Shown piece by piece: positions 1 through 63,005 of a DNA stretch of 63,005 nucleotides. The first letter of the stretch is position 1; the number at the start of each line of letters is the position of its first letter. The DNA comes from Salinivibrio sharmensis (GTDB lineage: Bacteria > Pseudomonadota > Gammaproteobacteria > Enterobacterales > Vibrionaceae). Made by a program: the position numbers and the translations under genes. The stretch is taken from NCBI RefSeq assembly GCF_001995985.1, contig NZ_MUFC01000016.1, positions 258-63,262 on the forward strand, read 5' to 3'. The notes under the pieces were generated by a model that was given only the letters and a program-made list of their open reading frames with translations, was not told the DNA's origin and did not search any database.

Positions 1-21
1 TGCCCCGTCAACAGGAAGCGC

Positions 22-49
22 AGTATAGAGATCTCAGTTTTTACCGCAA
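22..49 (-). promoter_or_regulatory. rRNA-operon-type P1 promoter reading out of the window
   Basis: Read on the minus strand there is a -35 TTGCGG (44-49), a 16-base spacer and a -10 TATACT (22-27), followed by GCGCTTCC. A 16-base spacer and a GCGC discriminator directly after the -10 are hallmarks of stringently controlled gammaproteobacterial rrn P1 promoters. An A/T tract at 54-70 lies just upstream of the -35, where an UP element would be. The transcript would leave the left edge, so the gene served (rRNA or a tRNA operon) is inferred, not seen. Confidence 0.55.
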
Positions 50-258
50 CCCCTTTTTTTAAAAAAAATCTCACCTGAACGAAATTCGTACAAAACACCT
101 TTTTTTGTCTATTTTACCCCCTATATTTTGCCGCCAGTGTTCACCTTGGCTTACATGCCCGATCGTATTTTTCACTCTTCTCCACTCAAAATGAGGCATA
201 CATCATAAAAATTGGCTGGTAGCATGGCCTGCCTGTTTCTCACTTGGGAGTCATCGAT

Positions 259-591
259 ATGAAGCATTGGCTTTTTCTAGGGTTTGCTATTGTGGCAGAG
301 GTGATTGCAACCGCATCACTCAAAAACAGTGACGGCTTTTCTAAGCTCGTTCCTTCGATATTAGTGGTGGTGGGATACAGTTTCTCTTTTTATCTACTCG
401 CCCTCACTTTGCGCGCAATTCCTGTAGGCATCGCTTATGCCATATGGGCCGGCGCGGGCGTGACATTGATTGCTTTGATTGGCTGGCTGGTCTTTGACCA
501 AAAGCTGGATACGCCGGCGGTGATCGGAATGGCATTGATTGTCTCTGGTGTGGCCGTGATGAACATATTCTCATCCACCTCAGCACACTGA
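259..591 (+). CDS. Small multidrug resistance (SMR) exporter, EmrE/Qac type
   Basis: Predicted 110-residue inner-membrane protein with four transmembrane helices, the normal SMR size. It should export hydrophobic cations in exchange for protons as an antiparallel dimer. The key EmrE residues fall at the same numbers: proton/drug-binding Glu14 in helix 1, Tyr40, Tyr60 and Trp63, with the IPVGIAYAIWAG stretch typical of the Qac/EmrE branch rather than the SugE/Gdx branch. The ATG at 259 is chosen because GGGAG at 246-250 is correctly spaced; an in-frame TTG at 244 lies upstream of that site. The gene is monocistronic and convergent with groL, sharing one terminator. No guanidine riboswitch is visible upstream. 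Confidence 0.9.
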   Translation: MKHWLFLGFAIVAEVIATASLKNSDGFSKLVPSILVVVGYSFSFYLLALTLRAIPVGIAYAIWAGAGVTLIALIGWLVFDQKLDTPAVIGMALIVSGVAVMNIFSSTSAH

Positions 592-623
592 CGATTAAAA
601 ATAGATTCAGACAGCACACAACG

Positions 624-651
624 AAAAAACCCAGCCGAAGCTGGGTTTTTT
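624..651. terminator. Bidirectional rho-independent terminator, SMR gene / groL
   Basis: The 6-bp stem CCCAGC/GCTGGG (630-645) has a CGAA tetraloop, flanked by A6 on the left and T6 on the right. It can end transcripts in both directions between the convergent SMR and groL genes. Confidence 0.9.
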
Positions 652-671
652 CATTTCAGGGGGAGAGGCGA

Positions 672-2336
<1,665 letters not shown>

Positions 2337-2364
2337 TTACATTATTGATTGGAGGTGAAATGAA

Positions 2365-2655
2365 TTATTCAACGATTGCCATAATGTCGCTTTCAGACAA
2401 GATCAGAACTTCTTGACCCTCGATTTTTTCCGTCTTGGTGCCAAAGCCTTCAGAGAAGATAACAGTGTCACCCACTTGAACGTCCAATGGCTGCACGTTG
2501 CCGTTTTCAAGAATACGGCCTTTGCCTACCGCCAGCACTTTACCGCGGGTAGACTTTTCTGCAGCAGAACCAGTTAACACGATGCCGCCCGCTGATTTAG
2601 ACTCAGCTTCTTGGCGCTCAACGATAACGCGATCATGTAGTGGACGAATGTTCAT
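2365..2655 (-). CDS. groS: Co-chaperonin GroES (10 kDa)
   Basis: This 96-residue protein forms the heptameric lid of the GroEL chamber. It starts [18 protein letters not shown] and carries the mobile-loop segment [18 protein letters not shown], which docks on GroEL, followed by the conserved [14 protein letters not shown]. It is the first gene of the groES-groEL operon and precedes groL by 43 bp. GAGAC on the minus strand just before the ATG (about 2662-2666) is a plausible ribosome-binding site. A sigma-32-type promoter lies about 90-125 bp upstream, so heat-shock induction is expected. Confidence 0.98.
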
Positions 2656-2746
2656 CGGTCGTCTCCTGAATTAGTAATGATGTTCCGTTTGATGAAGTAA
2701 GTATGCACACAGGCCGTACATGCGTCCGGTTCCTGATGTAACTCCC

Positions 2747-2778
2747 TATGTGGGGACGCCCTTTTTCTTTCCCAAGGG
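2747..2778 (-). promoter_or_regulatory. Candidate sigma-32 (heat-shock) promoter for groES-groEL
   Basis: On the minus strand CCCTTGGG (2771-2778) resembles the sigma-32 -35 element CCCTTGAA, and CCCCACATA (2747-2755) resembles the -10 element CCCCATNTA. The 15-base spacer is within the usual range. Its position upstream of groS supports the call. Confidence 0.8.
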
Positions 2779-2873
2779 TTTTACAGCAATTTTTTTGTTT
2801 TTTTAGACTGGCAACTTTCTCCGATTGTGAGGATCCGCTAGGGTAAGCCGTCCCAACCCAGTGATAAGAAACT

Positions 2874-4223
2874 ATGAACGACAAACACGGGCTGCTGTCT
2901 GCCCCGATCAACCTCACATTACGTAAGATGACCGTACCCATGGTATTTGGGCTGTTCGCGATCATCATGTTCAATGTGGTGGATACCTTCTTTATTTCAC
3001 TGCTTGGCACGGAAGCACTAGCTGCGGTGAGCTTCACCTTTCCCATCACCTTTGCGGTCAACTCCATCACGCTCGGATTAGGGGTCGGCATTGCTGCCTT
3101 GGTCGCGCGATTACTCGGCCAGGGCGATCATCAAGATGCTGCGCGGGTCTCGAGTCACGGTTTGATCTTGGCGGTCTTCATGGTGATGGCCGTCGGCTGG
3201 TTGGGGGCGGCCACCATCAACCCAGTGTTTTCCGCGTTGGGGGCAAGCGACAACTTATTGCCGTTAATCCATGACTATATGCAAGTGTGGTACCTCACCA
3301 TTCCATTACTTGTGGTACCCATGGCAGGGAACGCGGCTATCCGTGCCACAGGCGACACGAAAACACCGGCGAAAATCATGATGGTCTCCGGCCTGATTAA
3401 TGGGGCGCTCGACCCCTTACTGATTTTTGGCTTGGGCCCATTTCCCGAGCTGGGTGTGCAAGGGGCCGCCATCGCCAGTGCCGTCAGCTGGGCCGGCGCA
3501 TTAATGGCCGCGCTGAGTATACTTATCCGCCGTGAGCGACTGTTGATGCCGCCGCAATGGAGCAAGCTAGCGACTGATGTGCGTCAGATCCTCAAAATTG
3601 GCATGCCGGCTGGAATGACCAATGCCTTAAACCCAGCCGCAGGCGCCATTTTAATGATGATGCTTGCCTCACAGGGAACAGAAAGCGTTGCCGCCTATGG
3701 CGCCGCTCAACGCATTGAAGCCATTTTATTAATTGTGATGATGGCGATGACGTCATCGCTCACGCCCTTAATGTCGCAAAACTTTGGCGCGCAATATCAC
3801 CAACGGGCCTTTCAAGCGCTGTTTAGCGCGATGCGCTTTGCCATTTTGTTCCAGTTTGCCGTGTACTTGTCGCTGTGGCCTTTTATCGATCTGATTGCGG
3901 ATGTATTCAGTGACGATGTGCGGGTTCAACAAGAAATTGCCCACTATTTGATGGTGGTTCCGGCCAGTTACGGCTTACAAGGCACCTTGATGTTATTGGT
4001 CGGCGGCCTGAATGCCATGAAGCGTTCACTGCATTCGTTCGCTTGCAACCTAGTGCGTTTGTTTGTCTTCCTAGTGCCCTGTGCATGGCTGGGCGGCATG
4101 GTCAACGGCACCCATGGCCTGTTTGCGGGAATCGCCATTGCCAATCTACTGGCCGGTATTATGGCGTACCTGTATGCCCTGGTGCTGCGCCGTCAGATGC
4201 TCGCGTCTTCACTGCCTGCTTGA
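2874..4223 (+). CDS. MATE-family multidrug/Na+ efflux transporter
   Basis: Predicted inner-membrane protein of 449 residues with about 12 transmembrane segments in two related halves, the normal MATE length. Typical segments include LRKMTVPMVFGLFAIIMFN with VVDTFFISLLG in helix 1-2 and the second-half counterpart ILKIGMPAGMTNALNPAAGA. MATE exporters expel cationic drugs using Na+ or H+ gradients; the substrate cannot be inferred here. The gene starts divergently from groS, and its 3' end overlaps the convergent MarR gene by 31 bp. The start ATG follows GTGATAAGAA, so translation signals are modest. Closest to the NorM/DinF-like group by eye, but the subfamily is not certain. Confidence 0.9.
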   Translation: MNDKHGLLSAPINLTLRKMTVPMVFGLFAIIMFNVVDTFFISLLGTEALAAVSFTFPITFAVNSITLGLGVGIAALVARLLGQGDHQDAARVSSHGLILAVFMVMAVGWLGAATINPVFSALGASDNLLPLIHDYMQVWYLTIPLLVVPMAGNAAIRATGDTKTPAKIMMVSGLINGALDPLLIFGLGPFPELGVQGAAIASAVSWAGALMAALSILIRRERLLMPPQWSKLATDVRQILKIGMPAGMTNALNPAAGAILMMMLASQGTESVAAYGAAQRIEAILLIVMMAMTSSLTPLMSQNFGAQYHQRAFQALFSAMRFAILFQFAVYLSLWPFIDLIADVFSDDVRVQQEIAHYLMVVPASYGLQGTLMLLVGGLNAMKRSLHSFACNLVRLFVFLVPCAWLGGMVNGTHGLFAGIAIANLLAGIMAYLYALVLRRQMLASSLPA

Positions 4224-4666
4224 TCCAGTTCATGAACGCGGTGCTGCAACACATCTAGCGCCTGATAAAGCGCTTGATACTGCGCCGCACTGAGTCCCTC
4301 GAGCATGGCTTTTTCCCACTCCAGTACTTTGGGAACAATGGTCTGATAATGGGTGCGGCCTTTGTCGGTCAAATGGACTAACGCGGCGCGCTGATCACCT
4401 TGGCACGCGCGCCGCTCCACTAACTGATGCTGCTCTAAACGGGTAAGCAAGCGCGACACTTTTACTTTATCCAGCCGCGTTTCTGCGGCTAAATCTTTCG
4501 CCATCACGCCATCCCGTGCGCCCAAAGAGGCCAGCACGCGCCATTCTGGACGCGACAATCCAAACTCTGCTTCATAACGTGCCGCAAGACTATCGGCAAC
4601 CAGTTCCGCCGTGTGAACCAGCTTATAAGGCAAAAAGCTATCGAGCGCTAAATGAGGAAGGGTCAT
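4193..4666 (-). CDS. MarR-family transcriptional regulator
   Basis: A 157-residue winged-helix regulator. The DNA-binding core runs from about residue 45 to 110: SRPEWRVLASLGARDG, then MAKDLAAETRLDKVKVSRLL as the helix-turn-helix, then a wing ending in DQRAALVHLTDKGR, all classic MarR features. The ATG at 4666 is preferred; a TTG five codons upstream (4681) is possible, and neither has a strong ribosome-binding site. It is divergent from hmgA with about 250 bp between them, which makes it the obvious local regulator of the homogentisate genes. It also overlaps the MATE gene tail to tail, so control of that exporter cannot be excluded. No ligand is known from sequence. Confidence 0.88.
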   Translation of the reverse strand: MTLPHLALDSFLPYKLVHTAELVADSLAARYEAEFGLSRPEWRVLASLGARDGVMAKDLAAETRLDKVKVSRLLTRLEQHQLVERRACQGDQRAALVHLTDKGRTHYQTIVPKVLEWEKAMLEGLSAAQYQALYQALDVLQHRVHELDQAGSEDASI

Positions 4667-4845
4667 ATCATTTAGTTTCAAGTGAAATCATGTGGAATAC
4701 TTTACGAGAGGCTTCGATAAGATGCAAAGGTAGTGCTTTGTTTACACTTACGGTTTTTAAGCGGCAAAAATACTGAACACAAAAGGTAAATTATTTGTTA
4801 ACAGCGCGTTGCTTTTTCTCGTCTCTGATCGCTAATATAAACGAA

Positions 4846-4871
4846 TAGATTGTTTCTTTTGAAACTATTTG
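4846..4871. promoter_or_regulatory. Imperfect palindrome upstream of hmgA, candidate MarR operator
   Basis: TAGATTGTTTC (4846-4856) and GAAACTATTTG (4861-4871) form an imperfect inverted repeat around TTTT, with a perfect GTTTC/GAAAC core. A TATAAA -10-like hexamer lies at 4836-4841, so a protein bound here would sit over the transcription start of the hmgA operon. Binding by the neighbouring MarR protein is inferred. Confidence 0.4.
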
Positions 4872-4913
4872 GCCGTCCCGGTGAGCACGGCCGCCCAGCA
4901 CAAGGAGCGAGTT

Positions 4914-6053
4914 ATGCGAAAGTGGTTTTCATTCCCCATTCGTGAAGGGGATGCCTCACGTCAAGCCCACTGCGACTTCCCTGAGGGAACCTACGAGCGC
5001 GAGTGTGGCAAAGAAGGCTTTTTTGGCCCGGCCAGTCATATGTATCACCGCCATCCCCCGACGGGCTGGAGCGAGTGGGAAGGGCCATTGCGACCGCATG
5101 CTTTTGATACCAACCGAGTTGAAACTCAAGGCACATCGCCAATGGATGCACCTGTGCTGTTATCCAATGCCAACGTTCAGGTTCGCTTATGGCGCACCGA
5201 TACCGCCATGTCTTATCTAGTGCGCAACAGCGATGGTGATGATTGCTTATTTGTCCATCAGGGCGAAGGCTCGCTGTATTGCGATTATGGCCACTTGCGC
5301 TACACCAAAGGCGATTATTTGATCATTCCTCGCGCCACCAGCTGGCGGCTCGTGCCAGATGAGGCCACCACTTTGCTGATGATTGAAGCGACTCACGGCT
5401 CCTACATGAGCGCCGAACGAGGCATTGTCGGCGAACATGCGGTGTTTGACCCCGCGGTGTTAGAACATGCGCGCATTGACGATAGCTTTAAAGCCCAGCA
5501 ATCCGATAACGAAAGCTGGCAGGTGATGATCAAATCGCGCCAACAGCTTAACCGCGTCACTTATCCTTATAACCCACTCGATGCGGTGGGCTGGAAGGGC
5601 AACCTCACCGTATTCCGACTCAACTGGCGAGATATCCGCCCGTTGATGAGCCATCGTTATCACTTACCGCCATCCGCGCACACCACCTTTGTCGCGCAAG
5701 GTTTTGTGATTTGCACCTTTGTCCCCCGCCCAATCGAGTCGGATCCCGGCGCACTGAAGGTGCCTTTCTACCACAATAACGATGACTATGATGAGGTGCT
5801 TTTCTATCACCAAGGTGACTTTTTCAGCCGCGATAACATTGATGCCGGCATGGTGACCCTACACCCTTGTGGCTTCCCACATGGCCCTCACCCAAAAGCC
5901 TTTGCTGCGGGCAAAAAGCATCAGAAAAAAGAGACCGATGAAGTGGCGGTGATGATCGATACCCGCATGCCACTTGATATGAGCGACGCGGCGAAAGCCA
6001 CCGAACTGACCGATTATGTTTACTCTTGGCGCACGCCAAGTGACGCAGAATAG
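4914..6053 (+). CDS. hmgA: Homogentisate 1,2-dioxygenase
   Basis: Non-haem Fe(II) dioxygenase that opens the ring of homogentisate to 4-maleylacetoacetate in tyrosine/phenylalanine catabolism. The predicted protein is 379 residues, the shorter bacterial type, with a cupin fold. Likely metal-site residues lie in the FYHNNDDYDEVLFYHQGDF segment (His287, Glu294 and His299 are candidates) and in HPCGFPHGPHPK (His317, His323). Exact ligand assignment needs a structural alignment because spacing differs from the human enzyme. The ATG at 4914 has AAGGAG six bases upstream; a longer TTG-initiated reading from 4869 has no such support. First gene of a tight hmgA-fahA-maiA-aacS run. Confidence 0.92.
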   Translation: MRKWFSFPIREGDASRQAHCDFPEGTYERECGKEGFFGPASHMYHRHPPTGWSEWEGPLRPHAFDTNRVETQGTSPMDAPVLLSNANVQVRLWRTDTAMSYLVRNSDGDDCLFVHQGEGSLYCDYGHLRYTKGDYLIIPRATSWRLVPDEATTLLMIEATHGSYMSAERGIVGEHAVFDPAVLEHARIDDSFKAQQSDNESWQVMIKSRQQLNRVTYPYNPLDAVGWKGNLTVFRLNWRDIRPLMSHRYHLPPSAHTTFVAQGFVICTFVPRPIESDPGALKVPFYHNNDDYDEVLFYHQGDFFSRDNIDAGMVTLHPCGFPHGPHPKAFAAGKKHQKKETDEVAVMIDTRMPLDMSDAAKATELTDYVYSWRTPSDAE

Positions 6054-6067
6054 CGAAGGAGAAAGCA

Positions 6068-7054
6068 ATGAAACTGGCTTCACTCAAACACGGACGTGAT
6101 GGCAAATTGATTTTGGTCTCTCGTGACCTTACTCGCGCCGTCCACGCCGACGATATTGCGCCCACACTACAAGCGGCACTCGATAACTGGGCGACACTGG
6201 CGCCCAAACTGACTCAGCGCTACGACGCGCTCAATGACAACCAAGTCAGTGAGTCCTTTGCCTTTGACCCCAGTGTCTGCGACTCACCACTGCCCCGCGC
6301 CTTTCAGTGGGCGGATGGCAGCGCCTACGTTAACCACGTTGAACTGGTGCGCAAAGCACGCGGCGCACAAATGCCTGAGAGTTTTTGGACCGACCCACTG
6401 ATGTATCAAGGCATGTCTGATGGCTTTCTCGGTCCACGTGACGAGATTGAATTGGTGGATGATGCATGGGGCTGTGACTTTGAAGCCGAGCTTGCCGTCG
6501 TCACCGATGATGTGCCCATGCACCTTAGTGCTGACAAAGCGGGCCAACACATTAAACTGCTGATGCTGGTCAACGATGTTTCCCTGCGCAACCTGATCCC
6601 CGGCGAGCTTGCCAAAGGGTTCGGCTTTTTCCAATCCAAGCCCGCCTCTGCCTTTTCGCCGGTGGCGGTTACCCCTGATGAGCTGGGCGATCACTGGCAC
6701 GATCATAAAGTCCACTTACCGATGCATGTCACCCTGAACGGCGAATGGTTCGGCTCGCCCGAGGCCGGTGTCGATATGACCTTTGATTTTGCCGAGCTGG
6801 TCGCCCATGTGGCGAAAAGCCGCCATGTCAGTGCCGGGACTATTATTGGCTCCGGCACCGTGTCCAATACCGATCGCAGTAAAGGCTCGTGCTGCTTAGC
6901 CGAAAAGCGCATGTTGGAAATTATCGACCAAGGCGAGGCAAAAACCCCATTTATGACCTTTGGCGATAGCGTCACCATCGATATGCGCGACAGCCAAGAT
7001 GCGTCTATTTTCGGTGCCATTGAGCAAACCGTGACCCGCTACATTGCCGAGTAA
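6068..7054 (+). CDS. fahA: Fumarylacetoacetase (FAH family)
   Basis: Hydrolyses fumarylacetoacetate to fumarate and acetoacetate, the last carbon-carbon cleavage of the homogentisate pathway. The 328-residue protein has the FAH fold signatures CDFEAELAVVTDD with Glu139 and Glu141 as likely divalent-metal ligands, MLVNDVSLRNL with Asp170 as another, and the substrate-pocket segment GTIIGSGTVSN. It starts 14 bp after hmgA stops, with GAAGGAGAAAGC immediately before the ATG, so they are co-translated members of one operon. A strong intercistronic hairpin separates it from maiA. Confidence 0.94.
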   Translation: MKLASLKHGRDGKLILVSRDLTRAVHADDIAPTLQAALDNWATLAPKLTQRYDALNDNQVSESFAFDPSVCDSPLPRAFQWADGSAYVNHVELVRKARGAQMPESFWTDPLMYQGMSDGFLGPRDEIELVDDAWGCDFEAELAVVTDDVPMHLSADKAGQHIKLLMLVNDVSLRNLIPGELAKGFGFFQSKPASAFSPVAVTPDELGDHWHDHKVHLPMHVTLNGEWFGSPEAGVDMTFDFAELVAHVAKSRHVSAGTIIGSGTVSNTDRSKGSCCLAEKRMLEIIDQGEAKTPFMTFGDSVTIDMRDSQDASIFGAIEQTVTRYIAE

Positions 7055-7061
7055 CCTTGAT

Positions 7062-7086
7062 GCGCGCCTAGTGCCTCTAGGCGCGC
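7062..7086 (+). repeat. Perfect stem-loop between fahA and maiA
   Basis: GCGCGCCTA (7062-7070) and TAGGCGCGC (7078-7086) pair perfectly across a seven-base loop. No T tract follows, so it is more likely an mRNA stability or processing element inside the operon than a terminator. Confidence 0.75.
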
Positions 7087-7114
7087 TTGACGTTGACGCC
7101 GTCTAGGAGCTTGT

Positions 7115-7735
7115 ATGCTGCTTTATGATTACAGTAAGTCGACCGCGGCCTACCGCGTCCGCATCGCCCTTGGCCTTAAAGGCCTCACCTACCAACGAGA
7201 AACCGTGTCCCTGCTGGATAAACACCAGCATAGCGACGCCTATCGTTCGCTCAACCCCGCCGGTTTAGTGCCGACCTTGGTCGATGGCGATGTCACCTTG
7301 AGCCAATCGCTCGCCATTATCGAATACCTCGATGAGCGCTATCCACAGGTCAAACTGCTCCCCAGTGATCCAGTGCAAAAAGCCCAGTGCCGCTCTTTGG
7401 CACTCGACATTGCCTGTGATGTGCATCCACTCAATAACTTACGGGTTCTGCAATACTTAACTGGCCCCTTTGGCCATAGTGATGACGACAAAATCACTTG
7501 GTATCACCATTGGCTAAAACAAGGGTTCGATGGCTTGGAAGCCAAACTACAAGGATTAGACAGCCCCTTTATCGGCGGAGAAGCGCCCAATTTGGCCGAT
7601 ATTTGTTTGGTCGCGCAGCTGTTTAATGCACGCCGATTTGCGTTTGATTTAACGGCCTACCCAACTTTGACGCACATTGAGGCACAGTGCCAAACGCTGG
7701 ATGCATTTATACAGGCACACCCTGATAAGAGCTAA
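7115..7735 (+). CDS. maiA: Maleylacetoacetate isomerase (zeta-class GST)
   Basis: Glutathione-dependent cis-trans isomerase converting 4-maleylacetoacetate to 4-fumarylacetoacetate. At 206 residues it has the GST layout: a thioredoxin-like N-terminal domain (about 1-80) with the glutathione-site segment SKSTAAYRVRIALGLKGL, and an all-helical C-terminal domain. In many zeta-class enzymes the active site reads Ser-Ser-Cys; here it reads Ser-Thr-Ala, a substitution also found in bacterial maleylacetoacetate isomerases. The QSLAIIEYLDERYP motif binds the glutathione gamma-glutamyl group. TAGGAG lies upstream of the ATG. The position between fahA and aacS fixes the function. Confidence 0.93.
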   Translation: MLLYDYSKSTAAYRVRIALGLKGLTYQRETVSLLDKHQHSDAYRSLNPAGLVPTLVDGDVTLSQSLAIIEYLDERYPQVKLLPSDPVQKAQCRSLALDIACDVHPLNNLRVLQYLTGPFGHSDDDKITWYHHWLKQGFDGLEAKLQGLDSPFIGGEAPNLADICLVAQLFNARRFAFDLTAYPTLTHIEAQCQTLDAFIQAHPDKS

Positions 7736-7744
7736 GGAGAGAAC

Positions 7745-9703
<1,959 letters not shown>

Positions 9704-9720
9704 GCTGACGCCATGATCGA

Positions 9721-9748
9721 AAAAGGCCGCATCTTCATGCGGCCTTTT
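9721..9748. terminator. Bidirectional terminator, aacS / fxsA
   Basis: AAAAGGCCGCAT (9721-9732) pairs perfectly with ATGCGGCCTTTT (9737-9748) across a CTTC loop. It sits between the convergent aacS operon and fxsA and can serve both. Confidence 0.9.
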
Positions 9749-9772
9749 GGCTGGGCTTAATCCCGAAATAGC

Positions 9773-10288
9773 TTAGCGCAGGCGATGGTCATCATCGTCA
9801 TCTTTGCGCTCATATTCCCCCTCAAAGGTGTTGCCATCCTCACCACGGCCTCCGCGACGGAAAGGATCCTCCCCGAAAGGGCCTTGCGCATTGCCCCCCT
9901 GATGGAAGCCACCTTGGCTAAAGCCTGCTTGAGACACAGTGACGCGCTTCATCACTTGTTTGGCGAGCGCGGCTCGCGGCCTAGGTAAAAGCACCAACAT
10001 CCCCATCGCATCGGTCATAAAACCTGGCGTTAACAGCAGCACGCCAGCGACGGCCAGCATCACGCCTTCAAGGATTTGCTGAGCGGGTAATTCCCCTCGG
10101 TTGAGCCTGTCTTGCACCGAAGCCAAGGTCATAATGCCTTGGCTTCGCACCAGAGACGCACCGACAAACGCGGTAATCAAAACCAGTGCCAGTGTGGGCC
10201 ACAGCCCCAGCCAGCCACCAACCTGAATAAACAGGCCAATTTCGATCACTGGCACCAAAATAAATAGCAGTAATAAAACTGGAAACAC
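9773..10288 (-). CDS. fxsA: FxsA family inner-membrane protein
   Basis: A 171-residue membrane protein of the FxsA family, named for suppression of phage T7 exclusion by the F plasmid in E. coli when overproduced; its normal role is unclear. The N-terminal half holds the hydrophobic helices (FPVLLLLFILVPVIEIGLFI, then WPTLALVLITAFVGASLVR with the conserved QG), with a third near LAVAGVLLLTPGFMTDAMG. The C-terminal tail is hydrophilic, rich in Gly, Asp and Glu, and low in complexity. The start codon is GTG at 10288, preceded by GAGGTG. It lies divergent from aspA, the same neighbour as in E. coli. Confidence 0.93.
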   Translation of the reverse strand: MFPVLLLLFILVPVIEIGLFIQVGGWLGLWPTLALVLITAFVGASLVRSQGIMTLASVQDRLNRGELPAQQILEGVMLAVAGVLLLTPGFMTDAMGMLVLLPRPRAALAKQVMKRVTVSQAGFSQGGFHQGGNAQGPFGEDPFRRGGRGEDGNTFEGEYERKDDDDDHRLR

Positions 10289-10420
10289 GGTTCACCTCGC
10301 ACTGGAAATTCACTTTTCATCCTAACATCAAAATCACGCAAAAGCCGAATCGGGAAAGTGGATTTACTGCTTGAATCTCGCGGCAAGAAAGCGCATTTTG
10401 TTATCGCCTCCTCTTAGTGC

Positions 10421-10436
10421 TGTGACCGGTGTCAGC
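10421..10436. promoter_or_regulatory. Possible CRP site upstream of aspA
   Basis: TGTGA (10421-10425), six bases, then TCAGC (10432-10436) matches the CRP consensus TGTGA-N6-TCACA fully in the left half and three of five in the right. aspA is catabolite-activated in E. coli, which is why it was noted; the match alone is weak. Confidence 0.3.
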
Positions 10437-10582
10437 CCTTTTCACCGCATCATATGCTCTAATAGCGGCGAAAGGATGTAAGAGACGATACATCCAGCCA
10501 AAATCTCTGAGGAATGGATTCTACAGCAAAATTTGTGGCGACGTTTTAATCATTATAATAACTTTGATGTTAAGGCCAACAC

Positions 10583-12046
10583 ATGTCTCAGACGATTATT
10601 ACACCCAATGATACCCCTACGCTGACTACTGCAACCCGCCTTGAAGAAGACTTACTCGGTCAACGCGCTGTTCCAGCCGATGCGTATTACGGTATTCACA
10701 CCTTGCGCGCCATTGAGAACTTTACCATCTCAAGTACCCGTATTTCAGACATTCCCGATTTCGTACGCGGCATGGTATACACCAAAAAAGCCGCCGCGAT
10801 GGCAAACCAAGAACTCGGCGTGATCCCTTCTGATGTCGGTGACTACATTGTTAAAGCCTGTGACCAGATTTTGGAAACGGGTAAATGCATGGACCAGTTC
10901 CCCTCGGATGTCTTCCAAGGCGGTGCAGGCACCTCAGTGAACATGAATGCTAACGAGGTGATTGCCAACCTTGCGCTTGAACTGATGGGGCATGAGAAAG
11001 GTGACTATGATGTGATTAACCCCAACGATCACGTCAATAAGAGCCAATCCACCAACTGTGCGTACCCAACAGGCTTCCGTATTGCCGTTTACAACAGCAT
11101 TCTCAAGCTAATGGATGCGATTGATTACCTGCAAAAAGAATTCGATGCCAAAGCTGAAGCCTATGCGCATGTCATCAAAATGGGCCGCACCCAGCTGCAA
11201 GACGCGGTACCGATGACGGTCGGGCAAGAATTCAAAGCCTTCTCAGTGCTACTGCGCGAAGAAATCAAAAACATTAAATATACCGCCGCGCTGCTGTTAG
11301 AGGTCAACCTCGGCGCCACCGCGATTGGCACCAAACTGAATGCCGCAGAAGGCTATCAGCAACTGGCGGTGAAACGCCTAGCTGAAATCACAGGCCTGCC
11401 GTGTATCCCAGCAGAAGATTTGATTGAAGCCACGTCAGACTGTGGGTCGTATGTGATGGTCCATGGCTCGCTAAAACGCCTGGCGGTGAAACTATCGAAG
11501 ATTTGTAACGACCTCCGACTGCTCTCCTCGGGCCCACGTGCCGGGCTCAATGAAATTAACCTACCTGAAATGCAGGCCGGCTCATCCATCATGCCCGCTA
11601 AGGTTAACCCGGTGATCCCAGAAGTGGTGAACCAGGTTTGCTATCGCGTGATGGGGAATGACACCACCATCACCTTTGCTGCCGAAGCCGGTCAATTGCA
11701 ACTTAACGTGATGGAGCCGGTGATTGGCCAGGCGCTGTTTGAGTCTATCTCCATTCTGGCGAATGGCTGCCGGAACTTGGGTGAGAAGTGCGTGAGTGGG
11801 ATCACCGTTAACCAAGCCGTGTGCGAACACTACGTGCTTAACTCGATTGGGATTATCACTTATCTTAACCCCTTTATCGGCCACCATGAAGGCGATATTG
11901 TCGGTAAGATTTGCGCCGAAACGGGTAAGAGCGTCAAAGAGGTGGTGCTCGAGCGTGGTTTAATGACCGAGGCGGAGCTGGACGAGATCTTCTCGGTGGA
12001 GAACCTGATGCATCCTAAGTATCGCGGTAAACGCTTTAACGCCTAG
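10583..12046 (+). CDS. aspA: Aspartate ammonia-lyase (aspartase)
   Basis: Tetrameric cytosolic enzyme that splits L-aspartate into fumarate and ammonia. The 487-residue protein carries the fumarase/aspartase superfamily signature [15 protein letters not shown], which contains the catalytic serine loop, plus [12 protein letters not shown] and the [12 protein letters not shown] active-site segment. Length is slightly above the E. coli enzyme (478) because of a longer N-terminus. Fumarate made here can leave through, or be respired with, substrates of the Dcu carrier encoded convergently downstream. AAGG nine bases before the ATG is a weak ribosome-binding site. A terminator shared with the Dcu gene follows. 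Confidence 0.97.
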
Positions 12047-12102
12047 TGGGTCAGTCATCAGTGGGTCACTCACAACAGACACCAACCACCTACAGAGACA
12101 AC

Positions 12103-12128
12103 AAGGGCGCTGATAGCGCCCTTCTTTT
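12103..12128. terminator. Bidirectional terminator, aspA / dcuA
   Basis: AAGGGCGCT (12103-12111) pairs with AGCGCCCTT (12115-12123) around GAT, followed by CTTTTAT. It separates the convergent aspA and Dcu genes. Confidence 0.85.
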
Positions 12129-12144
12129 ATACCTTCAATTGCCG

Positions 12145-13455
12145 TTACAACACCTGGGTAATCAGCAAACCACAAGCGATACTGAACACCATACTCAGCA
12201 AGCCTGGTGCCATAAAGCTGTGATTAAAAATATACTTACCAATCCGCGTGGTGCCGGTTCGGTCAAAGTCGATAGAGGCAATGATCGGCCCGTAGTTAGG
12301 AATAAAGAAGTAGCCATTCACCGCTACAAAGGTCGCAATAATCATCGAAGGCGGCAGCCCCAAGGTAATCGCCACAGGCACCAACACCGCTGTCGTTGCA
12401 CCTTGGCTGTTCACCATGACTGACAAAGCGAACAGCGCAAACGCAAATGTCCACGGTGCCATCTCAACCAAGCCAGACACCGCCTCTTTTACCATCTCGC
12501 CATGGCCACCAATCAAAGTATCACCTAGCCAAGCAATACCAAAGATAGCGACAATCGCACGCATCCCGGCATGGAATACCGAACCTTGGCTAATCGCATT
12601 GCCGTCCGGCTTACAGGTCAAAATGATCAGTGCCCCCACTGACAACATCACGATTTCAATGGTATGCGCCATCCCCATTGGCTCGCCATCAAAGGCCGGG
12701 CGCAGGGTTGGGAATGCCCCCATGATGACCACGGCTAAGGCACCAAATAAGAACAAGCCAACCGATTTCTTCGCCTCCGGCGTGACTTCGATATCTTCAA
12801 CGGCCAAATCCGCTTCCATTTCTCGACGAAAGTCGGGATCTTGTAAACGGCGTTGATATTCAGGATCGTCTTTAAGCTCTTTACCCAGCTTATTAACAAT
12901 CACACACGCCAAGGCAAGGCCAATAAAGGTGCTGGGAATGGTAACCGACAGCACATCAGTAAGGGTAATCCCTTGCGGCTCTAAAAAGGCCACACACGCC
13001 ACCACCGCAGCGGCGATGGGGCTGGCCACAATCGCAAATTGCGAGGCAATGACCGCCATCCCTAACGGACGAGCCGGACGAATGCCGCTTTTACGACTGA
13101 CTTCAGCGATAACTGGTAAGACCGAATAGGCAACGTGTCCGGTTCCCGCCATCATGGTGAAGACATAAGTCACTAAAGGGGCAACAAAGGTAATGTGACG
13201 TGGGTTTTTACGTAATATATTGGTGGCAATTTTAATTAAAAAATCCAAGCCACCTGCTGCTTGCATGGTGGCTGCCGCGGCGACCACCGCCATGATCATT
13301 AATAAAACATCAATCGGCGGATGCGTGGGCTGTAAACCAAACCCAAAACTTAAGACAGCGAGCCCGACCCCGCCCATCACACCTAAACCAATGCCGCCGA
13401 TACGGGCACCAATTAAGATGCAGCTGAGTACCACTAATAACTCAACCAAGAACAT
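12145..13455 (-). CDS. dcuA: Anaerobic C4-dicarboxylate transporter, Dcu family
   Basis: Inner-membrane antiporter of 436 residues with about ten transmembrane segments, exchanging fumarate, aspartate, malate and succinate. Diagnostic stretches are [37 protein letters not shown] and [19 protein letters not shown] with a following [14 protein letters not shown], all typical of DcuA/DcuB. A charged cytoplasmic loop lies near the middle ([17 protein letters not shown]). GGAG precedes the ATG. In E. coli dcuA follows aspA on the same strand; here it points towards aspA, so the pair must be regulated separately. DcuA is preferred over DcuB mainly by linkage to aspA; the family call is firm. Confidence 0.9.
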
Positions 13456-13777
13456 AACTTTCTCCTACTTTGGATAGACGTCCCCACGCGTCCGTTCACA
13501 TGCATTCATTGTCTATGGCACGCCCATGGCGTATTGGGGTAGATACGATATGACGGCTCCTCCGTCGGCCTATCGCCACTAATAAGCACCATCCTTGGTG
13601 GGAGATGTGAGCAACCGCGCTCAGCACCATGGCCAAATCCTAACCAGATGCCGTCACGCGCATGTTGATTCAGGTAAGAAAAAGTAACACTTTTCGCGAA
13701 CTGACAACAAAAAGTTCGGGAAATGAGATCTTTAACCTAGACGCTGATGGACTTTTCATTCTTTCTCAGTGATGTTA
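13456..13777. other. Gene-free stretch between dcuA and the L31B/L36B operon
   Basis: This interval must hold the dcuA promoter (minus strand) and the distal rpmE2 promoter. I found no open frame with a credible start and no convincing FNR or CRP site. TGTGAGCAACCGCGCTCA near 13605-13625 looks half like a CRP site, but its arms are wrongly spaced. Confidence 0.5.
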
Positions 13778-13792
13778 TGTTATATCATAACA
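13778..13792. promoter_or_regulatory. Zur box controlling rpmE2-rpmJ2
   Basis: TGTTATATCATAACA is a perfect 6-bp inverted repeat (TGTTAT/ATAACA) around ATC and matches the gammaproteobacterial Zur operator core TGTTATANTATAACA at 14 of 15 positions. It sits 17 bp before the start of a gene whose homologues are known Zur targets, so zinc-dependent repression is strongly suggested. Confidence 0.85.
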
Positions 13793-13809
13793 AACAACGG
13801 AGAGTCGTT

Positions 13810-14079
13810 ATGAAAGCCAATATCCATCCCGAATACCGTTCTGTCGTTTTTCATGACACCAGTGTTGACGCCTATTTTATTATCGGCTCAACCTTGCAAA
13901 CATCACGTACCATCGAGTGGCAAGATGGCAAAACCTATCCTTACTATCCACTGGATATCTCGAGCGCCTCACACCCGGTATATACCGGGAAGGCACGAGC
14001 GACGAACAAAGAAGGGCGCGCGGCACACTTTGCGCGTAAGTTTGGCCAAGTAGGCCGCCGCAAAAAGGCGTCGTCATGA
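13810..14079 (+). CDS. rpmE2: 50S ribosomal protein L31 type B (zinc-independent)
   Basis: An 89-residue alternative L31 that replaces the zinc-binding L31 when zinc is scarce, freeing zinc for other uses. It begins [20 protein letters not shown] and lacks the cysteine quartet of type A L31, as expected for the C-minus form. The ATG at 13810 has GGAGAG directly upstream; a longer reading from 13747 would translate through the Zur box and is rejected. The stop codon overlaps the rpmJ2 start (ATGA), so the two are translationally coupled. Control by the Zur box at 13778-13792 fits the known family pattern. Confidence 0.95.
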
Positions 14080-14219
14080 AGGTCGTTAACTCACTAAAAA
14101 GCGCCCGCCAGCGCCACCCTGATTGTCAGGTTGTCCGTCGTCGCGGGCGCATGTTCGTCATTTGCAAAACCAATCCACGTTTTAAGGCGGTGCAAGGGCG
14201 CGCGAAAAAACACGCCTAA
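14076..14219 (+). CDS. rpmJ2: 50S ribosomal protein L36 type B (zinc-independent)
   Basis: A 47-residue basic protein starting [20 protein letters not shown], then [20 protein letters not shown], which matches the YkgO-type L36 paralogue almost along its length. Only two cysteines (17 and 30) remain instead of the full zinc ribbon of type A L36. It overlaps the rpmE2 stop by four bases, so it is the second gene of a zinc-starvation operon. Its TAA stop overlaps by four bases the stop of the convergent DUF2218 gene. The gene is easily missed because it is so short. Confidence 0.95.
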
Positions 14220-14509
14220 GCGTCGGCGACGCACTGCCACTGATGGGGCAGTGCTTCTCGGCGTGCAAACATCTTGATGTGGCTACTGACCGTCTCAGTC
14301 ACCAAGGTTAAGCTCGCTTCATCATCGGCATGGCATGTAACACGCAACTGGGTTCCTTGCACCTGCATATCACACACTCCCGCAGGGAAATGTACGCGTC
14401 CTGTTTGCTCATCCCAGCTCGCCTCGACTTTGCGACCAAAGTGACGACACAAGGTCTGCAAGTAACGTGGGGCATGCTCGGAGTCAATCATCGTCGTCAT
14501 ACTAGGCAT
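14216..14509 (-). CDS. DUF2218 family protein
   Basis: A 97-residue cytosolic protein of the DUF2218 family, function unknown. The typical layout is visible: [21 protein letters not shown] at the start, a central [12 protein letters not shown] strand pair, and a C-terminal helix preceding ALPHQWQ. Members often sit beside iron/siderophore genes, and here it lies directly downstream of a TonB-dependent receptor on the same strand. The ATG at 14509 is preferred over a TTG one codon earlier because AAGGAG at 14515-14520 is then five bases away. It probably shares the receptor transcript despite the stem-loop between them. Confidence 0.82.
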
Positions 14510-14523
14510 CAATGCTCCTTGAT

Positions 14524-14545
14524 AGGTGGGCGCAAGCGCCCACCT
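14524..14545 (-). repeat. Perfect stem-loop between the TonB receptor and DUF2218 gene
   Basis: AGGTGGGCGC (14524-14533) and GCGCCCACCT (14536-14545) form a 10-bp stem with almost no loop. On the minus strand it is followed by ATCAAGG, not a T run, so it looks like a processing or stability hairpin or a leaky terminator. Confidence 0.7.
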
Positions 14546-14553
14546 CTTTGCGA

Positions 14554-16566
14554 TTAAAATTGATAGGATGCCGTCAATTTAATATTGCGACCGGGCTCGT
14601 AATCGAGGATTTCTGCGCCTCGTTTACCTGACGTTGACGCATGCGAGCGATAGCGACTGTCAAACAGGTTGTCGACCCCTGCCGTCAAAGTGAATCCGTC
14701 TACTGCCATCGGTTGCCACTGAGCGAACACGTTGTGGACTGTGTAGCCCGGCTTGGTCAAGTTGCTATCAGGAACGGTGGTCGATCGCTGAATTTGAGTG
14801 TTCCACCCCAGCAAAACATCCCAACGGGTCAACGCGTAATCCGCATTCAAGGCTACGGTATCGCCGAGGTGGCGGGCGCGACCAAAAATCTGATCCAGTT
14901 GATACGCCTCTGAATAACTCACATCCGTGCGACTGTAACTGGCTGACGCCGTCCACTGCTGCCATGCCCAATAGGTACTGGCTTCAAAGCCACGATAGGT
15001 GACATCGCCACGGTTGGTGGTTTCATAAGCCCAGTTGCCACCACCATCTTTGTAACTACGCACCACAATTTCATCATCGAGATAGGTGCGAAATACCGTT
15101 AGATTGGCGGTTAACGAGTAGTCTTTTGGCGCCGCTGCATTCGAAAGGCGCACACCAATTTCATCGGTCCGGCCATGCTCGGCTTTCAAGTCTTTATCCG
15201 CGCTTTCACTTAGTGCTGTGGTAGTAAATGATTCATTCAACGGCGGCGCTTTGTGCAGCTCTCGACTGTTGGCAAACAGGGTGAGGTAGTCGTTAGCGAC
15301 AAACTCGGCACCCAACGCCAGCGACACATCATCATAACGCTGACTCGAGCTGGTCGCTCGACGATCAAAGCTGTCATAACGTACCGCTGGCATCACCGAA
15401 AAGCGTGAGCTCAGCGCTATCTTGTCTTCCACATACAGCGCAATCTTGTCGGCCGACTCCAAAATCTGTACACCCGGTTTGGCAAATTGGGTGTCGTTGT
15501 CTTGGTTTTCATAGTGCGCACCGTACGCGAGCTGATGATCGCCAATACGCTGCGACACACTGAGTTGTACCCCCATATTTGTGTCTTCTGCCACATTGAC
15601 GCCTTTGCGGTCAGCCAGAAATGGGTGGGTTGCAAATTCGGTTTCATCACGGGTGAGTGACAGCTGGTTATAATAGGCCAGCGCTTTTAATTCAATGGCT
15701 TGTGACGGCGTGTATTCATAGTTGATCGTCGCGGTATCACGATCGTAGGTCACTGGCAGCGTCATTTCGCCCGTACGATTGCGGTTGAAGCTCACGCCCA
15801 TATCAGGACGCGGCAGGTAATCGCCCTTATCACGGTACTTGTCATAACTGACTTCAAAGCGATGCCCAATCGCAGGCTCCCAGCCTAGTTTCACTAAGCC
15901 ATTGGTAACTGCGCCTTCACCACCAAAAGTACGATGCCCATTGCCGTCTTTAAAGTTGTCGCGATCAAAACGGCTGATGTAAGCCATCGCATCCCATTCA
16001 TCACTCAACACCCCATAAACGGTCAACGAGCCTTGTTGGTAATCGTTACTACCCCAGCCCGCACTTAACCGTGCCCCAAATGTCTCATTGGCACGCAAGA
16101 GGTCGTACGGATCCTTGGTTTCAAACGCGACCGCGCCCCCCAGCTCGTTGGTGATAATCGACGATGCACCCACCGCGACATCAACACGCTGCAAAATGTC
16201 AGGGTTTAAAGTGAGGTTGCTGATGTGGTGGAACATTTTACCGCCTTGTGAGGCGCCATCGACGGTGATATCCAGATCTTGTTCGGTAAAGCCACGGATA
16301 TTAATGCGCTGGGTGAGCGAGTGCGTGCCGCCCACATCCACACCGGGAATATCACGTAATAGGTCAGAGAGGTGATCGGGCTGCTTCACGGTAAGATCAG
16401 CCTCCCCCAGATAACGGGAGGAGCTAGACACTTTTGTGCCCCACACGGACACCGTTTCTATGCTTTCATCTTCGGGGCTATCAGCCATCGCAGAGGGACA
16501 CAAAGCACTGGCAATGCTCAGCGCAAGCAAGGCTGGACGCGCCTTAGCGGGAAGTAACAACATCAT
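14554..16566 (-). CDS. TonB-dependent outer-membrane receptor
   Basis: A 670-residue outer-membrane receptor. A signal peptide (KARPALLALSIASALCPSAMA) precedes a TonB-box-like ESIETVSVWG near residue 35, a plug domain (about 50-165, with LSDLLRDIPGVDVGGTHSL and INIRGFTEQDLDITVDGA) and a 22-strand barrel ending in NLFDSRYR and a terminal phenylalanine. Length and plug are like haem/haemin or catecholate-siderophore receptors, but the ligand cannot be read from sequence. Two adjacent ATGs (16566, 16563) follow AAGGAAATG. It is divergent from an AraC regulator, and a Fur-like box lies in the shared promoter region, so iron-repressed, regulator-activated uptake is the likely theme. Confidence 0.92.
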   Translation of the reverse strand: MMLLLPAKARPALLALSIASALCPSAMADSPEDESIETVSVWGTKVSSSSRYLGEADLTVKQPDHLSDLLRDIPGVDVGGTHSLTQRINIRGFTEQDLDITVDGASQGGKMFHHISNLTLNPDILQRVDVAVGASSIITNELGGAVAFETKDPYDLLRANETFGARLSAGWGSNDYQQGSLTVYGVLSDEWDAMAYISRFDRDNFKDGNGHRTFGGEGAVTNGLVKLGWEPAIGHRFEVSYDKYRDKGDYLPRPDMGVSFNRNRTGEMTLPVTYDRDTATINYEYTPSQAIELKALAYYNQLSLTRDETEFATHPFLADRKGVNVAEDTNMGVQLSVSQRIGDHQLAYGAHYENQDNDTQFAKPGVQILESADKIALYVEDKIALSSRFSVMPAVRYDSFDRRATSSSQRYDDVSLALGAEFVANDYLTLFANSRELHKAPPLNESFTTTALSESADKDLKAEHGRTDEIGVRLSNAAAPKDYSLTANLTVFRTYLDDEIVVRSYKDGGGNWAYETTNRGDVTYRGFEASTYWAWQQWTASASYSRTDVSYSEAYQLDQIFGRARHLGDTVALNADYALTRWDVLLGWNTQIQRSTTVPDSNLTKPGYTVHNVFAQWQPMAVDGFTLTAGVDNLFDSRYRSHASTSGKRGAEILDYEPGRNIKLTASYQF

Positions 16567-16599
16567 GATTCATTTCCTTCTTGGGCAACCAAACAACTA

Positions 16600-16618
16600 A
16601 ATGATACTAATTCGCATT
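16600..16618. promoter_or_regulatory. Fur-box-like site in the receptor promoter
   Basis: AATGATACTAATTCGCATT matches the model Fur site AATGATAATAATTATCATT at 16 of 19 positions. It lies 34 bp upstream of the TonB receptor start, where Fur would block transcription. Confidence 0.65.
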
Positions 16619-16657
16619 TATGTTACTGTTTAAGTGCTTTTCAGGAAGAAAAAAGAA

Positions 16658-16714
16658 TTATGCGCACGCATCAAGCTTTTATGCGCAGAGCGTTTATGCA
16701 TAGCACGTTGATGC
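16658..16714 (+). promoter_or_regulatory. Array of ATGC direct repeats, candidate AraC-regulator sites
   Basis: TTATGCGCA occurs at 16658-16666 and 16679-16687, exactly 21 bp apart, the two-turn spacing typical of AraC-family half-sites. Two weaker copies, TTATGCA (16694) and TGATGCGGCA (16709), continue the series with ATGC cores 15 bp apart. The array lies between the Fur-like box and the start of the AraC-family gene, so it could serve the receptor and autoregulation. Confidence 0.45.
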
Positions 16715-16735
16715 GGCATGTTAAGGGGGAACACT

Positions 16736-17710
16736 ATGGCAGCACCCGTGTCTGTTGTTTGCACACAACGAGAATCCAGCGCAGAGGGTCACGCCGAGAT
16801 CATGGCTACCCACTCGCAACGGACGCAATCTCTGGTACGAGGACAGTTTTCACATACCTTATGCCCGGGTGGGTTACATATCGATGGCGGGATCACCGAT
16901 GAGTTATGTGACGCCAATGTACTCCACCGTGCCCATCTGGGGATCACCCTAGTGATAGTCCTCGAGGGCGTGCTGGAATTTGCCTACGATGGTCACACCT
17001 ATCGGTGTGATGCACGTCACCAGCCCCAAGCGATTGCCGTCTCCGTGTGTCGTGATAGCACCTTTCGCCGTCGCTTAATTGAAGGGAATCACCTGAAAAA
17101 AGTGAACATATTACTGCCACCAGAGTGGCTTGAAGGGTATGCAGACGAGCAAGCCTTGCCACTGCTTAGTGCCTTGCATCGCCATCATTTAGGCTGTGTA
17201 CGCTGGCCACCGAATACCTCTATACTCGACCCCACTCGCGCCTTATTGCCCAGCGCCAATAGGCAACATGAGGCGGATCCACTGACCCAGCACCTCCATG
17301 CACTCACCATCATCAAGCACCTGTGTGACCAAACCGCTGGTCTGATCATTGAGCCTGTTGTCGAACACACCCCTACCACCCATGAGCCACAGGTCGCAAA
17401 AGCCGTCGCGTATATTGAGACCAAACTGCATACGGCATTGACCATATCGACCATCGCTCAGGCGTGCGGCCTGAGTCGCAGCACACTACAGCGTCGATTT
17501 CGTACCCATCTGGGCGTGCCCGTGTCTGATTACATTCGACGCCGCCGGCTCGCGGTGGTCAAAGAAAAGTTGCTGCATGAGGCGATTTCAATTGGCGAAG
17601 CAGCTTACTGGGCGGGCTACCATCACCCCTCTAACTTCGTTACCGCATTTAAGCGTCAGTTTGGTGTGACGCCCGGTCAGTTGATCCAGTCGCACACCCA
17701 TGCGGTGTGA
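16736..17710 (+). CDS. AraC-family transcriptional regulator (PchR/YbtA-like)
   Basis: A 324-residue regulator with a variable N-terminal sensing domain and a C-terminal double helix-turn-helix (about 225-320): LTISTIAQACGLSRSTLQRR is the first helix-turn-helix and ISIGEAAYWAGYHHPSNF with TAFKRQFGVTPGQL the second. The N-terminal segment (HLGITLVIVLEGVLEF, ending KKVNILLPPEWLEGY) resembles PchR/YbtA-type siderophore-responsive activators. The ATG at 16736 has AAGGGGGA at 16723-16730; the in-frame ATG at 16718 precedes that site and is rejected. Divergent orientation to the receptor suggests it activates that gene when the ligand is imported. Confidence 0.88.
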   Translation: MAAPVSVVCTQRESSAEGHAEIMATHSQRTQSLVRGQFSHTLCPGGLHIDGGITDELCDANVLHRAHLGITLVIVLEGVLEFAYDGHTYRCDARHQPQAIAVSVCRDSTFRRRLIEGNHLKKVNILLPPEWLEGYADEQALPLLSALHRHHLGCVRWPPNTSILDPTRALLPSANRQHEADPLTQHLHALTIIKHLCDQTAGLIIEPVVEHTPTTHEPQVAKAVAYIETKLHTALTISTIAQACGLSRSTLQRRFRTHLGVPVSDYIRRRRLAVVKEKLLHEAISIGEAAYWAGYHHPSNFVTAFKRQFGVTPGQLIQSHTHAV

Positions 17711-17758
17711 TCATGGTATGTGTGTATACTCATCCTATTAGCATGAAAAGGAAAACGT

Positions 17759-18271
17759 ATGAGACAGGGTCGCCGCTTTGCACTGGTTGCTGGATTGTTG
17801 ATTGTCGCACTGGGCGCCAGTGCGCTTTATATCGTTCGCTCGCAGCACGCTACCGCTCCTGCAAACACATCGGATACTATCGCGGCGCCAACGTTTGTGA
17901 CCGTCAACAGCCAAACAGCGCTTGATGAAGAGCTCGCCAACGCAACCGCCAGTCAGAAAATTGCCTTTGTCGATTACTACGCCGATTGGTGCATTCCGTG
18001 TAAGCAGTTCGCCACACAAACCTTTACCGATCCAGACGTGGCTCAGCAACTTAACCGCATGCACCGGATTAAAGTGAATCTCAGTGAAAATCGTCCTGAC
18101 GATTTTGCGTTAATGCGCAGCCAAGACGTGGCCGGGCTCCCCACACTCGACTTTTGGTTACCCAATGGAAAGCGTCATGCGACAGCCCGCATTACTGGCT
18201 TTTTAACACCTCAGGCTTTCATGACTCACCTGCGCCAGCATGGATTAGTGGATGAAGTAAAAAGCGAGTAA
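17759..18271 (+). CDS. Membrane-anchored thioredoxin-fold protein resembling the DsbD gamma domain
   Basis: 170 residues: an N-terminal signal anchor (about 7-26), a short linker, and a periplasmic thioredoxin domain with a CIPC redox motif (Cys78, Cys81) in YYADWCIPCKQF, then TFTDPDVAQQL, VAGLPTLDFWLPNG and ARITGFLTPQAF. This pattern matches the C-terminal gamma domain of DsbD (YADWCVACKEF, TFSDPQV, LGLPTILFF, ARVTGF in the E. coli protein), but the alpha domain and eight-helix beta domain are absent. It may pass electrons within the periplasm if another protein supplies them from the cytosol. AAAAGGAAAACGT precedes the ATG. Alone on its transcript between the AraC gene and crbR. Confidence 0.82.
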   Translation: MRQGRRFALVAGLLIVALGASALYIVRSQHATAPANTSDTIAAPTFVTVNSQTALDEELANATASQKIAFVDYYADWCIPCKQFATQTFTDPDVAQQLNRMHRIKVNLSENRPDDFALMRSQDVAGLPTLDFWLPNGKRHATARITGFLTPQAFMTHLRQHGLVDEVKSE

Positions 18272-18362
18272 TGATCAATCTCTTAGTTCTCTTGTTACAA
18301 AATTGATAAACCCCATATCTGGTGGTAGCTTTATTGAAAACAAAGGGAAAGATAGCCGCATT

Positions 18363-18995
18363 ATGGAAGCGCAACACACCATCGTTATTGCCGACGATCA
18401 TCCACTGTTTCGAAATGCTTTGTTTCAGTCGGTACACATGGCAATAAGCGGTGCCAACCTGCTAGAGGCAGACAGCTTAGACAGTTTAAATCAGATCCTA
18501 GCGCGAGATGCTGAGGTTGATTTGGTGCTGCTCGACCTTAAAATGCCGGGCGCTAATGGCATGTCGGGCTTAATTGCGCTGCGTCACCAGTATCCTACCC
18601 TGCCAATTGTGGTGGTCTCTGCCAGTGAAGAGCCGAGCGTGATCCGCCAAGTCCGCTCCCATGGCGCGTTTGGTTTTATCCCTAAATCCAGCGATATGCG
18701 TGCATTGGTACAGTCGCTAACCCAAGTGCTTGAAGGCACCCCCTGCTTTCCTGATAATCTCGGCGAAGACGATGAGAGCGAGAGCTTATCTGACAAACTC
18801 GCCACACTGACCCCACAGCAGTACAAAGTGTTGCGAATGCTTTGCGATGGTCTACTGAACAAGCAAATCGCCTACGACCTGGCGGTTTCCGAGGCGACTA
18901 TTAAAGCGCACATGACGGCCATCTTTCGTAAGCTAGGAGTAAAAAACCGCACTCAGGCGGTGATTTTATTGCAGCAATCCAATATCGAACTTTGA
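18363..18995 (+). CDS. crbR: LuxR/NarL-family response regulator, CrbR-like
   Basis: A 210-residue response regulator: receiver domain (1-125) with acidic pair Asp11-Asp12, phospho-acceptor Asp58 in LLDLKMPG and the lysine in FIPKSSDMRAL, then a LuxR-type helix-turn-helix (about 148-205; LTPQQYKVLRMLCDG, NKQIAYDLAVSEATIKAHM). In Vibrio the CrbS-CrbR pair switches on acs and acetate use; here crbS, the symporter pair and acs all lie within 14 kb, which supports the name. The ATG at 18363 begins the receiver strand directly; an upstream TTG at 18303 would add 20 residues with no domain. The ribosome-binding site is weak. Confidence 0.82.
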   Translation: MEAQHTIVIADDHPLFRNALFQSVHMAISGANLLEADSLDSLNQILARDAEVDLVLLDLKMPGANGMSGLIALRHQYPTLPIVVVSASEEPSVIRQVRSHGAFGFIPKSSDMRALVQSLTQVLEGTPCFPDNLGEDDESESLSDKLATLTPQQYKVLRMLCDGLLNKQIAYDLAVSEATIKAHMTAIFRKLGVKNRTQAVILLQQSNIEL

Positions 18996-19031
18996 TAAGC
19001 TAGCGCCCCAGACACCGACTTTGGAGCGCTT

Positions 19032-19664
19032 ATGTTAAGTATTCTTGCTACGCAATTCGTGATTTTATGGGCCGTGATCGACCCTATCGGTAGCGTGCCC
19101 ATTTATCTGTCACAAACCAGCCACATGTCCGCCAAACAAAAGCGCCGCGTCGCGGTGAAAGCCGTGGCGATTGCCTTTGCTATTTTACTGTTCTTTTTAA
19201 TTGTCGGTCAGATTTTGCTCGAAGCCATGCAAATCCCCTTGCCCGCGTTCCAAGCGGCCGGTGGCTTAGTATTGCTATTGTTTTCCCTCACCATGATTTT
19301 CGGTGAAGGAAAACCCAGCCAAGAAGCCAAAATGCTGAGCGAAAACGTGGATAAAGCAGAAATTGCCGCCACCGCAGTGTATCCGCTCGCCGTTCCTTCT
19401 ATCGCCTCTCCCGGCGCCATGATGGCGGTGGTCATGCTCACGGATAACAATCGATATGCCATCGCTGAACAAGCGGTGACCGCTGGGGTGATGTTTTTTG
19501 TTTTGGTCGCGACCTTGGTCTTACTCCTCGGAGCCAATGTCATTCACAAAGTGATTGGCAACGTCGGCGCGTCGATTATCAGCCGCGTCATGGGGCTGAT
19601 CCTAGCCTCCGTCGCCGTTGCTAATTTACTTGAAGGTATCCAAAAGTTTTATCACCTTAGTTAG
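19032..19664 (+). CDS. MarC family integral membrane protein
   Basis: A 210-residue inner-membrane protein with six predicted helices, matching the MarC/YhgN (UPF0056) family. The opening LATQFVILWAVIDPIGSVPIYL and the later YPLAVPSIASPGAMMAVVML are characteristic. MarC was once linked to antibiotic resistance, but that link was not upheld and its transport role is unsettled. It starts 36 bp after crbR in the same direction, so it may be co-transcribed; GGAGCG lies before the ATG. A stem-loop lies 19-41 bp downstream. Why it sits in the acetate locus is not evident from sequence. Confidence 0.9.
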   Translation: MLSILATQFVILWAVIDPIGSVPIYLSQTSHMSAKQKRRVAVKAVAIAFAILLFFLIVGQILLEAMQIPLPAFQAAGGLVLLLFSLTMIFGEGKPSQEAKMLSENVDKAEIAATAVYPLAVPSIASPGAMMAVVMLTDNNRYAIAEQAVTAGVMFFVLVATLVLLLGANVIHKVIGNVGASIISRVMGLILASVAVANLLEGIQKFYHLS

Positions 19665-19682
19665 ACCTTTGGCGCAAGGCTT

Positions 19683-19705
19683 GGCTGGCTCAACCCGAGC
19701 CAGCC
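19683..19705 (+). repeat. Perfect stem-loop after the MarC gene
   Basis: GGCTGGCTC (19683-19691) and GAGCCAGCC (19697-19705) pair perfectly across AACCC. No T tract follows, so it may be a weak or factor-dependent terminator separating crbR-marC from the symporter operon. Confidence 0.7.
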
Positions 19706-19761
19706 GTACCTAGCTCACAAAAACCCTGTTTTTTCCGCTCATTACCGCTTACTGCGCTCGA

Positions 19762-19778
19762 CTAAAGTTGCAATGTCG
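19762..19778 (+). promoter_or_regulatory. CTAAAGT-type motif upstream of the DUF4212/symporter operon
   Basis: CTAAAGT-TGC-AATGTCG. The same pattern (CTAAAGT, three bases, A-W-TGTCG) occurs upstream of acs, and CTAAAGT also upstream of the DUF294 gene. This points to a shared regulator site in the acetate locus; CrbR is the obvious candidate. Confidence 0.45.
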
Positions 19779-19844
19779 CTTCGTCCATCCCCTGCTATCG
19801 TCTTCAAGTAACATTCCATTAACGTGCTAAACAAGGAGAAGGCG

Positions 19845-20111
19845 ATGGCGTTTCAAAGCAAGGAACACGCGAAAGCCTACTGGGACAGAAACGTAAAACT
19901 GATGATCAGTCTACTGATTGTCTGGTTTGTTGTCTCATTCGGCTGTGGGATCTTATTCGTGGATGCCCTCAATACCATTCAAATTGGTGGCTACAAACTC
20001 GGGTTCTGGTTTGCTCAGCAGGGATCAATTTATACCTTCCTCGGCATCATATTCGTGTATGCCAAACAAATGCGCAAACTCGATCGCGAGTTCGGCGTGG
20101 ACGACGAGTAA
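19845..20111 (+). CDS. DUF4212 small subunit of a sodium:solute symporter
   Basis: An 88-residue protein with two membrane helices (about 22-42 and 57-77) and the family segments AKAYWDRNVKLMISLL and LGFWFAQQGSIYTF. DUF4212 proteins are encoded directly before a large sodium:solute symporter and are thought to be its small subunit. Here the symporter starts 12 bp downstream. The ATG at 19845 is fixed by AAGGAGAAGG immediately upstream; an in-frame ATG 21 bases earlier lacks such a site. Probably co-regulated with acs through the motif at 19762-19778. Confidence 0.93.
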   Translation: MAFQSKEHAKAYWDRNVKLMISLLIVWFVVSFGCGILFVDALNTIQIGGYKLGFWFAQQGSIYTFLGIIFVYAKQMRKLDREFGVDDE

Positions 20112-20123
20112 GAGGACTAACAC

Positions 20124-21851
20124 ATGGATTTAAGAACCATTACTTATATTGTTGTCGGGTTCACGTTCGCACTCTATATTGGGATTGCGATCTGGGCACG
20201 CGCAGGCTCCACCAAAGAGTTCTATGTTGCCGGTGGCGGGGTTAATCCGGTTGCCAACGGGATGGCAACCGCTGCCGACTGGATGTCAGCGGCCTCGTTC
20301 ATTTCTATGGCCGGCTTAATCGCGTTTATGGGCTATGGGGGCTCGGTCTTTTTGATGGGCTGGACTGGCGGCTTCGTGCTCCTCGCACTGTTGCTCGCCC
20401 CTTACCTACGTAAGTTTGGCAAATTTACCGTGCCAGAGTTTGTCGGTGAGCGCTTCTACTCAAAAACCGCGCGCATTGTTGCCGTCGTTTGTTTGATCAT
20501 CGCCTCGGTCACTTATGTTATCGGCCAGATGAAAGGGGTCGGGGTCGCCTTTGGGCGCTTCTTAGAAGTTGACTACTCCACCGGGCTATTAATCGGTATG
20601 GTCATTGTCTTTATGTATTCCGTGATGGGCGGGATGAAGGGCATTACTTACACCCAAATTGCTCAGTATTGCGTGCTCATTTTGGCTTACACTATTCCCG
20701 CAATCTTCATCTCCCTCAAACTGACGGGTAACCCATTCCCACAGCTTGGCTTAGGTAGCACCATGGCGGGGACCGATCAATACTTGCTCGACCGGCTTGA
20801 TCAGGTGGTGACCGAACTCGGCTTTGTCGAATACACCACCGCGGTGCGTGGTAGCACACTTAACATGTTTGCCTATACCATGTCACTGATGATAGGTACG
20901 GCCGGTTTACCGCACGTCATTATCCGCTTCTTTACCGTCCCTAAGGTGCGTGATGCGCGTACATCCGCTGGTTGGGCACTGTTCTTTATCGCCATCTTGT
21001 ACACCTCAGCCCCCGCGGTAGCGGCAATGGCTCGCTTGAACCTGATGGACACGGTGAACCTGCCTAACGGTGACAACCTTGCCTACGATCAGCGTCCTGA
21101 CTGGTTTAAAAACTGGGAGACTACTGGACTACTGGGCTTTGAAGATAAAAACGGTGACGACAAAATCCAATACACCTCAAACGCTGAAACCAACGAGCTA
21201 CGCGTTGACCGTGACATCATGGTGTTGGCAAACCCTGAAATCGCCAAACTCCCTAACTGGGTGATTGCGCTGGTCGCTGCCGGTGGCTTAGCCGCGGCAC
21301 TGTCGACTGCCGCCGGGTTGTTGCTTGCGATATCGTCGGCGATATCCCACGACTTAATTAAAGGGGTCGTCAATCCGAATATCAGCGAAAAAGGCGAACT
21401 GCTGGCGAGCCGGATATCTATGGCATTAGCCATCGCTGGGGCCGGTTACTTAGGGCTCAACCCACCAGGCTTTGCGGCCGGGACGGTGGCACTGGCGTTC
21501 GGCTTGGCCGCATCATCGATTTTCCCAGTGCTAATGATGGGGATCTTCACCAAAACCATCAACAAAGAGGGTGCGATTGCCGGTATGGTCGCAGGGATCA
21601 GCGTCACCCTATTCTACGTATTCCAACACAAGGGGATTCTATTTATCTCTGATTGGACCTACTTAGAAAGCCTCGGTAGCAACTGGATTCTCGGTATCGA
21701 GCCAAATGCCTTTGGCGCGGTGGGCGCTGTATGTAACTTTGTGGTGGCAATCATTGTCTCACGTCTGACCAAAGAGACACCGCAAGAGGTTCAAGATTTG
21801 GTCGAGCACGTTCGCATGCCATCTGGCGCGGGTGATGCACAATCACACTAA
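20124..21851 (+). CDS. Sodium:solute symporter, large subunit (ActP-like, probable acetate uptake)
   Basis: A 575-residue inner-membrane transporter of the SSS family with about 13 helices. Recognisable are EFYVAGGGVNPVANGMATAADWMSA in two runs, GKFTVPEFVGERFY, the central GLPHVIIRFFTVPKVRDAR and AAALSTAAGLLLAISSAI, all close to acetate permease ActP. A polar loop of about 70 residues (305-375) marks the branch that pairs with DUF4212; it contains DKNGDDKI (341-348), reminiscent of an EF-hand or dockerin calcium loop. AGAGGA precedes the ATG. Acetate is the likeliest substrate because the locus also carries crbS/crbR and acs, but propionate or another monocarboxylate is possible. Followed by a strong terminator. 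Confidence 0.9.
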   Translation: MDLRTITYIVVGFTFALYIGIAIWARAGSTKEFYVAGGGVNPVANGMATAADWMSAASFISMAGLIAFMGYGGSVFLMGWTGGFVLLALLLAPYLRKFGKFTVPEFVGERFYSKTARIVAVVCLIIASVTYVIGQMKGVGVAFGRFLEVDYSTGLLIGMVIVFMYSVMGGMKGITYTQIAQYCVLILAYTIPAIFISLKLTGNPFPQLGLGSTMAGTDQYLLDRLDQVVTELGFVEYTTAVRGSTLNMFAYTMSLMIGTAGLPHVIIRFFTVPKVRDARTSAGWALFFIAILYTSAPAVAAMARLNLMDTVNLPNGDNLAYDQRPDWFKNWETTGLLGFEDKNGDDKIQYTSNAETNELRVDRDIMVLANPEIAKLPNWVIALVAAGGLAAALSTAAGLLLAISSAISHDLIKGVVNPNISEKGELLASRISMALAIAGAGYLGLNPPGFAAGTVALAFGLAASSIFPVLMMGIFTKTINKEGAIAGMVAGISVTLFYVFQHKGILFISDWTYLESLGSNWILGIEPNAFGAVGAVCNFVVAIIVSRLTKETPQEVQDLVEHVRMPSGAGDAQSH

Positions 21852-21868
21852 TACAGTGTTAATCTATC

Positions 21869-21888
21869 AAGCCCCTTCGGGGGCTTTT
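21869..21888 (+). terminator. Rho-independent terminator after the symporter gene
   Basis: AAGCCCC (21869-21875), a TTCG tetraloop and GGGGCTT (21880-21886) followed by TT end the DUF4212-symporter operon. Confidence 0.88.
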
Positions 21889-21920
21889 ACACGGTTTATT
21901 ACTTCCAGCCAAGGAGAGGC

Positions 21921-22433
21921 ATGATGTCGACGGTTACGCGTTTATTAACCAACAAGCATGTGGTCATTGCAATGCTGGTCGCCCCCATTTTAGCGGTGAT
22001 CGCTTATTTCGCCGTCGATAAGGCGGTCTCCGAACCACCAAAAGCCGCGCAGCCAGGACAAAGCTACCCGCTTGCGGTCCGTTCTAACTGTCGCTATACC
22101 AGTGGCTTTTGTCAGCTCGAAAATGGCGATATGAAACTCAAACTGAAATCGCAAGGTGTCGAGAACAATCAGCTAACGCTAAGGTTGGTCAGCGAGCTGC
22201 CTTTGGAGGGCGCGCAAATTGGTTTGACAGAGACCCCCCCACAAACCATGCAAATTCGCGATGAAAAAGGCACTACTTGGACGGTTACCCTCCCTGCTCC
22301 AAGCAGTGAGGAGACGCAAATTCGTCTAGCCGTGAGTATGGAGGGGAGCCACTATTATGCAGAAACACCCGTGACCTTTATCGAACACAAAACGTTTTAT
22401 ACCGAACACCAACAATCTCAGGATGCGTCATAA
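21921..22433 (+). CDS. Unknown membrane-anchored protein, possible periplasmic beta-sandwich
   Basis: I do not recognise this 170-residue protein with certainty. One helix near 14-32 (HVVIAMLVAPILAVIAYFAV) anchors it, with the rest outside the cytosol. The outer part has two cysteines (NCRYTSGFCQLENG, possibly a disulfide) followed by alternating strands ending in ETPVTFIEH, a pattern reminiscent of FixH/YtkA-like beta-sandwich domains. ATG 21921 or 21924 may be used; AAGGAG at 21911-21916 suits the second better. It follows the symporter terminator by 32 bp and faces the 74-residue gene downstream of crbS. An accessory role in the acetate transport or signalling system is conceivable from position only. 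Confidence 0.75.
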   Translation: MMSTVTRLLTNKHVVIAMLVAPILAVIAYFAVDKAVSEPPKAAQPGQSYPLAVRSNCRYTSGFCQLENGDMKLKLKSQGVENNQLTLRLVSELPLEGAQIGLTETPPQTMQIRDEKGTTWTVTLPAPSSEETQIRLAVSMEGSHYYAETPVTFIEHKTFYTEHQQSQDAS

Positions 22434-22440
22434 CGTCTAA

Positions 22441-22469
22441 CCGTATCATACCGCGTAGGTACGATACGG
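22441..22469. repeat. Long hairpin between convergent transcripts
   Basis: CCGTATCATACC (22441-22452) pairs with GGTACGATACGG (22458-22469) with one mismatch around GCGTA. It lies between the unknown anchored protein and the crbS operon end; without T tracts it is a possible factor-assisted terminator for both. Confidence 0.65.
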
Positions 22470-22475
22470 AACCAC

Positions 22476-22700
22476 TCACGCATTGGGCCATATCAACGAT
22501 GAACGGATCGCGACCACAATGGTGGCGATTTTGTTTTCATACGCTTGCTCTGTCAGCCAATGGCTGACATCCGCCCAGCCATCACCGTCCAGGTGGGCTA
22601 GCTCATCAACGTCGATATGCCCATTCACCGGATCAAAGTGCCCTTCCACTTTGACAATGCCGACATCGGTTTCTAAACGGGGTAACGAAAAAGGGGTCAT
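22476..22700 (-). CDS. Unknown 74-residue protein coupled to crbS
   Basis: Small soluble protein starting MTPFSLPRLETDVGIVKVEG, acidic in the middle (HIDVDELAHLDGDGWADVSHWL) and with a hydrophobic C-terminal strand ATIVVAI. No family is recognised. Its ATG overlaps the crbS stop codon (ATGA), so it is translationally coupled to the kinase, which argues that it is real and that its dose follows that of CrbS. It could be a partner or output protein of the signalling system, but that is position-based inference. No signal peptide or membrane helix is seen. Confidence 0.7.
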   Translation of the reverse strand: MTPFSLPRLETDVGIVKVEGHFDPVNGHIDVDELAHLDGDGWADVSHWLTEQAYENKIATIVVAIRSSLIWPNA

Positions 22701-25700
22701 GATTTTCCTCGCTGTTGTAATAAAGCGCGCAGTTTAAGTGGCTTAACGGGTTTAGAAAGATACCTAAAGCCTAGACCAGTCACGGTCTGCTGTGTTTCCG
22801 CACTGCGATCAGCGCTGATGATCACTCCCTCAAAACAGCAGCCTAACTTCAGTTGGCATTGTTGCAGCACTTGTAACCCAGTTTGCTGGTTCGTTAAGTG
22901 ATAGTCACTCAGGACAAACTCAGGCTGCCATTGGTCGCCGATCGTCTTGATCGCACCACTCACGTCGGGGGCGCAGCGAACGTCGCATCCCCACCGTGAT
23001 AAAAGCTGTGCCATACCATCCAAGATGTCTTGCTCATTATCCACACATAAGACACGGCACCCTTCGAGTCCTTGCGCCGAAGAGGTAGTAGGCGCCAAAG
23101 GACTTGGCTCAACCTTTTCCGCTTGGCTCGCATTCACCGTCATCGAGAACACCGTGCCCCGACCTGGCCAGGATTTTAATGCCAGAGGTTGCGCGAGTAT
23201 TTGGCTAATACCTTTAGCAATCGCTAACCCTAAGCCCAATCCCTGTTCGGCGCCTTCGCGGTCAATGCGAGTAAACTCTTGAAAGATATCTTGCTGACGA
23301 TCAAGGGGGATCCCCTCACCGTCGTCCCACACTTCAATACGATAGTCATTTCCTACTCGCCGCACGCCCAGCAATACACGACCTTCTGGGTTGTAACGAA
23401 AGGCATTGGTCAAAAAGTTTTGTAGCACCCGACGCAGCAGGTTTTTATCTGATTGGACGTAGACTTGGCTGTTGACGACGCGAAAGTCCAATCCTTGGCG
23501 GCGCGCCAGTACACCAAATTCAGCCTCTAGCGCATCAAACACCTCACTGAGTGCAAACGTCTCAATACGCGCTTTCATTTTGCCCGATTCAAGGCGGGAA
23601 ATATCAAGCAGATCGCCAATCAACACTTCCGCACTTTCCAGCGCGCTTTCGATGTGATGGGCAACAGCCTCTGTATCTCGGTTGTCTGCCATCTCACTGA
23701 GTGATGAGGCGAACAAGCGTGCCGCATTCAGTGGCTGCATCAAATCATGACTAACCGCCGCCAAAAAACGGCTTTTCGACTGAGAGGCGGATTCGGCCTT
23801 ACGAGTGGCATCAATCAAGCGACTATTTAATCGCTCCAATTCCCGCGTTCGCTCTGTCACCCGCGCTTCGAGGGTCTCGTTAGACTGCTTGAGCGCCGCT
23901 TCCGCATCCCGGAACGCGGTGATATCGGTAAAGGTCATGACAAAGCCACCACCTGGCATCGGATTGCCTTGCAGCTCAATCACTCGACCATCGGGGTGCA
24001 CACGAGAGGAGGTATGCGGCTTTCGTCGCGTTAAGTGCATCACCCGCTTGCTCACGTGATCCTCAGGGTCGCCTGGTCCACACAATCCACGCTGAGCATT
24101 GAACCGAATTAAATCCGCGACCGGTCGCCCGACTTGGATAAGGCCGGGTGGAAATTGAAACATATCAATATACCGCTGATTCCATGCCACCAGCCGCAGT
24201 TGCTTATCAACCACTGAGATCCCTTGATTGATATGCTCTATCGCCCCTTGCAGTAACCCCCGGGAAAAATCAAACAGCTCAGAGGCCTCATCAACAATGG
24301 TGGCAATTTCTTCCAACTGCATATTGCGCCCTTGCAGGGCCGATGAAAGGACTAAGCGTGCCGACGACGAACCAAACACGCCTGCCAACACCCGCTCGGT
24401 ATGCCGAATAAGTGGCGCGCTAGCTTGCTGCTGAGGCATTAATTCTTCCCCACGCTGTTCACCAAATTGGCTAAACGCCTGGCGCATGCGCCGGCGACCC
24501 ACGAAGCGAGCCGCGAGCATTTCCAATTCCGCCACAGTGACACGGCTTTGATACAAGCGCGCATCATCGTTTTCCGGCAGAGGCATCCCCACAAACGCCG
24601 CGGCTTGTAGACGCTCACTGAGTGATGGCCGCGTGAGTAAAGAAACCACCACAAAGCTAAGGGCGTTCATTAACACACTAAAGGCCAGTCCCCAATCCAC
24701 GGTATTGAGGTGGATAAACGGTGAAAAAGCGGGAGGAGTGATAAGCCAAATCAAAAGGTTAGATTGCCCATCCCCAGCCAGCATGCCGGTTTGGGTCATC
24801 ATGGTGATCAACCACAGCACAAAGCCAATCAGCAACCCGGCATAGACGCCTTTCTTGTTACCTTGACGCCAGTACAAGGCACCAATCATCGCTGGAGCAA
24901 ACTGGGCGATAGCCGCGAAGGAAAGAAAACCAATTTCCGACAACGTGGGCACAGTGAGGATCAGATGATAAAAGCCCCACGCGGCAATTAAAATTAAAAA
25001 GATCAGCGCTCGGCGAACATTAAGCAACAGCCCTGAGAACTGCGCAAAATTTCTGGATTTCAGCTTCATGCGCCGCAACAACAGTGGCATCACCAAGTCA
25101 TTGGATACCATGATCGCCAACGCAATGGTGGAAACAATCACCATCCCGCTGGCAGCCGATGCCCCACCCATAAAAGCCAGTAGCGCCATCCCTTCAGCCT
25201 CTACCGATAGCGGCAACCGAATCACGTACGTATCGGCGGGCGCACCAGGCAGCAGCGCTTGACCGGCGTATGCCAATGGCAGGACAAAAATCAACATCAG
25301 TAATAAATAGGTCGGGAATACTTTACGCGCCGTATTCAAATCACTCGCGCGCGTATTCTCCACCACCATGGTGTGAAACTGGCGTGGCAAGCAAATGATC
25401 GCCGCCCCCGTCAAAAACGTGTGGATGATTAAGCTGCCCACATCCGGGCGACCAATCACCCCAGAGTCCTCAAGGCTCACGGGCAAGCTAGGGGCTTGGA
25501 ATAGCAGCCACACCACAAAAATCCCCACTCCGAGAAACGCCACCAGCTTGACGATCGACTCGAAAGCGACCGCCATCATCATCCCTCGGTGGTGCTCAGT
25601 GCTATCAATATGACGGGTACCAAATAACACGGTAAATGCGGCCAAGGAGATACACACAAGCCACGCGATTTGGGGTTGTGCCAAGCCAATACTTTGTCCC

Positions 25701-26143
25701 AGTTCTGGCGACAGAACGTCGAGCCCCATGGCGATACCACGCAGTTGCAACGCGATATAGGGCAGCACGCCTACCACAGCAATCAAGGTCACCATCACCG
25801 CTAGGCCCTGCGATTTTCCGTAACGAGCAGCGATAAAATCGGCAATAGAGGTAATATGTTCGCGCTTGGCGATCAAGATCATCCGGGCAAGAAAACGCCA
25901 CCCAAGAGTGAACACCAGGATAGGGGCAAGATAGATAGGTAAAAAGGACCACGGCGAGCTAGATGCTTGGCCAACCGTGCCAAAAAACGTCCAAGAGGTG
26001 CAATACACCGCGATCGAAAGGCTGTAAATCCAAGGACGCCACGAGCGCAACCAGCGCGGCTGTCGGTCGCCATACCAGGCAATCGCGAACAGCGCACCCA
26101 TATATAGCAGTGAAACAGAGACAATTACCCAGCCTTGTGTCAT
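22697..26143 (-). CDS. crbS: Symporter-fused hybrid sensor histidine kinase, CrbS-like
   Basis: A 1148-residue inner-membrane sensor. Residues 1 to about 510 form a sodium:solute-symporter-like domain with some 13 helices, fused to a PAS domain (about 630-740; HINQGISVVDKQLRLVAWNQ), a coiled coil, a HisKA domain with His799 in VSHDLMQPLNAARLF, a HATPase domain (N-box NFLTNAFRYNP near 910, G-box GLGLGLAIAKG near 970) and a C-terminal receiver with Asp1080 in VLSDYHL and Lys1131. In Vibrio and Pseudomonas such kinases work with CrbR-type regulators to turn on acs during the acetate switch. GGGAGCC precedes the ATG. Followed by an overlapping 74-residue gene. Confidence 0.92.
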   Translation of the reverse strand: MTQGWVIVSVSLLYMGALFAIAWYGDRQPRWLRSWRPWIYSLSIAVYCTSWTFFGTVGQASSSPWSFLPIYLAPILVFTLGWRFLARMILIAKREHITSIADFIAARYGKSQGLAVMVTLIAVVGVLPYIALQLRGIAMGLDVLSPELGQSIGLAQPQIAWLVCISLAAFTVLFGTRHIDSTEHHRGMMMAVAFESIVKLVAFLGVGIFVVWLLFQAPSLPVSLEDSGVIGRPDVGSLIIHTFLTGAAIICLPRQFHTMVVENTRASDLNTARKVFPTYLLLMLIFVLPLAYAGQALLPGAPADTYVIRLPLSVEAEGMALLAFMGGASAASGMVIVSTIALAIMVSNDLVMPLLLRRMKLKSRNFAQFSGLLLNVRRALIFLILIAAWGFYHLILTVPTLSEIGFLSFAAIAQFAPAMIGALYWRQGNKKGVYAGLLIGFVLWLITMMTQTGMLAGDGQSNLLIWLITPPAFSPFIHLNTVDWGLAFSVLMNALSFVVVSLLTRPSLSERLQAAAFVGMPLPENDDARLYQSRVTVAELEMLAARFVGRRRMRQAFSQFGEQRGEELMPQQQASAPLIRHTERVLAGVFGSSSARLVLSSALQGRNMQLEEIATIVDEASELFDFSRGLLQGAIEHINQGISVVDKQLRLVAWNQRYIDMFQFPPGLIQVGRPVADLIRFNAQRGLCGPGDPEDHVSKRVMHLTRRKPHTSSRVHPDGRVIELQGNPMPGGGFVMTFTDITAFRDAEAALKQSNETLEARVTERTRELERLNSRLIDATRKAESASQSKSRFLAAVSHDLMQPLNAARLFASSLSEMADNRDTEAVAHHIESALESAEVLIGDLLDISRLESGKMKARIETFALSEVFDALEAEFGVLARRQGLDFRVVNSQVYVQSDKNLLRRVLQNFLTNAFRYNPEGRVLLGVRRVGNDYRIEVWDDGEGIPLDRQQDIFQEFTRIDREGAEQGLGLGLAIAKGISQILAQPLALKSWPGRGTVFSMTVNASQAEKVEPSPLAPTTSSAQGLEGCRVLCVDNEQDILDGMAQLLSRWGCDVRCAPDVSGAIKTIGDQWQPEFVLSDYHLTNQQTGLQVLQQCQLKLGCCFEGVIISADRSAETQQTVTGLGFRYLSKPVKPLKLRALLQQRGKS

Positions 26144-26248
26144 GGCTCCCTTCCTGGCGCAATCCTTTGCCGAATCCTTGAGCTGGGTGTAACACGGTAT
26201 CGGCGCCCACTCAATCGTCTCGTATTCGCTTTGTGGGCACCTTAGCTA

Positions 26249-26254
26249 ACTTTA
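26249..26254 (-). promoter_or_regulatory. TAAAGT half-motif upstream of crbS
   Basis: On the minus strand GTAAAGTTAGCTAAGG lies about 105 bp before crbS and shares TAAAGT with the three CTAAAGT sites of the locus. It is shorter and so weaker; it is listed because autoregulation of the system would be expected. Confidence 0.25.
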
Positions 26255-26293
26255 CTGCAAGCCTTAACGTGGTGTATTACCGCTCAGGCCTGT

Positions 26294-27469
26294 TTATGCC
26301 ACCTTAGCTTGCTTGGCACGCCAAAATGCCGGTTCACGCAGTGGTAAAACAAAAACAGGCAAGGCAAGCAGTGCCATGGTATAGAAAGTGCCTGAAGGCG
26401 ATACGGCATAAATCCACCCGCTTGCTGTGGTCAGCGCCGCTACCACTGCGCCCATTGGCAACGCATTGTAAGCCGCTTGTGTGGCCACCAATCGCGCCCC
26501 ACATTCGCGTTGAATGTACTGCATCGCGCCAAGGTGCGCACCGGCAAACGTAATACCATGAAGCAGTTGCACCAGTATCACAGGCACCGCGGCGGTGGTG
26601 GTCCCTGTGATCCCCCAGCGCAGCAATACACCCACAGCCGCCAATTGGAACAAGGCTTTTGATGACCAGCCATTAAAAAGCCGCGCCCCCAAGGCAAAGA
26701 CGGCCACTTCCGCCACAACCCCGAGGCTCCACAAATAGCCCACGATGCTCTCGCTATATCCAGCCTGCTTCCAGTAGATCGCACTAAAGCTGTAGTACGC
26801 TGCGTGGCTGCCTTGCAGCAGGGAGGCGATTAACAAGAACACGATCACCTGACGGTCTCGAAAAAGCTGACGCATAGAGACTTTGCTATTGGTCATATCG
26901 CGCTCGCTTTGTGGCATCAATGTCGGTCGACGCAACGTCAGTAACAAACAGGCAGACAAGCCGCCAATCGCGACCCAGGGAATAATCGCCGCCGACTGCT
27001 CGGTCACTAGCCATCCGGTCAAACTCGACCCAACAATAAAGGCAATCGACCCCCAGAGGCGGGTTCGACCATAGTCGATGACTTTATGGCGGGCATAGTA
27101 GTTGGCGAGTGCATCCGACAACGGGACGGAGGGACCAATCGCTAGATTAAATAACACGGTCACCAAAGCCAGCCACCACACATTAGCCCCCATCATAGGA
27201 TGCAATGCACACGTCACTAACGCCATGAGTGTCAAGGCCCGCAGCGCCGGCAACAAGGCTTCAACCTGTTGTACGCGAGGTGTGAACACTAAGTTGGCCA
27301 CACAACGGGTCGCAAAACCAAGCCCAATCAAGGTGCCGATCACTCCTGAATTGAGACCAAGATACTCAAACCAAACTGCCCAAAACGGGAGATACACACC
27401 ATAGGAAAAAAAGAAACCGCCAAAGTATTCTGACAGCCAGCGAAACGGGGAACATTGGGTTAAGGTCAT
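26294..27469 (-). CDS. MFS transporter, HcaT (3-phenylpropionate permease) family
   Basis: A 391-residue major facilitator protein with 12 predicted helices. The opening FRWLSEYFGGFFFSYGVYLPFW, GPSVPLSDALANYYARH and the YGRTRLWGSIAFIVGSSLTG run are characteristic of the HcaT/PP-MFS branch, which is named for phenylpropionate uptake in E. coli but has diverse members. The true substrate is unknown here; an organic acid is plausible given the acetate locus. It lies upstream of crbS on the same strand with a 150-bp gap, and is divergent from the DUF294 gene with a shared regulatory region. Confidence 0.85.
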   Translation of the reverse strand: MTLTQCSPFRWLSEYFGGFFFSYGVYLPFWAVWFEYLGLNSGVIGTLIGLGFATRCVANLVFTPRVQQVEALLPALRALTLMALVTCALHPMMGANVWWLALVTVLFNLAIGPSVPLSDALANYYARHKVIDYGRTRLWGSIAFIVGSSLTGWLVTEQSAAIIPWVAIGGLSACLLLTLRRPTLMPQSERDMTNSKVSMRQLFRDRQVIVFLLIASLLQGSHAAYYSFSAIYWKQAGYSESIVGYLWSLGVVAEVAVFALGARLFNGWSSKALFQLAAVGVLLRWGITGTTTAAVPVILVQLLHGITFAGAHLGAMQYIQRECGARLVATQAAYNALPMGAVVAALTTASGWIYAVSPSGTFYTMALLALPVFVLPLREPAFWRAKQAKVA

Positions 27470-27597
27470 CTCATTACTTCACATTAAGATAGATACCCGC
27501 TAAGTGTCGCAGCTCTGTGCGAGGAAAAAAAGACACTCATGCCATGATTGTCGACAAATGCGTGGTGGTGACTAATCCGTATACGTCCCTGGCTAGA

Positions 27598-27604
27598 CTA
27601 AAGT
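27598..27604 (+). promoter_or_regulatory. CTAAAGT motif in the MFS / DUF294 divergent region
   Basis: CTAAAGT within GACTAAAGTC, itself a GACT/AGTC palindrome, and flanked on both sides by GGCTAG (27591 and 27606). It shares its core with the sites at 19762 and 30194. Candidate CrbR site for the DUF294-exonuclease unit or the divergent MFS gene. Confidence 0.35.
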
Positions 27605-27633
27605 CGGCTAGCGAGATCGAAAAGGGTGAGACA

Positions 27634-27652
27634 CACTGTGACTATCACAGTG
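27634..27652 (+). promoter_or_regulatory. Perfect hairpin abutting the DUF294 ribosome-binding site
   Basis: CACTGTGA (27634-27641), CTA, TCACAGTG (27645-27652): an 8-bp perfect palindrome whose last G is the first base of the Shine-Dalgarno GAGGAG (27652-27657). As RNA it would form a stem next to the initiation site and could tune translation. As DNA it could be an operator. It is not a CRP site, since the TGTGA/TCACA halves are three, not six, bases apart. Confidence 0.55.
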
Positions 27653-27664
27653 AGGAGTGCGACT

Positions 27665-29461
27665 ATGCCAGAACCTTTTGACACCTCTCATGCGCCCTTT
27701 GACTGCCTAACCGCATCACAAGTCAAACAATGCCGCCAAGCGCTCGACGTCGCCTACTTTCGCCGTGGCGATACCTTGATCCAGCCCGGTGATACGGGCG
27801 AGCAGCTCTTTATCATTATTAAAGGCAGCGTGGAAGAAGTGTCAGAAGACGGCAAGGAAGTGTTTTCTCATTATACCACCGACGACTTATTTGACGTGCC
27901 AGCACTGCTTAATGGCACCGCCAAACATCAATACCGTGCGCTAGAAGATACCCTCTGCCATCTGCTTCCCGCCGAGGTGTTCCTCGCCATTTATCATCAT
28001 AATCACGCGTTTCGAGGCTACTTTGATACCAACCTTCAGCGCCGACAAACGCTGATGGTGCAAGCTCGTCAACAGCAAAATCTGGCCGAGTTTATGCTCA
28101 CTCGGATTGATGACAGCAATATTCAACCTGCGTTGTGTGTCACCCCCGACGTACCACTGCATGTTGCCACCGCTCAGATGAAAGCCGAGCGCTGCGACTG
28201 CGCCTTGGTCGACTATGAAAATGGCGAATGCGGGATTATTACGCGCACCAACTTGCTCCATGCGCTCGTCCTCGAGGGCTATGATCAATCCGTTCCGGTG
28301 GGTGAAGTAGCCACACGCCCAGTGATCAGTGTGGAGCACGGTGACTTTCTCTTTCACGCCATGATTAAAATGACACGTCAGCGCGTAAAACGTGTTCGGG
28401 TCGTCGATGGGGAAGGTAAGACCGCAGGGATGCTCGATCTTCCTCAAGTATTGAGCCTGTTCTCGACTCACTCTCACGTGCTCAACTTACAAATTGCCCG
28501 CGCACAAACCATTGACGAACTAGTGATCGCCGCAAACAGCCAGAGCAAGCTGGTACACACCTTGTTTAACAATGGCATTCATACCCGCTTTGTGATGCAG
28601 CTCATCGCCACGGTGAATGAGCAAATCATGGAAAAAGCCTTCCGGTTGCTGGTGCCCGAAGCTTACCAAAGTCAGTGCTGCTTGGTGGTCATGGGCTCTG
28701 AAGGGCGCGGCGAGCAAGTGCTTAAAACCGACCAAGACAACGCCTTGATTCTCGCCGACGATCTCAACTGGCCCGATTGCCAGCAAGTGATGGAAACCTT
28801 TTCACATACACTCTATCAACTCGGTTATCCGCCCTGCCCGGGTAATGTGATGGTCAGTAACCCCAAATGGGTGAAAACCGCCGCACAGTGGCAGCAAACC
28901 GTGCGTAATCTGGCACAAAGTGCCAACCATCAAAGTGTCATGGACTTGGCGATCCTCGCTGACAGCCAGCCGATCGCCGGCGATCTGAGTCTGATTGATG
29001 CGATCCACACACCACTCAACGACACCTTGACCGACAATATGTTGACGCTCAACACCTTTGTCCGGCCTGCGCTAGCCTTTCGTGTTCCCTTAACCGTGTT
29101 TGGCTCCCTCAAAAGCAGCAAAGAAGGGCTGGATATCAAAAAAGGGGGGATTTTTCCCATCGTCCATGGCGTACGTACCATGAGCTTGGAAAAAGGCGTG
29201 CGCCACACCAACACCTTTGAGCGTCTAGAACAGCTGGCAAAGCTGGGGGCGCTCGCCGAAGAAACCGCAGACAACCTCTCCGAAGCCTTAAAACTGTTTA
29301 TCCGGCTGCGCCTCAGGCAGCAATTGAGCGGCGAGCCACAAAGCAACTACCTGGACGTCTCCCAACTCCCCTCGAGTGAGCGCGACTTGCTGCGCCACGG
29401 GCTGCATGTGGTGAAAAAGTTCAAAGAGTCACTCGCTTTCCATTATCACGTGAGGGACTAA
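27665..29461 (+). CDS. cNMP-binding / CBS / DUF294 nucleotidyltransferase-like protein
   Basis: A 598-residue cytosolic protein with an N-terminal cyclic-nucleotide-binding domain (about 15-130; YFRRGDTLIQPGDTGEQLFI), a CBS pair (about 147-275), a DUF294 nucleotidyltransferase domain with MGSEGRGEQ and LKTDQDNALI near 343-365 (the GS-x-R-x-E and D-x-D signature), and a C-terminal DUF294_C domain. The reaction is not known for certain; GlnD-like protein nucleotidylylation is one idea. Such genes regularly sit beside acs, symporters and crbS. The ATG at 27665 follows GAGGAG by seven bases. It is two bases from the exonuclease gene downstream. Confidence 0.9.
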   Translation: MPEPFDTSHAPFDCLTASQVKQCRQALDVAYFRRGDTLIQPGDTGEQLFIIIKGSVEEVSEDGKEVFSHYTTDDLFDVPALLNGTAKHQYRALEDTLCHLLPAEVFLAIYHHNHAFRGYFDTNLQRRQTLMVQARQQQNLAEFMLTRIDDSNIQPALCVTPDVPLHVATAQMKAERCDCALVDYENGECGIITRTNLLHALVLEGYDQSVPVGEVATRPVISVEHGDFLFHAMIKMTRQRVKRVRVVDGEGKTAGMLDLPQVLSLFSTHSHVLNLQIARAQTIDELVIAANSQSKLVHTLFNNGIHTRFVMQLIATVNEQIMEKAFRLLVPEAYQSQCCLVVMGSEGRGEQVLKTDQDNALILADDLNWPDCQQVMETFSHTLYQLGYPPCPGNVMVSNPKWVKTAAQWQQTVRNLAQSANHQSVMDLAILADSQPIAGDLSLIDAIHTPLNDTLTDNMLTLNTFVRPALAFRVPLTVFGSLKSSKEGLDIKKGGIFPIVHGVRTMSLEKGVRHTNTFERLEQLAKLGALAEETADNLSEALKLFIRLRLRQQLSGEPQSNYLDVSQLPSSERDLLRHGLHVVKKFKESLAFHYHVRD

Positions 29462-29462
29462 T

Positions 29463-30086
29463 TTGAATTGGCTGACTCGGCATTGGTACCGTCATCGTCT
29501 ACGACACTCACCCTATCGGGACTTATTTTTGCCCCCCGACTCAAGCACGCTGATTTCCCTCGACTGTGAAACGACCAGCCTGGATCCGCATCGTGCAGAG
29601 CTGGTTACGATTGCGGCCACCCCGATCAAAGGCAACCGGATCCTCACCAGTCACGCTCTCACCTTGACACTGGCCGCACCAGAGAGCCTAAACGCCGGCT
29701 CGGTCAGAATTCATAAACTCCGCCACCAGGATCTCGCCCACGGTGTCAGTGCAGCGCAAGCGATCACCGCACTGGTCGACTTTATTGGAAACTACCCCTT
29801 AGTTGGCTACCATATTCGTTACGATAAAAGCATTCTCGATCGTTACGCACGCCAGTATCTTGGCTTTCCGCTGCCCAACCCCCTGATTGAGGTCAGCGAT
29901 ATTTATCAACGCAAACTCGAGCGCCTGCTTCCTAATGCCTATCACGACATCAGCATCGAAGCCATCAGTCGTCATCTTGATATCCCTTTACCTGCCCGAC
30001 ATGATGCGCTGGATGATGCGTTGGCGGCGGCATTAATTTACGTCCGCCTCACCCAAGGTGAGATGCCCATGCTGCAATCCAAATAA
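29463..30086 (+). CDS. DEDDh 3'-5' exonuclease (DnaQ-like)
   Basis: A 207-residue protein with the four acidic/His motifs of the DEDDh family: LISLDCETTSLDPHRAEL (ExoI, Asp and Glu), GYHIRYDKSILDRY (ExoII, Asp) and PARHDALDDALAAA (ExoIII, His and Asp). It resembles the epsilon proofreading subunit but is a stand-alone exonuclease. Initiation is at a TTG one base after the DUF294 stop codon; GAGGGA in the end of that gene provides the ribosome-binding site, so translation is coupled. Its pairing with a DUF294 protein is a recurring arrangement in gammaproteobacteria, with a joint function that has not been explained. Confidence 0.9.
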   Translation: MNWLTRHWYRHRLRHSPYRDLFLPPDSSTLISLDCETTSLDPHRAELVTIAATPIKGNRILTSHALTLTLAAPESLNAGSVRIHKLRHQDLAHGVSAAQAITALVDFIGNYPLVGYHIRYDKSILDRYARQYLGFPLPNPLIEVSDIYQRKLERLLPNAYHDISIEAISRHLDIPLPARHDALDDALAAALIYVRLTQGEMPMLQSK

Positions 30087-30185
30087 CACATCGAAGCCGC
30101 GACTTGCGCACTAAGCCAAAGACAAAGTGGGATCCAGCCCCCACTATCTGGCCTGACAACTGCACAAACCGCTTAAAAATCAATG

Positions 30186-30218
30186 GGGTCATCCTAAAGT
30201 CTAATTGTCGGATGACCC
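30186..30218 (+). promoter_or_regulatory. Inverted repeat enclosing the CTAAAGT motif upstream of acs
   Basis: GGGTCATCC (30186-30194) and GGATGACCC (30210-30218) are perfect 9-bp inverted arms around TAAAGTCTAATTGTC. The motif CTAAAGT-CTA-ATTGTCG (30194-30210) overlaps the arms and matches the site before the DUF4212 operon at 13 of 17 positions. A possible -10 TATATC follows at 30221-30226 with a poor -35, as expected for an activator-dependent promoter. Likely binding region of the acetate-switch regulator. Confidence 0.5.
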
Positions 30219-30329
30219 GATATATCTCACCTTTACTGCATGGTTTTCGTTTGCCAGGCAGCGGTAACGCCTGACATCTCACGACATGGAAGCGCCGCGT
30301 GGAGCATCGCGGACACGAGGAGAAACAGG

Positions 30330-32279
30330 ATGAGCGATAGTCACGTATACCCCGTCATGCCTTCAATTGCACAAAAGGCACACGCTGATGAAGCCAAGTA
30401 TCAAGCACTGTATCAGCAGTCAGTGACCGACCCAGAAGGTTTTTGGCATGAGCACGGGCAAATTCTTGATTGGATGACGCCTTATACCAAAGTCAAACAC
30501 ACCTCATTTGATACCGGCCATGTGGATATCCGCTGGTTTGAAGATGGTACCTTGAACGTGGCAGCCAACTGTATTGACCGTCATCTTAAAGACAAAGGCG
30601 ATCAGGTTGCCTTAATTTGGGAAGGCGACGATCCAAAAGACGATGCCACGCTCACCTACAACCAACTCCACCAGCAGGTATGCCAATTTGCCAACGTGTT
30701 AAAAGATAACGGCGTCAGAAAAGGCGATGTGGTATGTCTTTATATGCCGATGGTGATGGAAGCCGCCGTCGCGATGCTGGCGTGCGCCCGTATTGGTGCG
30801 GTGCATACCGTGGTGTTTGGCGGCTTTTCTCCCGAAGCACTGGCAGGCCGAATTATTGACTCCAATGCCAAAGTGGTGGTGACAGCCGATGAAGGGATAC
30901 GTGGTGGCCGTGCGGTGCCCCTGAAGAAAAACGTCGATGATGCCCTAGCAAACCCTAAAGTGAAATCGATTGAAAAAGTGGTGGTGTACCAACGCACCGG
31001 CGGTAATATTGACTGGCACAGTCATCGTGATGTGTGGTGGCACGAGGCCGCTGCGAAGGTGTCAGACGACTGCCCCGCCGAAGAAATGAAAGCCGAAGAC
31101 CCTTTGTTTATTCTTTACACATCAGGCTCCACAGGCACCCCAAAAGGGGTACTGCACACGACCGGTGGCTATCTGGTGTACGCGGCGATGACCTTTAAGT
31201 ATGTCTTCGACTATCAAGAGGGAGAAGTGTTCTGGTGTACCGCCGATGTCGGCTGGATCACCGGTCACAGCTACCTTGTCTATGGTCCACTAGCCAATGG
31301 TGCGAAAACAATCTTATTTGAAGGTGTCCCCACTTATCCAAGCACGCCACGAATGAGCGAAGTGGTCGATAAGCACCAAGTGAATATTCTTTACACCGCT
31401 CCCACCGCGATTCGCGCACTGATGGCAAAAGGCAACGAAGCGGTCGCGGGCACCCAACGCGACTCACTGCGGATCATGGGCTCGGTGGGTGAACCCATCA
31501 ACCCAGAGGCTTGGGAGTGGTACCACAGCACCATAGGCAACCAAGCCTGTCCGATTGTCGATACTTGGTGGCAAACAGAAACCGGTGGGATCTTGATTAC
31601 CCCGCTACCGGGCGCCACCGCGTTAAAACCAGGCTCGGCAACCCGTCCTTTCTTTGGCGTACAGCCTGCTTTGGTCGACAATATGGGCAATATTCTCGAC
31701 GGTGCCACCGAGGGTAACCTCGTGATGCTTGACTCGTGGCCAGGACAAATGCGTACCGTATTTGGCGACCATGACCGCTTTGAGCAAACTTACTTCTCCA
31801 CCTTTAAAGGCATGTACTTTACCGGTGACGGGGCGCGTCGCGATGAAGATGGCTATTACTGGATAACCGGCCGTGTCGATGATGTCCTCAATATCTCGGG
31901 GCACCGGATGGGCACGGCAGAAATCGAGTCGGCGCTCGTCGCATTCGATAAGATTGCCGAAGCCGCGATTGTTGGTGTACCACACGATATCAAAGGCCAA
32001 GCGATCTATGCGTATATCACCCTCAATGCGAGTGAAGTGCCCAGCGCCGAACTGCACAAAGAAGTCAAAGAGTGGGTACGTAAAGAAATTGGGCCCATCG
32101 CGACGCCCGATTTCATCCACTGGACGGATGCACTACCTAAAACCCGTTCAGGTAAAATCATGCGCCGTATTCTGCGCAAAATTGCCACCGGTGATACCGG
32201 CAGCCTTGGCGACACCTCGACATTGGCCGATCCTAGTGTGGTGGATAAACTTATCGCAGAAAAAGAAAGTGTGGTCTAA
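30330..32279 (+). CDS. acs: Acetyl-CoA synthetase (AMP-forming)
   Basis: Cytosolic enzyme making acetyl-CoA from acetate, ATP and CoA via acetyl-AMP. The 649-residue protein carries the adenylation P-loop [15 protein letters not shown], the A5 motif [11 protein letters not shown] and the C-terminal [11 protein letters not shown], in which Lys609 is the conserved lysine inactivated by acetylation in many bacteria, at the same number as in E. coli. GAGGAG at 30317-30322 fixes the ATG at 30330; longer upstream readings lack it. It is the metabolic output of the acetate locus, and the region before it carries the inverted repeat and CTAAAGT motif. A terminator follows. Confidence 0.97.
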
Positions 32280-32308
32280 CCCCAACGAAAGATTGCTTAG
32301 CAACCTTT

Positions 32309-32330
32309 GCCGCCTTCGGGCGGCTTTTTT
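32309..32330 (+). terminator. Rho-independent terminator after acs
   Basis: GCCGCC (32309-32314), a TTCG tetraloop, GGCGGC (32319-32324), then T6. This is a textbook terminator ending the acs transcript. Confidence 0.93.
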
Positions 32331-32619
32331 GATCCCCGACACACGGTAAACGGAACTCTTTTCATCCCCGGCAATCACACAAAAAGTAGGGACATGAAGT
32401 ATTACCCTGCTTCAAACCGCCCGTCACCCCCCATTTTGTGATAGCAAAAAGACAAAGTGTGCTGATTAGACCAGTATTTTGCTGCGATTTGCGCTGAAGT
32501 CTCTATAATTGCTGTCAGTAAGGAAAAATTTGCATGGTATGCGCCGTCATAGCATGTCCATCGGCTGGAATCCGCGTTAAGCTGCATAATAACAGCGAAT
32601 AGGAGAAGTAAGCGTCAAG
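32331..32619 (+). promoter_or_regulatory. Gene-free region holding the aroQ-accBC promoter
   Basis: No open frame is credible here. A consensus -10 hexamer TATAAT lies at 32504-32509 but no good -35 is seen at 16-18 bases, so activity may depend on the growth-rate control known for accBC. The predicted leader of about 100 bases contains no structure I can name. Confidence 0.45.
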
Positions 32620-33075
32620 ATGTCTACAAGAAACCAAGTTTTAGTGTTAAATGGCCCAAACCTTAATTTGCTTGGCAAACGTGAGCCTGAGCATTACGGT
32701 GCCCAGACCCTCAGCCAAATCATGGCGGGCTTAGAGGCACAAGCCGCTACCTTGGGTCTCAGTCTTGAACACTTTCAATCCAATAGCGAAGCTAGCCTTA
32801 TCGATAAAATCCACCAAGCGATGGAGACCGTGGACTTTATCATTATCAATCCAGCAGCGCTGACCCACACCTCTGTCGCCCTGCGTGACGCCCTATTAGG
32901 GGTCAACATCCCTTTTATCGAAGTGCATTTGTCGAATGTTTACGCGCGTGAGCCCTTCCGGCATCACTCGTACTTTTCGGACAAAGCCATCGGGGTGCTC
33001 AGCGGCTTTGGTGCTGATGGTTATGAATTCGCCTTAACAGCGGCCGCGCGTCATTTGGCGTTTGCGGCTGAGTAA
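32620..33075 (+). CDS. aroQ: Type II 3-dehydroquinate dehydratase
   Basis: A 151-residue dodecameric enzyme of the shikimate pathway that dehydrates 3-dehydroquinate. It begins with [21 protein letters not shown], which holds the conserved Asn, Arg and catalytic Tyr; [14 protein letters not shown] and the EVHLSN motif with the catalytic-site His follow. AGGAGAAG lies upstream but unusually far (about 12 bases) from the ATG. Its position directly before accB and accC is conserved across gammaproteobacteria and suggests one transcript. No anomalies in length or motifs. Confidence 0.97.
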
Positions 33076-33100
33076 AACAAACATAAAGAAGAGACCTATC

Positions 33101-33559
33101 ATGGATATCCGTAAGATTAAGAAACTGATCGAGCTTGTTGAAGAGTCTGGCATCTCCGAGCTAGAGATTGCCGAAGGCGAAGAGTCAGTTCGTATCAGCC
33201 GCTCTTCCCCAGCGGCGCCTGCGCAAATGGTTGCCCCGCAATACGCGGCACCAGCAACGCCTGCACCAGCGCCAGCCGCCCCTGAAGCATCGGCTGCGGA
33301 ACCTGCGAGTGCTCCACAGCCAAGCGGGCATCAGGTTCTTTCACCGATGGTCGGCACTTTCTATCGTGCACCAAGCCCAGAGTCGTCACCGTTTGTTGAA
33401 GTGGGCACCCAGGTCAACGAAGGCGACGCCCTGTGTATTGTCGAAGCGATGAAGATGATGAACCAAATCCAAGCCGACAAGAGCGGTGTGGTCAAAGCGA
33501 TTCTATGTGAAGACGGTCAGCCCGTTGAATTCGACGAACCACTCGTGATCATCGAATAA
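33101..33559 (+). CDS. accB: Biotin carboxyl carrier protein of acetyl-CoA carboxylase
   Basis: A 152-residue carrier that holds biotin for acetyl-CoA carboxylase, the first step of fatty-acid synthesis. An N-terminal domain ([20 protein letters not shown]) is joined by a long Ala/Pro-rich linker (about 45-80) to the biotinyl domain, where Lys118 in the EAMKMMN motif is biotinylated, 35 residues from the C-terminus as in E. coli. The ATG at 33101 matches the conserved start; an upstream in-frame TTG at 33062 would run into the end of aroQ. Eleven bases after the stop, accC begins. Confidence 0.97.
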
Positions 33560-33569
33560 GCGAGGGCGC

Positions 33570-34913
33570 ATGTTAGATAAAATTGTAATAGCTAACCGCG
33601 GTGAAATTGCACTGCGCATTTTGCGTGCGTGTAAAGAGCTGGGGATTAAAACCGTCGCGGTACACTCGACCGCAGACCGCGACCTTAAACACGTGTTGCT
33701 CGCCGATGAAACCGTGTGTATTGGCCCAGCGCCGAGCAACCAAAGCTACCTGAATATTCCTCGCATCATCAGTGCCGCTGAAATCACCGGTGCGGTGGCA
33801 ATTCACCCAGGTTACGGGTTCTTATCCGAAAACGCTGACTTTGCCGAGCAGGTTGAGCGTTCTGGCTTTGTTTTTGTCGGCCCCAAAGCTGACACCATCC
33901 GTTTGATGGGCGATAAGGTATCGGCCATTGAAGCGATGAAAAAAGCCGGTGTGCCTTGTGTGCCTGGTTCGGACGGCCCGCTAGGTAGCGATCAGGAGAA
34001 AAACAAAACCATCGCCAAACGCATTGGCTATCCGGTGATCATCAAAGCATCCGGCGGCGGCGGTGGCCGAGGTATGCGCGTGGTTCGCTCTGAAGCCGAG
34101 CTTATCGATGCGATTGCGATGACCCGAGCAGAAGCCAAGTCTGCATTTAGCAACGACATGGTTTACATGGAAAAATTCCTGGAAAACCCACGCCATGTTG
34201 AAGTACAGGTGCTCGCCGACGGTCAAGGCGGTGCGATCCATCTTGGTGAACGCGACTGCTCGATGCAGCGCCGTCACCAAAAAGTGGTTGAAGAAGCGCC
34301 AGCCCCCGGTATTACCGCAGAGATGCGTAAATTCATTGGCGAGCGCTGCTGCCGCGCATGCGTCGAAATTGGCTATCGCGGCGCAGGTACCTTTGAGTTC
34401 TTATATGAAAACGGCGAGTTCTACTTTATTGAGATGAACACCCGCATCCAGGTCGAACATCCTGTCACCGAAATGGTGACTGGCGTCGACTTGGTCAAAG
34501 AACAACTGCGCATTGCGGCGGGTCAGCCACTGTCGTTCACCCAAGACGACATCCAAATTCGTGGCCACGCGGTGGAATGCCGGATCAACGCTGAAGATCC
34601 AGAGCGCTTTATCCCAAGCCCAGGCAAGATTGAACGCTTCCACTCACCAGGTGGGATGGGCGTGCGTTGGGAGTCACACGTGTACGCGGGCTATCAAGTT
34701 CCACCCCATTATGACTCCATGGTTGGTAAGCTTATTTGTTTCGGTGAGAACCGTGACGTCGCGATTGCACGCATGCGTAACGCGCTCGCTGAAACCGTGA
34801 TTGATGGGATTAAAACCAACATCCCTCTCCAACTCGATATTATGAACGACGAGCACTTCCAACACGGTGGTGCCAACATTCATTATCTCGAGAAAAAGCT
34901 CGGCTTGTCGTAA
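33570..34913 (+). CDS. accC: Biotin carboxylase subunit of acetyl-CoA carboxylase
   Basis: A 447-residue ATP-grasp enzyme that carboxylates biotin on AccB using bicarbonate. Visible are the N-terminal [17 protein letters not shown], the glycine-rich ATP loop [15 protein letters not shown], the [16 protein letters not shown] region, the metal/ATP segment [18 protein letters not shown] and the C-terminal [13 protein letters not shown]. Length equals the usual 446-449. It follows accB by ten bases and closes the aroQ-accB-accC run, which ends in a strong terminator. Nothing unusual. Confidence 0.98.
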
Positions 34914-34960
34914 TCATGCCGTAGGCCTTGACGGAGGCCATGCCATCAACGCAAGCAACC

Positions 34961-34988
34961 AAACCGCCGTTAATCGGCGGTTTTTTTT
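34961..34988. terminator. Terminator between accC and the chemoreceptor gene
   Basis: AAACCGCCG (34961-34969), TTAAT, CGGCGGTTT (34975-34983) running into T8. It ends aroQ-accBC and, in the other direction, could help end the convergent chemoreceptor transcript, which lies 36 bp away. Confidence 0.93.
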
Positions 34989-35023
34989 ATCTCTTTTTAA
35001 GCGTGATTGTCTCGCGAGCTCTC

Positions 35024-36658
35024 TTAAGCCTTGGCAGGCTGACCTTTCTCTCTCGCCTGACCGGCCAACTTAAAATCATTCAAGGTCTCTTTTAGAAACA
35101 GCGACTGACTCATCAGTTGCGCCGCGATATCGGCCGTTTGCGTGGCCTGCTCGCTGGCTGTGTGGCTTTGTCCGTTTATTTTCTCCACCGACTCGCTCAT
35201 GTCTTTGGTCACACTGGCTTGCTCGCCCGCCGCGGTCGCCACTTCACTGCCCATCGATTTCACCTGATTGACTTTCTCAAAGATGTCGGCCAGCACCGCG
35301 CGAGATTCCGCCACCACCGCCAGCGTTTCTTGCGCCATTTGGTTATTACTGAGCACCCGCTCTGATGAATGATGAATGCCGCTTTGCAGACCCTCAAGCA
35401 TGGCTTTAATGTCACACGTCGCCGCTTGTGTGCGTTGAGCGAGGTTTCTGACTTCATCGGCAACTACGGCAAAGCCTCGCCCTTGCTCACCCGCTCTTGC
35501 CGCCTCGATGGCCGCGTTTAAAGCCAGCAAGTTGGTTTGCTCAGCAATCTCACTGATGGTTTGCGTCACTTTGGTGATTTTTTGGCTCTCTTCTGCACTG
35601 GCTTGAATCTGCGAAATGGTCTGCTCAAGCTCGTCGATAAAGGCGGTCATACTGGTGGTCGCACGGCCGACCACATCGGCACCATCGCTGGCACGCCCTT
35701 GGGTAACGGAGATAATGTCGGCCGTACGATTCATGTTTTGCGCCACTTGCTCAATCGTGGCACTCATTTGCGTCATCGCACTGGCAACATGCGTGATCTG
35801 TGACGACTGTGTGCTCATATTGTCCTGCACACTGCGGCCGCGCGCCGCCAGATGATCCGCATGCGCGAGGAGCACTTGTGTATTCTCTACCACTTGCCCA
35901 ATGATCGCACCAAAACGTGCTTTAACCATACGGTAATTGTCGTTGAGCTCCCCCAGCTCATCATGACGAACGGGCTCATCGCCCGAGACAAGGTTACCAG
36001 AGGCCAGATGCTTTAATGCCTCACTTGTGTCTTTAATAGCGCCAATCACACGCGTTTGCACCGTCCACGTCATGCCTACGGTGATAAGCAACACGGCGGC
36101 CAACATGCCAACCAAATAAGGTTGCCCCTGATTGAGCGCCAACCCCATGCCCAAGGTGCACAACATCAGCACCAACCCGCAACAAAGATGAAAAAACCAA
36201 CGCAACTGGATACGCCGCAACAAAGGCGCGTTAGGTAAAGGGCGGGAGGGCTCTTGTCTTAGTGTTTGATAAAGCTTTTCAGCGTCTGTCACCTCATCGC
36301 GACTTGGTTCACTGCGCACCGATTGATACCCGACAATCTCCCCCTCTTTGACCACCGGCGAGACAAACGCATTCACCCAATAATGGTCACCGTTTTTACA
36401 GCGGTTTTTGACCATGCCACGCCAATTTTTACCTGCCTTAATGGTCTGCCAAAGGTCCTTGAACGCGGCCGGTGGCATATCAGGGTGGCGCACAATATTG
36501 TGGTCGCTGCCAATGAGTTCGTCGCGGTTATACCCACATATTTCGATAAAGGCATCATTAGCGTATTGTATTTTGCCATTGAGGTCGGTTTTCGACACCA
36601 GCTCCCCTAATCCATTAAATCTCACCTCTTTTTGTGTCACCGGGCCTGTGTCTCTCAT
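35024..36658 (-). CDS. Methyl-accepting chemotaxis protein with N-terminal PAS domain (Aer-like)
   Basis: A 544-residue chemoreceptor. Residues 1-120 form a cytoplasmic PAS domain ([20 protein letters not shown], then [17 protein letters not shown]), as in the redox/oxygen sensor Aer. Two close membrane helices follow (about 150-200), then a HAMP domain ([11 protein letters not shown] to [10 protein letters not shown]) and the signalling hairpin with [23 protein letters not shown], whose neighbourhood binds CheA/CheW. There is no large periplasmic domain and no C-terminal CheR-docking pentapeptide. The VRHPDMPP motif suits an FAD-type Aer PAS but cofactor binding is inference. Divergent from prmA and convergent with accC; probably monocistronic. 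Confidence 0.92.
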
Positions 36659-36899
36659 TCTCCAAATCCTTTGTTAACCATGACCATGGGGAGCAAAACC
36701 ACCTCATTTGCTCATCGCTGCGGAGCAATAATGTAATCAATAACCGCAGAAAATAAAGGGCTATTTGCATAAAACCCGCACTAACTTGCAAAAAATTCCA
36801 CTCACGCTTAATACTCATCATGCTGTCATCATCTTGTGCAGCGAGCACAGTATGGATCTGATAAGATCGCTCGATTCCTTTTCCGACACGAGACACACC

Positions 36900-37787
36900 A
36901 TGCCTTGGATCCAACTCAAATTGAATGCGACGTCTGATAACGCCGAAGCGATTGGCGACCTACTAATGGAAGAAACGGGCGCCCTATCTGTCACCTTCTT
37001 AGATGCCAAAGACACACCTGTCTTTGAGCCCTTACCCGGCGAAACCCGCTTATGGGGCGAGACAGATATTATGGCCTTGTATGATGCACAGGCTGACATG
37101 AGCGATGTTTTAGCCATCATAAGCGCCAGCCCACTGCTCGCTGATGACTTTGCGTATAAAGTAGAGCAACTGGAAGACAAAGACTGGACCCGGGCATGGA
37201 TGGATAGCTTTAAGCCGATTCAATTTGGCGAGCGATTGTGGATCTGCCCAACCTGGTGTGAGGTGCCTGATGAAAATGCAGTGAATGTGATGCTCGACCC
37301 AGGCCTCGCCTTTGGCACCGGCTCTCATCCAACCACCGCACTGTGCTTGGAATGGCTTGATAGCCTAGATCTAAGCGGCAAAACCGTGATTGATTTTGGC
37401 TGTGGATCCGGCATTCTCGCGATTGCCGCCATCAAACTGGGCGCCGAGCGCGTGATTGGTATTGATATCGACCCCCAAGCGCTACTGGCGTCCAAAGACA
37501 ACGCAGAGCGTAACGGTGTCGCCGACCAACTTCATCTTTATCTCCCTAAGGACCAACCGGCCGATCTCAAAGCCGATGTGGTAGTGGCCAATATTCTTGC
37601 CGGGCCGCTTCGTGAACTCTCCGGGGTGATCAAAGGCCTCATCAAACCCGGCGGTCAGCTGGCGATGTCTGGCGTGCTAGAAACTCAAGCGGATGATGTG
37701 GCGAACCATTACCGTGACACGCTCACTATTGACCCGATTGTCGAACGCGAAGAGTGGTGCCGTATAAGTGGCGATTTGCCCGCTTAA
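36900..37787 (+). CDS. prmA: Ribosomal protein L11 methyltransferase
   Basis: A 295-residue SAM-dependent enzyme that trimethylates ribosomal protein L11 (its substrate gene, rplK, lies near the other end of this window). It starts [20 protein letters not shown], contains the substrate-side motif [15 protein letters not shown] and the SAM-binding [17 protein letters not shown], and later [11 protein letters not shown]. The ATG at 36900 gives the conserved start; an upstream in-frame TTG at 36765 lacks family support. The prmA-dusB-fis order is conserved in enterics and vibrios. Confidence 0.96.
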
Positions 37788-37941
37788 GCCACTCACTAAC
37801 CCCCGTAAAGCCTGACCCTCTCGCCATACCAGTGCGTCAGGCTTACACAATCAGTATACCGAACTGCTTGATTAATCAGCGAAACGCTACAGATACAAAA
37901 AGTACTGTAAAAATCAAGCCATCAATGCTCAAATATTGTCC

Positions 37942-37970
37942 TTTTCAGATGCTGAAAAAATGCGTAAAAT
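37942..37970 (+). promoter_or_regulatory. dusB-fis promoter with GC-rich discriminator
   Basis: TTTTCA (37942-37947), 17 bases, TAAAAT (37965-37970), followed directly by GCGCGCC. The GC-rich discriminator is the sign of a ppGpp-controlled, growth-phase promoter such as that of fis in E. coli. Confidence 0.75.
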
Positions 37971-38015
37971 GCGCGCCCTTGCTGACTCAGAGCGGCTGAA
38001 GAGGATTTAGAGCTT

Positions 38016-38981
38016 TTGCGTATCGGACCCTACACCCTGGATGTCCCCTTGATCGTGGCCCCAATGGCCGGCGTGACGGATAGACCATTTCGTGAGTTAT
38101 GCCTTGCACATGGTGCGGGCATGGCTATAAGTGAAATGATGTCATCAAATCCAGCGTTGTGGCGGACGAGCAAGTCGCAAAAGCGCATGGTTCATATTGA
38201 CGAGTCCGGTCTGCGTTCGGTGCAAATCGCGGGGGCTGAACCCGAGCTTATGGCTGACGCAGCGCAGTTTTGTGTGGAGAACGGGGCGCAAATTATTGAC
38301 ATCAACATGGGTTGTCCAGTGAAGAAGGTCAACAAAAAGTTAGCAGGCTCTGCGTTGCTAACTCGACCTGATCTCATTGAACAAATCCTCAAAGCCACGG
38401 TAAACGCGGTGGATGTTCCCGTGACACTCAAAACGCGCACAGGCTGGGATCCGGACAATAAGAATTGTGTTGAGATCGCCCGGATGGCGGAAGATTGTGG
38501 CATCCAAGCCCTTGCACTGCATGGCCGCACGCGGGCCTGTATGTACAAAGGTGAAGCAGAGTACGACAGCATTAGGGCTGCGAAAGCAGCGGTATCCATT
38601 CCGGTGATTGCCAATGGCGACATTGACTCACCAGAAAAAGCTCAGTATGTCCTCGACTACACGGGCGCGGATGCAATAATGATTGGTCGCCCTGCTCAGG
38701 GACGCCCGTGGATTTTTCGCGAAATCCACCACTATCTCACCACAGGTGAGCACTTGCCTGCCCCTTCACTAGAAGAGGTTAGGACAATTTTGTTGGGTCA
38801 TGTTCAAGAGCTTCATCAGTTTTATGGGGAGCTCAAAGGGTTGCGTATTGCCCGTAAACACGTGGGCTGGTACCTAAAAGAGCATGACCAAATTGGCGAC
38901 TTTCGCCGCACCTTCAACGCAATCGAAGATGCACCACAGCAGATCGATGCGCTGCAAGGCTACTTCGACAACGTTGCATAA
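38016..38981 (+). CDS. dusB: tRNA-dihydrouridine synthase B
   Basis: A 321-residue flavoenzyme that reduces specific uridines in the D-loop of tRNA. The FMN-binding TIM barrel opens LDVPLIVAPMAGVTDRPFRE; DINMGCPVKKVNKKLAGSAL contains the catalytic cysteine; LHGRTRACMYKGEA and VIANGDIDSPEKA bind FMN and the substrate. Initiation appears to be at a TTG (38016) preceded by GAGGATTTAGAG, which may keep its level low relative to fis. It is the first gene of the dusB-fis operon, 22 bp before fis. Confidence 0.96.
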   Translation: MRIGPYTLDVPLIVAPMAGVTDRPFRELCLAHGAGMAISEMMSSNPALWRTSKSQKRMVHIDESGLRSVQIAGAEPELMADAAQFCVENGAQIIDINMGCPVKKVNKKLAGSALLTRPDLIEQILKATVNAVDVPVTLKTRTGWDPDNKNCVEIARMAEDCGIQALALHGRTRACMYKGEAEYDSIRAAKAAVSIPVIANGDIDSPEKAQYVLDYTGADAIMIGRPAQGRPWIFREIHHYLTTGEHLPAPSLEEVRTILLGHVQELHQFYGELKGLRIARKHVGWYLKEHDQIGDFRRTFNAIEDAPQQIDALQGYFDNVA

Positions 38982-39003
38982 ATACGAGAAGAGCTGACAG
39001 AAT

Positions 39004-39300
39004 ATGTTCGAACAAAACCTGACTTCCGAAACATTGACAGTAACGACTGTAACTTCACAAGATCAAATTACGCAAAAGCCACTTCGTGACTCTGTAAAAG
39101 CGTCCTTGAAGAACTACCTCGCGCAATTGAATGGCCAGGAAGTCAACGATCTGTATGAGCTTGTCCTCGCAGAAGTTGAGCAGCCACTGCTGGATACCAT
39201 CATGCAATACACCCGCGGTAACCAAACCCGCGCAGCCACCATGATGGGCATCAACCGCGGTACATTGCGTAAGAAACTGAAAAAATACGGCATGAACTAA
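39004..39300 (+). CDS. fis: Nucleoid protein Fis
   Basis: A 98-residue homodimeric DNA-bending protein that activates rRNA transcription in fast growth and shapes the nucleoid. The C-terminal helix-turn-helix [20 protein letters not shown] is essentially invariant in the family, and the N-terminal beta-hairpin arm (about 10-26) is present. It is co-transcribed with dusB from the stringent-type promoter at 37942-37970, so its level should track growth rate. A strong terminator follows. Confidence 0.98.
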
Positions 39301-39324
39301 TCAACCATTAGTTTGGCTGTTATC

Positions 39325-39359
39325 AAACGGGTTAGCCGTCAATCGGTTAGCCCGTTTTT
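39325..39359 (+). terminator. Rho-independent terminator after fis
   Basis: AAACGGGTTAGCCG and CGGTTAGCCCGTT form a long stem with two G-U pairs around TCAAT, followed by T5. It lies 25 bp after the fis stop. Confidence 0.85.
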
Positions 39360-39389
39360 GTTATCTATGAGCGCGCAAAGCGCCCCACC

Positions 39390-39824
39390 TTAGCAACATG
39401 AATTGGAGTCTTCGCTGTCTGCAAGGGTTTCTAATATCGAGCAATGAGTCGCGTCATCGTCGTCCATACCGCAGCAGGCGGCATTTAAACGCGTAAGGGC
39501 ATGCTTGACCCGCTCAAGCGCCGCTATCTTCTCTGAGACCTCATTCAGGCGCCGCTGGGTGATCCCTTTCACCTCTGCACAGGTGTGTAAGGTCGCTTCT
39601 TCGCGAATGTCAGACAGCTCGTGAATTTCATCAAGCGATAACCCCATTTCTTTGCCGCGTAAGATAAACATCACCTGGCTAATGGCCTCATCGGCATAGA
39701 GTCGGTATCCACCTTCTGTGCGGGCACTCGGTGCTAGCAAGCCTGATTTTTCATAAAAACGCAGTGTATCGGTGGAGACACCACAGTGCTTGGCTAGCTC
39801 ACCAATTTGCAGCAATTTGGTCAT
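39390..39824 (-). CDS. zntR: MerR-family zinc-responsive regulator ZntR
   Basis: A 144-residue MerR-type activator that senses zinc and remakes the promoter of a zinc exporter. The N-terminal winged helix (LLQIGELAKHCGVSTDTLRF, then YEKSGLLAPSARTEGGYRLY) is followed by a dimerisation helix and a metal-binding end: Cys in the HTCAEVK segment, then CCGMDDDDATHCSIL, as in ZntR. The ATG at 39824 has AGGAG five bases upstream; the longer reading from 39893 is rejected. An exporter gene is not adjacent. Together with the Zur box at 13778 this gives the window both arms of zinc homeostasis. Confidence 0.88.
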   Translation of the reverse strand: MTKLLQIGELAKHCGVSTDTLRFYEKSGLLAPSARTEGGYRLYADEAISQVMFILRGKEMGLSLDEIHELSDIREEATLHTCAEVKGITQRRLNEVSEKIAALERVKHALTRLNAACCGMDDDDATHCSILETLADSEDSNSCC

Positions 39825-39954
39825 CACCGCTCCTCTATCCTGATTCAATTGATCCTCCTTTTTGTAGCAAAGCCGCGACCCTATGACCAGCATTGCATGA
39901 GAACCAGAAAGGGCTGAGGTGTAAACACAATAAAAATGTCGCCATCAGCAAATA

Positions 39955-39966
39955 GCAATCGATTGC
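39955..39966. promoter_or_regulatory. PurR-like operator upstream of purH
   Basis: GCAATCGATTGC is a perfect 12-bp palindrome matching the PurR core GCAAACGTTTGC at 10 of 12 positions. It lies 122 bp before purH, and purHD is a PurR target in E. coli. Confidence 0.55.
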
Positions 39967-40088
39967 GCGAGCGAAATCAGATAGAATAACGCCGCTTTGG
40001 CACTTGGCGGTTTAATAAAGCCCACCCCTATTGTTATAGATGGTGAGCTTTGATAAGCATTCAATCTGTCAGTGAAGAGAACTAAGCC

Positions 40089-41678
40089 ATGGAAAATCTG
40101 CGTCCTATTCGTCGCGCGTTACTCAGCGTGTCTGATAAAACCGGTGTGGTCGAGTTTGCCCAAGCACTCGCCCAACGCGGTGTCGAACTGCTATCAACTG
40201 GCGGCACGGCCCGTTTACTCGCAGAAAACGGCCTTGCGGTCACCGAAGTCTCCGAGCATACCGGCTTCCCAGAAATGATGGATGGCCGTGTGAAAACCCT
40301 CCACCCGAAAATTCACGGCGGCATTTTGGGCCGACGCGGTCAAGACGATGCGGTAATGGAGCAGCATCAGATCGCACCGATTGATATGGTAGTAGTGAAT
40401 CTCTACCCGTTCGCACAAACCGTTGCCAACCCAGACTGCACACGCGAGCAAGCCATCGAGAATATCGATATCGGCGGCCCGACCATGGTGCGTTCAGCGG
40501 CGAAAAACCATGCCGACGTCACCATTGTGGTGAACAGCCAAGACTATGATCGCGTGCTTACCGAGATGGATCAGCACCAGCACTCTTTGACACATGCCAC
40601 GCGCTTTGATTTAGCCATTGCCGCGTTCGAGCACACCGCGGCCTACGATGCCATGATTGCGAATTACTTTGGCACCCAAGTCCCTGCCTACCATCACGCC
40701 GAAGAGAGCCAAGACTCGCCATTCCCGCGCACCCTGACCCAACATTGGGTTAAAAAGCAAGACATGCGCTACGGCGAGAACAGCCATCAGGCAGGTGCGT
40801 TTTATACTGAAGCCCAACCGCAAGAGGCCTCGGTGGCGACGGCTACCCAACTCCAGGGCAAGGCGCTGTCTTATAACAATATCGCCGACACCGATGCGGC
40901 ATTAGAATGCGTCAAAGAGTTTGAACAGCCTGCCTGCGTGATTGTAAAGCACGCCAACCCCTGTGGCGTCGCTATTGGCGAAGACTTACTCAGCGCCTAT
41001 CAACGTGCTTTTCAAACCGACCCTACCTCAGCATTTGGTGGCATTATTGCCTTTAACCGTGAACTGGACAGCGACACGGCACAAGCCATTGTTGAGCGTC
41101 AATTTGTTGAAGTGATCATCGCACCTCGCGTCAGTGACGCCGCCAAAGCGGTGGTTGCAGCAAAGAAAAACGTACGCCTTCTCGAGTGTGGCCAATGGCA
41201 AGCGTGCACCACAGGTTGGGATAGCAAGCGCGTCAATGGCGGCTTGTTAATCCAAGCACGCGACCAAGGCATGGTCGGCTTAGACGATTTGCGCATTGTC
41301 TCTGAGCGTCAGCCCACAGACAAAGAGCTAAGCGATGCACTATTTTGCTGGAAAGTGGCAAAATACGTGAAATCGAACGCGATTGTGTATGCCAAAGACA
41401 GCATGACCATCGGCGTCGGTGCCGGCCAAATGAGCCGCGTCTACTCGGCGAAAATAGCCGGCATCAAAGCGGCCGACGAGCAGCTCGAAGTGGCCGGTAG
41501 CGTGATGGCCTCTGATGCCTTCTTCCCTTTCCGTGACGGCATTGATGCCGCAGCCGACGCTGGGATCACCTGCGTGATCCAACCAGGTGGTTCGATGCGT
41601 GATGAAGAAGTGATTACCGCTGCCAATGAGCATGGCATGGCGATGATCTTTACCGGTATGCGCCATTTCCGCCACTAA
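40089..41678 (+). CDS. purH: Bifunctional AICAR transformylase / IMP cyclohydrolase
   Basis: A 529-residue enzyme doing the last two steps of IMP synthesis. The N-terminal IMP cyclohydrolase (about 1-200) starts [20 protein letters not shown] and has the STGGTARLL and [15 protein letters not shown] motifs; the C-terminal AICAR transformylase carries [16 protein letters not shown], the KHANPCGVA motif with the catalytic Lys-His, and [16 protein letters not shown]. It is full length and sits 21 bp before purD with GAAGGAGAG between, as in other gammaproteobacteria. Likely repressed by PurR through the palindrome at 39955-39966. Confidence 0.98.
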
Positions 41679-41699
41679 GCGGCTGAGGAAGGAGAGAAT

Positions 41700-42986
41700 A
41701 TGAAGGTTTTAGTGATTGGTGGCGGTGGCCGCGAACATGCCTTGGCATGGAAAGCAGCTCAGTCACCGAGAGTCGATACCGTTTACTGCGCGCCGGGCAA
41801 TGCTGGCACCGCGCACGAAAACAAGTTGAGTAACATTGCGATCGCGGCTGATGACGTTGAAGGGTTGCTGGCCTTTGCCCGCGAGCAACAGATTGGCTTA
41901 ACCATCGTAGGTCCTGAAGCCCCCTTGGTGTTAGGCGTGGTCGATGCCTTCCGTGAACACGGCTTGGCTATCTTTGGCCCCACCCAAGCAGCGGCACAAC
42001 TTGAAGGCTCGAAAGCCTTCAGCAAAGACTTTTTGGCGCGTCATGATATTCCCACCGCCGACTACCAAACCTTTTCGACGGTTGAGCCCGCGCTAGCCTA
42101 CATCGCGGAAAAAGGTGCGCCCATTGTGGTCAAAGCCGATGGCCTTGCCGCCGGGAAAGGAGTCATGGTGGCGACGACCGAGCAAGAAGCCACCGACGCG
42201 GTGCGCGACATGCTCTCGGGCAATGCGTTTGGTGAAGCGGGTCACCGCGTGGTCATCGAGGAATTCCTGCAAGGTGAAGAGGCAAGCTTTATCGTTATGG
42301 TGGATGGCGAGCATGTGCTCCCCATGGCCACCAGCCAAGACCACAAGCGGGTTGGAGAGGGCGATACCGGCCTCAATACCGGGGGCATGGGCGCATACTC
42401 GCCCGCTCCTGTGGTCACCGATGCGATTCACCAACGCGTGATGGACGAGGTGATTATGCCCACCGTAGAGGGAATGCATCAAGATGGCACTCCCTACACC
42501 GGCTTTTTGTACGCAGGGCTCATGATTACCGCCGATGGCACGCCAAAAGTGATTGAGTTTAACTGTCGCTTTGGCGATCCGGAAACCCAACCAATTATGA
42601 TGCGTTTGCAATCTGATTTGGTTGAGCTTTGCTTGGCCGGTAGCGAAGGTCGCCTTGATAAGGTTGAGTCCAAGTGGGATCCACGTGCAGCCGTGGGGGT
42701 CGTTTTAGCGGCTGGCGGCTATCCAGGTGAATATCGCAAAGGGGATCGCATCACGGGTTTACCCACAGATAGCGATCTCGCCAAAGTGTTTCATGCCGGT
42801 ACCGCGCTGAAAGACGGTGATATCGTGACCGCTGGCGGGCGTGTACTCTGCGCGACCGCATTAGGTGAGAATGTTACCACGGCAAAACAAGGGGCTGATG
42901 CGCTCGCTGCCTTGATTCATTGGCCAGGTTGCTTCTATCGCAACGATATTGCCCACCGGGCCGTATCACGCGAGAAAACAATCTAA
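41700..42986 (+). CDS. purD: Phosphoribosylamine-glycine ligase (GAR synthetase)
   Basis: A 428-residue ATP-grasp ligase joining phosphoribosylamine and glycine in the second step of purine synthesis. Motifs: MKVLVIGGGGREHALAWKA at the start, PIVVKADGLAAGKGVMV as the ATP-grasp loop, GVGDTGLNTGGMGAYSP in the form EGDTGLNTGGMGAYSP, and EFNCRFGDPETQ binding metal. Length is normal. It is the second gene of purH-purD, and a terminator follows 18 bp after its stop. Confidence 0.98.
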   Translation: MKVLVIGGGGREHALAWKAAQSPRVDTVYCAPGNAGTAHENKLSNIAIAADDVEGLLAFAREQQIGLTIVGPEAPLVLGVVDAFREHGLAIFGPTQAAAQLEGSKAFSKDFLARHDIPTADYQTFSTVEPALAYIAEKGAPIVVKADGLAAGKGVMVATTEQEATDAVRDMLSGNAFGEAGHRVVIEEFLQGEEASFIVMVDGEHVLPMATSQDHKRVGEGDTGLNTGGMGAYSPAPVVTDAIHQRVMDEVIMPTVEGMHQDGTPYTGFLYAGLMITADGTPKVIEFNCRFGDPETQPIMMRLQSDLVELCLAGSEGRLDKVESKWDPRAAVGVVLAAGGYPGEYRKGDRITGLPTDSDLAKVFHAGTALKDGDIVTAGGRVLCATALGENVTTAKQGADALAALIHWPGCFYRNDIAHRAVSREKTI

Positions 42987-43003
42987 CCGTCAGAATATGA
43001 TTT

Positions 43004-43031
43004 AAAATGCGCCCTGTTGGCGCATTTTTTT
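43004..43031. terminator. Terminator after purD
   Basis: AAAATGCGCC (43004-43013), CTGTT, GGCGCATTTT (43019-43028) with further Ts. It ends purHD and reaches the stop codon of the convergent DUF1481 gene. Confidence 0.9.
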
Positions 43032-43704
43032 ATTCATCCAATAAGCGAGGGCGCTGTAAGCAACGCTTCTCATCGTCAACATGCACCAAAAAGTCTATTT
43101 GATCGCGACCGATACTTGGGCTGCCTCCCGCAATCACAAACGTGCCAGGCTGGTTGATACGTTGCACCAAACTCGCCGAGATAGCCTCTGAAAACGCCCA
43201 GCGCTGACGATCGTTGTCGCAATCAACCCAATGTTCACCTTGCCGCTGCGCTTGCAGCACCGAGACATTGTTAGCTAATTGCGCCTGCGCTTGGCGCTCA
43301 ATGTGATTCGCTTCTTGATATAGGCGGGAAAGCGTTGCACTGTCTAAAGGCAACAGGGCATCACCTTGATGATAACGCTGGAAAACCGGCTCACCATTAG
43401 CGTCAAACCGCACGTGCATCGAAAAGGGCACCAAGCGGTTATCGACCAGCTTTTTCCCTTCACGCTTTAACGCACGTAGGCTACCTGCTCGCCACGCATA
43501 TTCACTGCGGTACTGGCCGTAATCGCCTTGCCACGCTTTCTCCGCTAAACCGATAACCTGCCCTTGTTGGCTATCTAGCCAATAAACGGCGCGATAATCT
43601 CCCGCTGCGAATGCGGTGATATGAGTGACGGGCTTTGGCGGCTTACCGCTAGAACAGCCTGTCAGTGCCATCACTAAGGCAAGTATACAGAGGTGAAAGC
43701 GCAT
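43030..43704 (-). CDS. DUF1481 lipoprotein (YjaH-like)
   Basis: A 224-residue predicted lipoprotein with a signal peptide ending in the lipobox LTGC (Cys16), then a globular periplasmic domain. The family is DUF1481, as in YjaH encoded beside hupA in E. coli, and its function is unknown. Recognisable stretches are YWLDSQQGQVIGLAEKAW and PFSMHVRFDANGEPVF. It lies 58 bp downstream of hupA on the same strand but beyond a terminator, so expression is probably independent or by readthrough. No unusual feature besides linkage. Confidence 0.85.
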   Translation of the reverse strand: MRFHLCILALVMALTGCSSGKPPKPVTHITAFAAGDYRAVYWLDSQQGQVIGLAEKAWQGDYGQYRSEYAWRAGSLRALKREGKKLVDNRLVPFSMHVRFDANGEPVFQRYHQGDALLPLDSATLSRLYQEANHIERQAQAQLANNVSVLQAQRQGEHWVDCDNDRQRWAFSEAISASLVQRINQPGTFVIAGGSPSIGRDQIDFLVHVDDEKRCLQRPRLLDE

Positions 43705-43718
43705 GGCGGGCTCGAGAC

Positions 43719-43746
43719 AAAAACGCCATAGCGGGAGGCTATGGCG
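43719..43746 (-). terminator. Rho-independent terminator after hupA
   Basis: On the minus strand CGCCATAG and CTATGGCG pair across seven bases (43724-43746), followed by T5 (43719-43723). It lies 17 bp after the hupA stop. Confidence 0.88.
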
Positions 43747-43762
43747 ACATCAGCATGCGTGC

Positions 43763-44035
43763 TTACTTAACAGCGTCTTTTAACGCTTTACCTGCGACAA
43801 ACGCAGGGACGTTTGCTGCAGCGATTTGAATTTCTTGACCCGTTTGTGGGTTACGACCAGTGCGCGCTGCACGGTGGTTAAGCTTAAACGTACCGAAGCC
43901 AATCAGTTGTACCTGCTCGCCTTCTTTTAAGGCGCCTTCAATACCGCCCAAAGTCGCTTCCAAAGCTGTTTTAGCTTGTGCTTTTGAAAGGTCCGCTTTT
44001 TCTGCGATCAGGTCGATCAGTTGGGTCTTGTTCAT
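43763..44035 (-). CDS. hupA: DNA-binding protein HU, alpha-type subunit
   Basis: A 90-residue histone-like protein that binds and bends DNA as a dimer. It starts [20 protein letters not shown] and has the DNA-intercalating arm [20 protein letters not shown] with the conserved proline, ending [21 protein letters not shown] precedes the ATG. HU-alpha rather than beta is chosen because of the yjaG/yjaH neighbourhood, the same as hupA in E. coli. It has its own terminator. Confidence 0.97.
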
Positions 44036-44258
44036 TATGTCTTCCCTTCTAGGTTTTTTAGAGACGAAGTCACTCTAATTCAAAAGAAGCCCGGCTGGCA
44101 AAGGTTTGTGGCGCTGAGTGTGGCTGTATGGAGGCTCTTTAACCACAAACTGAGCGCGATCTCACAATTTGTTGCGTTTTTTCTCAGTTGAATGGTTGTA
44201 AAAGCCCGTCAATAGCCTGATCTTTAGGGTGTTGATTGGCTTTTAACTCCGGAAATTT

Positions 44259-45347
44259 ATGCTCATTCTGGTTCTTTTTATCTCGCTTTCGATTGGCGTG
44301 TCCTTCATTTGCTCCGTACTTGAGGCGGTATTGCTCAGCATCACACCGAGCTACATTGCGAACCTCCGCCACCAAGGGCACCCTGCCGCCGAGCGTCTCA
44401 ATGCGCTCAAAAAGGATATAGATCGCCCTCTGGCCTCGATTCTGACCCTCAACACCATTGCACATACGGTGGGGGCAGCAGGCGCGGGGGCACAAGCAGC
44501 TCACGTGTTTGGTGATGCATGGGTTGGCGTATTCTCCGCTGTGCTCACACTGGCTATTTTACTGCTCTCAGAAATCATTCCTAAAACCATTGGCGCAAAC
44601 TTCTGGCCGCAATTAGCGCCTGGGGCGGCGCTAGTGCTCAAATGGATGGTCTGGGCGCTGACGCCATTCGTTTGGCTGTCTGAACAAATAACCAAGCGAC
44701 TTAGTGCGGACACCACCCATGTTAAACTGAGGGACGAAATTTCAGCAATGGCAATGCTGGCATCAGAAAGTGGGGAAATGGGGGAAGACGAAACGCAAAT
44801 GCTTCATAACATGCTGAAGCTGAGGGATCTTCCCGCCACCCAGCTGATGACTCCGCGCCCCGTACTATTTCGCGTGCCAGCTGAAATGGACGTGAATGGC
44901 TTTTTGGAGGAGCACGGTGACTGCCCGTTCTCGCGGCCCTTGGTTTACGGTGAACAACGCGACGATATTTTAGGTTTTGTCCACAAGTCTAATATCTATG
45001 AGGCCAAGACCCAAGGCGCTGGCCAAACACGGATAGGCAATCTCATGCGGCCACTGGCTGTTATTTTACCTGGCAATAGTGTCTTACAAGCGTTTGATAT
45101 CTTAATGATCCGCCGCGCTCAGTTGGCGATGATTGTCGATGAATATGGCACAGTGCAAGGTATTATCACCTTGGAAGATGTGTTTGAATATTTAACTGGG
45201 CGAGAAATTATCGATGAGGCGGACACGGTCACCGATATGCAGCAACTTGCTTATCAGCGTTGGGACGCTTGGAAGAAACAGCACAACATGATTGAAAGCC
45301 AAGATGACGACGAACCGCCGGTGCAGCGACATACGGATGAGTCATGA
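44259..45347 (+). CDS. DUF21/CBS-domain membrane protein (CNNM/CorC-like)
   Basis: A 362-residue membrane protein. Residues 1-165 form a DUF21 (CNNM) domain with about four helices (SIGVSFICSVLEAVLLSITP, then LLLSEIIPKTIGANFWP), followed by a CBS pair (about 195-320; LPATQLMTPRPVLFRVPAEM and LAMIVDEYGTVQGIITLEDV). CNNM proteins are linked to Mg2+ or other divalent cation efflux. The usual C-terminal CorC_HlyC domain is missing; an acidic tail (SQDDDEPP) takes its place, so this is the short form. Older annotations call such proteins haemolysins, which is not supported. Divergent from hupA. Confidence 0.88.
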   Translation: MLILVLFISLSIGVSFICSVLEAVLLSITPSYIANLRHQGHPAAERLNALKKDIDRPLASILTLNTIAHTVGAAGAGAQAAHVFGDAWVGVFSAVLTLAILLLSEIIPKTIGANFWPQLAPGAALVLKWMVWALTPFVWLSEQITKRLSADTTHVKLRDEISAMAMLASESGEMGEDETQMLHNMLKLRDLPATQLMTPRPVLFRVPAEMDVNGFLEEHGDCPFSRPLVYGEQRDDILGFVHKSNIYEAKTQGAGQTRIGNLMRPLAVILPGNSVLQAFDILMIRRAQLAMIVDEYGTVQGIITLEDVFEYLTGREIIDEADTVTDMQQLAYQRWDAWKKQHNMIESQDDDEPPVQRHTDES

Positions 45348-45351
45348 TCAG

Positions 45352-45376
45352 AAAAGGCGGCTCCAGCCGCCTTTTT
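45352..45376. terminator. Bidirectional terminator, CNNM-like gene / yjaG
   Basis: AAAAGGCGGCT (45352-45362), CC, AGCCGCCTTTT (45365-45375) between convergent genes, with A and T tracts on both sides. Confidence 0.9.
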
Positions 45377-45392
45377 ATCGGATGACGCGTGC

Positions 45393-45983
45393 TTACTCGA
45401 CACGTAATCCGAGGTTACTGACACCCGCCTCACGCAGCTCTTGGCGTATACTTTTGATCATTTCTACATCACGGCTTTCAGCACTTTTCAGCACGCGGAA
45501 AATGGCCCATTGGGCATCCCACTCGTCACAAACTGCTTCAAACGTTTTTTGATTCTCATCCGTCACAGCTTCTCCCGTTTGCGCCTCTTCTAGCTGCGCT
45601 ACGCTGTGTATGGATTGCTGCGACACTTTTAAGGTGATGGGGAGTATTTCATCACGATCCAACAAAGCATGGAGGAGTTGAGACAAGGCGATACAGGCGT
45701 CAATCGCAGGATAGGTCAGATAAATGGCATCCTCATCAGCAACCGGAATTAATGGCTCTAGCTTTTCCAATTGCTGTTCAAAGTCAATTTTGGCACTTTT
45801 AACCGTCTGCGACTCCCATACCGCATCGAGAATATTGCGAAACGCTTGAGGGTCGGCAAATTCAGTTTGAGCACAGTAGAGCGCATAGTTAGGGACCATA
45901 CGCTCCACCAGCGCAGCCATAAAACTAATATGCTGCCAGTTTTCACATTTTTCCAAACGCAGTTGCAAAGGGTTTCGTAACAT
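45393..45983 (-). CDS. yjaG: DUF416 family protein (YjaG)
   Basis: A 196-residue soluble protein of the DUF416 family, the same length as E. coli YjaG; its function is unknown. It begins MLRNPLQLRLEKCENWQHIS and contains the conserved CAQTEFADPQAFRNILDAVW and YPAIDACIALSQLLHALLD stretches; the C-terminal helix ESRDVEMIKSIRQELREAG is typical. The ATG at 45983 is chosen to match the family start; the longer frame to 46055 would add 24 unlike residues. Conserved linkage with hupA and hemE is the main context. Largely helical by eye; no membrane segment. Confidence 0.88.
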   Translation of the reverse strand: MLRNPLQLRLEKCENWQHISFMAALVERMVPNYALYCAQTEFADPQAFRNILDAVWESQTVKSAKIDFEQQLEKLEPLIPVADEDAIYLTYPAIDACIALSQLLHALLDRDEILPITLKVSQQSIHSVAQLEEAQTGEAVTDENQKTFEAVCDEWDAQWAIFRVLKSAESRDVEMIKSIRQELREAGVSNLGLRVE

Positions 45984-46074
45984 AGTCAGTGAATCTTTAA
46001 TAACGGGAAGGCATGTTGTCCTCATAGAATGCGGCCAGTGTACTTGATTCCCCAAACCATAAAAAGGAGCCTTT

Positions 46075-46980
46075 GTGGATAAAATCTACGTTATCAGCGA
46101 GCATGCCGAGACTTATCACCAGTTGCTTGAAACGGCTCAGCTTCCCGATCTCGCTATCACCTCATCCGCAGAGGAGGCCAGTATCTGGTTGGCCGATCCG
46201 CCGCTTGCGGCCCCCCACCTGCACCATGCCAAGGCGTTACGTTGGCTACAATCCACCTTCGCCGGGACCGATGCCCTGATTCAAGCCCCCTTCCGCGACT
46301 ATCAGCTCACCAATGTGCGCGGTATTTTCGGCGCATTGATGGCCGAATATGTATTCGGCCACATACTGACGGAAACCCGACATATTCACCAGTACGCCGA
46401 GCAGCAGGCTCAGTGTCGCTGGCAACCTCACCCCTATCAGTCTTTGAGCGGGAAAACGCTCGCCATTTTAGGCACAGGGGCGATTGGGCAACATATTGCG
46501 ACCGTCGCTCACGCATTCGGCATGAGGGTACTGGGCGTCAACCAAGCCGGCCGGCCCGTCGAGGCATTTGATCAAACCATGACGTTGCCAGAGTTACAGC
46601 AAACACTTGGGGAGGTAGATGTGCTGATCAGCACCTTGCCCGCGACGCCTGAGACGGATAAATGTTTGAATGCGGATTTTTGGCAACAGGCACAAAACCT
46701 CATATTCATCAACGTTGGCCGAGGGGCCACCGTGGAGGAGCCAGCACTGATCCACGCGTTAGATAACAAGAAACTCGGCTTGGCGGTCTTGGATGTAATG
46801 CAGCAAGAGCCGCTGCCTGACCAGCACCCCTTTTGGACACACCCAAACGTGAAAGTGACACCCCATATTGCGGCGGTCAGTTTTCCTGAGCAGGTTTTTG
46901 CGCTATTTGCCGATAACTATCGACGCTGGCGCGCAGGCGATCCCCTCATGCACCAAGTCGATTTTGACAAAGGCTACTAG
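46075..46980 (+). CDS. D-2-hydroxyacid dehydrogenase (GhrA-like)
   Basis: A 301-residue NAD(P)-dependent oxidoreductase of the D-isomer 2-hydroxyacid dehydrogenase family. The nucleotide-binding loop GTGAIGQHIATVAHAFG lies near residue 140. The catalytic arginine is in INVGRGATVEEPAL near 225, the glutamate in VMQQEPLPDQHPFW, and the histidine in TPHIAAVSFPEQ. Substrates such as glyoxylate or hydroxypyruvate are likely but not readable from sequence. GTG at 46075 follows AAGGAG by five bases. Its stop codon directly abuts the ATG of the next gene, so the two are translationally linked. Confidence 0.88.
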   Translation: MDKIYVISEHAETYHQLLETAQLPDLAITSSAEEASIWLADPPLAAPHLHHAKALRWLQSTFAGTDALIQAPFRDYQLTNVRGIFGALMAEYVFGHILTETRHIHQYAEQQAQCRWQPHPYQSLSGKTLAILGTGAIGQHIATVAHAFGMRVLGVNQAGRPVEAFDQTMTLPELQQTLGEVDVLISTLPATPETDKCLNADFWQQAQNLIFINVGRGATVEEPALIHALDNKKLGLAVLDVMQQEPLPDQHPFWTHPNVKVTPHIAAVSFPEQVFALFADNYRRWRAGDPLMHQVDFDKGY

Positions 46981-47568
46981 ATGCTTTTCGAGGATTTAGG
47001 CACGGCTGTAGCCGCGGCCCGAGCGTGTCGGTTATGCCAACACTGGCTGCCCGATGGGCCCCGCCCTGTTATCCAAGCCAGTGCTAACGCTCGAGTACTG
47101 ATTATCGGTCAAGCACCAGGACGACGTGTTCATGAGAGTGGCCTGCCCTTTAATGACCCCAGTGGCGACCGCCTGCGAGAATGGCTGGGGGTCACGCGCG
47201 AGCAGTTTTACCAGTCAGATTTATTTGCCATCATGCCGATGGGCCTTTGTTATCCCGGCAAAGGCAAATCGGGCGATCTACCGCCGGCACGCGTTTGCGC
47301 CCCCGTGTGGCATCAGGCAATCAAAACACACCTATCACGAGTGTCTGTTACCTTGCTCATTGGCCAATACGCGCAGCAGTACTATTTAGCCAATAAGCCG
47401 AAAACATTGACTGAGACTGTCAAACACTGGCAAAAGTGGGCCCCTCGCACCTTTGCGCTGCCTCACCCTTCTCCCAGAAACACCTTGTGGCTACGCCGCA
47501 ACCCGTGGTTTGAAGAGCAGGTGGTGCCGGCTATGCGTGACCAGGTTCAACAGGCTTTATACGATTGA
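46981..47568 (+). CDS. Uracil-DNA-glycosylase superfamily protein
   Basis: A 195-residue protein with the UDG fold: an N-terminal CRLCQHWLPDG segment, the water-activating-loop position GQAPGRRVHESGLPFNDPSG, DLFAIMPMGLCYPGKG and the DNA-intercalation motif region ALPHPSPRNTLW. Two close cysteines (Cys16 and Cys19) are present but the full four-cysteine Fe-S cluster of family 4/5 enzymes is not evident. Base excision is the family activity; actual substrate and activity are unproved. The gene begins with no spacing after a 2-hydroxyacid dehydrogenase, an odd functional pair. Followed by a terminator shared with hemE. Confidence 0.85.
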   Translation: MLFEDLGTAVAAARACRLCQHWLPDGPRPVIQASANARVLIIGQAPGRRVHESGLPFNDPSGDRLREWLGVTREQFYQSDLFAIMPMGLCYPGKGKSGDLPPARVCAPVWHQAIKTHLSRVSVTLLIGQYAQQYYLANKPKTLTETVKHWQKWAPRTFALPHPSPRNTLWLRRNPWFEEQVVPAMRDQVQQALYD

Positions 47569-47572
47569 GGCT

Positions 47573-47603
47573 AAAAAAAGCTCGCCAGTTGGCGAGCGTT
47601 TTT
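47573..47603. terminator. Bidirectional terminator, UDG-like gene / hemE
   Basis: GCTCGCC (47580-47586), AGTT, GGCGAGC (47591-47597), with A7 before and T5 after, between convergent genes. Confidence 0.92.
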
Positions 47604-47604
47604 C

Positions 47605-48669
47605 TTAATCGTGGTAAGGACGCGAGAGTTCGTGCACTGCATCAATAAAGGCGCCTGCGTTTTCGGGCGGCACATCCAAGTGAATGCCATGGCCCAAGTT
47701 AAACACATGGCCCGTACCTTGCCCAAACCCTTCTAGGATGGTGGCGACCTCTTGGCGAATGCGTTCTGGACTTGCATAGAGCATTGATGGATCCATATTG
47801 CCTTGCAGCGCCACTCTGTCGCCAATTCGCGCCTTGGCATCCGCGATGTTAATCGTCCAATCAAGGCCCACACCGTCACAGCCTGTGGCCGCAATATGCT
47901 CTAACCACATCCCCGCATTTTTGGTAAACAGCGTCACAGGGACACGACGACCGTCATTTTCGCGAATAAGACCATCGACGATTTTCTGCATATACTGCAA
48001 AGAAAAATCGTTATAGTCGCGTGGCGTGAGAACGCCACCCCAGGTATCAAACACCATGACCGACTGAGCACCGGCTTTAATTTGGGCATTCAAATAGCTA
48101 GTCACGCTATCGGCAAGCTTATCGAGTAGTGCATGCAGCGTTTGTGGCTCGGCATACATCATCTTTTTAATCTTGGTAAAGGCTTTTGAAGTGCCGCCTT
48201 CAACCATGTAAGTCGCCAGCGTCCACGGGCTCCCCGAAAAACCAATCAAAGGCACGTCACCGTTTAACTCGCGACGGATGGTGCGTACCGCATTCATCAC
48301 ATACTGCAATTCCCCTTCGGGATCAGGCATGCCAATTTTATCCACGTCGGCTTTACAGGTGATGGGACGGGAAAACTTAGGTCCCTCGCCCGTTTCAAAA
48401 TATAGCCCAAGCCCCATCGCATCGGGAATAGTGAGGATGTCTGAGAACAAAATTGCTGCATCTAAATCGAAACGACGCAGCGGCTGCATGGTGACTTCGC
48501 AAGCCAGCTCGGCGTTTTTACACAATGACAAAAAATCCCCCGCTTGAGCACGCAATTCACGATACTCCGGCAGGTAACGGCCAGCTTGGCGCATCATCCA
48601 TACTGGGGTGCAATCGACTGGCTGCTTATAGAGGGCGCGTAAATAACGATCGTTTTTCAATTCGGTCAT
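47605..48669 (-). CDS. hemE: Uroporphyrinogen decarboxylase
   Basis: A 354-residue cytosolic enzyme that removes four carboxyl groups from uroporphyrinogen III to give coproporphyrinogen III in haem synthesis. The family signatures [16 protein letters not shown] with the invariant Arg pair and [17 protein letters not shown] are both present, as is the catalytic-site [15 protein letters not shown] with its aspartate. Length is the usual 354-356. The start [13 protein letters not shown] is the conserved one. Monocistronic here; nfi, which follows hemE in E. coli, is absent. Confidence 0.98.
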
Positions 48670-48792
48670 TGTGTCAAACCTGTGTGCGAATAGTGGCGCT
48701 CATTGTATCACTGTGCCGTGGCAACAAAAGCCAAGCTTTGTTAACAGGATCATAAAACTGTCACCAAGCTACCGTAAAGGATTGCTGATGAT

Positions 48793-48821
48793 TTAACCAC
48801 ATGTTACAACCAATCTATAAC
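48793..48821 (+). promoter_or_regulatory. Promoter of the candidate small RNA
   Basis: TTAACC (48793-48798), a 17-base spacer, then TATAAC (48816-48821). It scores four of six and five of six against the sigma-70 consensus with ideal spacing, and reads away from hemE towards the terminator at 48861-48888. Confidence 0.5.
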
Positions 48822-48827
48822 GACAAT

Positions 48828-48888
48828 AGGTCTACGAAAGACAACATGTTCGCATCTTACCCCGGCTCCCCTACGGCCGGGTTTTTTT
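48828..48888 (+). ncRNA. Candidate small RNA between hemE and nudC
   Basis: A plus-strand terminator, CCCGGC (48861-48866) and GCCGGG (48876-48881) followed by T7, has no protein gene upstream on that strand. With the promoter at 48793-48821 it defines a transcript of about 60 bases starting near 48828. A small stem GTCT/AGAC (48830-48842) would form near its 5' end, then an unpaired AACATGTTCGCATCTTACC stretch could face targets. The 3' stem plus U-tract is typical of Hfq-dependent RNAs. Its 3' end overlaps the last codons of nudC on the other strand. I do not recognise a named family. Confidence 0.45.
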
Positions 48889-49657
48889 ATCCCTGCGCCA
48901 AGGCGCAGCTGGCCTCGATAAGGCGTCGAGCAATGGTGCCTTTGGGTGCGACTGGCGGTAAAGCATTGCAGTCAAACCACTGCGCATCCGTTAATTCCTC
49001 ATAATCTGGCCTTAACTCGCCGCCCGCATACTCTGCCAAGAAGCCCATCATCAAGTTTGAGGGAAACGCCCAAGGCTGACTATCCATGTAACGGATATTC
49101 TTAACCTGAATGCCCGTCTCTTCCTCGACTTCACGAGCCACACACTGTTCGAGCGTTTCTCCGGGCTCAACAAACCCCGCTATCACAGTGTACATCCCCG
49201 TTTTATGTCTAGGGTGCTGTGCCAATAAAAGGCGTTTATCGTCACGTACCGCTACAATGACGCAAGGCGACACACGCGGATAATCGTGACGCTGACAGCA
49301 TGAGCACCACATCGCCACAGCCTGTATGTCAAACTCGGTGTGCTGACCACAGCGACCACAATAGGCTTGCTGCTGGCGCATATAATCAAGTTGGACTGCC
49401 CGCCCGACTAACGCAAATAAGTCGGCTGACAGGCAGGGAAGTAAGTCTCGTAAACTCGCCATCTCATTATCAGGAAGCATCGGGTTACAATTAAACGCCC
49501 CCACGACGGGCGTGTGCTGATAGTCACCGACAGTCACGATATCACCGCCAGAAAACGGCAGCTTCGACAAGGGGATACATGGCAATTCGCCGTTTGGCAG
49601 CCAAAGTTTGCCCTTGGTAACCGCACACACATAGACGGCTTGTTGATTCTGAGACAT
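48887..49657 (-). CDS. nudC: NAD+ diphosphatase / NAD-capped RNA hydrolase NudC
   Basis: A 256-residue Nudix enzyme that hydrolyses NAD(H) and removes NAD caps from RNA. The Nudix box GFVEPGETLEQCVAREVEEE (about 160-180) is intact, a four-cysteine zinc ribbon (YCGRCGQHTEF and MWCSCCQRHDYPR) precedes it near 100-125, and the SQPWAFPSNLMMGFLAEY segment is typical of NudC. The ATG at 49657 follows AAGGAAGTGACC; the longer frame to 49699 lacks such a site. Divergent from rsd, the same neighbour as in E. coli. Confidence 0.95.
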   Translation of the reverse strand: MSQNQQAVYVCAVTKGKLWLPNGELPCIPLSKLPFSGGDIVTVGDYQHTPVVGAFNCNPMLPDNEMASLRDLLPCLSADLFALVGRAVQLDYMRQQQAYCGRCGQHTEFDIQAVAMWCSCCQRHDYPRVSPCVIVAVRDDKRLLLAQHPRHKTGMYTVIAGFVEPGETLEQCVAREVEEETGIQVKNIRYMDSQPWAFPSNLMMGFLAEYAGGELRPDYEELTDAQWFDCNALPPVAPKGTIARRLIEASCALAQG

Positions 49658-49801
49658 GGTCACTTCCTTAGCCTTGCAGCTATACTTGAATACTGGCAAT
49701 CTAGCTTTATAACGTGATGCAAAGGATTGAGCAGCCCGTTAATTTTCAGCCGGCCTTATATAGTGCCATTCATTCGCTGATCGATCACGAGGACACCGAT
49801 C

Positions 49802-50287
49802 ATGCTGAGACAACTCGAACGAACCAAAGCACAATGGAGCGGTTACGACGAGGTCATCGATTACTGGCTCGAGCTACGTCGCCAACTGTTGGTGGAGTAT
49901 TACAATGTGGCTGGCGTCGCCGCTAAAAAGAAGCAAACCCTGCCAACCAAAGCGGAGCTTGACCGCTTTTGTGACTACCTAGTCGATTACATCTCAACGG
50001 GCCACTTCAAAATTTACAATATGGTCATGGAGCGTTGGCAGTCGACAGGCTTCTCTGCCACCAAAGAGACCGACAACCTCTATTTCCGTATTGTCGACAC
50101 TACCGATCCACTGTTGGACTACAACGATAAATTTAGCGCGATCGACCTCGACGATGATGATTATGACGCCACGGATTTCGATCAGGATATGTCTGCGATC
50201 GGTGAGTGGTTAGAGCAGCGTTTTGAGTTAGAAGATACCCTAATTCGCGTCATTGCCGACAGCCTTGCTCACCCACCGGGTGCGTAA
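49802..50287 (+). CDS. rsd: Regulator of sigma D (Rsd/AlgQ family)
   Basis: A 161-residue anti-sigma factor that binds RpoD, freeing core RNA polymerase for other sigma factors in stationary phase. It starts MLRQLERTKAQWSGYDEVID, has the conserved WLELRRQLLVEYYNVAG and ELDRFCDYLVDYISTGHFKI helices, and ends in an acidic segment (DLDDDDYDATDFD) before the last helix. The neighbours fit: nudC divergent upstream, and the rpoBC operon converging from the other side. A terminator lies 26 bp downstream. Confidence 0.95.
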   Translation: MLRQLERTKAQWSGYDEVIDYWLELRRQLLVEYYNVAGVAAKKKQTLPTKAELDRFCDYLVDYISTGHFKIYNMVMERWQSTGFSATKETDNLYFRIVDTTDPLLDYNDKFSAIDLDDDDYDATDFDQDMSAIGEWLEQRFELEDTLIRVIADSLAHPPGA

Positions 50288-50313
50288 GTCAACCTGCCAG
50301 TCAGCTGCTTAAC

Positions 50314-50337
50314 GCCGCCAACCTAGGCGGCTTTTTT
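50314..50337 (+). terminator. Rho-independent terminator after rsd
   Basis: GCCGCC (50314-50319), AACCTA, GGCGGC (50326-50331), T6. Confidence 0.9.
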
Positions 50338-50376
50338 GTCGCTGTCGTCACTGACAACCCCACACGCCAGATAAAC

Positions 50377-50403
50377 AAAAGGCACCTCCTCGGAGGTGCC
50401 TTT
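50377..50403 (-). terminator. Terminator of the rplKAJL-rpoBC block
   Basis: AAAGGCACCTCC (50378-50389) and GGAGGTGCCTTT (50392-50403) form a perfect 12-bp stem with a two-base centre. Read leftward it is followed by TTTTGTTT. It lies 40 bp after the rpoC stop. Confidence 0.92.
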
Positions 50404-50443
50404 GTATGTCGCCGTAGCGTTGATGACATCAACGCTTCTGCGC

Positions 50444-54658
<4,215 letters not shown>

Positions 54659-54687
54659 AATCGGCTCCTGTGAGGAGTTGACCCATA

Positions 54688-54710
54688 AAGGCGCTGACAG
54701 GCAGCGCCTT
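54688..54710 (-). repeat. Intercistronic hairpin between rpoB and rpoC
   Basis: AAGGCGCTG (54688-54696), ACAGG, CAGCGCCTT (54702-54710). With only three Ts after it on the transcribed strand, it is probably a processing or pausing element rather than a full terminator. Confidence 0.75.
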
Positions 54711-54741
54711 CATATTCTTACCGGAGAGAGTAGCGCGTGGC

Positions 54742-57700
54742 TTACTCGTCTTCCAGCTCGATGTTGATACCCAACGAGCGGATTTCTTTCAGCAATACGT
54801 TGAAAGATTCCGGCATGCCCGGCTCCATACGATGGTCGCCATCAACGATGTTTTTATACATCTTGGTACGGCCATTAACGTCATCCGACTTCACGGTGAG
54901 CATTTCTTGCAGGGTATAGGCAGCACCGTATGCTTCCAGTGCCCACACTTCCATCTCACCGAAGCGCTGACCACCGAACTGTGCCTTACCACCCAGCGGC
55001 TGCTGCGTCACCAGGCTGTATGAGCCAGTTGAACGGGCGTGCATCTTGTCATCAACCAAGTGGTTCAGTTTCAGCATGTACATGTAACCGACAGTTACTG
55101 GACGCTCAAACTTCTCACCGGTACGGCCATCGTAAAGGTCAAGCTGACCTGACTCTGGCAAATCACCCAGTTTCAGTAGCTCTTTAACAACCGGCTCAGG
55201 CGCACCATCAAAGACAGGAGATGCCGTTGGCAGACCATCACGAAGGTTATTGATCAGTGTGCGAACTTCCTCGTCAGTCAGTTTACTAATATCCACTTCC
55301 TGACGGGTATCACCCAGATCATAGACCTTCTGCAAGAACTCACGGAATTTCGCCAGTTCCTGCTGCTCTTTGAGCATACGGTTGATCTTGTCACCGATAC
55401 CTTTCGCCGCCAGACCCAAGTGAGTTTCTAGGATCTGACCGATGTTCATCCGCGAAGGTACACCCAGTGGGTTCAGTACCAAGTCAACAGGCTCGCCTGT
55501 CTCATCGTAAGGCATATCTTCGATCGGGTTGATCTTAGAGATAACACCTTTGTTACCGTGACGACCGGCCATTTTATCGCCTGGCTGAATGCGACGTTTC
55601 ACCGCGAGGTAAACTTTAACAATCTTCAGCACGCCTGGCGCAAGGTCATCACCCTGGGTGATCTTGCGACGCTTGGTGTCGAATTTCTTATCAAAGTCCG
55701 CTTTGATTTCGTCGTATTGCTCAGCCAATTGCTCGAGCTGGGTTTGCTGTGCTTCGTCATCCAGCGTTTGCGTCAACATGGTCTGACGATCCATGTTGTC
55801 GAGCTGGCTGTCGGTATAACCGGCTTGAGAAAGCAGTGTGCGAACACGCGCCATCAGACCGCCTTCAAGGATAGAGAACTCCTCGGTCAGGTCTTTCTTG
55901 GCTTCTTTCAGCTGCATTTCTTCGATTTCGAGCGCACGCTTGTCTTTTTCTACGCCATCGCGAGTAAAGACCTGTACATCGATAACCGTGCCTGATACGC
56001 CGTTCGGTACACGCAGTGACGAGTCTTTTACGTCAGACGCTTTCTCACCGAAAATAGCACGCAGCAGTTTCTCTTCTGGTGTCAGTTGTGTTTCGCCTTT
56101 CGGCGTCACTTTACCAACCATGATATCGCCGCCTTTCACTTCGGCACCGATATACACAACCCCTGACTCATCCAGCTTAGAAAGCGCGGCTTCACCCACG
56201 TTTGGAATATCCGCTGTGATTTCTTCGCTGCCCAGCTTGGTATCACGCGCCACACAAGAAAGCTCTTGAATGTGGATGGTGGTCAAACGGTCTTCCTGAG
56301 CCACACGCTCAGAAATAAGGATGGAATCCTCAAAGTTGTAACCGTTCCACGGCATAAACGCGATACGCATGTTCTGACCCAGTGCTAGCTCGCCCAAGTC
56401 AGTCGATGGGCCGTCAGCCAGTACGTCACCTTTTGCCACTTCGTGGCCCGGCATCACGGTTGGACGCTGGTTAATACAGGTGTTCTGGTTAGAACGGGTG
56501 TATTTGATCAAGCTGTAGATGTCGATACCGGCTTCGCCTGGTACCAATTCATCTTCATTCACCTTCACCACGATGCGTGAAGCATCTACCGACTGGATAG
56601 TACCGCCACGTTTAGCAACCGCGGTCACCCCAGAGTCAACGGCAACGTTACGCTCAATACCCGTACCCACTAGCGGCTTTTGCGCACGCAATGTCGGCAC
56701 CGCCTGACGCTGCATGTTCGCACCCATCAAGGCACGGTTCGCATCGTCATGCTCAAGGAACGGGATCAGAGAAGCAGCCACCGATACAACCTGATTGGTC
56801 GCAACGTCCATGTACTGGACATGGTCACGTGGGTGCAAACCTGATTCCCCAGTCTTACGTGCGGTAATCAACTCGTCAGTGAATGAGCCATCTTCATTTA
56901 ACGCGGCGTTTGCCTGCGCAATGACGTAGTGACCTTCTTCAATCGCTGACAGATAATCGATTTGATCGGTGACTTTACCGTCAACCACTTTACGGTACGG
57001 GGTTTCAAGGAAGCCGTAGCCGTTGCAGCGCGCAAACGCAGACAGTGAGTTAATCAGACCGATGTTCGGTCCTTCCGGCGTTTCGATTGGACAGAGACGA
57101 CCGTAGTGCGTCGCGTGTACGTCTCGAACTTCAAAGCCAGCGCGCTCACGCGTTAGACCACCTGGACCCAACGCAGAGATACGACGCTTATGCGTTACCT
57201 CAGACAATGGGTTGTTTTGGTCCATGAACTGTGACAGCTGAGAAGAACCAAAGAACTCTTTAACCGCCGCAGAAATAGGCTTGGCGTTAATCAAGTCTTG
57301 GGGCATCACGTTATCGAGATCGCCCAAGCTTAAACGCTCTTTAACCGCACGCTCAACACGCACTAAGCCAACACGGAACTGGTTTTCTGCCATTTCACCC
57401 ACTGAGCGAATACGACGGTTACCTAGGTGATCGATATCGTCCACTTCGCCAATACCGTTACGGATATGGATAAGTTTACGCATCACCTCGATGATGTCTT
57501 CTTTACTCAGTACGCCAGGGCCGGTGAGATCGTCACGACCTAGCGAGCTGTTGAACTTCATTCGACCGACGGATGACAAGTCATAACGATCATCAGAGAA
57601 GAACAAGCTCTCAAACAATTGCTCGGCGGCTTCACGCGTTGGCGGCTCACCAGGACGCATCATGCGATAGATTTCTACGAGCGCCGTTAGACGATCCGTG

Positions 57701-58767
57701 GTGTTGTCGATACGCAAGGTATCGGACATGTACGGGCCATGGTCCAGGTCATTAGTAAACAGGGTTTCGATACGTTTGTGACCTGCTTGCGACAAGTGCG
57801 CCAGTGTCTCCAGGCTTAACTCTTGGTTAGCCGAGACAATCACTTCGCCTGTTTCCTGATTGATGTATTCACGTGCAGAGATCTTGCCCGCAATGTACTC
57901 AACAGGTACTTCGATGTGATCAACGTTATCTTTCGTCAACTGACGGATATGACGCGCAGTAATACGACGACCCTGCTCAACGTACACTTTACCGTCTGCT
58001 TCGATATCGAAGCTGGCGGTTTCGCCACGTAGACGCTCAGGCACCAGTTCCATGACTAGAGACTTGCCTTTTACTTCGAAAACGACTTTTTCGAAGAACA
58101 GATCCAAGATCTCTTCGGTGGTGTATTCCAGCGCACGCAGAATAATGGAAGCCGGTAGCTTACGACGACGATCGATACGAACGTATACGATATCCTTAGG
58201 ATCAAATTCGAAATCCAACCATGAACCACGGTATGGGATCACGCGTGCGTTATATAGCACTTTTCCTGAGGAATGGGTTTTACCCTTATCGCTGTCGAAA
58301 AAGACGCCCGGACTACGGTGCAGCTGGGATACGATAACCCTCTCAGTACCATTGATGACAAAGGTACCATTTTCAGTCATGAGCGGAATTTCGCCCATAT
58401 AGACTTCTTGTTCTTTGATGTCTTTAACGGTACCAGCCGGGGCATCCTTATCAAACATCACCAAGCGCAGTTTCACGCGCAGTGGGGCCGAATAAGTTAC
58501 GCCACGAATTTGGCATTCTTTGACATCGAAAACTGGCTCACCGAGACGATAGCTAACGTATTGCAGCTCGGAATTGCCGTTGTAGCTCTGAATTGGAAAG
58601 ACAGAGCGAAAGGCAGCTTCAAGACCGTATTGCCCTTCTGGATCCTGCTCGATAAAGTTCTTAAAAGATTCAAGCTGGATCGACAGCAAGTATGGCACGT
58701 CCAGAACTTGCGGACGCTTACCAAAATCCTTACGGATACGCTTTTTCTCGGTATAAGAGTAAACCAT
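54742..58767 (-). CDS. rpoB: DNA-directed RNA polymerase subunit beta
   Basis: A 1341-residue RNA polymerase subunit, the E. coli length to within one residue. The start [20 protein letters not shown] at 58767 follows GAGGAACCCT; the open frame upstream to 58881 is leader sequence. The rifampicin-binding cluster reads [20 protein letters not shown] with [14 protein letters not shown] following, wild type at the common resistance positions, so a rifampicin-sensitive enzyme is expected. [15 protein letters not shown] near the C-terminus contacts the active site. Upstream is the rplL-rpoB attenuator. Confidence 0.99.
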
Positions 58768-58931
58768 AGGGTTCCTCAGCTCGCTGATAAGTGACCCAAA
58801 CTGTCCAGTACGAGGGACAGTGACTAAACAACCACCGTTTAGTGTAGGAAAATCAAAGCGCTTGCTTTGATTTTTTTGCATGGTCAGCAGTGATAAAACG
58901 GGGTGAAAATTTCACTACTGCCCTACAGCGC

Positions 58932-58962
58932 AAAAAGGCCGGTGGCTTTTTAGCCACCAGCC
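58932..58962 (-). terminator. rplL-rpoB attenuator
   Basis: GGCTGGTGGC and GCCACCGGCC (minus strand, 58937-58962) pair with one G-U around six bases, followed by T5 (58932-58936). In E. coli a partial terminator at this place lowers rpoBC expression relative to the ribosomal proteins; the same role is inferred here. Confidence 0.85.
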
Positions 58963-58995
58963 AATGCCTTTTCAGGCTAGGAAATTAAGTATAAA

Positions 58996-59364
58996 TTACT
59001 TAACTTCAACAGAAGCACCAGCTTCTTCTAGCTGAGCTTTAAGCGCTTCAGCTTCTTCTTTCTCAACACCTTCTTTCAGAGGTGCTGGCGCGCCGTCAAC
59101 AAGCGCTTTCGCTTCTTTCAGGCCTAGACCAGTTGCGCCACGTACCGCTTTGATAACTGCTACTTTGTTCGCACCCGCTTCAGTTAGGATCACGTCAAAT
59201 TCGGTTTGCTCTTCAACAGCGCCGCCTTCAGCTGCACCGCCAGCAACAACTGCTGCTGCAGCTGATACGCCGAATTTTTCTTCCATAGCTTCGATAAGCT
59301 CAACAACTTGCATTACAGACATGTCTGCAATTGCGTCTAGGATTTGCTCGTTAGTGATAGACAT
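58996..59364 (-). CDS. rplL: 50S ribosomal protein L7/L12
   Basis: A 122-residue stalk protein that recruits translation GTPases, present as dimers on L10. It starts [20 protein letters not shown], has the Ala/Gly-rich hinge ([15 protein letters not shown], about 38-52), and the globular C-terminal domain with [20 protein letters not shown]. The ATG at 59364 is preferred over an in-frame upstream start at 59388 because it gives the conserved N-terminus. It lies 57 bp after rplJ in the same transcript. Confidence 0.98.
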
Positions 59365-59421
59365 AACAATTCTCTTTAAAGTCAACAATAAAAGGATTAA
59401 GCAACCAAATTAAACGGGCAA

Positions 59422-59910
59422 TTAAGCCGCGTCTTTTTGATCGCGAACAGCGGCGATAGTACGAACCAGCTTGCCGGCAGAAGCTTCTTTCAAGCCCATC
59501 ATTAGGCGGGCAATTGCTTCGTCGTACGTTGGCAGTGTCGCCAGTACCTCTGGGTCAGTGATCGCGCCTTCGAATGCAGCAGATTTAACCTCAAACTCTT
59601 TGTTTTCTTTTGCGAAGTCTTTGAAAAGACGCGCAGCGGCACCTGGGTGCTCGTTAGAAAACGCAATCAGAGTTGGGCCAACAAAAGTGTCTTGCAGACA
59701 CTCATACTCAGTGCCTTCAACTGCACGGCGAGCCAGTGTGTTACGCACAACTTTCATGTAAACGCCCGCTTCACGCGCTTGTTTACGTAGAGAAGTCATT
59801 GCGTCAACGGCAACACCGCGAGAATCAGCAACTACTGCAGACAGGGCTCCACTGGCAGCTTCGTTGACTTCAGCAACAATTGCTTTTTTGTCTTGAAGGT
59901 TTAAAGCCAT
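59422..59910 (-). CDS. rplJ: 50S ribosomal protein L10
   Basis: A 162-residue protein that anchors L7/L12 dimers to the ribosome and represses its own mRNA when in excess. It begins [40 protein letters not shown] holds the rRNA-binding residues, and the C-terminal helix from about 135 binds L7/L12. CCAGGAGCAAATCC precedes the ATG. The 229-bp leader before it has the fold of the L10 autoregulatory site. Confidence 0.98.
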
Positions 59911-60139
59911 TTGGATTTGCTCCTGGATTGTTTAACACCACTCTCTACAGCCTTGCAGAGAGAGCTTGTACGGTGCAGATCCAAGAAAGACGAGAAATCT
60001 ATCATGTTCTGGCACCGTCTACGTAGGAAATATTAAGTTCATAATGAACGCCTACGGTCTTGGACGAAGTTTGCCGAAGCAAACTCAGCCATAAAATTGT
60101 CAAGCGAGAGAGTATAAACTACTCACTCGCTTGTCGCAA
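59911..60139 (-). promoter_or_regulatory. L10 leader: autoregulatory mRNA site for rplJL
   Basis: On the minus strand AGACCGTAGG (60051-60060) can pair with the later CCTACGTAGACGGTGCCAGAAC region (60006-60027), which closely resembles the protein-binding part of the E. coli rplJ leader (from memory, CTGCGTAGACGGTGACAGAAC). A second hairpin, CTCTCT with AGAGAG (59941-59962), lies just before the ribosome-binding site. Excess L10-L7/L12 is expected to bind here and stop translation of rplJ and rplL. An rplJ promoter may also be embedded. Confidence 0.75.
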
Positions 60140-60844
60140 TTAGTTAACGCTTGCTTCCAAAGAGTTCTGGTCGAGAGACACGCCAGCACCCATGGTTGTT
60201 GAAAGGCTAACTTTCTTGATGTAAGTACCTTTAGCTGAAGTTGGCTTCGCCTTCTTCAGTGCCACCAACAGCGCTTCCAGGTTTTCTTTCAGGCTGTTCG
60301 CATCAAAGTCTACTTTACCGATAGTGGTATGAACGATACCGTTCTTATCGTTACGGTAACGAACCTGACCTGCTTTCGCGTTCTTAACCGCTTCAGCAAC
60401 GTTAGGCGTTACAGTACCCACTTTCGGGTTTGGCATCAGACCACGTGGGCCTAGGATAGTACCTAGCTGACCAACAACGCGCATTGCGTCTGGTGAAGCG
60501 ACGACAACGTCAAAGTTCATTTCGCCTTTCTTCACTTGCTCAGCAAGATCTTCCATACCTACGATATCAGCACCGGCTTCTTTCGCCGCGTCAGCGTTCG
60601 CACCTTGTGTGAACACAGCAACACGGATGTCACGGCCTGTACCGTTTGGCAGTACAGTCGCGCCACGAACGTTTTGGTCTGATTTACGAGCATCGATGCC
60701 AAGGTTGACAGAAACGTCAACACTTTCAACGAATTTTGCAGTCGCCAGTTCCTTCAGTAGAGCAACGGCTTCGTTGATGTCGTACTCTTTAGTCACATCA
60801 ACTTTTTCGCGGATAACGCGCATGCGCTTAGTCATTTTCGCCAT
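60140..60844 (-). CDS. rplA: 50S ribosomal protein L1
   Basis: A 234-residue protein of the mobile L1 stalk that helps release E-site tRNA; it also represses translation of its own operon. It starts [20 protein letters not shown], contains [20 protein letters not shown], and the signature [20 protein letters not shown] is intact. It starts four bases after the rplK stop, so the pair is translationally coupled, and in E. coli L1 binds the rplK leader. Confidence 0.98.
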
Positions 60845-60848
60845 TGTC

Positions 60849-61277
60849 TTAACCCTCTACGTTCAGGCCCATTGAACGGGCAGTACCCGCAATAGAGCGT
60901 TTCATCGCTTCGATGTCCGCACCCGTCATATCTGCCGCTTTAGTTTCTGCGATCTCTTGGATCTGCGCGTCAGTCACGGTACCCACTTTTTCAGTGTTCG
61001 GACGACCTGAACCAGATTTCACACCTGCAGCTTTCTTAAGCAGAACGGCTGCTGGCGGCGTCTTGGTTACGAAGGTGAAAGAACGGTCACTGTAAACAGT
61101 GATAACAACAGGAATCGGCAGACCTTTCTCGATAGATTCGGTCTTCGCGTTAAACGCTTTACAGAATTCCATGATGTTCACACCGTGTTGACCCAGAGCA
61201 GGACCAACCGGTGGCGATGGGTTAGCTGCACCCGCTGCAACTTGCAGCTTGATGTAAGCTTCTACTTTCTTTGCCAT
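60849..61277 (-). CDS. rplK: 50S ribosomal protein L11
   Basis: A 142-residue protein of the GTPase-associated centre, needed for RelA activation and target of thiostrepton-type antibiotics. The N-terminal domain has [20 protein letters not shown] with the proline-rich switch; the C-terminal domain has [20 protein letters not shown] and the closing [12 protein letters not shown]. It is the substrate of PrmA, encoded at 36900. It is the first gene of the rplKA-rplJL-rpoBC block and is preceded by a consensus-like promoter. Confidence 0.98.
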
Positions 61278-61338
61278 TATTCAATTACCTTATTTTGGGT
61301 ACTGACGTCTATCTCGCGATAAACTCCCCGTTTAACAA

Positions 61339-61373
61339 AAGGGCGCGAAATTATAGTCAAATTTCGCGCCCTT
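61339..61373. repeat. Perfect 14-bp inverted repeat between nusG and rplK
   Basis: AAGGGCGCGAAATT (61339-61352) and AATTTCGCGCCCTT (61360-61373) are perfect inverted arms around seven bases. On the minus strand the second arm is followed by TTGTTT, so it can act as the nusG terminator, yet the rplK -10 box lies inside it. Confidence 0.9.
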
Positions 61374-61378
61374 GCCAA
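61350..61378 (-). promoter_or_regulatory. rplK (L11) promoter
   Basis: TTGGCA (61373-61378), a 17-base spacer, and TATAAT (61350-61355) on the minus strand: five of six and six of six against the sigma-70 consensus. The following TTCGCGCCC is a GC-rich discriminator, suggesting control by ppGpp as for other ribosomal operons. Confidence 0.88.
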
Positions 61379-61399
61379 CCGTTGATGATGCTTTTTTGA

Positions 61400-61945
61400 T
61401 CAGGTTTTTTCTACCTGGCCAAACTCAAGCTCAACTGGGGTTGCACGGCCAAAGATTGATACAGACACTTTAAGACGGTTCTTATCGTAGTCAACTTGCT
61501 CTACGACACCATTAAAGTCTGCAAATGGTCCTTCGGTCACACGCACCACTTCGCCCGCTTCAAACACGGTTTTGTGAACCGGAGACTCACTCGCTTTTTC
61601 TAAGCGATTGAGAATAGAGTCCGCTTCTTTATCAGAAATAGGTGCTGGGCGATCTGAGGTGCCACCGATGAAGCCCATGACACGAGGCACACCACGTACC
61701 AAGTGCCAAGATTCATCGTTCATCACCATTTGGACGAGCACATAACCTGGGAAGAATTTACGCTCGCTCTTGCGACGTTGCCCCTGGCGCATTTCAACCA
61801 CTTCTTCGGTTGGCACCAAGACTTCCCCGAAATAGTCTTCCATTTCGTGCATTTTGATATGTTCACGCAATGACTGCGCAACACGGCTTTCAAAACCAGA
61901 GAAAGCCTGGACCACATACCAACGTTTTTTGGGAGCTTCGCTCAT
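61400..61945 (-). CDS. nusG: Transcription termination/antitermination factor NusG
   Basis: A 181-residue factor that increases polymerase processivity, links it to ribosomal S10 and aids Rho. The NGN domain (1-120) contains [20 protein letters not shown] and [20 protein letters not shown], followed by a KOW domain with [19 protein letters not shown]. It starts 11 bp after secE, as in most bacteria. The promoter for rplK lies just past its 3' end. Confidence 0.98.
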
Positions 61946-61956
61946 GTACTTTTACC

Positions 61957-62328
61957 TCACACGCCAGTGATTAGGCGGACTAGACGGACCATGATTCCGT
62001 CAACGCCCCACAAGATGAGCGCCATAACGACAGTAACAGCCAGAACGATGAGAGAAGTCTGTAAAGTCTCTTGGCGGGTTGGCCAAATCACTTTACGCAC
62101 TTCCATACGCGATTCGCGTGCAAACGTGATCGCAGCTTTTCCTTTCATCGTGAGTGCAGCGACACCACCGGCAGCGGCAACCAATACCACCACGGCAGCA
62201 GCTCGCACTACCACAGACACGTCACTGTACAGGCTATTCCCTATCACGGCTGCGGCCAATAGGACAAAAACAACACCCCATTTAAGGATGTCCATCGAAC
62301 CGGATTGGGTCTCAGCGTTCGCTTTCAT
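61957..62328 (-). CDS. secE: Preprotein translocase subunit SecE
   Basis: A 123-residue inner-membrane protein that clamps SecY in the secretion channel. Three transmembrane helices are predicted as in enteric Sec[21 protein letters not shown], then [17 protein letters not shown], and the conserved C-terminal core [20 protein letters not shown]. The ATG at 62328 is preferred over a frame extending to 62346 because AGGTAGA lies just upstream of it. First gene of secE-nusG. No tRNA gene is found between it and tuf. Confidence 0.96.
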
Positions 62329-62506
62329 ACATTCTACCTGTAACAAGTCTACATAGACGGCAGTGCCTTTTCAGCCATCCACAATCAGTGTTTGGCAAAG
62401 GCACATGGTGATCATAACGCCTCCATCAAGCACGATACGATCACGAAACTCTGCGCTTGCTAACGACTGCTGGCTAAATTCACACCAATAGGAGCGTCAA
62501 ACGCAG

Positions 62507-62534
62507 AAAAAGGGCATCAAATGATGCCCTTTTT
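62507..62534 (-). terminator. Rho-independent terminator after tuf
   Basis: AAAAAGGGCATC (62507-62518), AAAT, GATGCCCTTTTT (62523-62534): a 12-bp stem including flanking A/T tracts, 21 bp after the tuf stop. Confidence 0.93.
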
Positions 62535-62554
62535 ACTAGTGTTTCGTCAAATCA

Positions 62555-63005
62555 TTATTCAATGATGTTGGCAACAACACCAGCGCCTACAGTACGGCCA
62601 CCTTCACGGATAGCGAAACGTAGGCCTTCGTCCATCGCGATAGGTGCGATGAGCGTAACAACCATCTTGATGTTGTCACCAGGCATTACCATCTCAACGC
62701 CTTCTGGCAGTTCGATAGTACCGGTTACGTCAGTTGTACGGAAGTAGAACTGTGGACGATAGCCTTTGAAGAACGGAGTATGACGGCCGCCTTCGTCTTT
62801 GCCCAGTACGTATACTTCTGACTCGAACTTGGTGTGCGGAGTGATTGAACCAGGCTTAGCCAGTACTTGACCACGCTCTACTTCGTCACGCTTAGTACCA
62901 CGTAGAAGAACACCAACGTTCTCACCCGCACGGCCTTCGTCTAGAAGCTTACGGAACATCTCAACACCGGTACATGTTGTTTTCGCAGTCTCTTTCATAC
63001 CTACG
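62555..63005 (-). CDS. tuf: Elongation factor Tu, C-terminal part (gene cut by the window edge)
   Basis: The last 150 or so residues of EF-Tu, which brings aminoacyl-tRNA to the ribosome. The visible part covers domains 2-3: [54 protein letters not shown] and the C-terminal [14 protein letters not shown]. The GTPase domain and start codon lie beyond 63005. Linkage to secE-nusG-rplK indicates the tufB position. The first visible Met is internal, so a shorter separate protein is not implied. Confidence 0.97.

Follow-up and report, generated by a model that had tools for sequence, protein, structure and literature searches.

Upstream of three transcription units of an acetate locus in Salinivibrio sharmensis (a DUF4212/symporter operon, a DUF294 gene and acs) the word CTAAAGT recurs, which raises the question of what reads it. 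The initial annotation had located the word at 19762, 27598 and 30194 (positions and letters that a direct check confirmed), had framed it as part of a 17-base element, CTAAAGT-N3-AWTGTCG, and had suggested CrbR as common activator. Using the whole 63,005-nucleotide stretch (hereafter the window) together with related genomes, we consider the shared element to be very probably a binding box of CrbR, through which acs, the DUF4212/symporter operon and the DUF294 gene would undergo class-II-type activation. The suggestion of CrbR is thus well supported, as judged from the match to the published ACTU motif (PMC5715377, as far as accessible), the conservation at orthologues and the joint absence of the boxes with CrbS/CrbR. 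The two regulator genes are:

18363..18995, plus strand: crbR, LuxR/NarL-type response regulator (Response_reg and GerE domains), presumed reader of the box; start codon assumed, inside the open reading frame 18303-18995
22697..26143, minus strand: crbS, hybrid sensor kinase (PAS_7, HisKA, HATPase_c, Response_reg)

Layout and conservation of the putative target promoters

On sequence grounds, what is conserved is the imperfect palindrome GAC-TAAA-GTC, which matches the ACTU motif in the accessible text of PMC5715377. Despite two degenerate arms (ATC instead of GAC on the left in acs, GTT instead of GTC on the right in the symporter promoter), the boxes keep the inverted repeat GAC-N4-GTC of the published sites. 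The promoters are laid out as follows:

19757..19772, plus strand: putative proximal ACTU/CrbR box of the DUF4212-symporter operon, CTCGACTAAAGTTGCA, assigned by conservation
19773..19778, plus strand: symporter -35 region ATGTCG, the right half of the 17-base element, 17 bp upstream of the aligned -10
19796..19801, plus strand: symporter -10 hexamer TATCGT, preceded by TGC (A2/T6, offset 34); predicted transcription start ~19808
19845..21851, plus strand: DUF4212 small subunit and VC_2705-type sodium/solute symporter (PF13937, SSF; TIGR03647 and TIGR03648 above cut-off)
27593..27608, plus strand: putative ACTU/CrbR box of the DUF294 gene, CTAGACTAAAGTCGGC, found in 8/8 genus genomes and 19/19 family loci
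27632..27637, plus strand: DUF294 -10 hexamer CACACT (offset 34); predicted transcription start ~27644
27665..29461, plus strand: cNMP-CBS-DUF294-DUF294_C protein, PFLU5625-like signalling protein by its domains (product type as in the accessible text of PMC5715377)
29463..30086, plus strand: RNase_T-type exonuclease by its domain, possibly cotranscribed with the DUF294 gene, to judge from adjacency alone
30189..30204, plus strand: putative ACTU/CrbR box of acs, TCATCCTAAAGTCTAA, assigned by conservation
30205..30210, plus strand: acs -35 region TTGTCG, the right half of the 17-base element (TTG in 20/20 family acs loci)
30228..30233, plus strand: acs -10 hexamer CACCTT (offset 34); predicted transcription start ~30240
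30330..32279, plus strand: acs, acetate--CoA ligase (TIGR02188, 1011 bits)

The identical -10 offset in all three promoters places the box at a predicted position near -43.5. Across the family, A2 and T6 of the -10 hexamer stand at offset 34 in 20/20 acs, 20/21 DUF4212 and 18/19 DUF294 loci, and a G occupies -33 in 0.93 of the pooled promoters. On the predicted starts, the box lies directly upstream of a sigma-70-type -35 (about -52 to -36); a consensus promoter scan of 19600-19860 gave no match. The same starts bear on two gene models, since transcription from ~27644 makes ATG 27665 the likely DUF294 start codon (not GTG 27626), and transcription from ~30240 likewise favours ATG 30330 over ATG 30240 for acs. 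The symporter matches the VC_2705-type model TIGR03648 with 854 bits (cut-off 321); assignment to the ActP acetate symporters (TIGR02711) was rejected, at 138 bits against an equivalog cut-off of 1099.

Failure of the motif to persist upstream of orthologous genes had been named as grounds for abandoning the idea; it does persist, as the palindrome, before acs, DUF4212/symporter and DUF294 across Vibrionaceae genera. CTAAAGT with palindromic flanks occurs in 20/20 acs, 21/22 DUF4212 and 19/19 DUF294 family loci, the sole DUF4212 exception being G011, a genome without CrbS/CrbR. Matches to CrbS and CrbR co-occur in the same 30/41 genomes. In genomes that carry both, a coding-strand box (p<=0.05) precedes 28/28 acs, 27/27 DUF4212 and 21/23 DUF294 genes, and in the three negative genomes (G011, G027, G035) it precedes 0/6 loci. 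The matrix was trained on family loci, and among the out-family loci, which were kept out of training, the box (p<=0.05) is present at 8/8 acs, 6/6 DUF4212 and 3/4 DUF294 genes, with the acs -10 letters at exactly offset 34 in just 5/8. From the named symporter loci, 38/80 have a box, with the -10 at offset 34 in 15/15 from Vibrionaceae and 22/23 from elsewhere.

The distal box of the symporter operon

The symporter operon has a second, inverted match further upstream:

19661..19676, minus strand: candidate distal ACTU-type box, TTAGACCTTTGGCGCA as read on the plus strand, overlapping the marC stop codon, 96 bp centre-to-centre from the proximal box

The inverted box is present in 35/36 Vibrionaceae regions, lying 94-98 bp upstream in 33 and 88 bp in 2 (from one genus). 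With the matrix, which was not trained on distal boxes, 15/21 family loci score at p<=0.05 on the minus strand and the other six range over p=0.07-0.17 (0.09 in the window genome); in G023 the top distal-side match is a third site another 30 bp upstream.

Instead of a CrbR site, the distal match could be a relic, a marker of the 3' end of the upstream gene or the box of an antisense promoter, which we judge unlikely. The overlap with the marC stop codon, the weak score in the window genome and the strong hairpin that follows (19683-19705, z=-4.58) speak for such origins; the near-constant distance speaks against them. Moreover, the box persists in G010, G013, G019 and G020, where crbR lies 255-371 bases from DUF4212, so that marC cannot stand between them, and the CrbS/CrbR-less G011 has neither the proximal nor the distal box. 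A divergent or antisense promoter was rejected as the -10 letters are conserved on neither strand (of 35 regions, 11 have the offset-34 A and 6 the T on the plus strand, 12 and 8 on the minus strand).

We take the distal box to be a probable second CrbR site, most likely serving cooperative or loop-type binding together with the proximal one. At CRP or AraC promoters, too, a proximal site is accompanied by a second at near-constant distance, as in the paired symporter boxes. The pair offers a test of action at a distance by a NarL/LuxR-type regulator. Its second, inverted symporter box, ~96 bp upstream of the proximal one, sets the locus apart from the Pseudomonas fluorescens SBW25 system as accessible in PMC5715377, and no distal box for a CrbR-type regulator was found in the literature searched (that paper's accessible parts included, subscription papers mostly outside the search).

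CrbR and competing readings of the box

By the mechanism we favour, CrbS would activate CrbR, a CrbR dimer would occupy the GAC-TAAA-GTC palindrome next to a poor -35 (centre near -43.5), and the bound regulator would recruit RNA polymerase (in class-II fashion) to acs, the DUF4212/symporter operon and the DUF294 gene, with the second inverted box contributing cooperative or loop-type binding at the symporter promoter. CrbR combines a receiver with a LuxR-type helix-turn-helix (almost invariant among relatives) and has ErdR as its best NCBIfam model (NF041830, 258 bits, short of the strict cut-off of 390), followed by NarL at 109, which places it with the ErdR-type response regulators. In CrbS the PAS, HisKA, HATPase and REC domains are present, and the N-terminal part, which in CrbS-type kinases holds an SLC5 transporter domain, has no Pfam match at 1e-3.

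The missed ErdR cut-off, the degenerate half-sites, the chance-level frequency of CTAAAGT and the 5/8 out-family acs offsets count against CrbR as reader. It could also be argued that another NarL/LuxR-type regulator reads the box and that CrbR is a mere neighbour, given that boxes of the same type occur beyond the acetate locus and that a first look gave 7-79 candidate CrbR relatives per genome. We regard this as very unlikely, because published mutational data (PMC5715377, accessible parts) tie the motif to CrbR and because boxes and CrbS/CrbR are jointly missing in G011, G027 and G035.

Less probable still is the 17-mer itself as a two-part operator of an activator. In its favour, the only exact copies of CTAAAGTNNNAWTGTCG in the window are those at 19762 and 30194 (shuffle expectation 0.00 over 100 shuffles), a scan of the 3.33 Mb genome returned these two exact matches only, plus two one-mismatch copies (L003 and L004), and the exact 17-mer is found in acs promoters of 5/10 genera. 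It is, however, exact in just 8/20 acs, 9/21 DUF4212 (2/10 genera) and 0/19 DUF294 family promoters, and AWTGTCG falls on the -35 position fixed by the aligned -10, of which just the G at -33 is widely common; the 17-base framing therefore does not describe the conserved unit. That the three promoters resemble each other by chance or recent duplication can practically be dismissed: the 7-mer alone is indeed at chance frequency (4 copies in the window vs 4.55 expected, the fourth, at 30955 within the acs coding sequence, having been overlooked when all copies were called intergenic), but the flanks specific to each promoter are maintained over 9-10 genera and the -10 offset is common to the three, a conservation that already refutes this reading.

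The proposed binding of CrbR can be set beside what is known elsewhere. In the accessible text of PMC5715377, the ACTU motif of the SBW25 CrbS/CrbR (MxtR/ErdR) system spans -52 to -36 of P. fluorescens acs as an imperfect inverted repeat and is needed for CrbR-driven activation; its palindromic core is the same (e.g., TACGACTAAAGTCTAAA in Table 4), its position agrees with the predicted centre at ~-43.5, its regulon has the same target types (acs, a symporter and a cNMP-CBS-nucleotidyltransferase protein), and Vibrio homologues of acs, actP and pflu5625 are scored positive in Table 3. Conversely, Pseudomonas putida ErdR gave no shift of the acsA-I promoter, in which no ACTU motif was found (PMC8402216, accessible text). 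The Vibrio vulnificus CrbR homologue AcsR bound a 284-bp acsA upstream fragment in gel shifts, and marC (VVMO6_00195) adjoins the regulator (VVMO6_00196) in numbering, as marC lies beside crbR here; the accessible parts of that report mention no footprint, binding site, palindrome or inverted repeat for AcsR/AcsS, nor prpB, propionate or a deacetylase (PMC4409781). The motif is already known and the members described here are new; the box pair and the further targets are testable additions. A published regulatory code was recovered from the letters alone, with box, -35, -10, predicted starts and corrected start codons set out.

Candidate targets beyond the acetate locus

The initial annotation had confined the motif to the acetate locus; further ACTU-type boxes precede a Sir2/cobB-like deacetylase gene, itself outside the window, and gntR-prpB, in Salinivibrio and several other genera. 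Such boxes, like the promoter-specific versions of the box, distinguish the system from that of SBW25 (PMC5715377, accessible text). The cobB-like box stands one helical turn further from its -10. Its product passes the model for Sir2 family NAD+-dependent deacetylases (NF001755, 418 vs 318), and the CobB equivalog (NF040867) was rejected at 218 bits vs 320. No cobB-like box was detected in G012, G013, G015, G016 and G022 (where the match is truncated) or in the CrbS/CrbR-less G011, G028 and G035, and no prp box in G013, G014, G022 and G023; G010 is borderline for prp (p=0.055, leaving out a second prp-type locus, L370).

Both boxes are apparently additions, as they were not found in the literature searched (subscription papers mostly outside it), whose accessible parts on CrbR and cobB treat cobB as a CsrA target and do not name CrbR control. 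If the cobB-like target is true, one regulator would govern both the synthesis of Acs and the provision of a deacetylase of the Acs-activating type; V. cholerae CobB is stated to activate Acs (PMC7858070, accessible text). The prp box would be a Vibrionaceae parallel to the propionate phenotype of Pseudomonas aeruginosa, in which, according to the accessible text of PMC9765439, an erdR mutant grows more poorly on propionate than an acsA mutant. Taken jointly, we lean slightly towards a symporter promoter that works as a two-box CrbR switch (class-II box at ~-43.5 plus inverted orphan box, cooperative or looping) and towards CrbR control of the cobB-like gene and gntR-prpB, i.e. a short-chain acid regulon wider than described.

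The TAAAGT at 26249 before crbS, earlier read as a remnant of the motif, is unsupported (p=0.498 for the window crbS region), and on the coding strand 0/21 family crbS upstream regions reach p<=0.05 (the matches of G006 and G019 being partial), whereas Table 4 of PMC5715377 lists crbS at q=0.6. On the opposite strand 2/21 score (G015, G024). Outside the family, the coding strand gives a hit in 3/9 regions (G033, G038, G039) and the opposite strand in five (G033, G038, G029, G040, G039), the letters in G033, G029 and G040 being a box already assigned to the DUF294 or acs gene. Upstream of crbR, the coding strand scores in 2/21 family (G015 and G022, the G022 locus listed not being the orthologue) and 2/9 out-family regions (G036, G029); with so few, we claim no CrbR autoregulation for the family, while it may occur elsewhere.

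A whole-genome scan for KMCTAAAGTY gave 17 places, five of which carry the -10 letters A and T: the three target promoters, L131 (inside a 470-aa reading frame) and L137, probably the end of rnpA. Most others were dropped as lying inside reading frames, and the intergenic-looking L130, L134, L138 and L141 were rejected for want of A2/T6. Within the genus, GACTAAAGTC sites number 43 over 8 genomes, 40 of which entered the clustering (the DUF294 sites of G001, G002 and G004 were left out). They cluster at DUF294 in 8/8 genomes and, away from long reading frames, in the gap between an rluC-type gene and rne (5/8 genomes) and upstream of a receiver-EAL gene (4/8), the remaining sites of this kind being confined to single genomes. 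The rne site was rejected, having no -10 at offset 34. Read towards its gene, the receiver-EAL site has TACGCT at offset 34 in L126 and L165, one base on in L175 and not in L160, and may be considered a candidate.

A palindromic box shared by the acetate-locus promoters

The gene assignments of the initial annotation agree with those found here:
Genes of the locus: crbR-like regulator, marC, DUF4212 plus sodium/solute symporter, crbS-like kinase
Other members: MFS gene, cNMP-CBS-DUF294 protein gene, exonuclease gene, acs

The symporter belongs to the VC_2705 type and does not qualify as an ActP equivalog. The nearest named DUF4212 relatives are from Enterovibrio and Vibrio, which places the window in Vibrionaceae.

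CTAAAGT, initially noticed only between genes, occurs four times in the window: three copies are intergenic (19762, 27598, 30194) and a fourth (30955) sits in acs. As this count is at chance level (4 observed vs 4.55 expected in the window), the 7-mer alone proves nothing. The 17-mer proposed as the shared motif (CTAAAGT-NNN-AWTGTCG; CTAAAGTNNNAWTGTCG) is exact in the window only at 19762 and 30194 (0.00 expected, 100 shuffles), and no further exact copies exist genome-wide.

Orthologous loci (at most 30 per gene) were taken from 40 relatives and the window's own genome. Each promoter class of the family (Vibrionaceae) retains its own version of one box: TCATCCTAAAGTCTAATTG for acs (15/20 loci, the remaining five having TTATCC, TCCTCC or CTGACT preceding TAAAGTCTAATTG), ACTAAAGTTGCA for the symporter (21/22; the exception, G011, is a genome without CrbS/CrbR) and TAGACTAAAGTCG for DUF294 (19/19, the copy of genome G023 lying far upstream of a truncated match). 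The acs gene of G004 is broken in the assembly and was outside the acs locus set, its box being nonetheless seen. The proposed motif is real and its box is kept upstream of acs, DUF4212 and DUF294 orthologues, but its framing was partly wrong: the element common to the three classes is the palindrome GAC-TAAA-GTC, and the exact full 17-mer is conserved only in part (8/20 acs, 9/21 symporter and 0/19 DUF294 family loci).

Promoter geometry and the probable regulator, CrbR

With offsets counted from the C of CTAAAGT (= 0) in 60 pooled promoters weighted by genus, the strongest common positions outside the box were G 13 (0.93), A 35 (0.96) and T 39 (1.00), the latter two corresponding to the second and sixth bases of a -10 hexamer spanning 34-39. 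Given a 17-base spacer, the -35 hexamer occupies offsets 11-16 (G 13 is its third base), which is the WTGTCG of the 17-mer; this overlap with the -35 is why the right half seemed shared. Within the family, the -10 lies at offset 34 in all 20 acs promoters, 20/21 symporter promoters and 18/19 DUF294 promoters; outside it, this offset is found at 5/8 acs, 6/6 DUF4212 and 3/3 box-bearing DUF294 loci. Among 80 named symporter loci, taken without regard to CrbS/CrbR content, 38 carry a box (score >=13, within 200 bp) and 42 do not; offset 34 recurs in 15/15 box-bearing Vibrionaceae and 22/23 others. The runner-up offset reaches 0.30 for acs and 0.28 for DUF294; for the symporter another offset, 48, reaches 0.90, since a conserved element overlies the start site.

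A -10 at offset 34 would place the box centre near -43.5, matching the published position in Pseudomonas fluorescens acs, where the repeat spans -52 to -36 (PMC5715377). The predicted transcription starts make the following start codons likely:
19808: predicted start, symporter operon; ATG 19845
27644: predicted start, DUF294 gene; ATG 27665
30240: predicted start, acs; ATG 30330

The repeat of the window's promoters matches the one named ACTU in PMC5715377. Mutations described in that paper show that both acetate induction and activation by CrbR in E. coli depend on the repeat, and promoters from Vibrio are among those it scores positive. A matrix built from family sites and three published sites (cut-off p<=0.05) recovered boxes in CrbS/CrbR-positive genomes at 28/28 acs, 27/27 DUF4212 and 21/23 DUF294 loci (the misses being G023, a truncated match, and G038, p=0.08), and at 0/6 loci in three CrbS/CrbR-negative genomes. 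Outside the family, independently of matrix training, the counts were 8/8, 6/6 and 3/4. Control regions upstream of crbS and crbR gave 0/21 and 2/21 in the family, and 3/9 and 2/9 outside it, where some crbS matches represent the box of a divergently oriented neighbour. The genomes with a CrbS match and those with a CrbR match form one and the same set, 30 of 41, and the DNA-binding helix of CrbR is nearly invariant among relatives. The published ACTU, the matrix counts and this co-occurrence argue for CrbR as the common activator, an assignment that is right as far as sequence can tell. The motif itself was already known; new members and the fixed -10 geometry are added here.

Genome-wide, KMCTAAAGTY occurs at 17 places, and at five of these the -10 positions hold A and T. 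Three are the promoters described above; of the other two, L131 falls within a reading frame of 470 aa, and L137 would read as the end of rnpA. In G006 (C8:24642-26439) crbS appears split, and all that G022 retains of crbR at this locus is a broken piece (C43:15330-15632); either may be assembly error or real loss.

A distal box upstream of the symporter operon

A paired-box symporter promoter, new here, is probable; its second site is:
19661-19676: distal box, + strand reading TTAGACCTTTGGCGCA; aligned consensus TTAGACCTTTGGCTAA

It is found in 35/36 Vibrionaceae regions with a proximal box, 33 of them having a centre-to-centre spacing of 94-98 bp and two (genus g7) one of 88 bp, the 36th region (Vibrio ulleungensis) having a weaker site at 97. 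Of 15 named loci left out of the family-derived consensus (some maybe congeneric), 14 pass it, at a cut-off reached by 3.8% of shuffled-sequence trials. A matrix scan of the opposite strand gave p<=0.05 in 15/21 proximal-box family loci and p=0.07-0.17 in the other six (0.09 in the window's genome); in G023 the best opposite-strand match comes from a third site, another 30 bp upstream. The distal box is also present in G010, G013, G019 and G020, where the space from crbR to DUF4212 is too short for a marC gene. Neither strand shows a conserved -10 at offset 34 beside the box. It is probably an auxiliary CrbR site of the symporter promoter, which may act by looping or cooperation.

Between the two boxes, after marC, lies a strong hairpin (19683-19705, GGCTGGCTC/GAGCCAGCC) with no terminator-like T run. 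In Pseudoalteromonas, all eight symporter promoters checked (L215, L216, L219, L240 (weak), L271, L273, L275, L282) have an additional ACTU-type box 133-146 bp upstream of the proximal box and oriented like it. TAACATTCCATTAAC (19809-19823) overlies the predicted symporter start, is present in relatives also, and matches the ArcA-type box consensus with two mismatches; six family genomes have a second such copy near the distal box, 129-131 bp away. Anaerobic repression of the symporter is possible.

Candidate targets beyond the locus

A genus search with KMCYAARGTCKAA led to two possible new targets:
G000:C39:102939-102951 (L307): ACTU-type box of the cobB-like gene
G000:C2:107682-107694 (L291): ACTU-type box of the gntR-prpB cluster

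The first, GACTAAGGTCTAA (6/8 genus genomes; GACCAAGGTCTAA in G007), precedes a cobB-like gene for a Sir2-type deacetylase that scores under the CobB equivalog cut-off; the second, GACCAAAGTCTAA (7/8), precedes a GntR/FCD gene, then prpB and a prpC-like fragment. Both recur in several Vibrionaceae genera. By letter pattern the cobB-type box occurs in 15/20 CrbS/CrbR-positive family loci (p<=0.05 there in 13/20), with TATAA at offset 44-46 in 13/15, one helical turn beyond the acetate-promoter spacing; outside the family, the coding strand gives a scoring match in 2/7 loci of CrbS/CrbR-positive genomes. The prp box reaches p<=0.05 on the coding strand in 10/17 family loci (in G015 it is on the opposite strand, and in G006 further upstream of a truncated match) and scores on the coding strand in 2/6 outside the family. 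Growth on propionate is reported to be poorer for an erdR mutant of P. aeruginosa than for an acsA mutant (PMC9765439), and in a V. cholerae csrA mutant cobB is described as tracking acetate-switch genes, a trend not significant for every gene (PMC7858070). In many prp upstream regions (L347-L369) the ACTU-type box is closely followed by ATTGTCNACAA palindromes, which may be the operator of the GntR regulator itself.

An exact GACTTTAGTC/GACTAAAGTC palindrome lies upstream of a receiver-EAL gene in 4/8 genus genomes (L126, L160, L165, L175), and in 3/4 loci TACGCT, resembling a -10, follows towards the gene at offset 34 or one base from it; this gene is a possible further CrbR target. In 5/8 genus genomes exact GACTAAAGTC also occurs in the interval separating rne from an rluC-type gene (L138 cluster), and Rfam places an MtlS small RNA at L134:86-207 (-).
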